Positions 1 to 34,222 of a stretch of 34,222 nt of DNA are shown piece after piece. The stretch is from Nitrospirota bacterium (GTDB lineage Bacteria > Nitrospirota > Leptospirillia > Leptospirillales > Leptospirillaceae). The notes under the pieces are model-generated. The model was not told where the DNA came from and did no database searches. It saw nothing but the letters and a program-made list of their open reading frames with translations. Made by a program: the position numbers and the translations under genes. Within the stretch, counting starts at the first letter, position 1, and every line of letters begins with the position of its first letter. The stretch is taken from contig JAJYYA010000008.1 in NCBI GenBank assembly GCA_021801345.1, positions 1-34,222 of the forward strand, read 5' to 3'.

Positions 1-328
1 TGAAGGAGTTCGCCCCGTAGTCGTAGGCCCGGAAGTCGGAGTAGCCCGAGCTTGTCGGGTTGTACTGCCCGTAGACGTCCACGAACCCCTTCATGTGGAT
101 GTTCATGGCCGGGAGCACAAGGTCCGAGGGAGGCGCGGGGGTCGCCGCAGGAGCGGGAGCCGCCGGGGCCGCGGGAGCCGGAGCAGGCGTCTGGGTGGAA
201 GAGGCGGCCGGGGCCGTGGAATCGGCCAGGGCGGCACGAATGCCCACGGACATCTCTCCTGCGGTCAGGAGAAGGGCACCGGCCAGTATGGCCCGCCCCC
301 ATCGCATCAATTGAAGGTCTTCTCGCAT
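1..328 (-). CDS. OmpL-like outer-membrane porin, N-terminal part
   Basis: This is the first 109 codons of a gene that runs off the left edge. The ATG at 328 follows a strong AGAGGAG ribosome site. A positively charged start and hydrophobic core (AILAGALLLTAGEM) ending near AALADS look like a signal peptide. A low-complexity Ala/Pro linker of about 30 residues follows. The mature part begins with a strand-like MKGFVDVYGQYN and an FRAYDYGANSF segment. Glycine-aromatic openings with an R-x-YD-x-xANSF element are typical of the putative beta-barrel porin-2 (Bbp2, OmpL-like) family. The role would be diffusion through the outer membrane, but the substrate cannot be told from this fragment. The Ala/Pro linker could span periplasm or peptidoglycan. 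I am sure of an exported outer-membrane type protein and moderately sure of the family. Confidence 0.7.
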   Translation of the reverse strand, partial: MREDLQLMRWGRAILAGALLLTAGEMSVGIRAALADSTAPAASSTQTPAPAPAAPAAPAPAATPAPPSDLVLPAMNIHMKGFVDVYGQYNPTSSGYSDFRAYDYGANSF

Positions 329-588
329 CGGATCTCCTCTAAACAGAGAGTCATTGTGAGGATGAACGGGAACCGAAGTCCCGACCATCCGGACGTGGTA
401 ACACCCTTTATGAGCTATGAGCCATCAAAGGAATTAAGAACCCGTCAGGGCCAATGGCCTGTCGGTAAGCTGAAAAAATCTCGTCGGCGAGAAGATCCTT
501 TTGAGGAACGGCACTGTTCCGGAGGAGTGTCTTCCCCTCCCCCGAAGAGCATTTTTCGTTCGGGGGAAGAGGAGGACGCAGCTTGTTA

Positions 589-604
589 TACAAGATCCGT
601 GCCA
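589..604 (-). promoter_or_regulatory. possible sigma-54 promoter of the porin gene
   Basis: On the minus strand the bases read TGGCAC, five bases, then TTGTA. This is close to the sigma-54 consensus TGGCAC-N5-TTGCW, differing at the -12 GC. It overlaps a CTTGT/ACAAG dyad and would give a leader of about 250 nt before the porin ATG. The single mismatch is at an important base, so this is a weak call. Confidence 0.3.
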
Positions 605-676
605 AAACGCTATATTGCCTACAATCAATAATTTAACAAAAATTTCCACAAAGAGATCCCGGAGAATGCGAACAGA

Positions 677-719
677 TTTGTCCATAAGAATACAAACAAT
701 TTTGTCCTTAAACTGACAA
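677..719. promoter_or_regulatory. tandem operator-like repeats upstream of the DUF2231 gene
   Basis: Two copies of a 19-bp unit sit 24 bp apart (677-695 and 701-719). Both start with TTTGTCC, have TAA in the middle and end in ACAA, matching at 14 of 19 positions. The second unit is a TTGTC-N8-GACAA dyad. They lie about 30-70 bp before the start at 748, where a regulator would bind. The bound protein is unknown. Confidence 0.35.
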
Positions 720-747
720 TTCTTCACCCCCGTTTCCGGAGGAGCCC

Positions 748-1194
748 ATGGTCTGGTCCCACATCCACCCGGCACTGATCCACTTCACCGTGGGCCTTGC
801 CTTGCTCGCCCTTCTTCGGGATATGAAAAACCTTTCCGGCGAGGCGACACACAGGGAGCGCCCCCTTCCAGGGGAGTCATTTTTTGGCGAAATCGTCGTC
901 GCCCTTTTTCTTGTCGGGGTCGCCTCAGGATGGGTCGCACTGGCCGGGGACAGCATTCATCAAAACGGGGGAGCGGAGATCCCTCTGGGGAGTCTTCACG
1001 GGGGAATGGGACTTCTGTTGCTGGCGGGGGCCACCGGACGTGTTCTGACAAAGGAAGGGCCCGAGGGGAGCCGGACCCGGAAGATCCTCTTGGGGCTCGA
1101 TCTCGGACTTCTTATCCTTCTTCTCGGAACAGTCTTCCTCGGCGAGCGGCTTGTTTTTCTCCAGGGACTGGGAGTCTCCGGGGTTCGCCTCTAG
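748..1194 (+). CDS. DUF2231 family membrane protein
   Basis: A 148-residue polytopic protein. The opening HIHPALIHFTVGLALLAL is the signature of DUF2231 (predicted membrane protein, COG4244-like), in which conserved histidines at the membrane edge suggest metal or haem binding. I see four hydrophobic stretches, at about residues 10-25, 48-66, 82-95 and 113-132. A GGAGGAG site precedes the ATG with good spacing. Family members often sit beside cytochromes or redox genes, but here the neighbour is a convergent amino-acid enzyme. The stop codon TAG (1192-1194) overlaps the TAG of the convergent gene inside a single CTAG palindrome. The exact function is unknown for the family. Confidence 0.8.
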   Translation: MVWSHIHPALIHFTVGLALLALLRDMKNLSGEATHRERPLPGESFFGEIVVALFLVGVASGWVALAGDSIHQNGGAEIPLGSLHGGMGLLLLAGATGRVLTKEGPEGSRTRKILLGLDLGLLILLLGTVFLGERLVFLQGLGVSGVRL

Positions 1195-2375
1195 AGAGCC
1201 CGAAGCGCCTCTTCCACATCGATCTGAAGATCCGGGAGACTTTCCAGTCCGACGGAGAACCGCACCAGCCCCTCGGGAACTCCCATGCGCTCGCGCTCCT
1301 CCCGGGAATACCCCCGATGGCTCATGCGGGCAGGGTGCTCGACGAGGGAGGCGGGATCGCCCAGACTTACACCGATTCTGACGATGCGAAGCGCGTTCAT
1401 GAAACGGCCGGCCTCTTCTTTTCCTTCAAAGACCACGGAGAGCATCCCCCCCGCCCCGGACATCTGTCGTCGGGCGGTCTCGTAGCCGGGATGAGAGGAG
1501 AGCCCCGGATACCGCACCTCCCGAACATGAGGAGAGGAGGCAAAAAGGCTCGCCAGGGCGCCGGCTCTTCGTGTGTGGGCCTCCATGCGAAGGGAGAGCG
1601 TCTTGACTCCCCGAAGGATGAGCCAGGCATTCATGGGAGAGAGCGTCGCCCCAAGAAGCGGAGACTCCACCGCCGCGATCTTCCCGATGACCTCCCGGGA
1701 GCCTGCGGCCACCCCTCCCAGGAGGTCTCCGTGGCCGCCAAGATACTTCGTGGCGCTGTGGACAACGATCGTGGCGCCGAGACGAAGGGGATTCTGGAGG
1801 GCCGGAGAAGGGAAGGTATTGTCGACGGCAAGAGGGACGCCGTATTCCCGGCAAAGGGCAGAGACGGCGGCAAGATCGACAATGTCGAGACTCGGATTCG
1901 AGGGAGACTCGCAGAAGACCCCCCCCGCCCCCTCCTCAAGACGGGAGCGAAGCCCGGAAAGACCCTCCCCGTCAACCCTGAGGTCGACAAATCTCGCCGG
2001 GATCCCCAGGGGTTCGAGCATCTCCGAAATAAAATGGCGCGTTCCCGTATAGATGTGCCGCGAAAAGACGAGAGGCCGGCGACTCTTGGCAAAATGCAGC
2101 AAGATGGCGGCGATGGCCCCCATCCCGGAGGCAAAGGCCGCTCCGGACTCGCCCCCCTCGAGATGGGCCACGACCTTTTCAAGGTTTGCCACGGTGGGGT
2201 TCGAGGCCCGAGAATAAACATATCCCGTTCGCTCCCCGGAGAGAACCCTTCCGACCTCCTCGATATCCGGAAAGGTGAAGGTGGAGGTCATGTAGAGGGG
2301 CGGGGTCAGAGCCCGATAGGGATCCTCTCCCTCCCCGCCGTGGATCGCCATCGTCTCAAACCCCTCGTTCTCCAT
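1191..2375 (-). CDS. trans-sulfuration PLP enzyme (cystathionine gamma-synthase / methionine gamma-lyase type)
   Basis: A 394-residue cytoplasmic enzyme of the Cys/Met metabolism PLP family, of the usual length. Visible hallmarks are YSRASNPT near residue 54, a phosphate-binding ASGMGAI, VDNTF near 186, the Schiff-base lysine in HSATKYLGGHGD (Lys about 210), and a C-terminal SLGDPASLVEHPA segment followed by MSHRGYS. It would act on an activated homoserine or on methionine/cystathionine in sulfur amino-acid metabolism. Synthase, sulfhydrylase and gamma-lyase cannot be separated by eye. The frame is open 52 codons upstream, but the ATG at 2375 has an AGGAGGG site six bases before it and the family's usual ENEGFETMAIHGG start, so I use it. 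A sigma-70-like promoter lies at 2503-2531. Confidence 0.9.
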   Translation of the reverse strand: MENEGFETMAIHGGEGEDPYRALTPPLYMTSTFTFPDIEEVGRVLSGERTGYVYSRASNPTVANLEKVVAHLEGGESGAAFASGMGAIAAILLHFAKSRRPLVFSRHIYTGTRHFISEMLEPLGIPARFVDLRVDGEGLSGLRSRLEEGAGGVFCESPSNPSLDIVDLAAVSALCREYGVPLAVDNTFPSPALQNPLRLGATIVVHSATKYLGGHGDLLGGVAAGSREVIGKIAAVESPLLGATLSPMNAWLILRGVKTLSLRMEAHTRRAGALASLFASSPHVREVRYPGLSSHPGYETARRQMSGAGGMLSVVFEGKEEAGRFMNALRIVRIGVSLGDPASLVEHPARMSHRGYSREERERMGVPEGLVRFSVGLESLPDLQIDVEEALRAL

Positions 2376-2502
2376 ATCTCGCCCTCCTGCCCGTAGGCCA
2401 ATTCGATCCCCAGTCCGTCCTTCTTCCCGCCGAAAACCCCTCAGCACTTGCCGGGGAGACTCCTTCACGTTGGGTCTGCGGGCCCCTGTCAAACCTCCCA
2501 GG

Positions 2503-2531
2503 ATTATGCTATGATTGTGGGTGCATTGCAA
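2503..2531 (-). promoter_or_regulatory. sigma-70-like promoter of the trans-sulfuration gene
   Basis: Minus strand TTGCAA, exactly 17 bp, then CATAAT (5 of 6 matches at -10, 4 of 6 at -35). It predicts a transcript start near 2496 and a leader of about 120 nt. I could not fit the leader to a SAM riboswitch. Confidence 0.45.
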
Positions 2532-2695
2532 AAATAAAGAACAGAAGGACCTTTTACGAGATCTTTTGCCATCCGGGCTTCATTTTCGGACAGTCATGGT
2601 CGGGAGAGACGGAAACGATTGCCAAAAGGCATTCTCGACGGATTCGCGCATCGGCGCTCCCTGATGGGGACACACTCCATTTTTGAGAGGAACCT

Positions 2696-3667
2696 ATGAA
2701 AAAAATTGTCCCGTCGCATCCCCGCGGAGCCTCCATCCAGCAGGAACTTCTGAGGGCGCTCCGATACCGACGCCCCCTCTCGATCCTCTCCGTCTCGGCC
2801 GAGTTCTCCGGGGCTCCTTCGCTCATGTCCGGTTTGTCCCGGGCGGAGACCCTCCTTCGGGGACATCTTCGGAACACCGATACGGTCGAGGCCGATACGG
2901 AGAACCACTCCTTTATCCTTCTCCCCGAGACGATGCTCGACGGGGCTCTCGTAATGGCTCAACGCCTCGTCAAGGACCTCCTGCGCCCCGAGGGGATGGT
3001 CAAGAGCCTCTCCATAGGGATCAGCGGCATCGACGACGGCATCTACCGGGCCGACGACCTCGTCAACACCGCCATCCTTTCGGACGAGGCCGCACAGATT
3101 TTAGGCCATCCGATTTTTTCCATCAGGAACTTTCTCGACAAGAGCCTCTCTCTTTCGACCGTGATAGCCATCATCCTGAACCTTCCCGGAGACTCCCTCT
3201 CCCAGATCTCCTCCTTTCTCGAACGCACGCGCCACGAGCCCGAGGGGATCCGGAAGTCGGCCGCCGCAATGGCCGTCAAAATCGCCAAGAAACTCAAGAT
3301 CGAAGAGGACGACCAAGAGCTCATCACCTTCTGGATTCTCCTCCACGATCTTCCGCGGAACACCTCGGCCCAAGACTCCACCGAAGACCTCCCCCGCCTT
3401 TCGCGGCGCAAAAAAGTCTCCCACGGGAAGCTTCTCGAAATGCTTTCCCCCCCCGAACCTCCTTTGGGAACCCGGGAAAAGGCTCTTTTGGCTGCGGTTC
3501 GCATGCTTCTCGACGAGGTGGTGATCTACAACAACCCCACACAGGAGCTCTTTGGAGACCTTCTCCGAAAGGTCTCCGCCGAGTGCGAGCACCAGGGGTT
3601 GAACCGCCAGGTCGTCGCACTCCTCCGAAAAACCTCTCCCTCGGACTGGCTCCCCTTCTCCTCCTGA
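2696..3667 (+). CDS. degenerate GGDEF plus degenerate HD domain protein
   Basis: A 323-residue soluble protein with an AGAGGAA site before the ATG. Residues about 17-150 follow the plan of a GGDEF diguanylate cyclase: RRPLSILSVSAEF strand, a helix, LRNTDTVEADTENHSFILLPET where an active enzyme has R-D-x-xARYGGDEF-x-x-LLPET, AMAQRL-type helix, then SLSIGISG. The GGDEF catalytic residues are absent. Residues about 155-320 resemble an HD or HDOD/HD-GYP helical domain: KSAAAMAVKIAKKLKIEE followed by LLHDLPRN, where HD is kept but the following G-K/GYP elements are not. So it is probably a signalling or scaffold protein rather than a cyclic-di-GMP enzyme. The gene stands alone between two convergent units. 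The domain calls are inferred from pattern only. Confidence 0.6.
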   Translation: MKKIVPSHPRGASIQQELLRALRYRRPLSILSVSAEFSGAPSLMSGLSRAETLLRGHLRNTDTVEADTENHSFILLPETMLDGALVMAQRLVKDLLRPEGMVKSLSIGISGIDDGIYRADDLVNTAILSDEAAQILGHPIFSIRNFLDKSLSLSTVIAIILNLPGDSLSQISSFLERTRHEPEGIRKSAAAMAVKIAKKLKIEEDDQELITFWILLHDLPRNTSAQDSTEDLPRLSRRKKVSHGKLLEMLSPPEPPLGTREKALLAAVRMLLDEVVIYNNPTQELFGDLLRKVSAECEHQGLNRQVVALLRKTSPSDWLPFSS

Positions 3668-3695
3668 CAGGCTCCGTCGCCACCGGGGACCGGCG

Positions 3696-4607
3696 CTAGA
3701 CCGACCGGACCCTGGGGTCGACCGCCTCGGAAAGAAGATCCCCCACCAGAATCGCCACCGTCAAAAATACCGTATAGACAAGCGTCGTTCCCATGATCAG
3801 TGGATAGTCCCTGTTCATGACCGACAGGACGAAGACCCGCCCCATCCCCGGGATAGCGAAGACCGTCTCGACAACAAACGATCCCGTCAGGAAGGCGGCC
3901 GCCAGAGGGCCGAGAAGCGACAGGACCGCATTGAGCGAGGGCAGTACCAGATGAAAGAGGATTCTGCGGACAGATCCGACCCCTTTGGCCAACGCCGTCC
4001 GGTAGAAGGGACTCTCGATCGTCTCCTCCATCGAGGCGGCAAAGACCCGGGCCAGATAGCCCGCAGGAGCGACCGCCAGAGCAAGAACAGGAAGAACGGC
4101 CGAGCGCCAACCCTCCCAAAGCGCCACGGGAAAGACTCCGCCGTGGAGCGCCAGGAGATCGATCAGCACCGCCGCCAGCAAAAACGACGGAAGACCGACA
4201 AGAACGGTCGTCGCCTGACGAAGGATCCTGGAAAGAAGGGGCGGACCCGCCCCGATCAGAATTCCTCCCAGAAGCCCCAGAAAAAGAGAGAGGCAGAGCG
4301 CGGCAAAGCCCAAAGAGAGAGAGACGGGAAGCGTCTGGGAGAGGATCTCGGAAACAGGGATCCCTGTCGCCTTGTAAGAGACGCCCAAGTCTCCTTCGAG
4401 AGTCTGGCGGAGTGTCAGCAGATACTGGACAGGCAGAGGCCGGTCGAGATGGTAGACCGACATCAGGTGCGCCATCACCTCGGGAGGCAGGTGGCGTCCT
4501 TCGGAGAAGGGGTTGCCGGGCGCAAAGCGCGTCAGGAGAAATGTGAGGGTAAAGACCGCCCACAAAAGGAGGACCGAGGAGAAAAGACGGGAGAGGATGC
4601 GCCTCAC
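3696..4607 (-). CDS. ABC transporter permease, OppB/DppB type
   Basis: A 303-residue inner-membrane permease of the peptide/nickel importer family. The N-terminal helix RLFSSVLLLWAVFTLTFLL is followed by the periplasmic FAPGNPF and the GDLGVS motif typical of OppB/DppB/NikB. The cytoplasmic EAA-type coupling loop is TALAKGVGSVRRILFHLVLP, followed by FVVETVFAIPGMGR. It starts at GTG 4607, which forms a GTGA overlap with the stop of the OppC-type gene. It would form the membrane channel with OppC. No ATPase or substrate-binding gene is visible next to it: the next gene downstream is convergent and starts a different unit. The partner order is C then B, the reverse of the usual order. Confidence 0.9.
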   Translation of the reverse strand: MRRILSRLFSSVLLLWAVFTLTFLLTRFAPGNPFSEGRHLPPEVMAHLMSVYHLDRPLPVQYLLTLRQTLEGDLGVSYKATGIPVSEILSQTLPVSLSLGFAALCLSLFLGLLGGILIGAGPPLLSRILRQATTVLVGLPSFLLAAVLIDLLALHGGVFPVALWEGWRSAVLPVLALAVAPAGYLARVFAASMEETIESPFYRTALAKGVGSVRRILFHLVLPSLNAVLSLLGPLAAAFLTGSFVVETVFAIPGMGRVFVLSVMNRDYPLIMGTTLVYTVFLTVAILVGDLLSEAVDPRVRSV

Positions 4608-5434
4608 CGCCCCACCCCCAGGCGACGGCCGAGGCGGTCGGCCAGGATCTGGAAGCTCACAAGGGAGAGGACGATGAAGGCCGCCGGCCAGATCAGCATA
4701 AAGGCCGATACGGGAAGAGCCTTCCACCCTTCGTTGACGAGAACGCCCCAGCTGGCCTGCGGAGGGGCAAGCCCCAGCCCCAGAAAGGAAAGGGTCGACT
4801 CTCCAAGGATCCCCCCGGGGATCCGGAAGAGAACCATGACCAGTACAACCGGCATGACATTGGGAAGAAAATGCCGGAAGACCAGGCGAAGGGGGGAGAC
4901 GCCGGAAGATCGGGCCGCATCCATAAAGACCGCCTCCCGCAGGCGAAGGGTCTCGGCGCGAAGGACCCGGGCCACCCCCATCCACCCCCCGATCGAGAGG
5001 GCCACGACGACGGCCAGAAGACCATGGCCCAGGACAAGCATCAGGAGGGTCGCGATCAGGATCTCCGGGAGCGCGTACCAGATCTCGAGTGTCCGCATCA
5101 TCACCGGATCCCACGGGCGCCCGAGAAATCCCGAGAGGATCCCCCAGATCCCTCCGATCACGGTCGACAGGATCCCCACGCTGACGCCGACCGTAAGGGA
5201 GACCAGGCTCCCGGAGACGAGTCTCGACCAGAGGTCTCGGCCAAGAAAATCGCATCCGAGGAGATGTCCCGAGGTCAACGGAGGCGCCAGAACCAGCCGG
5301 GCATGCTGCGTGAGAGGATCGATCCCCGTGAAGCTCTCCGGAAGAAGGGCCAGAAGAACAAGAGCCAGGAGGAGAAGAAAGGGAACGACCCCGCCCCGGA
5401 AAGAGCTCCTTCGTACCCGACCGCCCTGACTCAC
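4604..5434 (-). CDS. ABC transporter permease, OppC/DppC type
   Basis: A 276-residue inner-membrane permease. LLGCDFLGRDLWSRLVSG corresponds to the hallmark H-x-LGTDxLGRDxxSR of OppC/DppC/NikC. The EAA loop is DAARSSGVSPLRLVFRHFLP, and GESTLSFLGLGLAPPQASWG near the C-terminus is also diagnostic. Five or six membrane segments are visible. The start is GTG 5434 with GAGGAG six bases upstream, 10 nt after the stop of the DsrH-like gene. That makes it part of the same transcript as the DsrE/F/H genes. The substrate (dipeptide, oligopeptide, nickel) cannot be told from the permease alone. Confidence 0.92.
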   Translation of the reverse strand: MSQGGRVRRSSFRGGVVPFLLLLALVLLALLPESFTGIDPLTQHARLVLAPPLTSGHLLGCDFLGRDLWSRLVSGSLVSLTVGVSVGILSTVIGGIWGILSGFLGRPWDPVMMRTLEIWYALPEILIATLLMLVLGHGLLAVVVALSIGGWMGVARVLRAETLRLREAVFMDAARSSGVSPLRLVFRHFLPNVMPVVLVMVLFRIPGGILGESTLSFLGLGLAPPQASWGVLVNEGWKALPVSAFMLIWPAAFIVLSLVSFQILADRLGRRLGVGR

Positions 5435-5444
5435 CGTCTTCTCC

Positions 5445-5705
5445 TCAAAAGGTCAGAACCTTCCCGGCTGACAATAACCGCCGGACACACTCGGAATCGG
5501 TGAGACACTGGGAAAAGGGAGAGCGCCCCCGACCGGTGACATCGGTCATCAGGTAAAAAAAATGGGACTCGCCATTCCAGGGAGTATTGACCCCCTCCCC
5601 ATAGAAAATGACGGCGGTTTTGGGCAGGGCCGTAAGAGGAGCGAGGATATCGGGCATGGGGAAGCTTCCCACAAGGAGGATCGTTTCGAAGGAGTCGGCC
5701 GTCAT
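5445..5705 (-). CDS. DsrH/TusB-like small protein
   Basis: An 86-residue protein and the third member of a DsrE/DsrF/DsrH-like trio. It has the DsrH/TusB pattern: a first strand ETILLVGS, a strand AVIFYGEGV, then FYLMTDVTGRG matching the family's VYxLxxDxxARG, and a C-terminal GKVLTF matching the usual KVLTW/VVSW end. In DsrEFH and TusBCD these subunits form a hexamer that takes part in cytoplasmic sulfur transfer. The N-terminal cysteine that is functional in some DsrH proteins is absent. Its two cysteines (67 and 73) are late in the chain. The ATG overlaps the stop of the DsrF-like gene in ATGA. Confidence 0.6.
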   Translation of the reverse strand: MTADSFETILLVGSFPMPDILAPLTALPKTAVIFYGEGVNTPWNGESHFFYLMTDVTGRGRSPFSQCLTDSECVRRLLSAGKVLTF

Positions 5706-6073
5706 TCGATCCTCCGGAGAAAGGGAAGGACGATCTCGGCCTCAAAGAGAAGGCGGGGAAGGTCCTCGTTGGAGACAGGAGAGACGAAGTCGGGAAAAGG
5801 ACGATCGAAGAAGAGCGTGTCGAGAGCGCCGGTCTCGGCAAGAACCGTCACGCCCAGTTCTCGAAGAAGGGGAACGACCTCGGTCAGTTCCCCGGGAAGT
5901 CCCAGAAGCCGGGGAGCGGACGGCAGGAGGATCCTCACCCCCTCCCCCAGAAGGAGCAGGGTCACCGGCCGATGGGAAACGGAAAATCCCAATGCCATGC
6001 GGAGCCCCTCGAAGAAGCGGAGATGGGCTGTGGGGGAGGCCGAAAAAAGAAAGAGGACGTGTTTCGGAGTCAC
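5702..6073 (-). CDS. DsrF/TusC-like protein (DsrE superfamily)
   Basis: A 123-residue protein with a Rossmann-like DsrE fold pattern: HVLFLFSASPTAHLRFFEGLRMALGF (first strand plus helix), VTLLLLGEGVRILL, a helix LTEVVPLLRELGVTVLAETGALD, and a final LLFEAEIVLPFLR. Length and layout match DsrF/TusC, which has no catalytic cysteine in most members, and none is seen here. It starts 11 nt after the DsrE-like stop and overlaps the DsrH-like start by 4 nt, so the trio is one translation-coupled unit. Its likely role is a structural subunit of a sulfur-relay complex. Sulfide oxidation versus tRNA thiolation cannot be decided here. Confidence 0.65.
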   Translation of the reverse strand: MTPKHVLFLFSASPTAHLRFFEGLRMALGFSVSHRPVTLLLLGEGVRILLPSAPRLLGLPGELTEVVPLLRELGVTVLAETGALDTLFFDRPFPDFVSPVSNEDLPRLLFEAEIVLPFLRRIE

Positions 6074-6084
6074 CTTTGATGCCC

Positions 6085-6441
6085 CTAGTTCACAAAGGGA
6101 AGAAAAAGATCGGCGGTCCCGGCCAGATGCCCGAGCTGGACCTGGGTTTCAAAGCGAGCTCCCGAAGGAAGATCTCCGGGGCCGATCCCCCGGATCTCCG
6201 CCGTAGACTGGCAGACGGCGATCTCCGCCCCCCGAAGAAGAAGGGGAGACAAAAGCGAGGACTCCTCAGTGCGGCCGTGGGGAGGAACAAGACCCAAAAC
6301 GGCATCGTCCATCAGAAAGAGTGTTACCCGGGCACCCGCGGCAAGGAGCTCCTCCGCCAGGCGCAGGACGGTCGCATAAGGGGTCCACTCGGGACTCCGG
6401 AGAAGAAGGATCAGGACGCGGCGCGGGGGGGCGTCGGTCAT
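6085..6441 (-). CDS. DsrE/TusD-like sulfur-relay protein
   Basis: A 118-residue DsrE-family protein. RVLILLLRSPEWTPYATVLRLAEEL is the opening strand-helix, followed by VTLFLMDDAV. AEIAVCQSTAEIRGI holds the conserved cysteine (Cys77) at the same place as the persulfide-carrying Cys78 of DsrE/TusD. That keeps a chemically competent subunit in the trio. In known systems this cysteine receives sulfur from TusA- or rhodanese-type donors, but no such donor is in this window. The ATG overlaps the preceding stop as ATGA. The conserved cysteine makes this the most secure call of the three. Confidence 0.75.
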   Translation of the reverse strand: MTDAPPRRVLILLLRSPEWTPYATVLRLAEELLAAGARVTLFLMDDAVLGLVPPHGRTEESSLLSPLLLRGAEIAVCQSTAEIRGIGPGDLPSGARFETQVQLGHLAGTADLFLPFVN

Positions 6442-7109
6442 GTCCCCTGTCGCATGGGAGCGATCGGTTCTCCCCGTTCGCCACCCCGGAGGGCGGTCTG
6501 TGAGAGCCCCTCAAAACACCGGGCCAGAGTCCCGATTTTGCCCAAAGTCTCCATCATCGCATCGGGCAGGGTCTCGAAGACGCCGTCAAACTGCTTGCTG
6601 AGAATCAGGGATCCCTCCCAAAGAAGGATCTGATTGTAGGGTGCGAACTCCGAAAGCAGCCGCACAAGCTCCGTCGAAGAAAGAATGTCCCGGGCCCGGG
6701 AGAGTTCCTTGGAGCGGGCATCGAAACGGATTCCGGGGGCAGGAACAGGAGGCCCCACCTCCTCTTCGAGACGGGCCAAATTTTCCGGCTTGGGATCCCT
6801 GAAGCCCTCTTTTTGAAGAAGAAGCAGGCAGTCGGAAGAGGAGACGCCCATCTCGACCACAAGGTTCAGGACGCTCACGGTATGATTTTCGGAGGTATGG
6901 AAAAAGATCTTGAGGGGACGCCCCTCATAGGTGCCCGAGAGAAAGGGATAGGCCCAGATGGCCGAACGTCCGGCGCTCCCCGAAAGTCGGGCGGCGATCT
7001 CTCCGAATGCGGCATAGATCTTCTGCCGGTTGAGAAATCCATGCATGAAAAAAGCGAGGCCGACAACGCCGATGATGCCAAAGAATGTCAGGGGGATATA
7101 ACTGATCAT
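6438..7109 (-). CDS. membrane-anchored protein of unknown function
   Basis: A 223-residue protein with one N-terminal membrane segment (residues 3-22, YIPLTFFGIIGVVGLAFFMHGF) followed by a soluble, probably cytoplasmic domain. The domain contains two strand-rich parts (AIWAYPFLSGTYEGRPLKIFFHT and VSVLNLVVEMGV) and a helical part (ELVRLLSEFAPYNQILLWEGSLILSKQF). I do not recognise the family. It overlaps the DsrE-like start by 4 nt, so it is translated with the sulfur-relay trio. A GAGG site lies seven bases before the ATG at 7109. A role as an anchor or accessory of that complex is only an inference from linkage. Confidence 0.6.
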   Translation of the reverse strand: MISYIPLTFFGIIGVVGLAFFMHGFLNRQKIYAAFGEIAARLSGSAGRSAIWAYPFLSGTYEGRPLKIFFHTSENHTVSVLNLVVEMGVSSSDCLLLLQKEGFRDPKPENLARLEEEVGPPVPAPGIRFDARSKELSRARDILSSTELVRLLSEFAPYNQILLWEGSLILSKQFDGVFETLPDAMMETLGKIGTLARCFEGLSQTALRGGERGEPIAPMRQGT

Positions 7110-7130
7110 GAAAAAGCCTCGAGATCCGTC

Positions 7131-7158
7131 CGGGGAGGAGACACAAGTCTCCTCCCCG
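7131..7158. terminator. perfect 12-bp hairpin between the YCF48 gene and the next gene
   Basis: CGGGGAGGAGAC pairs perfectly with GTCTCCTCCCCG around an ACAA loop. It starts about 20 nt after the stop of the YCF48-like gene on the minus strand. A T5 run follows only 15 nt later (7111-7115), so it is not a textbook rho-independent terminator. It may instead be an attenuator or an mRNA-stabilising stem separating expression of the propeller from the downstream genes. Confidence 0.5.
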
Positions 7159-7181
7159 CCGGAGATGATGGGGAAAGTACG

Positions 7182-8228
7182 TCAGGAATGAAGAATCATG
7201 CCCCCTACGCCAACGGCCCACCCATGGGCGCTGTCGGGGAAAGTGAGGCCGTAAAGATCGAGATTGGTGCCGCTCTTGATCCGGGTCCAGGTGTTTCCTC
7301 CGTCGACGGTCTTCAGGAAGATCCCGAGGACGCCAATCACATAGCCCACCTTGTCGTTAAGGAAGACCACGGAATGGAGATCGTTGGACTCCCGCTCGAA
7401 GCCTGCCACGCCCCACTCGAGGGGAGGACGGCCTGGACCGTTCTGGATCACCCAGCTCTGCCCGCCGTTTGCCGTGAACTCGATGATCCCGTGGGTCCCG
7501 ACGACCCAGCCCCTGTTCGCATCGATGAAGGTCACTCCGTAGAGATCCTTCCTGACGGGATTGTTCTGCTTCTTCCAGGTCGCCCCGCCGTCGGTCGTGG
7601 TAAGGATGAGCCCATCCTGCCCCACGGCCCAGCCATGTGTCGGATCCCCCTTGAGGAAGGAGACTTTCATGATCCACTGGGCAGTGTCGGTTGACACCTT
7701 GGCCCAGTGCTCTCCGCCATCCGTCGTGTGAAGGAGCGTGCCGGCAAATCCCGACGCCCAACCGTTGTCCTTGTCGAGGAAGGTCACCGAATAGAGATCG
7801 AAGGGAATGCCCGGATTCTGGGTCTCCCAGCTCTTGCCCCCATCGGTCGTCGAAAGGATCAGACCATTGTTGCCCACGGCCCAACCGCGATTGGCGTCGA
7901 GAAAGTGGACGGAATGGATCCAGTGCGTCGTCCCCGTGTTGAGGGGGGTCCAGGTCTTTCCGGAGTCGGCGGTATGGAGAATCACGCCGGAAGCCCCGGA
8001 GACCCACCCCTCGTTGTCGTTAAGGAAGCAGAGCCCGTCAAAAGGCACACCGACACCCAGGGAGTCGGCAAAGCGCCACTGATCCTGGGCAGCAGCTTTC
8101 GCACTCGATTCGGGAAAAAGGGACGGTCCCGCCAGAACGAGGGTCAAAAGCCCCCCGACGGCCACGGAAAGGGCCCGACCGGAGAAGCGGCCCCCTAGAA
8201 GCGATTTCCTGCTCTCATATGATCCCAT
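7182..8228 (-). CDS. exported YCF48/HCF136-like beta-propeller
   Basis: A 348-residue protein with a signal peptide (ALSVAVGGLLTLVLAGPSLF, cleavage near SAKAAA). The rest consists of seven repeats of the form GW-x-x-G-x-x-G-x-IL-x-T-x-DGG-x-x-W, for example GWAVGNNGLILSTTDGGKSW and GWAVGQDGLILTTTDGGATW. This is the seven-bladed YCF48 (photosystem II assembly/stability factor-like) propeller family. In non-phototrophs these exported proteins are thought to help assemble or shield membrane redox complexes, but the client is rarely known. A GGAGGA site lies six bases before the ATG. It heads the unit that continues into the DsrE/F/H and OppCB genes, after a strong hairpin. Confidence 0.88.
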   Translation of the reverse strand: MGSYESRKSLLGGRFSGRALSVAVGGLLTLVLAGPSLFPESSAKAAAQDQWRFADSLGVGVPFDGLCFLNDNEGWVSGASGVILHTADSGKTWTPLNTGTTHWIHSVHFLDANRGWAVGNNGLILSTTDGGKSWETQNPGIPFDLYSVTFLDKDNGWASGFAGTLLHTTDGGEHWAKVSTDTAQWIMKVSFLKGDPTHGWAVGQDGLILTTTDGGATWKKQNNPVRKDLYGVTFIDANRGWVVGTHGIIEFTANGGQSWVIQNGPGRPPLEWGVAGFERESNDLHSVVFLNDKVGYVIGVLGIFLKTVDGGNTWTRIKSGTNLDLYGLTFPDSAHGWAVGVGGMILHS

Positions 8229-8663
8229 AAAACGTCCTCCAGGTCCTTGATGTTGTCGCCAGATGTTTCACCGATGCCGGATCCTGCCTCCGCGGCTCGA
8301 GTCGCCCCGAGTCCCCCGCCGAAAGCCCCCGGAAAGCTCCAGGAGCCCAAAAAGCCAGTTCACGATGGGGCTCAAGAAAAGTCAGGCCCGGGAGCAGGGG
8401 CCAGATTTTGCCATACCCCAAAAGCAGGCCCCATTGCCAAGATCATGATCGCCTCGACAAAGAGCCCCTCGCCCTCTCGGGCGTCCGGCAAATGAACTCG
8501 TGCCCGACTAAAATTTAGCCTGAAAATGTGCTTGATTGTATCGATAATCACGAGGCAATGCAACGGCTCGCCGGGAAATGGCAAAATTCCTTATTTTTCT
8601 CCCGGTCCCTGAGTGGGCTCAAGGGAGGGCTTTGGACGAAAGCGCCCGCCGCTTCCTCATCCC
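8229..8663. other. gene-free gap with AT-rich dyads
   Basis: I see no supported gene in these 435 bp. A short AT-rich core near 8508-8550 holds the palindrome CTAAA-A-TTTAG (8508-8518) and an imperfect dyad TGATT-N8-AATCA (8533-8550). These probably belong to the promoter or operator of the YCF48-like gene. I found no convincing -35/-10 pair. Confidence 0.4.
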
Positions 8664-9998
8664 TTACCGAGAAAAGGGCCCGGGCTGGGCGCGGTTCTTT
8701 TCGGATTCCATGTTAAGGCGGTAAAAATGAGTCCGCCCGAAAAGAACGAGGGTTCTGCCGTCGGTGGTGAAGGTCTGCACCCGGGGTCTCGCCCCGACCG
8801 GAAGAAAGATCGGGCGACCGGAGGCCTTGAGAGCCTTGAGAAAAGGGAATTTCCCTCCGGACGGAAGCCGCATCATTTCGTCGGCCAGCACGGCCGGATT
8901 GACCGATACAATCGTCCATCGCCTCTCTCCTCCGGAAAATCGTCCGGGGGGATAAAGATAGGTCAGACTGTTTCCCCACCAGATGCCGGCAACCGGAAGA
9001 TCTTTGGCCGAGACTCTCAGACAGTGAGACAGAGTCGCTTCGGGAGAGGCATGGGGAACCCGGCACACATAGCTCCGACTTCCCATAAAAAGACCCCGTC
9101 CTCCCCCCAGAGGAAGCATGCCGAGGGCGCTGTCGACACTCGAAGGGGAGCGGACGGGATCGTTTACGATAGACTGCCCCTCCGGCTCCTTCCGGGCCGT
9201 AAGATAGAAGCGGCAGGAGAAGCAGGGATCTTTCGACTTCAAGAGACTCTTCGGGGTCAGAAGGGGGGGCGGCCCCTTGGCCAGGGAGGTCTCCCGGGGG
9301 AGAGGAAGGTAGCCGGCGGGGTCGGACCAGAGAATTCGGTCATGAAGGACGAGGTAGGGGGTTCCCGACTCGATACGGCCGCTGTCGTAGCCCATCCAGA
9401 GAATCCGGGCCTTGTCGTCGAAGAGAAGTCGCCGGACAGGGATCTCGCCCTTCTCGGGAAAGTAGTCCACCTCTCCCGTCAGGGCAGGGAGATCCCCCCG
9501 CTCGCCGCTCCCGGTTCCGATCTGGTAGGAGCGAATAAAAGGCGCCCCCCCCTCTCCTTCTCCCGAGAGAAAAAGATGGCCCTGACCGATCGCGGCCGCC
9601 CTCAGACGCACCCGGATGGGAAGAGCCGGAACGGGGATGGACTCCCACCTCTCCCGCCAAAGATCCCTAGCTCCCATCGGATGCTCGAGGGAGAGCCGAA
9701 AGAGCCTCAGACGGTGGCGGTCGTCGAGAAAGTAATATCGACCGGGCGCTCCGGTCCCGAATGTGACGGAGGAGCGAATCCTTGCTCCCGGGGGAAGGGG
9801 AAGAACGGAAAGGGTCCCGCTTGCGATAGGAGAGGGGAGGCCGTCATGGGCGGCAGGAAGGAGCGTCGCCGGAAAGACCACCGAGGCCAGCAGGACCCGG
9901 CCGGCACGCCGGAAGAGAGAGTCGGGAAGCAAAGACGGGAACACGGCACCACCCGCGCAGGAAGGTTTTGGGTCCCCGAAGAGAACGGGACCGACCAT
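8664..9998 (-). CDS. large secreted protein of unknown function
   Basis: A 444-residue protein with no family I recognise. Residues about 27-52 (SLFRRAGRVLLASVVFPATLLPAA) look like a late signal peptide, so the true start may lie inside the frame. The body is rich in beta-strand-like segments with aromatic and glycine residues (GRYYFLDDRHRLRLFRL, RILWMGYDSGRIESGTPYLVLHD, LTYLYPPGRF), which suggests a propeller or sandwich outside the cytoplasm. There is a CFSC pair near residue 259. The first ATG (9998) has no clear ribosome site. A TATAGT -10-like element sits only 11 bases upstream, so a near-leaderless mRNA is possible. Codon use matches its neighbours. Confidence 0.6.
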   Translation of the reverse strand: MVGPVLFGDPKPSCAGGAVFPSLLPDSLFRRAGRVLLASVVFPATLLPAAHDGLPSPIASGTLSVLPLPPGARIRSSVTFGTGAPGRYYFLDDRHRLRLFRLSLEHPMGARDLWRERWESIPVPALPIRVRLRAAAIGQGHLFLSGEGEGGAPFIRSYQIGTGSGERGDLPALTGEVDYFPEKGEIPVRRLLFDDKARILWMGYDSGRIESGTPYLVLHDRILWSDPAGYLPLPRETSLAKGPPPLLTPKSLLKSKDPCFSCRFYLTARKEPEGQSIVNDPVRSPSSVDSALGMLPLGGGRGLFMGSRSYVCRVPHASPEATLSHCLRVSAKDLPVAGIWWGNSLTYLYPPGRFSGGERRWTIVSVNPAVLADEMMRLPSGGKFPFLKALKASGRPIFLPVGARPRVQTFTTDGRTLVLFGRTHFYRLNMESEKNRAQPGPFSR

Positions 9999-10084
9999 TT
10001 TCCGTGCCTACTATACCATACCCGACAAAGACTACCGAATTCGGAACAAAGTCCGTAACCTGTGCTCTTTCCCTTCCGCACGAA

Positions 10085-10243
10085 AAAAAGTCTCCTCCAT
10101 CATCAGAAGATCGCTCATGCGGCCAAGAAGCCGAAGGATTTTGTGGAGGTCGAGGGCCTTGTCCAGACGAACCGCACGCACCCCGCATGGCGGGAGAGAA
10201 GGCTCTCCTGTTCGGGAGTCGGAACCAGGAGGTAAAGGTACAT
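10085..10243 (-). pseudogene. tnpB (IS200/IS605 OrfB) remnant with frameshift
   Basis: From the ATG at 10243 the frame reads MYLYLLVPTPEQESLLSRHA and then GCVRFVW, matching the conserved N-terminus of TnpB/OrfB (Y-x-LYPTPEQ-x-x-LLxxHxGCxRFVWNKAL). After the tryptophan (codon at 10163-10165) the frame loses one base. The expected NKALDL continuation is present in the next frame (DKALDLHKILRLL). The rest of TnpB (RuvC-like domain, zinc finger) is missing. This is the decayed N-terminal end of an IS605-group accessory gene. The remainder of the 9999-10402 gap shows no other gene. Confidence 0.7.
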
Positions 10244-10402
10244 AAGAAGGGCGAGCGGGAGGAGAGGACCGGGACGGATCTCGAGATCAGGCGGCACGGA
10301 TCCGGGGAAAGGCGCGTCCAGGGCGGTCGGCATTTCTTGCCGAAAGATCTTGGAAGAGATTTGGAATAAACTCTTTCTTTATTTGGGGATCTTTTCTGAG
10401 AT

Positions 10403-10846
10403 ATGATAAAAGTCGTTCTCGATACATCCGTTGTGGCAAGTGGACTGCGTAGCGTCCATGGAGCAAGCAACGGCGTACTACGAATGGTTGCCATGGAAAG
10501 GGTTCGGATACTGACCACACCAGCGCTGTTTCTGGAGTACGAGTCGGTACTCAAGAGGCCGGAACAAAGGTTCGCATCAGGAATGTCGGTGAACAAAGCG
10601 GCCTACCCCCTCAAACTTCCCATATCTCTCAAGGCGGCGGCTCAACGTCTTGCCCGCGAGGATGGGGTCTCTCTCAACTGGTGGATCACTGTGGCTTTGG
10701 CCGAGAAGGTCGGCGCTGTTGAAACGGCTGCCGAATTTTTCAAAAAACGTGCCGGTCATGCTCGCCCAGTCGACCTTTTGCCTTTTCTGGAGAGAGCTGG
10801 CAACGAACCCCCTCCTCCAAGCGACAAGACGAACCTGGCAGACTGA
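10403..10846 (+). CDS. chimera of PIN-toxin N-terminus and HicB-like antitoxin
   Basis: A 147-residue open frame. Residues 1-60 (MIKVVLDTSVVASGLRS, HGASNGVL, ALFLEYESVLKRPEQ, FASGMS) match the start of the COG1569 PIN-family toxin. The first acid (Asp7) and Glu47 are present, but the later PIN acids are gone. Residues 62-147 (NKAAYPLKLPISLKAAAQRL, AREDGVSLNWWITVALAEKV, GAVETAAEFFKKRAG) match the HicB-like antitoxin normally encoded next to such toxins. The simplest reading is an in-frame deletion of about 80 PIN codons that fused toxin start to antitoxin. An inactive toxin is expected. An antitoxin could still be made from the internal ATG at 10583, although its ribosome site is poor. The ribosome site before 10403 is also weak. 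Confidence 0.75.
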   Translation: MIKVVLDTSVVASGLRSVHGASNGVLRMVAMERVRILTTPALFLEYESVLKRPEQRFASGMSVNKAAYPLKLPISLKAAAQRLAREDGVSLNWWITVALAEKVGAVETAAEFFKKRAGHARPVDLLPFLERAGNEPPPPSDKTNLAD

Positions 10847-10981
10847 TCTTCGGCTTTTAGCGCTCGCCTTCTCCCCCCTCTCTCCGGCGCTTCGGCCCGA
10901 AGATGAGAACGGACAGACAGGCCAGAACAGGAATCGGTATCCGCATAGAATGACTCTCCTTCCCCTATCCGAAAGGCCTCC

Positions 10982-12481
10982 ATGCTCGAAGACATTCTCG
11001 CCCGATCCCCCATCCCCTTTCTCCTCGCAGGACGCAGGGAGACAGGAGCACTCCCCCCGCACACGATCGAGAGTTTTGTACGGCCGATCCCCTCTCCCGT
11101 CGGATCGGCGACTCCGGAGGCCTCCTCCTGGCAGGTCGCCCGGGCGGGAACGGGAGAGGTACTTCTTGCGCTCGAGGCCGTCGCCCGGGGACAGGAGAGC
11201 CTTACCCGTCTCCCTCCTCACCGGAGACGGATCATTCTCGAGGAGACGGCCCGAGGCCTTGAAGCCCACAGGACACTGTTTGCCCGGCTCATCACCGCCG
11301 AGGTGGGGAAGCCCGCCTCAGCCGCCCTCTTCGAGGTCGAAAGGGCCATCGCCACATTCAGGGTCGCGGCAGATCTTGCCGCCACATTCGGACACCACTT
11401 TCAGCCGGGCAATCTTGTCCCACAGGGAGCGGGCATGCTCGGTCTCGTCGACAGAGTCTCAGCCGGCCCCGTCCTCGCCATCACTCCCTACAACTTCCCC
11501 TTGAACCTCCTCGTCCACAAGGTGGCTCCGGCCATCGCCACGGGAAGCGCACTCGTCGTCAAGCCTGCCCCCCGGGGGATGACGACGGCTCTTGCCCTGG
11601 GAGAGATTCTTCTTTCGGCGGGTCTCCCTCCCGAAGCCCTCTCCATCCTCCCCTGCGACATTGCCGACACCGAACGCCTCATCGACCATCCCGCCCTTCC
11701 GGTCGTCTCCTTTACCGGTTCGGCGACGGTAGGGTGGCGAATCCGGGAGCGGGTCCCCCGGAAGAAGGTTCTTCTGGAGCTGGGGGGAACGGCTGCGGTC
11801 ATGGTTGCCGAGGACGGGATGAGCCCTGAACTGTGCGATCGTCTGATCTCTGGAGCTTTCGCCTATTCGGGGCAAATCTGCATCTCAATCCAGAGGATTC
11901 TTGTGGCCCGCCCACTCTACGAACCCCTCCGTGCCCTCCTTTCAGAAAAGCTTCGGGAGCTTGCGTCGGACGGGCGCGTGGGGCCCCCCGACGCTCCCCG
12001 GACTCTCGTGGGACCGCTCATCAGCCGCTCCCACGCCGATGCGGTCAGGATTAAGATCGAAGAGGCCGTTTTGGCAGGCGCGGAGCTTCTTTCTCCGATT
12101 CGGCAGGAAGGGGCCCTCCTTTACCCGGTTCTGTTGACAAAAACGGAGGCCGACTGGCCAATCGAACAGGAGGAGGTCTTTGGTCCCGTCGCGACGCTGA
12201 CACCCTTCGACAGCCCCGAGGAGGCGATCCGTCGGATCAATCGTTCCCGCTTCGGGATTCAGGCAGGAATCTTCACCCGCCAGATCGACCAGGCGATCGG
12301 ATGGGCAAGGTCGATCGAAGTCGGCGGAGTCCTGATCAATGAAATTCCGACTTACAGACTCGACCACTGGCCCTACGGAGGCGTCAAGGAGTCGGGAAGC
12401 GGATTCGAGGGAATTCCCTATGCAATGGAGGAGATGAGCCGGCCACGCCTTCTCGCCATCCGGCTTCCGACGGGAGGATAG
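10982..12481 (+). CDS. aldehyde dehydrogenase family protein
   Basis: A 499-residue NAD(P)-dependent aldehyde dehydrogenase of standard length. Hallmarks are TPYNFPLN (Asn171 stabilises the thiohemiacetal), VVKPAPRG for cofactor binding, FTGSATVG at the Rossmann loop, the general base Glu266 in LLELGGT, the catalytic Cys300 in SGQICISIQR, and EEVFGPVATL and GGVKESGSG near the end. The closest style is lactaldehyde/succinate-semialdehyde or NADP-dependent glyceraldehyde-3-phosphate dehydrogenases. The substrate cannot be fixed by eye. An AAAGG site precedes the ATG. It is a single gene, convergent with the fbp cluster. Confidence 0.92.
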   Translation: MLEDILARSPIPFLLAGRRETGALPPHTIESFVRPIPSPVGSATPEASSWQVARAGTGEVLLALEAVARGQESLTRLPPHRRRIILEETARGLEAHRTLFARLITAEVGKPASAALFEVERAIATFRVAADLAATFGHHFQPGNLVPQGAGMLGLVDRVSAGPVLAITPYNFPLNLLVHKVAPAIATGSALVVKPAPRGMTTALALGEILLSAGLPPEALSILPCDIADTERLIDHPALPVVSFTGSATVGWRIRERVPRKKVLLELGGTAAVMVAEDGMSPELCDRLISGAFAYSGQICISIQRILVARPLYEPLRALLSEKLRELASDGRVGPPDAPRTLVGPLISRSHADAVRIKIEEAVLAGAELLSPIRQEGALLYPVLLTKTEADWPIEQEEVFGPVATLTPFDSPEEAIRRINRSRFGIQAGIFTRQIDQAIGWARSIEVGGVLINEIPTYRLDHWPYGGVKESGSGFEGIPYAMEEMSRPRLLAIRLPTGG

Positions 12482-12530
12482 TGACGGGAGAATAGGAACT
12501 CTCAGATTGCGACGGAGAAAAAGACCCGGC

Positions 12531-12561
12531 GCTCAGGCCAGAGCTCAGGCCAGAGCTCAGG
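12531..12561. repeat. 12-bp tandem repeat across the fbp stop codon
   Basis: The unit GCTCAGGCCAGA is repeated 2.6 times without error (12531, 12543, 12555). Its TCA supplies the fbp TGA. Because the unit is 12 bp, each copy provides an in-phase stop, so copy-number change would alter only the 3' untranslated region. Confidence 0.85.
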
Positions 12562-13555
12562 AAGGCGCGGCCACGATGCGAAGATAGCGTTCCACCAGAG
12601 GGCGAGAGCCCACGACGAGAGGGACCCGCTGGTGGATGTGGACCGGCGGAACGTCGAGAATGGGGCGGTGGCCGTCGACCGCCTCCCCTCCTGCCGCGCG
12701 AGCGATAAGGGCCATGGGGATGGCCTCGTAGAGAAGGCGGAGCTTGCCCTCGGGATGTCCCCCCGAGCCCCCCTTAGGCATATCTCCCGGATAGAGGTAG
12801 ATCCCGCCCTTCTTCAGGTTCCGGTGAAAGTCCATAACGAGTGCGCCCACATACCGGGCGCTGTAAGGAGCCCCGGAAAGGGACCGCAGATACCGCTGGT
12901 CCTCCTCTCTCCACCGGGAGGCGTTCCCTGCGTTCAGACTCACGATATCGCCTCCCCCCCCCGGAAAGCGCAGCGGCCCGGGAAGAGGAAGGAACTCGCC
13001 CCGGGCCGGATCGAGGGCGAACTGCCTCACCTCCCGGCCGAACGTGACGACAAGAAGGGTCGAGACGCTGTAGAGAACATAGGCGGAAAAGACGGGCGAC
13101 AAAACCGAGCGAAGCACCGCGGCCGAAGGATCGGAGGGCTCCCCCGCGGAAGGACGGAATACACAGAAGATCGAGCCGACCGGCCCAGAAACGGCGAGGT
13201 TGGAGGAGCCGTCGAGGGGATCCATGGCGACATGAAAGAGACCGGAGCTCCCGTTTAAAATCTCGGGCGACTCCCGCTCCTCCGAGACAAGGCACCGGAC
13301 GGCTCCGGTCTCCCGGATCGTTCGGGTAAAGACCTCCTGGGCAATCTCGTCGAAGGCCTGGACCTCCTCCCCTTGCACGTTCACCGCACCGGCGGCACCG
13401 GTGAGTCCCTTGAGCGGTCCCAAGGCCAGAAGTCCGGCCATCTCGCGCCCCCCGGCGGCCAAGGCCCAAAGAACCTTCCTCGCTCCTTCCCGCTCGGGGG
13501 CCGAAAGCCCCGCCTCTTTGTCCGGAAGTTCGTCCAGACCCACTCTCTCGTCCAT
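12557..13555 (-). CDS. fbp: fructose-1,6-bisphosphatase, class I
   Basis: A 332-residue enzyme, the canonical length, that removes the 1-phosphate of fructose 1,6-bisphosphate in gluconeogenesis and the Calvin or related cycles. Metal and phosphate motifs are visible: SEE near residue 91, MDPLDGSSN (Asp112, Asp115), SLNAGN near the middle, KKGGIYLYPGD, KLRLLYEAIPMALI with the catalytic-site Glu, and a C-terminal VPPVHIHQRVPLVVGS. The frame opens 19 codons earlier, but the ATG at 13555 has GAGAGGAG six bases upstream, so I use it. It is the last gene of an eight-gene minus-strand cluster, 43 nt after the zinc-ribbon gene. Confidence 0.93.
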   Translation of the reverse strand: MDERVGLDELPDKEAGLSAPEREGARKVLWALAAGGREMAGLLALGPLKGLTGAAGAVNVQGEEVQAFDEIAQEVFTRTIRETGAVRCLVSEERESPEILNGSSGLFHVAMDPLDGSSNLAVSGPVGSIFCVFRPSAGEPSDPSAAVLRSVLSPVFSAYVLYSVSTLLVVTFGREVRQFALDPARGEFLPLPGPLRFPGGGGDIVSLNAGNASRWREEDQRYLRSLSGAPYSARYVGALVMDFHRNLKKGGIYLYPGDMPKGGSGGHPEGKLRLLYEAIPMALIARAAGGEAVDGHRPILDVPPVHIHQRVPLVVGSRPLVERYLRIVAAPS

Positions 13556-13598
13556 CGTGATCTCCTCTCCCATCGCTTCGCCCCCTTTGCCCTCTCCC

Positions 13599-14009
13599 TC
13601 AACCCGCCCCATTGCCGAGCCCGCGATCCTCTGCCCAGGTGTCGAGCTCCATCAAAAGATGGGCCACCTCCCGGGGAACGAGGATCACGTGGGGGCTTCG
13701 CCCCTTTTTCACCGTCTGGTCGATCGCGGCAATCCGTTCTCTGGCCCGGACAAAGGTCGTCCGGTCGTCAAGACAGGAGGTTTGCCCTGCCCGAAGCTTC
13801 GCGAACTCCTCCCGTATCGCCCGCACGTCCCGCTGAAAGTCCTTTTCCCGGGAGCACTCCTCGCAATACCATCGGGGCGACATGTTGCCGTAGGCCGAAA
13901 GCCTGTCGTAGGGGCGGTCAAAGAAATCATGGCCCAAAGAGAGTTTGTATAGGACAGCGTTCGTCCTCCCGCAGGAGTCGCAGCAGCCGTTCTGGTCAGG
14001 GGGTTCCAT
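13599..14009 (-). CDS. small Cys4 zinc-ribbon protein, unknown function
   Basis: A 136-residue protein. The N-terminus carries CCDSCGRTN and, about 40 residues later, RWYCEECSREKDF, together a likely zinc-binding Cys4 ribbon. A charged helical region follows (DFQRDVRAIREEFAKL and TTFVRARERIAAIDQTVKKG). I do not recognise the family. The ATG at 14009 has AAGGA seven bases upstream and begins one base after the stop of the preceding gene, so the much longer upstream open frame is not used. Translational coupling to its neighbours suggests a regulatory or accessory role within the cluster. Confidence 0.7.
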   Translation of the reverse strand: MEPPDQNGCCDSCGRTNAVLYKLSLGHDFFDRPYDRLSAYGNMSPRWYCEECSREKDFQRDVRAIREEFAKLRAGQTSCLDDRTTFVRARERIAAIDQTVKKGRSPHVILVPREVAHLLMELDTWAEDRGLGNGAG

Positions 14010-14010
14010 A

Positions 14011-14502
14011 TCAGATTCCTTTAAAGGGGCCTGGAGGGCTCCCCTCCGGAGAGCCCTCCGTCGTTCGGCGCAAAAGGCCGGCCAAGTGGGAAAGCGTCCG
14101 GTCGAAGGTCGTGAGATAAAAGTTTCGGCCAAGGTCGGAGGATTCGCCGGGACGGAGATATCCAAGAAAATATTTGTTCGGGCGATTTAAAAGGAGCTTT
14201 GCCCGGAGGATCCGGAAGAGCTCCGAGATCTCCCCCTCCCGGTCGGGATGGAGCACCCTCATAGTCGGAGCGACCGTCTCCTCCCATCGAGAGAGGATCT
14301 CCTCAAGCCTGTCCATCTCCCGAAGATCCTCCTCCTCCGGCGAGAAGCACCACTCGTTTTTCCCGTCCTCCATCGCCACGGAGACGACCGGAACACGCAG
14401 AACAAGCCTCCGCGTCCCCTCCTTCAGGCCGGACAGAAGACCCTCTGGCTCTTCCCCCACGATCCCCTCCCCGATTCTTCCCTCAACCGACAGACAGGTC
14501 AC
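14011..14502 (-). CDS. conserved-looking protein of unknown function
   Basis: A 163-residue soluble protein that I cannot assign. The first half is strand-rich and acidic (RRLVLRVPVVSVAMEDGKNEWCF). The second is helical (EEEDLREMDRLEEILSRWEE and SELFRILRAKLLLNRPNKYF) and ends in a region that loops into RNFYLTTFDRTLSHLAGLL. The first start is GTG 14502 with a modest GGGA site. An internal GTG (about 14457), preceded by GGGGAGGGG, is a serious alternative. The gene sits between the deacetylase-family gene and the zinc-ribbon gene with almost no spacer, and codon bias matches them. Confidence 0.6.
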   Translation of the reverse strand: MTCLSVEGRIGEGIVGEEPEGLLSGLKEGTRRLVLRVPVVSVAMEDGKNEWCFSPEEEDLREMDRLEEILSRWEETVAPTMRVLHPDREGEISELFRILRAKLLLNRPNKYFLGYLRPGESSDLGRNFYLTTFDRTLSHLAGLLRRTTEGSPEGSPPGPFKGI

Positions 14503-14540
14503 CCCGATCCCACGAAGACACCCGGAGCCCGCCCCTTATT

Positions 14541-15488
14541 CTAGCCCTCGAACCACCCCGAGAGAAAGGCCCGGGAGGAGTCCCGAAGAGCCTGAAGATT
14601 GTAGCCGCCCTCAAGAAAGGCCGCACAAAGCCCGGGGGCTGTCTCCGAAAGCCAGCGCCCGATACTGTGGTAGCTCTCCTCCGTGAGGGCCATATCTCCC
14701 AGAGGATCGTCCCGATGGGCGTCGAAGCCGGCACTTACCAATACGGTGTGCGGAGCAAAAAACGCGAAGCGGGGGCGGACAACCTCCTCGAAGATCTCCC
14801 GGTAGTCATCGTCATCCGTCCCCGCGCGGAGGGGGATATCGAGGACCCCCTCTCCTTGTGCCCCCTCGCGATTGTCGCGACCGGAACCGGTCCCGGGATA
14901 GAAGGGATAGCGATGGGTGCTCACGAAAAGAATCTTGTCCCGACGGGGAAGGCGGGCGACGATCTCGGCCGTGCCGTTTCCATGATGGACGTCAAAGTCG
15001 AAGATGGCGACCCGTTCTTCCGGGTACGTCTCCTGCCGCGCCGCCAGGAGGATGGCCAGGGGATTGATCGCACAAAATCCCATCCCTCCCCCCGAGTGGG
15101 CATGATGGCCCGGGGGTCTCATGGCGAGGAAGCACTTCCGCCCTTTTCCGGGGGGTGTCGCCAAAAGGGATCGAACCGCCCCGAGCGTCTCCCGAAGAGC
15201 CACGACGGTGGCTCCCCCCACTTGCGTGTCGGAGTCGAGAGGCCGGGACGGGGAGGCGGGGGAGAGGCCTTCGAGGAGGTCCACGTACGATCCGTCGTGA
15301 ACGACGCGGGCCAGAGTGAGGTCCGACTCGGGCGGCGCCTCGAGGAAGACGGCCTTTTTTCGGCCGACGATCTCCCTTCCCGCATCGATCACCGCGGAAA
15401 GGCGGGCCGGGGACTCCGGATGGCCCGGCCCACTGTCGTGGGAAAGTCCCGCATATCCCGCAAAGAACTCGGGAAGGGAGGAGATCAC
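14541..15488 (-). CDS. histone-deacetylase-family amidohydrolase
   Basis: A 315-residue zinc-dependent deacetylase of the HDAC/AcuC/acetylpolyamine amidohydrolase superfamily. Signature blocks are SGPGHPESPARL, RPPGHHA (His128-His129 catalytic pair), IFDFDVHHGNGT (zinc ligands Asp166 and His168), SAGFDAHRDDPLG (third ligand Asp256) and LEGGYN with the catalytic tyrosine. In bacteria such enzymes remove acetyl groups from lysines or polyamines; the target here is unknown. The GTG start at 15488 overlaps the radical-SAM stop as GTGA, with AAAGG seven bases upstream. Position between a radical-SAM enzyme and a zinc-ribbon gene is unusual. Confidence 0.92.
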   Translation of the reverse strand: MISSLPEFFAGYAGLSHDSGPGHPESPARLSAVIDAGREIVGRKKAVFLEAPPESDLTLARVVHDGSYVDLLEGLSPASPSRPLDSDTQVGGATVVALRETLGAVRSLLATPPGKGRKCFLAMRPPGHHAHSGGGMGFCAINPLAILLAARQETYPEERVAIFDFDVHHGNGTAEIVARLPRRDKILFVSTHRYPFYPGTGSGRDNREGAQGEGVLDIPLRAGTDDDDYREIFEEVVRPRFAFFAPHTVLVSAGFDAHRDDPLGDMALTEESYHSIGRWLSETAPGLCAAFLEGGYNLQALRDSSRAFLSGWFEG

Positions 15489-16399
15489 GAAAAGACCTTT
15501 ACCGGAAGAGAGAGGCGCAGGCTCGCCTCCTTAGCCCATTCGAGAAGGCGGGAGTCCTCGACGGCCCGCACACCGGAAAGAGCGGGAGGGCGCGCAACCC
15601 CATAAAGATGCCACTCCCGGATCTTTCCTCCCGTCTCGCACCACGTCGCAACCTGCGCGAGCAGAGGGTCCCAGAAGGCTCTGTCGGAGACAAAGGCTCC
15701 GGGAGAGCCCGGTTCGCCGAAGTCGAGCACCATCGTCTGAAGCGTCACCGGAAGATCCCTGACAATCTCCGAAAGTCCTTCCTTCATGCGGGCAAGGGGG
15801 ATATGCGAGCGATCGATGCGGGAGTAGAACGGGTCCGTCGCCGCATCGAACTTGAGCCAGATCTCTCCGGGCCCTGCCTGGAGAAAGATCTTTTCGGTCC
15901 GGCGGCGCAGTTCCTCTCCGAAAAGGCCCGTCCCATTGGTGATCAGTCGAAGGATCGGGGAAGAAGAGGCGGGAAAACGTTCCGAAACGAATCGCCTGAC
16001 CTCCTCCGCAACCTCGGAGAAGACGGGGGAAAGGGTCGGCTCTCCGTCGCCAGAAAAGGCAATGTCGCGCACCGACCGAAGAGAATCCGGAAGAGCGTCA
16101 AAGGGGGGCGTGGAAAAAAACGCCCCTTCGACAACGGAGTCGAAGAGAAGGGAGAGCTCCTCGAGGACAAGTCCGGGGAGATCCCGGAGGGCGACCGGGG
16201 AAGGGGCGGGAGGAGATTTCCGGTCGACCTGACAATAGATACAGTCGAAGTTGCATCCCCGGTCGAGGTTCAGATTGACCCCGACGGAGATCCCCCCGGC
16301 CCGGCGCGAAAGAACGGGATAGACCGAGACAAAGGATCTCTTTCCAAGACGAAAAAGACGGCTGTGATCGGACTGCAGCTCCTTGACCGTGGCCGTCAC
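15485..16399 (-). CDS. radical SAM enzyme, COG0731-like
   Basis: A 304-residue radical S-adenosylmethionine enzyme. The cluster-binding motif is RGCNFDCIYCQVDR (Cys49, Cys53, Cys56), preceded by VGVNLNLD. The SAM-binding GDGEPTL and later LRLITNGTG and IWLKFDAATDPFYSRID follow the COG0731 plan (wyosine-synthase-related radical SAM). I take GTG 16399, which overlaps the PP-loop stop in GTGA and has a GAGGTG site. The ATG at 16420 would overlap by 25 nt. It is translationally coupled to a PP-loop ATPase, which suggests a joint role in RNA or cofactor modification, but the bacterial COG0731 substrate is generally not defined. Confidence 0.85.
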   Translation of the reverse strand: MTATVKELQSDHSRLFRLGKRSFVSVYPVLSRRAGGISVGVNLNLDRGCNFDCIYCQVDRKSPPAPSPVALRDLPGLVLEELSLLFDSVVEGAFFSTPPFDALPDSLRSVRDIAFSGDGEPTLSPVFSEVAEEVRRFVSERFPASSSPILRLITNGTGLFGEELRRRTEKIFLQAGPGEIWLKFDAATDPFYSRIDRSHIPLARMKEGLSEIVRDLPVTLQTMVLDFGEPGSPGAFVSDRAFWDPLLAQVATWCETGGKIREWHLYGVARPPALSGVRAVEDSRLLEWAKEASLRLSLPVKVFS

Positions 16400-17430
16400 T
16401 GACGCCACCTCGCCATCCATTCAGGCTTTTCCATAAGATGCCGGAGGCGGGGAGGCAGGGCGGGAAGAAGGTGGGGACGCTCCCCCGCCTCCGAGAGGAT
16501 CCGGACGGGAAGCGGGCCCTCCGGAACCTTGCCCTGACCAAAGGCATGGAGGGCGCCACGGGCAAGCTCTTCCATACGGGAAAAGGGCAGGGCCCCTTCC
16601 GGAAGAACGCAGACCAAAGGCCCCTCGAAACCGTCGGGGCGAAAGGCCACACCGGCTCCGCGAATATGGGACTCGAGGTTTCGGTTGTCCTCCTGGGAGC
16701 GCCCCACGACAACCCATTCTCCTTCCTCGAAGCGAAAATGCCGGCCGTACCTGAGGATTGCCGCCATAGCCTCCCGCCGTCCTCCCAGGCTCCCGGCCTC
16801 CTGCCAGTCGAGGCGAACAAAGTCCCCCACCCGGTCGGCAAAGTTGGTGTCAGTCAGAAGACACCCTCCCGCGGGAGAGGGCACGACCGAAAGACCCAGC
16901 TTTTTGGCCAGTTCCAGCTGGGGCTTCCGGGAACGTCCCGCCCAGCCGAACAGGCGTCTCCGGTCGACCGTCCCGTCTTTTTCCGGCAGAGTCTCGGGAA
17001 GGAGTCGAGCCGAGAGTGGTCGGAGAACGAGGCCCTCCATCCCGGAGTCCTGGTCGATCGCCACGATCGAGCGCCTCTTTTGGGACATGGGACGCTGGCC
17101 CAAAACCTCTCCTGTCACGAGGAAGGAGGCGCCCACCTCCTCCATGAAGGCCCGGCCCATGCGAAACATGTGAATGCGGCAGTCGACACAAGGATTCATG
17201 GCGCTCCCGTAGCCGTACCGGGGGTGGGCCAGCATCTCCAGAAAGGCCTCTCCCTTGGGGCGGGTCACCAGCGGAACGTCGATCTCCCGAGCCATGGTCT
17301 CGGCCATCGAGTCGCACCCGAACGGGCTCTCGAGATGGAGCGCCACAAGATCGACCCCCATCTGCCGCAGAAGAAGACCGGACAGGGAGGAGTCGAGACC
17401 GCCGGAGAGCAGAAGGACTCCCTTAGCCAT
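16396..17430 (-). CDS. PP-loop ATP pyrophosphatase, ThiI/MnmA-like thiolase candidate
   Basis: A 344-residue protein. LLLSGGLDSSLS at residues 6-17 is the PP-loop that binds and activates ATP for adenylation. NPCVDC (Cys81, Cys84) and AGGCLLTD (Cys190) are placed like the metal- or sulfur-binding cysteines of tRNA-thiolating enzymes of the ThiI/TtuA/MnmA group. RGSS-free C-terminal residues 220-340 form an extra domain I cannot name. The likely role is ATP-dependent sulfur insertion into RNA or a cofactor. The ATG at 17430 overlaps the preceding stop by 8 nt and has only a weak ribosome site, so it depends on coupling. The radical-SAM gene follows with a GTGA overlap. Confidence 0.82.
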   Translation of the reverse strand: MAKGVLLLSGGLDSSLSGLLLRQMGVDLVALHLESPFGCDSMAETMAREIDVPLVTRPKGEAFLEMLAHPRYGYGSAMNPCVDCRIHMFRMGRAFMEEVGASFLVTGEVLGQRPMSQKRRSIVAIDQDSGMEGLVLRPLSARLLPETLPEKDGTVDRRRLFGWAGRSRKPQLELAKKLGLSVVPSPAGGCLLTDTNFADRVGDFVRLDWQEAGSLGGRREAMAAILRYGRHFRFEEGEWVVVGRSQEDNRNLESHIRGAGVAFRPDGFEGPLVCVLPEGALPFSRMEELARGALHAFGQGKVPEGPLPVRILSEAGERPHLLPALPPRLRHLMEKPEWMARWRQ

Positions 17431-17731
17431 CGGAGGCGGTATCCATGATCACCTCGTGGATCTCGAGGACATTGGGGCCGGAAAACATCTCCCGGGGCGG
17501 ACGTTCCTTGTGGGCCTCTCGGAAGGAGTCGGAGTGGGTCCAGGCCTCGAAGGCCTCCTTCGACTCCCAGAAGGTCATGACGGAATAATACTCGGAGTCG
17601 ACCGGCCTGAGGATCAGATTCCGGATGAACCCCGGGAACCCGTCGATCCTCCCCTTGCGGTTTTTGAATCGCTCCTCGAAGGCCTGTTCGTGGCCTGAGG
17701 CCACGCGTATCCTGTTGGCAACGACAAACAT
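17423..17731 (-). CDS. ABM-domain (antibiotic biosynthesis monooxygenase-like) protein
   Basis: A 102-residue dimeric alpha-beta barrel candidate. MFVVANRIRVASGHEQAFEERF, GFPGFIRNLILRPVDSEYYSVMTFWESKEAFEAW and the closing SGPNVLEIHEVI are the typical order of the ABM fold, as in IsdG/HmoB-like haem-degrading enzymes. The haem ligands cannot be confirmed by eye, so the function may be oxygenase or simple binding. The ATG at 17731 is chosen for its AAAGGA site six bases upstream; an earlier start five codons upstream lacks one. The stop of the preceding gene lies one base before this ATG. Confidence 0.8.
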   Translation of the reverse strand: MFVVANRIRVASGHEQAFEERFKNRKGRIDGFPGFIRNLILRPVDSEYYSVMTFWESKEAFEAWTHSDSFREAHKERPPREMFSGPNVLEIHEVIMDTASDG

Positions 17732-17732
17732 G

Positions 17733-18191
17733 TCACATCCTTTCAAAGTGGGCTTGTGATTCGATCCGTTCTCGGGGAATTCGGAGAGGATCGACCCGAC
17801 CGGTTTCGTTGCCCCAAACGGGAGGACGGCAGGACTTGTCCCTCCAAACCCTCCGCCCCCTTGCGAACAACCTCTCTCGCTGGAAACAAAGTCGCCTGTG
17901 ATTGCTCCCTGTCCCTTTATCCACCCACCATAGGGATTCGGGCTCCTCTATCCAGAGACCGCCGAAGTATTCCTTTCCATCGTGTTCCACTGTCAGAATC
18001 AGATGTTCGGGATAGAGGGAATCTTCGTCCACTTTTTTGACATCAAGGAGAATGCCCGCTTCTCCTCGAGGAGTTGAACCGCAAGATCCGCACACTCCGC
18101 CCCATTCCGGAGGCCATGTGGGAACCCCGTGGTATCGCAACTTCGGATGGTCCCGGAAACGATACTTCCTGTCGATCGGCGCCTTCGTCAA
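17733..18191 (-). CDS. conserved hypothetical protein with TTG start
   Basis: A 152-residue protein. The central part, FRDHPKLRYHGVPTWPPEWG then GEAGILLDVKKV, then LILTVEHDGKEYFGGLWIEE, resembles a small conserved hypothetical family in which HP-x-L-x-x-x-GxPxWPPxW is followed by a strand pair. The second half is Arg-rich and less conserved-looking. I choose the TTG at 18191 because GGGGAGGA lies six bases upstream; the frame remains open to another TTG at 18305 with no good site. Its stop lies inside the ribosome site of the ABM gene, which supports an operon. No function is known to me. Confidence 0.55.
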   Translation of the reverse strand: MTKAPIDRKYRFRDHPKLRYHGVPTWPPEWGGVCGSCGSTPRGEAGILLDVKKVDEDSLYPEHLILTVEHDGKEYFGGLWIEEPESLWWVDKGTGSNHRRLCFQRERLFARGRRVWRDKSCRPPVWGNETGRVDPLRIPRERIESQAHFERM

Positions 18192-18367
18192 CCTACGTCC
18201 TCCCCTCAAAAAATCCGACGCGTTTCGAGAGACTTCCTCGCCCACGCGCACCTTCTGTCCGGGCTTTGCCGCACCCGGATCGCTGCCGGGAAGAGAGCCC
18301 CCCAAGTCTCTATTCTATCAGAGAGGCGCCGGCCGGAAAAACGGAAATCGTCCGAAGGGAAAAGCGG

Positions 18368-19186
18368 TCAGGCGTGCCGGCCCGGGAGAGTCGGAAGGTA
18401 GCTGACAGACGGGGAGAGCTGCTTCGGCTGCGGAAAAAGGCGCATGAAAAGGGTCACCTCCTCCGGCATCTCGGTCGAAACGGGAATCTCGAGCCGGCGG
18501 AGCTCCTCGACGGTCAGAGGGTAGTCGTGGGTGAAGTGCCCCGTGGCAAGGAGCTCGGCCAGACTCTTCGCATTCTCCTCGGGCATGCGTTTGGACAAAA
18601 GAGCGGTCACGCCGAGAAAAAGCTGTCGAATCGCCTTCTCTGCCACATCGGCCAGGATCAGGGTCCGGTCGTCCATCTCGTCGTGGTTTTTTCTCTCGAG
18701 GACCCGCAGGATCGAGGCGGCCGGATACTCTCCGATCTGGGGATCCACCGGGCCCAAGACAGCATTCTCGTCCATGACGATCTGCGAGGCGGCAAGGGCG
18801 ATAAGCGTGCCTCCGCTCATCGCGAAGTGGGGAACGAAGACCGTCACGGGAGCCTTCCGGTTGGCCAGGGCGTGCGCGATCTGAAGCGAGGCCAGAACGA
18901 GCCCCCCCGGCGAGTGGATGATGAGGTCGATGGGGGTTTTGGGATCGGTCAGCTTGATCGCCCGCAGGATCTCCTCGGAGTCCTCCACGTTGATGTATCG
19001 GAGAATCGGAAAGCCGAGAAGGTTCATGGTCTCCTGACGATGGACAAGAGCAATCGCCCGGGTTCCCCGGGATCGCTCGAGGTTCCGGAGGGCTTGCGCC
19101 CGCGCATATTCGAGCATCCGGCGAGAGATCACCGGCTGAAGCATCATCACGAGAAAAAAGATCCACAGGACCGAACCAATCTGCAT
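18368..19186 (-). CDS. membrane-anchored serine protease, SDH/ClpP-crotonase fold
   Basis: A 272-residue protein with one N-terminal membrane helix (residues 4-20, GSVLWIFFLVMMLQPVI). The rest matches the serine dehydrogenase proteinase family (SDH_sah, ClpP/SppA-like): RQETMNLLGFPILRYINVED, DLIIHSPGG (oxyanion loop), PHFAMSGGTLIAL with nucleophile Ser124, MDENAVLGPVDPQIG and KAIRQLFLGV. It probably cleaves membrane or misfolded substrates at the cytoplasmic face. The ATG at 19186 has AAGGAG five bases upstream. It is divergent from an outer-membrane protein gene at 19256 and lies 176 bp upstream of the hypothetical cluster, so it may not share that transcript. Confidence 0.88.
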   Translation of the reverse strand: MQIGSVLWIFFLVMMLQPVISRRMLEYARAQALRNLERSRGTRAIALVHRQETMNLLGFPILRYINVEDSEEILRAIKLTDPKTPIDLIIHSPGGLVLASLQIAHALANRKAPVTVFVPHFAMSGGTLIALAASQIVMDENAVLGPVDPQIGEYPAASILRVLERKNHDEMDDRTLILADVAEKAIRQLFLGVTALLSKRMPEENAKSLAELLATGHFTHDYPLTVEELRRLEIPVSTEMPEEVTLFMRLFPQPKQLSPSVSYLPTLPGRHA

Positions 19187-19255
19187 GTCATCTCCTTGCG
19201 GGAGCAGGTCCCCGGGGCTGCGGTTTGACATTTTCGAAAAGGGGGAGGGAGAATA

Positions 19256-19972
19256 GTGACCATGACACATCACCCTTCTCTTCGGAAACAGCGTGGACCG
19301 TTTGGCGTTTGGGCGTTTCTTCTGGCCCTGTTGCTCCTCTGGCCGCAAGCTCCGAATGCGCATGCCGCAGACTCTGCCTTCTCGTGGCAGAGTCTCTCCT
19401 TCGACGGGGGGGTTGCCCCCCTCCTGTCCGGCCCCATCAATGGAACGATCGACGGTACGCCCGTCCCCTCGAAAAGCCTCGTCGACCTCGAAAATACGGG
19501 ACTCGACTTCCATCTCCGCTGGAGTTCCCAGATCGCTTCCCACCTGGGGCTCCGGTTCTCCGTGGGCTACATGGCCTTTGCTCCGAGCATGGGGTTCCAC
19601 GGTCTGTCGGCGCTTCCCCTCACGGCGGGGGCCACCGTCCCCCTGATCGACCCCCGGGACGCCACCCGGGGAGTGATCCCCTATCTGGCGGCCGATATCG
19701 GGCCGTCCTTCAACACCCTCTCCGCGAACTCAGGCAATGCCGGGTCCGTCTCGTTGACCGTCGATGCCGGCATCGGGGCCCTCTACGCACTCTCCCGACA
19801 GTTTTCGGTCTACGGAGAGGTCCTCCCCACCCTTATCCAAAGTCCCGTCTCCTCCCAGAACGTGGCAACAGGCACCAATGTGAGCTCCGGGATGATGTGG
19901 ACCCTTCCGGTCTTTCTGGGCGTCACCTACAACTACGGGATCCCGGCAAAAGGCGAGACCTCCTCACCGTAA
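19256..19972 (+). CDS. small outer-membrane beta-barrel protein
   Basis: A 238-residue exported protein. The signal peptide (FGVWAFLLALLLLWPQ, cleavage after PNAHA) is followed by amphipathic strand-like segments with alternating hydrophobic residues: LDFHLRWSSQIASHLGLRFSVGYMAF, IPYLAADIGPSF, SVSLTVDAGIGALYALSRQFSVYGEVLP and TLPVFLGVTYNYG. This pattern suits an 8-stranded OmpA/OmpX-like barrel. The function is unknown. GTG 19256 is favoured because GGAGGGAG sits at the right distance; ATG 19262 is an alternative. The gene diverges from the SDH-type protease with a 69-bp shared regulatory gap. Confidence 0.75.
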   Translation: MTMTHHPSLRKQRGPFGVWAFLLALLLLWPQAPNAHAADSAFSWQSLSFDGGVAPLLSGPINGTIDGTPVPSKSLVDLENTGLDFHLRWSSQIASHLGLRFSVGYMAFAPSMGFHGLSALPLTAGATVPLIDPRDATRGVIPYLAADIGPSFNTLSANSGNAGSVSLTVDAGIGALYALSRQFSVYGEVLPTLIQSPVSSQNVATGTNVSSGMMWTLPVFLGVTYNYGIPAKGETSSP

Positions 19973-20096
19973 CAGGTCAGGGGAGCATTCCTGGCCTCCT
20001 GGCCCTTCCCCCCTCCCGACAATGCCCCGCCACCGGTGTTCCTTAAAAAGAAGAAAACACCTCCCCAAGGCCCCCTGTAGGGTCGCTCAGGAGAGG

Positions 20097-21143
20097 TCAG
20101 AGCTCATCCCCGGAGATCCCCGGAAAGGCCAGGCGCTTCTGCCCGTACTCGGTGAGGCGGCGGCCCGCAGGCGTACGCGCCAGGAGCCCTTCCTTCAGGA
20201 GAAAGGGTTCGACCACATCGATGATCGTGTCCACCTCTATCTGAAGCGTCGCGGCAAGAGCTTCCACCCCGACCGGGCCGCCACCGTAAACCGTTCCGAT
20301 CGTCGTCAGGACCTTTCTGTCGACACGGTTGAGACCGAGGTCGTCGATTCCCTCGATACGGAGAGCCTCGATCACAAGCTCTCTCGTCACGAGGCCGCCC
20401 GCCCGGACCTCGGCGTAGTCCCGGACCCGGCGAAGAAGGCGATTGGCGATTCTCGGCGTTCCCCGGGACCGGCAGCCGATCTCGAGGGCCGCCTCGTCGG
20501 GCAGGGCAAAGCCCAGAACCCCTGCGGACCGGAGCAAGATGCGCACAAGTTCGTCGGGACGGTAGAAGTCGAGGTCCTGGAAGATCCCGAAGCGGTCGCG
20601 GAGAGGCGCGGAGAGAAGGCCGGCCCGGGTCGTCGCTCCCACGAGGGTAAAGGGAGGGAGCTTGTGACGGAAGGTCCGGGCCGAGGGCCCCCGGTCGAAG
20701 ATGACATCGATGGCAAAGTCCTCCATCGCCCCGTACAGGATCTCCTCCACGGCCCGGGGAAGCCGATGGATCTCGTCGATGAAGAGAACGGTCCGTGGGG
20801 CGATCCGGGAGAGGATCCCGACGAGGTCCCCCCCCTTTTCGAGCACCGGGCCGGAGGTCGTCAGAAAGGGGACATCCATGGCCCCGGCAATCAGGCAGGA
20901 AAGCGTCGTCTTTCCCAGCCCCGGAGGGCCGTGGAGGAGAATATGGTCGAGACACTCCCCTCTCTTGAGAGCGGCCTCGATACTGATCCGGAGGCCCTCG
21001 ATAACCGCCTCCTGCCCGACGTATTCGTCAAAGGTTCTGGGGCGGATGCCGGGAGCGGTCGCGGGGGATTCGGGGGAGGGGAGATCGGGCATGTCGAGAG
21101 GGCTCGGAGCGGGATCAGTCCACTCCGTGTCGGTAGACCTCAT
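20097..21143 (-). CDS. ruvB: Holliday junction branch-migration ATPase RuvB
   Basis: A 348-residue AAA+ motor that drives branch migration at Holliday junctions with Ruv[15 protein letters not shown] opens the conserved part. Walker A is GPPGLGKTT (72-80), Walker B is FIDEIHR (121-127), sensor 1 is VGATTRAG, followed by PLRDRFG with the arginine-finger region and the C-terminal winged helix ([20 protein letters not shown], then [12 protein letters not shown]). The N-terminus has about 30 extra Pro/Ser-rich residues. The ATG at 21143 has GGAGGAG seven bases upstream and overlaps ruvA by 29 nt. Confidence 0.97.
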
Positions 21144-21750
21144 TGAAGAGCTCCTCCTCGGTACGGGCTGACGGGTTCCGGGCCAGGGCCCGGCGAATCA
21201 TGGCATCGGCCTCACTCGGAGAATGGCCGAACTGGGTCACGAGAACCTCCCGGACGGCGCCCACCACCCCCCGGGGGCCCGGAACCGGTCCCCCGGAAGA
21301 GGTCTCCGCCGATGTCGGAGGATTTGAGGGACGGCCGGCAAGGGAGACCGGGACCCGGTCGCGCAGCTCCGAAACAAGCTTTTTGGCCGTGGTTTCCCCG
21401 ACTCCCTTGAGCTTTCGCAGTCGACCGACATCTCCCGAGGAAATCGCCTCCCAGAAGCTCTCGGGGGGGAGGGCGATCATACGAATCGCCTTGGTCGGGC
21501 CCAGCCCTCCGATCCGCCGGATCTCATGGAAAAGCTCCTCCTCTTCCGAGTCGAGAAAACCGATCAGAAGGGGGGTCTCCTGGTGCTCTCCCCACAGAAG
21601 AAAGGTCCGGAGAGAGAGCTCTTCTCCCTGGGCGGGAAGACGCCCCGCGGCGTGCGGAGAGAGCAGAACACGGTAGCCGACCGAACCCGCTCGGAGAAGG
21701 ACCGTTTCCGGACCGATCTCCTCGATCGTTCCCCAAAGGCGGGAAATCAT
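21115..21750 (-). CDS. ruvA: Holliday junction DNA-binding subunit RuvA
   Basis: A 211-residue protein. The N-terminal OB fold is visible ([48 protein letters not shown]). Two helix-hairpin-helix motifs follow ([14 protein letters not shown] and [17 protein letters not shown]) that grip the junction, then a Pro/Gly-rich linker and domain III ([20 protein letters not shown]) that contacts RuvB. The start overlaps the ruvC stop in ATGA, so the two are coupled. Confidence 0.97.
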
Positions 21751-22319
21751 GGGCGGTCGAGCCTCCCGAAGCCGAGAAAGGCGAGCCCCAGGGCATCTCC
21801 TTCATGGGTGGTACGGATGTCAAGGCCGGGACCAAACCAGAAGGAGAGGGAGCGAATCAGGGACTCCTTGTCCGCCCCTCCGGTTCCGGTGACCCGGTGT
21901 TTCAGTTCGCGGGGGGGAATCAGGAGAAAGGACAACCGGTTCCGGAAGGCAAGAAGGGCGATGGCTCCGATGACCGGGCCCAGAAGGTGGCCCACCCCGG
22001 GGGCATTTTTGCGGGAGAAGTGATCTTCGACCGCCAAAGCGGAAATCCCGTGGGCCAGGATCTCGGCCTCAATCTCGTCGCAGATCGACCCGATCCGCTC
22101 GTGCAGAGGATGACCCGGCAATGTTCTGATCGTCCCCCCGGCATCGAAGGAGAGCCGCTGGAAGGACTCCCCCGAGACAACGGCCCACCCGGTCCGGGCA
22201 AGTCCGGGATCGACACCCATGACCGAGACCCGCCGGGAAGAGGAGGACGGGGAGGGACGGGCCCCCCCCGGAGCCACCGCTCCGCTAGGGGGAGACGGAG
22301 ACATAGCTGTGCCGGCCAT
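21747..22319 (-). CDS. ruvC: Holliday junction resolvase RuvC
   Basis: An endonuclease that cuts Holliday junctions symmetrically. Catalytic acids are present: VMGVDPGLARTGWAVV (first Asp), LAVEDHFSRKN (Glu), and THEGDALGLAF with the paired final acids, the last Asp in the usual place. The first 30 residues are a Pro/Ser-rich tail not typical of RuvC, and the true start is uncertain. ATG 22319 and ATG 22304 overlap the htrA stop at 22285. GTG 22277, seven bases beyond that stop, would give 176 residues. None has a good ribosome site. I report the longest frame. Confidence 0.92.
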   Translation of the reverse strand: MAGTAMSPSPPSGAVAPGGARPSPSSSSRRVSVMGVDPGLARTGWAVVSGESFQRLSFDAGGTIRTLPGHPLHERIGSICDEIEAEILAHGISALAVEDHFSRKNAPGVGHLLGPVIGAIALLAFRNRLSFLLIPPRELKHRVTGTGGADKESLIRSLSFWFGPGLDIRTTHEGDALGLAFLGFGRLDRP

Positions 22320-23790
22320 CGTGGAGGATGGTCAAAAGAACTTCCGTGTCGGCAGGAATTCTGCGGGCCAGCCGGACAAAGTCGTGGACCGATCGGACCG
22401 GCTTGCGGTCGATCTCGACGATGACGTCCCCGCGGCGCAGGCCGGCAGCCTCCACAGCCGATCCGGCCTGGACCGCCTGCACGACCACTCCGTGGACATT
22501 CTCCGAAAGCCCCAGCTGCTGACGGATCTCTCCGTTGATGTCGAGGATCCGGAGGCCCCGCAGGACGTTCTTGAAGTTGCCTGCGCTCCCATTATGCCGC
22601 CCCTGGTTCATCGCGAGCTTCTTCGGAAGCTCTCCCACCGTCACATCCACACTCCGGGTCTTGCCCTCCCTGACGAGGGTCAGCGTGGCGACCTTGCCGG
22701 GGGTGATCCTCGCCACATGCATCCGAAGATCGTTGGCATCCTCGACGGAGCTTCCGTTGAGGGCGACAATAACGTCTCCCCTCTTGAGGTGGGCCGTCTC
22801 GGCCGGACTTCCCGGAAGGACGTCGCTCACTAAGACCCCGGTGTTCTTCGTGAGCCCGAACTGCTTGGCGATCACGGGGGTGACGTTCTGAATGGAGATT
22901 CCAAGCCACCCGCGAACGACCTTGCCCTTGACGATGAGATCCTGGACCACCTGCCGGACCATGGTCACCGGGATCGCAAATCCGATTCCCTCATAGCCGC
23001 CGTTGGTCGTATAGATCGCGGTGTTCATCCCCACGACCTCCCCGCGGAGGTTGACGAGGGGGCCGCCGGAGTTGCCGGGGTTGATCGCGGCATCGGTCTG
23101 GATGAAGTTCTCGTACTGTTCGATCCCCATATTGCTTCGCTTGAGGGCAGAGACGATCCCCATCGTCACCGACTGGGTAAGGCCGAAGGGAGAGCCCATG
23201 GCCAGGACAATGGTCCCGACATCCACGTTCTTCGAGTCTCCCCAGGTCACCGTCGGAAGGGGGGTTCGGGCATTAATTTTGATCACGGCGATGTCGGTCA
23301 TGGGATCGGTGCCCAGGACCTTGGCCTGATAGGACTTCCGGTTGTTCAAAAGGACCGTCACCTTGGTCGCGTTCTTGACCACGTGGTTGTTTGTCACGAT
23401 CGTTCCGTCGGAGCTGATGATGAAGCCTGAGCCCAGGCTCCTTTCGACATGCTTCTGGGGCGACGGCCCGTTCCCGTTTCCGAAGGGACTCCCGAAGAAG
23501 CGCTTGAAGAACGGATCGTCGAACATCGGCGGCAAGTGAGGCTGGCTCGAGACGAGCGCGGTGGTGGAGATATTGACAACGGCCGGAAGAACCGCCTTCG
23601 AGACCGCCTCGAAGCTCTTCTGAAGCGCCAGCCCTGCGGCGACATCCTTCTCCGGGACGGGCGAGGTGGCGTCCGAGGAAAAAGCCTGGCCGGGAAGGGC
23701 CAGCCCCCCCGCCAAAAGGCTTCCCGCCAGAAGAAGCGGAAGGAGAAGGGAAGACTTTCCCGAAGAGCGCACGTTGTCCGGTTTCACCAT
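22285..23790 (-). CDS. periplasmic HtrA/DegP serine protease with two PDZ domains
   Basis: A 501-residue periplasmic protease/chaperone for misfolded envelope proteins. The signal peptide is LLLPLLLAGSLLAGGLAL, cleaved near AFSS. The trypsin-like triad is His136 (VTNNHVV), Asp166 (MTDIAVI) and Ser241 (NPGNSGGPL). Two PDZ domains follow: GWLGISIQNVTPVIAKQFGL through KRGDVIVALNGSSVEDANDL, then LGLSENVHGVVVQAVQ through RRGDVIVEIDRKPV. An FFGSPFG-rich loop precedes the protease core. The ATG at 23790 has GAGGTG six bases upstream; the frame is open 25 codons earlier without a good site. It follows a two-component pair and precedes ruvCAB on one strand. Confidence 0.96.
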   Translation of the reverse strand: MVKPDNVRSSGKSSLLLPLLLAGSLLAGGLALPGQAFSSDATSPVPEKDVAAGLALQKSFEAVSKAVLPAVVNISTTALVSSQPHLPPMFDDPFFKRFFGSPFGNGNGPSPQKHVERSLGSGFIISSDGTIVTNNHVVKNATKVTVLLNNRKSYQAKVLGTDPMTDIAVIKINARTPLPTVTWGDSKNVDVGTIVLAMGSPFGLTQSVTMGIVSALKRSNMGIEQYENFIQTDAAINPGNSGGPLVNLRGEVVGMNTAIYTTNGGYEGIGFAIPVTMVRQVVQDLIVKGKVVRGWLGISIQNVTPVIAKQFGLTKNTGVLVSDVLPGSPAETAHLKRGDVIVALNGSSVEDANDLRMHVARITPGKVATLTLVREGKTRSVDVTVGELPKKLAMNQGRHNGSAGNFKNVLRGLRILDINGEIRQQLGLSENVHGVVVQAVQAGSAVEAAGLRRGDVIVEIDRKPVRSVHDFVRLARRIPADTEVLLTILHDGRHSYVSVSP

Positions 23791-23865
23791 CGAGACCACC
23801 TCTGTGTGATAGGGTTTGATCGGTTCGTTGTCCTTGATCCGATAAGTTCCGGCAACGGCCGGCAC

Positions 23866-24285
23866 TTATCCGGCGAGCGTCTTGTTGATGACGTCTATGA
23901 TTTCCTGTTTTCTGAAAGGTTTGGGAATGAGATCGACCGCTCCGGCCGAGAGCGCCTCCACCCAAAGGTGCTCGTCGCCGAAGGCCGACAGGAGAACAAC
24001 CGGAATCTCGGAATGAGACTTACGGATATGCCGGAGAAGATCCATGCCGCCCTGTTCCGGCATTCTGATATCGGAAAGGACGAGGTCCACCTTCGTCTTT
24101 CTGAGGATGTCGACGGCGACGGGAACAGAGGCGGCCGTCCAGACATGAAAGCGGCTCCTGCGCAGGATCTCGGCCAGAAGATCGAGCGCCACCTCGTCAT
24201 CCTCGACGACAAGAATTGCCTTTTTGTCGGACTCCTCGCCCGAGACCAGTCGAATATTGTGTTTTCTTTCTGCTCCAGAGGTCAT
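23866..24285 (-). CDS. single-domain response regulator (CheY-like)
   Basis: A 139-residue receiver domain with no output domain. Acid pocket Asp29/Asp30 (VVEDDE), phospho-acceptor Asp72 (LVLSDIRMPE), switch Ser100 (VVLLSAFGD) and Lys122 (LIPKPF) are all present, so it should be phosphorylated. A 20-residue polar extension precedes the fold. Signalling must go through a partner because no DNA-binding or enzyme domain is attached. It starts 40 nt after the stop of the histidine kinase gene, its probable cognate. The ribosome site is weak. Confidence 0.92.
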   Translation of the reverse strand: MTSGAERKHNIRLVSGEESDKKAILVVEDDEVALDLLAEILRRSRFHVWTAASVPVAVDILRKTKVDLVLSDIRMPEQGGMDLLRHIRKSHSEIPVVLLSAFGDEHLWVEALSAGAVDLIPKPFRKQEIIDVINKTLAG

Positions 24286-24325
24286 AGCTCACAGTACCAG
24301 AACAAGGATCTCAGGTTCAAGAGCG

Positions 24326-25978
24326 TCACGAAGGCAGTCTGACTCCGTTTGAGACCCGTTTTGCCGGGGTCTTGCGCCCACCTTCCCCGGTAGGGAGAAA
24401 AACAACGAGATGGCCCCCCGGGAGATCCCCTACCCGGATTTCCCCTCCGAGATCGTCGACGATTTTTCGGCAGACGGCAAGTCCGAGGCCGGTCCCTCCC
24501 CTCTTTGTCGTAAAGAAGGGGTCGAAGATGCGGCCCTTGAGCTCCGGCGGAATCCCGGGTCCGGAATCCTCGACATGGACCGAGACCCCTCCCTCTCCGG
24601 CCTCCATTCTCAGAACGATCCGTCCTTCCCGGGCAATGGCGTCGAGAGCGTTTTCGAGAAGATTGATGAAAAGCCCCTGCAGGGCATGGGGGTCGGCATT
24701 GACCGGAGGGATCTCCGAGGAAGCTTCGACGCAAACCGAAACCCCGGCCGCCCGAAGTCTCGGCTCGGCAAGCTCCACGACCTCCTCGAGAAGACGGGCC
24801 AGATCGACGGGCTCCCTCGACGGCTCCGAGCGGCGAAAGATCGCCAGGAGCGTTTTCAGCACCTTGATCATGCGGTCGGCTTGCCCGGCGATGATGCGGA
24901 GAGGACGGCGGGTCGCCTCGGCAAGGTCCGGCTCCTCGAGAAGAAGCTCAAGATGGCCGGAGATGGAGTGGAGGGGATTTCCGAGTTCGTGCGCGACGAC
25001 GGCGAGACCCTCGCCCACCGCGGCGCGCCGCTCGAGCTCGGAGAGTCTCCGCTGAAGAAAGTACATCTCCTCGTTCGTCCGGGCCAGATCCCGATTTCTC
25101 TCCTCAAGCTCCCGCGTCTTTTCGGCAATCCTGTCCCTAAGCCCCTCGTTGAGGCGCCGGATCTCCCGGAGAAGCAGCTCGCGCTCCCGGGACTGCTCCT
25201 GCAGCATGGTCACCATCCGGTTAAACGACGAGCCGGCATTTCTGATCTCGAGCGAGCCCGACAGCACGAACTCCTGGCTCAGGTCCCCCAGCCCGACGGC
25301 GCGCATGGACTCCCCCAGCTTTTTCATCGGATCGATAAGCCACCGTTTCAGAACGAGGCTCAGCACCGTCACAAGGGCCAGGAACCCGGCGAGAAGAATG
25401 AACGCCATCCTCTCCTTCTCCTCCACGACAAGACGGTTGGTTTCGTAATTGGAGAGCCGGATGCCTACCGTTCCCAGGATCGTCCCCTTGTGAACGAAGG
25501 GGACAACGACATAGATCCCCTTCCCGGAGCGCACCGACGTCCAGCGGAGGTGTCCGGAGGCGACCGCCCGGTGGGCGACCCTCTCCGCCGGGGTCATTTC
25601 CGTCCCCGAGGTCGAGACTCTTTGGGGGAGACCTTCCTGCCGGGAAAGAAGGTCGACTCGGGTGACATTGTGGCGAATCGCCAGAACCGCCGACATCTCC
25701 TTCCTGATGGTGACGAGCTCTCCGAGCTTGGCGATCCGGTTGTCCCGTCCCTGGGGAAGCGCCTCGAGAAAACGGTCTGCCTCATGGCGCATCTCCACGC
25801 CGAAGGCAAACTCCTGGGCCACCAGACGGCCCTCCTTCGAGAGAATCTTGAAGGCATTGTGGCGGACGAGCACCTCGTCGACGGCCCCCAGCACGGCCAG
25901 AAGGCCCACGATCATGAAGCCGATCGCAAAGGCCAGGAGGATGCGAATCCCCGGAGGACGGGAAAGGAATCCTTTCAC
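24326..25978 (-). CDS. membrane sensor histidine kinase with HAMP domain
   Basis: A 550-residue kinase. TM1 at about residues 10-32, an extracytoplasmic sensor of about 155 residues with a GKGIYVVVPFVHKGTILGTVGIRLS strand pair (single-Cache/PAS-like), TM2 at about 191-210, HAMP at about 211-262, then a long coiled coil (262-320). The H-box is VVAHELGNPLHSI with phospho-acceptor His330. The catalytic domain has N-box NLLENALDAI, G1 DSGPGIPP, F-box FDPFFTTK and G2 GTGLGL. The GTG start overlaps the gamma-carbonic anhydrase stop as GTGA. The likely partner is the receiver gene downstream. The operon link with htrA suggests envelope stress sensing; the signal is unknown. Confidence 0.95.
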   Translation of the reverse strand: MKGFLSRPPGIRILLAFAIGFMIVGLLAVLGAVDEVLVRHNAFKILSKEGRLVAQEFAFGVEMRHEADRFLEALPQGRDNRIAKLGELVTIRKEMSAVLAIRHNVTRVDLLSRQEGLPQRVSTSGTEMTPAERVAHRAVASGHLRWTSVRSGKGIYVVVPFVHKGTILGTVGIRLSNYETNRLVVEEKERMAFILLAGFLALVTVLSLVLKRWLIDPMKKLGESMRAVGLGDLSQEFVLSGSLEIRNAGSSFNRMVTMLQEQSRERELLLREIRRLNEGLRDRIAEKTRELEERNRDLARTNEEMYFLQRRLSELERRAAVGEGLAVVAHELGNPLHSISGHLELLLEEPDLAEATRRPLRIIAGQADRMIKVLKTLLAIFRRSEPSREPVDLARLLEEVVELAEPRLRAAGVSVCVEASSEIPPVNADPHALQGLFINLLENALDAIAREGRIVLRMEAGEGGVSVHVEDSGPGIPPELKGRIFDPFFTTKRGGTGLGLAVCRKIVDDLGGEIRVGDLPGGHLVVFLPTGEGGRKTPAKRVSNGVRLPS

Positions 25979-26502
25979 GGGGAGATCCGGCTCTCTTCCC
26001 GCGCATGTTCGAGGCGGTAGAGCACGTAATGGCGTGAAGACTCGAGGATCCAGCGTCGCTCCTCTTCGGTAAGATCTCTTTTGACCCGGCAGGGAGAGCC
26101 GAAAGCCAGGGTTCCCGAAGGAATCACCGTCCCCTCCGTGACGAGCGACCCCGCCCCGATCATGACATCGTCCTCTATCCGGGCCCCGTCCATGACGATG
26201 CTCCCCATTCCGACCAAGATCCGGCTCCCCAGCGTCGCCCCGTGGAGGATCACCCGGTGGCCGACGGTCACATCGTCCCCTAGCGTGAGGGCGAACCTCT
26301 CCCGGGTCACATGGAGGAGCGAGAGGTCCTGCACATTCGTTCGGGCCCCGATCGAGATCCGGTTGACGTCTCCCCTCACGACCGCACCATACCAGAGACC
26401 CGATTCTGCCCCGATGGTCACATCCCCGATCACCACTGCCGTTTCGGAAATCCAGGCCGTTTTGTCGATCGACGGCCGAACCCCTTTCCAGGATTTGATC
26501 AT
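25975..26502 (-). CDS. gamma-class carbonic anhydrase family protein (left-handed beta-helix)
   Basis: A 175-residue hexapeptide-repeat protein. Repeats such as AVVIGDVTIGAES and GDDVTVGHRVILHG form a left-handed beta-helix. The three zinc ligands of gamma-carbonic anhydrases are conserved: His64 (LSLLHVT), His82 and His87 (VGHRVILHG). VVRGDVNRISIGARTNVQD is also diagnostic of the YrdA/CaiE/gamma-CA group. It may hydrate CO2, or serve as a YrdA-type protein of unknown activity. I take the ATG at 26502 although 27 further codons are open upstream, because the AAGGGA site and the typical family start MIKSWKGVRPSID are here. The SD lies upstream of a G10 run that touches the start codon. Confidence 0.9.
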   Translation of the reverse strand: MIKSWKGVRPSIDKTAWISETAVVIGDVTIGAESGLWYGAVVRGDVNRISIGARTNVQDLSLLHVTRERFALTLGDDVTVGHRVILHGATLGSRILVGMGSIVMDGARIEDDVMIGAGSLVTEGTVIPSGTLAFGSPCRVKRDLTEEERRWILESSRHYVLYRLEHAREESRISP

Positions 26503-26512
26503 CCCCCCCCCC
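26503..26512 (-). repeat. G10 homopolymer touching the carbonic anhydrase start codon
   Basis: Ten C on the plus strand (G10 in the mRNA) lie immediately before the ATG at 26502, with AAGGGA just upstream. Runs this long change length by polymerase slippage, which here would change the distance from the AAGGGA element to the ATG and so tune or switch translation. Confidence 0.8.
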
Positions 26513-26724
26513 GTTCCCTTTTCAAAATCTTGAGACTGTCTTAATATTGCCCCGATACACTCTCCTTGGGCAGGCTTCCCCAATCAGGGACCGGACGGCC
26601 GACGCACGTCTTTCCAGAGCTCATTGTACCGGATCGGGAACCCGTGCAAAATATGGGAGCGTCCTTCTTGTCCCACAAGGTCCGGCACATCGGCCTTCAT
26701 CCGACCAAAACCGGGAGTCGACAC

Positions 26725-27390
26725 ATGTTCAGACATTCAAGGATCTTCTCTCCCATGGCTCTTCTCCTTCTTGCCTCCTGCCACCTTTATGCCTCCGGGA
26801 AGGACGACAGACAGGGAGACTACTTGATCAGCGCCCGCTCCGAGCCGAACTACGTCAAAACCATCCCCCTTCCTCCCTCGACGAAAGGACTTGTCGTCGT
26901 CAAGAAGGTCCGGCTCGAAAGCAAGGTCAGAATGTCGGCAATCGACTTCATCAGGGAGTCGAAGCCCCGCCCCTACCACGACTACGGGAAGCTTTACCTG
27001 ATGGGCTTCCGTCGGCAAAGAACGTACGCCGAGGAGGAGCCTCAGCGCCCCTACCGGTGGATTCGCCCCCTTGGCGGGCGCCCCTACCGCTACCTCTATA
27101 CGGGAGAGTTCGTGGCCTTCCCTAAGGACTGGGCGGAAGAAAAGGCCTGGGAAAAACGCAAGGCCATCAAGCGCGAGAGAAAGATCGCCCACGAAAGTGC
27201 CCGAGGCCGGGCGGTCCCGCTTCCTCATTCCAAGGCCCGCGGGCCCCTGGGGGGAGCCGTGATCCAGCAGGACGAGAACTCGATGACGGAGATGCTTCCC
27301 TCCGGCGCCTATGTCTTCCACCCGAAGAGCGAGCTCGAGGGAGCCGGCTACCATTATAACTCCGTCACAGGATGGTCTCTCGAAAAATAG
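26725..27390 (+). CDS. lipoprotein of unknown function
   Basis: A 221-residue protein. MFRHSRIFSPMALLLLASC is a lipoprotein signal with lipobox LASC and lipidated Cys19. The mature part is unusually basic and rich in Arg, Tyr and Pro (RRQRTYAEEEPQRPYRWIRP), with a helical charged stretch (AEEKAWEKRKAIKRERKIAHES) and a C-terminal GYHYNSVTGWSLEK. I recognise no family. The ATG at 26725 has GGGAG seven bases upstream; the frame is open 53 codons earlier but that part has no signal peptide. It is the first gene of the plus-strand block and stands 54 bp or more from neighbours. Confidence 0.7.
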   Translation: MFRHSRIFSPMALLLLASCHLYASGKDDRQGDYLISARSEPNYVKTIPLPPSTKGLVVVKKVRLESKVRMSAIDFIRESKPRPYHDYGKLYLMGFRRQRTYAEEEPQRPYRWIRPLGGRPYRYLYTGEFVAFPKDWAEEKAWEKRKAIKRERKIAHESARGRAVPLPHSKARGPLGGAVIQQDENSMTEMLPSGAYVFHPKSELEGAGYHYNSVTGWSLEK

Positions 27391-27492
27391 GCAAAGGACA
27401 TCCCTCACCCTGGGTCCTGCGCCGAACATGTTTGCCCCTTTCCGGACGGCCTTCCACGCTTTCATGAGCGGGCGTGCCGGCTGACAGGGCTG

Positions 27493-27521
27493 TCGACTCC
27501 GGACCGGGCGTGTCGTATAAT
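27493..27521 (+). promoter_or_regulatory. promoter of the peroxiredoxin gene
   Basis: A perfect TATAAT (27516-27521) lies 17 bp after TCGACT (27493-27498; 4 of 6 matches to TTGACA). This gives a leader of about 140 nt before the start at 27671. No other gene occupies 27391-27670. Confidence 0.6.
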
Positions 27522-27670
27522 AAAAATGTTACAAAATAAGATTCCGGAGATTTCGGTTCGCAGGTCCGAAAGCCCGGGACTTTGATCCGGACGAGTGAGG
27601 GACCGTTGGACGCCTCATCTCTCCGACCACACCACCGATCGGTCAACGATCTTCTGGAGGAACCATACCT

Positions 27671-28273
27671 ATGTCCGTTCTCGTTGGAAAGGCCGCACCC
27701 GACTTTACCGCCACCGCCGTCATGGGCGACAACTCCTTTAATGACAAGTTCACTCTCTCCGAGGTTCTGAAGGGAAAGTACGGGGTCCTGTTCTTCTATC
27801 CCCTCGACTTCACCTTCGTCTGCCCCTCCGAAATCCTGGCCTTCGAGCATCGGCTCAAAGAGTTTCAATCCCGGAACGTGGAGGTCATCTCGGTCAGCAT
27901 CGACTCGCACTTCTCTCATCTTGCCTGGAAGAACACCCCCGTCGAAAAGGGCGGACTTGGCCATGTGAACTTTCCCATGGTGGCCGACCTGACCAAGAGC
28001 ATCAGCCGTGACTACGATGTTTTGATCGGAGACAAGCTTGCTCTCCGGGGCTCCTTCCTGATCGACAAGAACCGCATCGTTCGCCACCAGGTGATCAATG
28101 ACCTCCCCCTCGGACGGAACGTAGACGAGATGCTCCGCATGGTCGACGCACTCCAGTACACCGAGCAGCACGGAGAGGTCTGCCCTGCGGGATGGCAGAA
28201 GGGAAAGCCCGCCATGAAGGCCTCCCCCGCCGGCGTCGCAGATTACCTCGCCAAGCACTCCAAAGAGCTCTAG
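27671..28273 (+). CDS. typical 2-Cys peroxiredoxin (AhpC/Prx1 type)
   Basis: A 200-residue thiol peroxidase that reduces hydrogen peroxide and organic peroxides. The peroxidatic Cys51 lies in YPLDFTFVCPSE, the resolving Cys171 in EQHGEVCPAGW, and the catalytic Arg in LALRGSFLID. The C-terminal YLAKH element corresponds to the YF-like helix of sensitive 2-Cys enzymes. Length is standard. A GGAGGA site lies nine bases before the ATG, a sigma-70-like promoter is at 27493-27521, and a clear terminator follows, so it is a one-gene transcript. Its electron donor is not in the window. Confidence 0.95.
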   Translation: MSVLVGKAAPDFTATAVMGDNSFNDKFTLSEVLKGKYGVLFFYPLDFTFVCPSEILAFEHRLKEFQSRNVEVISVSIDSHFSHLAWKNTPVEKGGLGHVNFPMVADLTKSISRDYDVLIGDKLALRGSFLIDKNRIVRHQVINDLPLGRNVDEMLRMVDALQYTEQHGEVCPAGWQKGKPAMKASPAGVADYLAKHSKEL

Positions 28274-28307
28274 GCACCCGTTTCGAAGAACCGATCTTGT
28301 ATGAGAG

Positions 28308-28338
28308 GGGTCCCTGTTCCGGCAGGGACCCTTTTTTT
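28308..28338 (+). terminator. rho-independent terminator after the peroxiredoxin
   Basis: A 9-bp perfect stem GGGTCCCTG/CAGGGACCC with a 6-nt loop is followed directly by T7. It lies 35 nt after the stop codon. Confidence 0.92.
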
Positions 28339-28392
28339 AGGCAGAGTCCGACTCCGCCCTTCCCCTCACCTCACACCAGGACCACCACAACG

Positions 28393-29067
28393 ATGATTTC
28401 ATCTGTCATTTTCGACTTCAACGGGGTCATCATCGATGACGAAACTGTCCACCGGGACCTCTTTGTCGAGGTTCTCTCCCCGTGGGGAATCCCTCTGTCG
28501 AACGAGGACTACGAACGCCTCTACCTCGGCATGGACGACCGCGGATGTCTTTCGTCCGCATGGATGGCCGCCCGAAAAACCCCCATTCCCGAAGAGATTT
28601 TGCGGACGCTTATCGAGACAAAGTCGGATCTTTACGCGACCAGGATGGAGCAAGGACTACCCCTGTACGAGGGTGCCGCCGCCCTGATCGAGGAGCTCGC
28701 CCGCTCCGTTCCTCTCTCGATCGTCTCGGGCGCCCTGCGTCAAGAAATCGAAAGCGCCCTGTCAAAGAACGGACTCTCCTCCCACTTTGCCTTTATCATC
28801 AGCGCCGAGGACACCCCCCGGGGAAAGCCCGATCCGTCCGGCTACCGATTGGCCCATGAGGAACTTGTCAAAAGAGGTCTTCACAAGGGAGGTCCGGAAG
28901 GGATCGCCGTCGTCGAAGACTCCGTCCAGGGGATCGATGCCGCCAAAGACGCCGGGATGAAGGCGATCGGCGTGGGGCACACCTACCCCCTTTCAAGCCT
29001 CTCCCGGGCCGACCGGACCGTGACCCACATCCGCAACCTTTCCGCCGGAATCGTTCTCTCCCTGTGA
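28393..29067 (+). CDS. HAD-superfamily hydrolase, beta-phosphoglucomutase-like
   Basis: A 224-residue HAD protein with a helical cap. Motif I is FDFNGVIIDDE, in which the first aspartate (nucleophile) is kept but the second position is Asn instead of the usual acid/base Asp. Motif II is SIVSGALR, motif III GKPDPSGYRLA, and motif IV VVEDSVQGIDAAKDAGMKAIGV. The cap begins after ETVHRDLF. It probably acts on a small sugar phosphate or nucleotide. The ATG at 28393 follows the Thr-rich region with only a weak CAGGA site. It is preceded by the peroxiredoxin terminator, so it needs its own promoter, which I could not locate. Confidence 0.85.
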   Translation: MISSVIFDFNGVIIDDETVHRDLFVEVLSPWGIPLSNEDYERLYLGMDDRGCLSSAWMAARKTPIPEEILRTLIETKSDLYATRMEQGLPLYEGAAALIEELARSVPLSIVSGALRQEIESALSKNGLSSHFAFIISAEDTPRGKPDPSGYRLAHEELVKRGLHKGGPEGIAVVEDSVQGIDAAKDAGMKAIGVGHTYPLSSLSRADRTVTHIRNLSAGIVLSL

Positions 29068-29182
29068 CTCCGGTCACGGCAACCTGTGCGCCCCGACACG
29101 AAAGATCCTCACGCCTTCCAACATAATGGAGGAACAGTCTCGAAGTCGCGTACTCTGACCTTCAAAAACGAGGTATCCCACA

Positions 29183-29794
29183 GTGATCCGACAACTCTCC
29201 CTTTCTTCGGCGTTCAGGTCAGTCCTGCTTGCCGTTCTTTTCATCGCGATTCTTCCAGGCCAGCGAGCCTTCGCCGACAGCGTATCTGCCACGGGAGACA
29301 CCGTCCCCTTTGAAGACACGGGGAAACTTGGCATCGGTCTTGCTTGGGCCCCGATGGACATGGTGCAGAACGGCTCCGACGTCTTCACCAACACCGGATT
29401 TGTCGATGCCCGCTACTGGGTCAACGACAAGTTCGGGATCGACGGAGGCATTGGTCTGGGACTTCCTCAGGTCTCCCCCCAGACGAGCCTCCTTGCCACG
29501 CTGAACATCGAACCCATGCTGGCCCTCGTCACCAGAAAGCACTCTCTGCTCTACGCCAATGTCGACTTAATTCCCGCACTCAACACCGGAGCCGGACTTC
29601 CCTCGGCGCTGACCCTTTCGGCGGGAGTCGGCATCGAAAGTCTGGTCGCCGACATTCCCCGCCTCGCCTGGTATGTTCAGTGGAACCCGGTCTCTCTCAA
29701 CTGGAACTTCCCGAACGGGGGTCCCACCGCCACAGGCGTCACCTTCATGGGCTCCCTCATGAACGTCATGCTGGGATTCCACTACTACCTCTGA
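29183..29794 (+). CDS. small outer-membrane beta-barrel protein
   Basis: A 203-residue exported protein. The signal peptide is SVLLAVLFIAILPGQ, cleaved after RAFA. The mature chain shows alternating hydrophobic strands (LGIGLAWAPMDMVQ, FGIDGGIGLGLP, LLATLNIEPMLALV, HSLLYANVDLIPAL, ALTLSAGVGIESLV) and ends in VMLGFHYYL, a typical C-terminal aromatic beta-signal for BAM insertion. The start is GTG 29183 with GAGG nine bases upstream. I cannot name the family or ligand. A terminator follows at 29851. It resembles the barrel at 19256 in size only. Confidence 0.72.
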   Translation: MIRQLSLSSAFRSVLLAVLFIAILPGQRAFADSVSATGDTVPFEDTGKLGIGLAWAPMDMVQNGSDVFTNTGFVDARYWVNDKFGIDGGIGLGLPQVSPQTSLLATLNIEPMLALVTRKHSLLYANVDLIPALNTGAGLPSALTLSAGVGIESLVADIPRLAWYVQWNPVSLNWNFPNGGPTATGVTFMGSLMNVMLGFHYYL

Positions 29795-29850
29795 CCTTCC
29801 GAGGCGGCTCCAAAGCTTTATGCTCTTCCTCATCTTGCCCCAATAAGTCA

Positions 29851-29886
29851 AAAGGGCGTTCCCTCCGGGGACGCCCTTTCTGTTTC
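29851..29886 (+). terminator. rho-independent terminator
   Basis: A 13-bp stem (AAAGGGCGTTCCC with GGGGACGCCCTTT, one G-T pair) closes on a TCC loop at 29851-29879, followed by CTGTTT. The T-tract is short but the stem is strong, and it lies 57 nt after the barrel gene. Confidence 0.75.
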
Positions 29887-30121
29887 AATGTGACAATTTT
29901 GTCCAAAAAATACGACACAAGTGTCACAAAAGAGGACACCCCCGCCCCACGTTCATGCCGGGTCAATTCCTTGTCATGCTTTACTATCAATGACTTAATA
30001 AAACGGCACGATAATTGCTTTTATATAAATACATCAACAAGGCGATCGAGATCGCATCTTGGATGGAATCAAAACACAAGACCAAAGAGAACCATTCCGG
30101 CAGGAACAGGGAGATTTGTCG
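29887..30121. promoter_or_regulatory. AT-rich regulatory region before the exported protein
   Basis: This gene-free stretch is much richer in A and T than its neighbours. It carries GACAA-TT-TTGTC (29892-29903), a TGTGACA/TGTCACA pair (29889-29895 and 29922-29928), and a GCGATC-GA-GATCGC dyad (30042-30055). The 12-mer ACAATTTTGTCC at 29893 also occurs at 696-707. I see no clean -35/-10 pair, but AT-rich -10 candidates occur near 29982 and 30024. Confidence 0.45.
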
Positions 30122-30685
30122 ATGAAAAAGCCGCACGGAAAAATATCGGGGGTCATGGCGGGACTCGGACTCTGGATCGTATCGATCCTCTCCGGGGCAC
30201 TCTCCGAAGCCCCAATTGCCTCGGCGGACACGCTTAAGGAAGGCACGCAGGTCAAGAAAGAGGGCTCCTCCGTCGTCGGTGGAATCGTCCTTTCGGTCCG
30301 ACAGCACACAGGAAGCCGAAACATCTCCCTTGTGATCCGGGAGACGCGGACCGACAGAAACGGTGAGCCCGTCTGTCAGGCGCCGACCGGACGGATTCTC
30401 ACGGTGGAATCGGTCGGAGGGATCTTCCTCTCGGACAAAGCCCGGCTCAAAAGCTCGATGATCGTCATGGAGTCTCCCGGTGACATCACCCCCCGCAACC
30501 TCGTTCCGGGAGAGTGCGTGACGGTGGCCCCCGACGACATCGACCTCAAGGAAAGCCGTCTCCATTCGTCGATCAGGATCGATGACGGCTCTCTCACGAC
30601 AACGAAGACAGACGAGTTCCGGAAGGGACTTGTCGAACTCTGGGCACGGACTCTTCCTGCCAAAGGCGCGGTGCCCTTTAACTGA
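30122..30685 (+). CDS. exported protein of unknown function
   Basis: A 187-residue secreted or periplasmic protein. The signal peptide is VMAGLGLWIVSILSGALS, cleaved after ASA before DTLKEG. The mature part is strand-rich with no cysteine pair: SVVGGIVLSVRQHTGSRNISLVIRETRTD, GRILTVESVGGIFLSDKARL, SSMIVMES, then NLVPGECVTVAPDDIDLK. An OB-like or small beta-barrel domain is possible. I recognise no family. GGGAG lies eight bases before the ATG at 30122. A long AT-rich regulatory region precedes it, suggesting conditional expression. Confidence 0.65.
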   Translation: MKKPHGKISGVMAGLGLWIVSILSGALSEAPIASADTLKEGTQVKKEGSSVVGGIVLSVRQHTGSRNISLVIRETRTDRNGEPVCQAPTGRILTVESVGGIFLSDKARLKSSMIVMESPGDITPRNLVPGECVTVAPDDIDLKESRLHSSIRIDDGSLTTTKTDEFRKGLVELWARTLPAKGAVPFN

Positions 30686-30710
30686 AGAGGGTCGGAAACG
30701 AAGACAAAAA

Positions 30711-30731
30711 CAGGAGGGCCAGACCCTCCTG
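30711..30731 (-). terminator. hairpin that fits a minus-strand terminator
   Basis: An 8-bp perfect stem CAGGAGGG/CCCTCCTG with a 5-nt loop. Read on the minus strand it is followed by T5, so it suits termination of leftward transcripts. The only leftward gene upstream ends at 31982, beyond thyX. Read to the right it has no T-run but lies 25 nt after the exported protein gene. Confidence 0.45.
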
Positions 30732-30965
30732 CCAATCTCCCGAACCCTCGACAGCCTGCCTGATCTCACCTTCTTTCCAGCCTGACCATCCCGCCCGACC
30801 GCACCCATCCATTCGGAAGGGGGGGCCGGAGGCCAGGCCGGAGCTCCCCCCCTCCCCCTCCATCGAACGCTCCCCGATGAGCGACACCTTCGCCCTTTTC
30901 CTTTGCCTGTCCACACAAGTTACCCCCAAAATCGAACCCCTACCGTGCAGCCCTCCTCGGGACTC

Positions 30966-30994
30966 TGTCCATTCGGGGGAAATCGTGCTAGGAT
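30966..30994 (+). promoter_or_regulatory. candidate thyX promoter
   Basis: TGTCCA, 17 bp, then TAGGAT preceded by TGC (extended -10 form). It lies about 48 bp before the thyX ATG. The -35 matches the consensus at only 3 of 6 positions. The remaining gap from 30732 shows no gene, only a GC-rich inverted repeat near 30820-30860. Confidence 0.35.
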
Positions 30995-31041
30995 TTCTCG
31001 TCTAAAAAACGCGAACGTCCTCATTCTCCGCGGAGTGCCCC

Positions 31042-31854
31042 ATGGCCACATACAATGAAGGAACCCGGGAGATCGCCCAGGAGATCGAGGCGAGGCTTCT
31101 GGAAAATCCGGACTACTCACGACGGCTTGGAGAGTTCGGCTTTATCGAGCTCGAGGAGACATGGGGGGACGAAACAACCATTCTCAACACCGCCCGGGTC
31201 TCGACCTCCAACCGGCGCCTCAGGAACCTCTCAGACCTTACGGAGAAGGACAAGAACCTTCTCTTTCATCTTCTCTCCCAGCACCATGGAACCCCCTTCG
31301 AAACGGTCTACTTCCGTTTTCGCTTCATTGCCCCCATCTTCGTCCTGCGGCAATGGGTCAAGCACCGGATCTCGACCTGGAACGAGTTCTCCATGCGCTA
31401 TCGTAAGCCGATCTCGGCCTACTACGTTCCGGACGAGAAGGCCCTGACGGTCGACGGATTTCCCGTTCTGACCCCCGACCAGATCGAGCGCTACGCCGAT
31501 CTCATGGAGCGCATCTTTGCCTTCTACGAAGCGGAGTACCAGGAGTCCTGCCGGCGCATCGACCAGGCCGCCTCGGAAGGGCGGCTCCCGGGAGAGAAGA
31601 AGGATCCTGCCGCAAGAAACCCCTACCGGGCCAGGGCCCGGGAGCTTCTCCGGTCGGCCATGCCCGTCTCGGCCTACAGCGATGTCTACTGGACAGTGAA
31701 CTTTCGCTCTCTGATGAACTTCTTCGATCTCCGGACGAAGGAAAATGCCCAGTACGAAATCCGGGAATATGCGCTCGCCGCCCGCGAGCTCTTCGCCCGA
31801 AAGTTTCCTCTCCTTTCGGAGCTCTACGAAAAATCCGGAAGCGGACCGGAATAG
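31042..31854 (+). CDS. thyX: FAD-dependent thymidylate synthase ThyX
   Basis: A 270-residue flavoenzyme that makes dTMP from dUMP with NADPH and methylenetetrahydrofolate. The ThyX motif region is QWVKHRISTWNEFSMRYRK. It fits RHR-X7-S except that the first Arg is Lys (Lys107, His108, Arg109, Ser117). Other family elements are RVSTSNRRLR near residue 52, HHGTPFETVYFRFRFIAPIF and PVSAYSDVYWTVNFRSLMNFFDLR near the end. A GGAG site lies seven bases before the ATG. It is a single gene; no thyA is in view. Confidence 0.95.
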   Translation: MATYNEGTREIAQEIEARLLENPDYSRRLGEFGFIELEETWGDETTILNTARVSTSNRRLRNLSDLTEKDKNLLFHLLSQHHGTPFETVYFRFRFIAPIFVLRQWVKHRISTWNEFSMRYRKPISAYYVPDEKALTVDGFPVLTPDQIERYADLMERIFAFYEAEYQESCRRIDQAASEGRLPGEKKDPAARNPYRARARELLRSAMPVSAYSDVYWTVNFRSLMNFFDLRTKENAQYEIREYALAARELFARKFPLLSELYEKSGSGPE

Positions 31855-31864
31855 CCGATCCCTC

Positions 31865-31884
31865 CTGACGGAGAGCTCCGTCAG
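31865..31884. repeat. perfect inverted repeat after thyX
   Basis: CTGACGGAG and CTCCGTCAG face each other with AG between, 10 nt after the thyX stop. No T-run follows, so it may be a processing or stability stem, or a weak bidirectional terminator between convergent genes. The rest of the gap to 31981 shows nothing. Confidence 0.5.
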
Positions 31885-31981
31885 AGACTTCTTGTCTCCC
31901 CCCGTCAGGCAAAACGGCCCGTCACGCCCCGGATCTGGGCAATGCCCCTCCCCCCGGACGCGCCTTTCCGCCATGGCCTTT

Positions 31982-33073
31982 TCAGAAGGGCGTGGCGTGA
32001 AGCCCCATCTTTTTTAAAAGCCATCCGTAGAAAAAGGTCGTGTAGAGGACATATCTCTGCCCCATGAAAGAGGAGTCCGCTCCGTAGGGCGACTGGTAGG
32101 CCACGCTCACCTGATACCAGTCGGCCTGGTAGTTCATCTCGTAGGAGAGATACCCCTCCGTCAGCCCGTAGTAGCCGTTGTTCGAGAGGTTCACGAGAGT
32201 TCGAGACTCGATCGCAGGGGTGAGATGGGCAAGAAAGTCCGGCATCTTCACCCCCTCGATGTCATGGAGGTACATCAGGCTGTATTCGAGCGCTCCGTCG
32301 AAGCGAAAGGAGTTCCCGTAGTCGTAGGTTCCCATGAAGTCCGAAAGGGGCATGGGCCCGTTCCCGAAGGGCACGATCCCCGCGATGTCGGTCTGGAGGG
32401 CGAAGGGGCGAAGGAATCGGGAGGAGAGGTCTCCCAGCCCCTTGTTGAAGACCAGGTAGGAGTAGAGGGTGAAGGGGTTGCCCTCTCCGACGGCAGAGCC
32501 TCCCACCGGCGTGATGCCCCGCATGATGAAGGTCGTGAAGATCTCGTGGGGATCGTTTTCGTAGAGAAGGAGCTTGCCCTGAAGGCCCGCATACTGGAGA
32601 CCCGCATATCCCTTTCCGGGTGTCCAGAGCGCGATGGTGCGGGTATCTGCCCGCAGGCTGAAGTGGTGCGTCAGCCTTTTTTCCAGCATGATCGGCGTGG
32701 TAAACGCGCTGGAGCCTCCCGGCATCCCCCCGTAGGCCGGCATGAGGGTGAGCTGGTTGTCGATGTCCCCGTCCTTTACGATGAGCGGCTCGAGAAAGAT
32801 CCGATTCCCGGCATGGGCCAGACCGCTCGAGAGCATCCCGGTCGTGGCATTGGTGCCAGCCGAAGAGGGTGCCGCAGACGACACCGCTCCCCCCGCCGGA
32901 ACGACGGGGACGGGCGAGGACGGAGATCCCGAAAGGGAGCCCTCCCCCCCTCCAGACGCGGAAAGTGGCGCAGAAAAAGCCGCTCCAGCGGCCCCCGACC
33001 ATAAAAGAAACAACCCGACACAAAAAGAACGAGCCAAAAGGCTCCTTCCCCAGACCTTTTTCTCAACACCCAC
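31982..33073 (-). CDS. exported beta-barrel-like protein of unknown function
   Basis: A 363-residue protein. A signal peptide (SLLARSFCVGLFLLWSGAAGAA) is followed by a 50-residue Gly/Ser/Ala/Pro linker, then strand-rich sequence with many aromatic residues: HHFSLRADTRTIALW, AGLQYAGLQGKLLLYEN, FTLYSYLVFNKG, FRFDGALEYSLMYLH, EGYLSYEMNYQADWYQVSVAYQS, RYVLYTTFFYGWLL. The chain ends in Phe, consistent with an outer-membrane barrel. The low-complexity linker resembles that of the porin at the left edge, but the barrels do not look alike. The start is GTG 33073 with AAAGGA seven bases upstream; 28 more codons upstream are open without a signal. The function is unknown. Confidence 0.7.
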   Translation of the reverse strand: MGVEKKVWGRSLLARSFCVGLFLLWSGAAGAAFSAPLSASGGGEGSLSGSPSSPVPVVPAGGAVSSAAPSSAGTNATTGMLSSGLAHAGNRIFLEPLIVKDGDIDNQLTLMPAYGGMPGGSSAFTTPIMLEKRLTHHFSLRADTRTIALWTPGKGYAGLQYAGLQGKLLLYENDPHEIFTTFIMRGITPVGGSAVGEGNPFTLYSYLVFNKGLGDLSSRFLRPFALQTDIAGIVPFGNGPMPLSDFMGTYDYGNSFRFDGALEYSLMYLHDIEGVKMPDFLAHLTPAIESRTLVNLSNNGYYGLTEGYLSYEMNYQADWYQVSVAYQSPYGADSSFMGQRYVLYTTFFYGWLLKKMGLHATPF

Positions 33074-33576
33074 CTCTCTGTCCTTTCTCAAACTCCGGAT
33101 TGCCCAAAATAAGAATCGCGCAAGAGGCCCGGCATAAGGAGGCCCCTTCCGCGACAAACCGACAGCGACTTTTTCTTTTTCCTTCGACCGGATCTCTTCC
33201 TTCGGTCCGACAGGCGCAAAGAGACCGATCCCGTCCGACCCAAGAATCCATCATATCAGACGGCCTCCATAGCGACCATCAAGACGGGCGTCAGACACAA
33301 GAAATGTGCCGTCCTGCTCCAAGAATGACTCGCCCTCCGGTGACTGAGAGGCTCGCCGATTGAGAGAGCGATAGAGGGCATAAGATACCGGCAGGAAGAG
33401 AACGGCTCAGAAAAAAACCCTCGAAATTGTGGGGGAATCGTGCTGTTTTGCAAAAGAGGGTTTGAAAAGACGCGCGAGGGAGGTTCGTCAGAGAGAGAGC
33501 CAAAACATCGGCCGGTCAGAACCCTCGCCGAACTTTCTCGGGAGGAAGCCCGGTCTCCCGTGAGCCGGCAGAAGGG
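33074..33576. other. long gene-free region
   Basis: No supported gene. An inverted repeat AAACCCTC/GAGGGTTT lies near 33415-33465. A TATGAT (-10-like, minus strand, about 33250) could serve the leftward exported-protein gene, but its -35 is poor. Confidence 0.4.
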
Positions 33577-33815
33577 CTCCTTTAGAAGGAGATCCCTCGA
33601 TGAAACGTCACGGGAGAGGGCTCCCCGCAGATTCGCTTGGATCTTCCCTCAGCTCCGTGCGATCTTTTGTCGAACAGGGGCCGTTCCGGCATCAACCGAT
33701 CGATCGAAAAGCATTTTCCAACCTGATTAGAACGATTGCTCAGCCGGGCGGAGCCAAGTTTCTGAGGTGCCGAGTTCAAGAACGCCCGGAAGGCGACGCA
33801 TCGGCAGGGCCATGA
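33577..33815 (+). pseudogene. short gene with SD hairpin, interrupted by the inverted-repeat element
   Basis: A near-perfect ribosome site (AAGGAG, eight bases before the ATG at 33600) opens a frame of 71 codons beginning MKRHGRGLPADSLGSSLSS. From codon 41 on the coding sequence is the inserted 156-bp element (starts at 33721), so the original product is lost after about 40 residues. I do not recognise those residues. CTCCTT (33577-33582) pairs with the SD AAGGAG (33586-33591) across a TAG loop, which would hide the ribosome site in a hairpin. The gene may be real but truncated; without homologues it remains tentative. Confidence 0.4.
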
Positions 33816-33876
33816 GCCAAAAGCGCCGCCTGAGGCTGACCAAAGGAATCCGGATGAGCAATCGTTCTAATCAGGT
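33721..33876 (+). mobile_element. 156-bp MITE-like element with 22-bp perfect inverted ends
   Basis: The bases 33721-33742 are the exact reverse complement of 33855-33876. The 112-bp centre is GC-rich. A 34-codon frame in it (starting GAEFKNARKAT, ending DEQSF) stops at a TAA inside the right repeat. That is where insertion-sequence transposase genes usually end, so it may be an internally deleted IS that kept its ends. I see no direct target duplication at the flanks. The IS family is not recognised. Confidence 0.65.
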
Positions 33877-34222
33877 CATATTAATAGTTCCATCAAGCCA
33901 GTGGCAAAATGGCGGAAACTGGGTGAGCTATTGCGTTTAGGATCCATATATGCCGCTATTTTGCGAGCCACCTCACATTTGGGTAGATATTGATTTCCAG
34001 TGTAATAGCCAGCTTTTTGCAAAACAAGCAACAATTTTTCCCAAGTTCCACCCGTGATGGCATCGGAGTGTCGGAAGCCGTGTTTTGTAGCTAATGAGGC
34101 TGTTGCAAAACTATAAGTTACTGTGGAGTATGAATTATTAAAAAGCTTACATAAGTTATTGCCAAATATAGCTACATAATATCCACAAGTATTTACTTGC
34201 ATTATTTTCAACAAAATGTCAT
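33876..34222 (-). CDS. AT-rich foreign open frame, runs off the window
   Basis: The minus-strand frame is open from the window edge to a TGA at 33876-33878, about 115 codons. Its composition (near 40% GC by eye) differs sharply from the rest of the window and starts exactly at the right inverted repeat. The sequence contains SFATASLATKHGFRHSDAIT, GGTWEKLLLVLQKAGYYTGN and YLPKCEVARKIAAYMDPKRN. I recognise no family. Codons such as TTA, ATA and AAA are common, unlike the host genes. It is probably acquired DNA (phage, plasmid or genomic island), and the 5' end lies outside. Confidence 0.55.
   Translation of the reverse strand, partial: DILLKIMQVNTCGYYVAIFGNNLCKLFNNSYSTVTYSFATASLATKHGFRHSDAITGGTWEKLLLVLQKAGYYTGNQYLPKCEVARKIAAYMDPKRNSSPSFRHFATGLMELLI

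Follow-up and report, generated by a model that had tools for sequence, protein, structure and literature searches.

The closest described counterparts of the central protein of this study, a PP-loop ATPase with a C-terminal RNA-binding domain, are the [4Fe-4S] PP-loop sulfurtransferases TtuA, TtcA and T. maritima LarE, with which it shares an SGGxDS loop, a CXXC motif plus one distant cysteine, the PP-loop fold and sulfur-gene neighbourhoods, and the tRNA sulfurtransferases ThiI and MnmA, whose PP-loop domain is the nearest to its own by sequence. Its C-terminal domain matches the NFACT-R domain of RqcH. Fusions of NFACT-R to a PP-loop ATPase were reportedly predicted by the Aravind group in 2014 to modify RNA; the sources searched, literature included, yielded no characterised member. 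In T. maritima LarE, the catalytic cluster is bound by a CXXC-C signature (PMC9283937). The radical SAM protein encoded next to the PP-loop ATPase shares the radical SAM core and its CxxxCxxC motif with TYW1 (4-demethylwyosine synthase), in line with the COG0731 resemblance seen in the initial annotation of this DNA; TYW1 is described as carrying a second cluster (PMC5352715). Other proteins of the locus have the ABM fold and the Asn/Trp/His positions of the IsdG/HmuQ haem-degrading monooxygenases, all catalytic motifs of the HDAC6/HDAH-type deacetylases, and the fold, DPLDGSSN, SEE and substrate-binding motifs of class I fructose-1,6-bisphosphatase (FBPase), whose Glu280 (pig numbering) is a metal-1 ligand in the mammalian enzymes (PMC3785478, PMC5639204).

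Two modules that adjoin in one genus

Our analysis showed that the window, a 34,222-nucleotide stretch of DNA from a member of the Leptospirillaceae (phylum Nitrospirota), contains a tight minus-strand run of seven genes, which fall into a module A (ABM, PP-loop and radical SAM proteins) and a module B (HDAC, a small helical protein, a zinc-ribbon protein and an FBPase homologue). From low to high coordinates, these genes and their neighbours are:

10982..12481, plus strand: aldehyde dehydrogenase, converging on module B, a neighbourhood kept family-wide
12557..13612, minus strand: class I FBPase homologue, module B (PF00316/PF18913); start uncertain, ATG 13612 or 13573
13599..14009, minus strand: zinc-ribbon protein, module B, with invariant C10, C13, C49 and C52
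14011..14502, minus strand: small, mostly helical protein, module B; start uncertain, GTG 14502 or 14460
14541..15488, minus strand: HDAC-family deacetylase, HDAC6/HDAH-like, module B (PF00850, Hist_deacetyl, 223 bits; PDB relatives)
15485..16420, minus strand: radical SAM protein with a single CxxxCxxC cluster motif, module A (profile, motif alignment)
16396..17430, minus strand: PP-loop ATPase with NFACT-R_2 domain, probable [4Fe-4S] sulfurtransferase, module A (profile, motifs, fold, neighbours)
17423..17731, minus strand: ABM protein with an IsdG/HmuQ-like haem-degrading monooxygenase fold, module A (PF03992, 69 bits)
17733..18191, minus strand: hyp, a doubtful 152-aa ORF with a TTG start, between the protease gene and the ABM gene
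18368..19600, minus strand: SDH-type Clp-fold serine protease, upstream of module A in the window's genus and in one further genus; its true start is probably close to 19186

The initial annotation had proposed a coupled cluster of eight genes, and every ORF was confirmed at its coordinates on the minus strand. The cluster is better described as seven genes with a doubtful insertion, however, because hyp occupies the position between protease and ABM genes in the window's genome only, being absent there in every relative inspected, and because its codon-position GC signal is slight (GC3 of 0.58, compared to 0.69-0.83 in the other seven genes). Partial homologues of hyp occur at other places in two genomes, and a very weak one in a third. 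Profile searches assigned no family to hyp, the helical protein or the zinc-ribbon protein. The hyp/ABM junction is a 1 nt gap, followed by overlaps of 8 nt (ABM/PP-loop), 25 nt (PP-loop/radical SAM) and 4 nt (radical SAM/HDAC), a 38 nt gap between HDAC and the helical protein (about 80 nt with the start favoured by homologues), a 1 nt gap before the zinc-ribbon gene and a 14 nt overlap between the latter and fbp, which becomes a gap of about 25 nt with the later ATG at 13573 as start. The same seven-gene order and close spacing are seen in eight further genomes of the genus, and the arrangement is thus not due to chance. Downstream of fbp, at 12542-12523, lies a terminator-like hairpin followed by a T tail, such sites being no commoner here than in shuffled sequences.

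Modules A and B are separate loci in the other genera of the family examined and adjoin in the window's genus alone. In one closed 2.56 Mb genome from another genus, they lie at 376 kb and 2,079 kb, about 0.86 Mb apart. Module A is kept in most genera of the family and module B in every genus examined, the HDAC-helical-zinc ribbon-FBPase order being found in five genomes from four other genera. We consider it likely (probability of about 0.75) that the cluster represents two independent operon-like modules set end to end in a single genus, with the roles proposed below for the PP-loop protein, the radical SAM protein and module B. Each module may be co-transcribed, and the present arrangement would have arisen by joining in this genus rather than by splitting elsewhere. 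Because the cluster consists of two separate conserved groups joined in one genus, gene adjacency does not imply a shared pathway. The initial annotation had viewed the PP-loop, radical SAM and HDAC proteins as a unit coupling a thio-type modification to the control of FBPase and carbon flow through acetylation, which would fit the continuous, overlapping gene order in the window's genus. The trio is intact within that genus but is not conserved outside it: in all other genera of the family that were examined, the HDAC-FBPase genes and the PP-loop/radical SAM genes lie apart, making such a unit highly improbable.

The PP-loop/NFACT-R protein and its module A neighbours

Profile searches assigned a ThiI-like PP-loop domain and an NFACT-R_2 domain to the PP-loop protein; the latter, an RNA-binding domain, is present in 44 of 44 such proteins. 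Proteins of this type occur in several bacterial phyla and some archaea. The loop motif SGGLDS (S9-S14; SGGxDS class) is found in 99 of 100 sequences, with a gap in the remaining one, and the cysteines of the CXXC-C signature (C81, C84 and C190) are invariant in all 100; C39 and C274 are variable. Foldseek matches to its AlphaFold model (pLDDT 92) include MnmA, QueC, LarE, ThiI and TtuA (probability 1.0, E of about 1e-6), with whole-chain TM-scores against solved structures of only 0.3-0.4. Its neighbours elsewhere include LarE, MiaB and cysteine desulfurase genes, with a sulfur gene at 29 of 100 loci and LarE at 15. The LarE neighbours are equally compatible with a cofactor as substrate. The ThiI-like thio-type chemistry suggested in the initial annotation is thus supported, for this protein alone, by the SGGLDS loop, the CXXC-C signature, the NFACT-R domain, the sulfur-gene neighbours and the fold matches.

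The protein is nevertheless distinct from each of its described relatives. Compared to TtuA and LarE, it has a C-terminal NFACT-R domain in place of their partners and forms its own sequence family, and its NFACT-R domain has a PP-loop ATPase as its fusion partner in place of the remainder of RqcH. Identity with ThiI or MnmA was not supported, with no THUMP or rhodanese domain detected and scores far below both equivalog cut-offs (35 bits vs 264.5 for ThiI and 21 bits vs 284 for MnmA). It is probably a [4Fe-4S] sulfurtransferase, in which the SGGLDS loop would adenylylate a carbonyl, while C81, C84 and C190 would hold a [4Fe-4S] cluster whose free iron binds sulfide; this sulfide would then be passed to the substrate, for which an RNA base held by the NFACT-R domain is the probable candidate.

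The only conserved cysteines of the radical SAM protein, among 21 sequences, are C56, C60 and C63. A TYW1-type role in wyosine synthesis was rejected, since the protein lacks additional conserved cysteines that could bind a second cluster and scores 12.6 bits against a cut-off of 318. A sequence search against known structures returned only coiled-coil designs (E of about 0.06), which we took as spurious, and a literature search on COG0731 found nothing in the sources covered. The idea that the PP-loop and radical SAM proteins are general pathway partners was not borne out: across 246 genomes of the phylum, 6 had both genes vs 8.1 expected, which is not above chance, only one of 48 genomes from elsewhere that bear the PP-loop gene had this radical SAM gene, and no radical SAM gene appeared in the flanking DNA retrieved for about 100 PP-loop loci outside the family. 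It is still conceivable, if rather unlikely, that the two form one modification pathway in this family only, for example by thiolating an RNA base or cofactor and then carrying out a radical reaction on that same target, with iron or redox chemistry provided by the ABM protein. Such a pathway would agree with the adjacency of the three genes in most genera, the conservation of the 25 nt overlap across several of them and the two copies of the PP-loop/radical SAM pair in one genome of a genus designated g4, but not so readily with the occurrence of either gene without the other elsewhere or with the position of the radical SAM gene beside ribonucleotide reductase in several genomes. We favour the reading in which the radical SAM protein would be a single-cluster enzyme, most likely acting in something separate from the PP-loop protein.

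In the ABM protein, N6, W64 and H74 are identical in all aligned family members and correspond to the Asn/Trp/His triad of IsdG/HmuQ. It differs from these enzymes in falling under the equivalog cut-offs (77 bits vs 130 for the HmuQ model) and in being found beside a PP-loop enzyme, an association seen only in this bacterial family.

The HDAC-FBPase module

The HDAC is the only member of its family in the genome and contains the PPGHH, DxHHG, GFDxH and EGGY motifs, which occur in all family members; the zinc ligands and the catalytic His/Tyr are kept. This predicted deacetylase differs from HDAC6/HDAH-type enzymes in its constant operon with an FBPase homologue; a literature search on Leptospirillum deacetylases gave no title or abstract on this operon. 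The two genes between HDAC and FBPase homologue encode small proteins not known to have been described before, and Pfam searches with both families gave nothing credible. The helical protein has conserved motifs EWCF.P and RI.R.K..(L/F)N..N..F.GY and 14 homologues, each encoded between HDAC and zinc ribbon; a fold search with its AlphaFold model (pLDDT 82) gave no match below E 0.1, the FAT-like four-helix matches not being significant.

The FBPase homologue is the sole PF00316 protein in the genome, where a search for GlpX and PF01950 enzymes found none. Counterparts of the metal ligands Glu97/98, Asp118 and Asp121 are present (SEE at 110 and DPLDGSSN at 131). The counterpart of Glu280 is R305, and all 14 family members examined have R, K or Q here, where four canonical FBPases from the phylum have E. 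With one metal-binding glutamate gone, the fbp label should be used with caution. This replacement, together with a score far below the NCBIfam equivalog cut-off (249 bits vs 368), makes it possible, though we would say so only tentatively, that the protein is no longer an FBPase but a regulatory pseudo-enzyme or an enzyme of another sugar phosphate; the retained ligands and substrate-binding motifs, and the lack of GlpX or PF01950 enzymes in the genome, argue against this. Direct deacetylation of the FBPase homologue or a partner by the HDAC, setting its activity, would be in keeping with the intact catalytic motifs and with the linkage of the two genes, with the same two between, in every genus examined. 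We consider it doubtful, however, as no acetyltransferase was identified within the cluster and bacterial HDAC-family enzymes often act on small molecules. Module B would most likely serve the FBPase step of gluconeogenesis, using a metal site one carboxylate short, and the HDAC and the two small proteins may act on or with the FBPase homologue. A tentative extension is that the family's only FBPase is this Glu280-replaced class I enzyme, driving gluconeogenesis and assembled or controlled by the other three proteins of its operon.

These observations illustrate how tight, overlapping packing can mislead, the modules being contiguous in one genus and apart across the rest of the family. They also yield two leads open to experiment: a PP-loop/NFACT-R protein that bears the hallmarks of an Fe-S RNA sulfurtransferase, and an HDAC-FBPase operon, kept throughout the family, whose FBPase is missing a metal ligand used by the mammalian enzymes.

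The two gene modules and their arrangement

The window spans one entire contig of a 2.6 Mb genome and carries the following features:

17731-12557, minus strand: seven nearly gapless genes, in the order ABM, PP-loop ATPase (PP), radical SAM protein (rSAM), HDAC-family deacetylase (HDAC), a helical protein, a zinc-ribbon protein and an FBPase homologue (FBP)
18191-17733, minus strand: hyp, an eighth ORF (152 aa) ahead of ABM
17733-18365: an extra ~540 bp that includes hyp, lying in the protease-ABM gap, which measures 42-110 nt in congeneric genomes
12531-12555: a 12-nt tandem repeat (CTCTGGCCTGAG) immediately 3' of the FBP stop codon, overlapping a terminator-like hairpin

The initial annotation described an eight-gene coupled cluster. 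The tight packing of seven genes agrees with this, but the first ORF is doubtful: hyp has a TTG start and weak codon-position bias, and was not found at the equivalent position in any relative inspected. Two genomes of the family have partial homologues at other places, and there is one further, very weak match; we treat hyp as a doubtful insertion.

The seven-gene order is intact in eight further genomes of the window's genus, where the cluster lies downstream of an SDH-type protease gene and is followed by a convergent aldehyde dehydrogenase gene. The rSAM/HDAC overlap is 4 nt in the window and several relatives, and differs, as judged from the longest ORF, in others. Other genera of the family carry these genes in two pieces, ABM-PP-rSAM on its own (module A) and HDAC-helical protein-zinc ribbon-FBP at another place (module B), the latter again with the converging dehydrogenase wherever the fetched stretch reaches. 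In the closed genome of one such genus (G015; 2,559,538 bp), the modules are at ~376 kb and ~2,079 kb, a distance of ~0.86 Mb by the shorter way round the circle. Since they occupy separate loci in other genera, modules A and B are the family-wide units, placed end to end in the window's genus, and the proposal of PP, rSAM and HDAC as one unit is contradicted outside the genus. Because the modules are separate in all other genera examined, their joining in the window's genus is a simpler reading than splitting. A TnpB-like (IS200/IS605-type) gene immediately upstream of HDAC in G015 (L235:5674-6534) is possibly a trace of rearrangement. One genome of genus g4 has the PP-rSAM pair twice (G016:C53 and G016:C88; loci L040 and L242), one copy at a contig end.

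PP and rSAM as possible partners

The thio-type reading of PP is supported when PP is taken alone. Both the sequence and the predicted model show a PP-loop ATPase with an RNA-binding NFACT-R domain after it. Of 100 sequences, drawn from several bacterial phyla and archaea, all keep C81, C84 and C190; the other two of the five cysteines in PP vary. PP shares this CXXC-C pattern, together with SGGxDS, with Thermotoga maritima LarE, where it binds a catalytic [4Fe-4S] cluster in a mechanism likened to that of TtuA (PMC9283937). Foldseek matches of the model include MnmA, QueC, LarE, ThiI and TtuA; whole-chain TM-scores are only 0.3-0.4, as expected for a match covering one domain. Same-strand neighbours within 300 nt in other organisms encode LarE (15 loci), MiaB (5), cysteine synthase (4), MoeB (3) and cysteine desulfurase (2). 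We infer that PP is probably an Fe-S sulfurtransferase acting on RNA; the LarE neighbours make a small-molecule substrate possible.

In rSAM, the CxxxCxxC motif is present and aligned homologues have no further conserved cysteine, so that the protein lacks what TYW1 uses for its second cluster. It would be expected to generate a 5'-deoxyadenosyl radical using a single cluster. A sequence search found no relative of known structure.

The suggestion that the two enzymes form a general modification pathway fared poorly. Among 246 genomes of the phylum, PP orthologues occur in 133 and rSAM in 15, with both in 6 against 8.1 expected by chance (one-sided Fisher p = 0.92, a test that ignores relatedness); leaving out the window's family gives 3 versus 5.9 expected, again ignoring relatedness. 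The pattern across the phylum is one of families with just one of the two. In the rSAM-only genome G017, rSAM lies at a contig end, so that its lack of PP may be only apparent. In a second sample of 48 PP-bearing genomes, mostly of other phyla, only one had an rSAM match above 110 bits. This is a Rhodopirellula genome (G317:C8:266780-267616, L248; full-scoring, 347 bits); others of the 48 have weaker COG0731-type relatives. The fetched flanks of ~100 PP loci outside the family held no rSAM or ABM homologue, and several further genomes of the phylum encode a class II ribonucleotide reductase close to rSAM. In one other family of the phylum, the rSAM gene and a gene for an adenosylcobalamin-dependent ribonucleotide reductase lie side by side in the same orientation (L181, L183, L184, also L179). 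The absence of excess co-occurrence, the single case in 48, the PP flanks and the reductase beside rSAM together make a general PP-rSAM pathway unlikely. One specific to the window's family is conceivable, given the 25-nt PP/rSAM overlap kept in several genera.

The FBPase homologue and the deacetylase

The FBPase homologue is the sole PF00316 protein in the genome, in which searches for GlpX and PF01950 enzymes gave no match. We take Leptospirillum ferriphilum to be a member of the window's family. In that species, phosphofructokinase is reported absent and the pathway runs preferentially toward sugars (PMC2607301), so an FBPase should be needed. Glu280, a metal 1 ligand in mammalian FBPases (PMC3785478, PMC5639204), aligns without gaps to R305 in the window's protein; this position is R, K or Q in 14/14 family sequences and E in the four canonical FBPases compared from the phylum, whereas the remaining metal ligands and the substrate-binding motifs are retained. 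Either the metal site tolerates this substitution or the homologue has taken on another role. FBPase type is patchy in the phylum, since another family has a PF01950-type enzyme (L247, G025:C89; 540 bits) and no class I FBPase above the curated cut-off.

The other proteins of module B include a mostly helical one (predicted), for which a fold search gave no significant match, and the zinc-ribbon protein, with four invariant cysteines. Two further families of the phylum also have a zinc-ribbon homologue; in the one genome checked (G029), its contig differs from that of HDAC and FBP. HDAC retains all catalytic motifs, and the genome encodes no second protein of this kind. The earlier, hypothetical idea of acetylation control of carbon metabolism could be placed on a conserved deacetylase-FBPase operon, instead of on the PP and rSAM genes.
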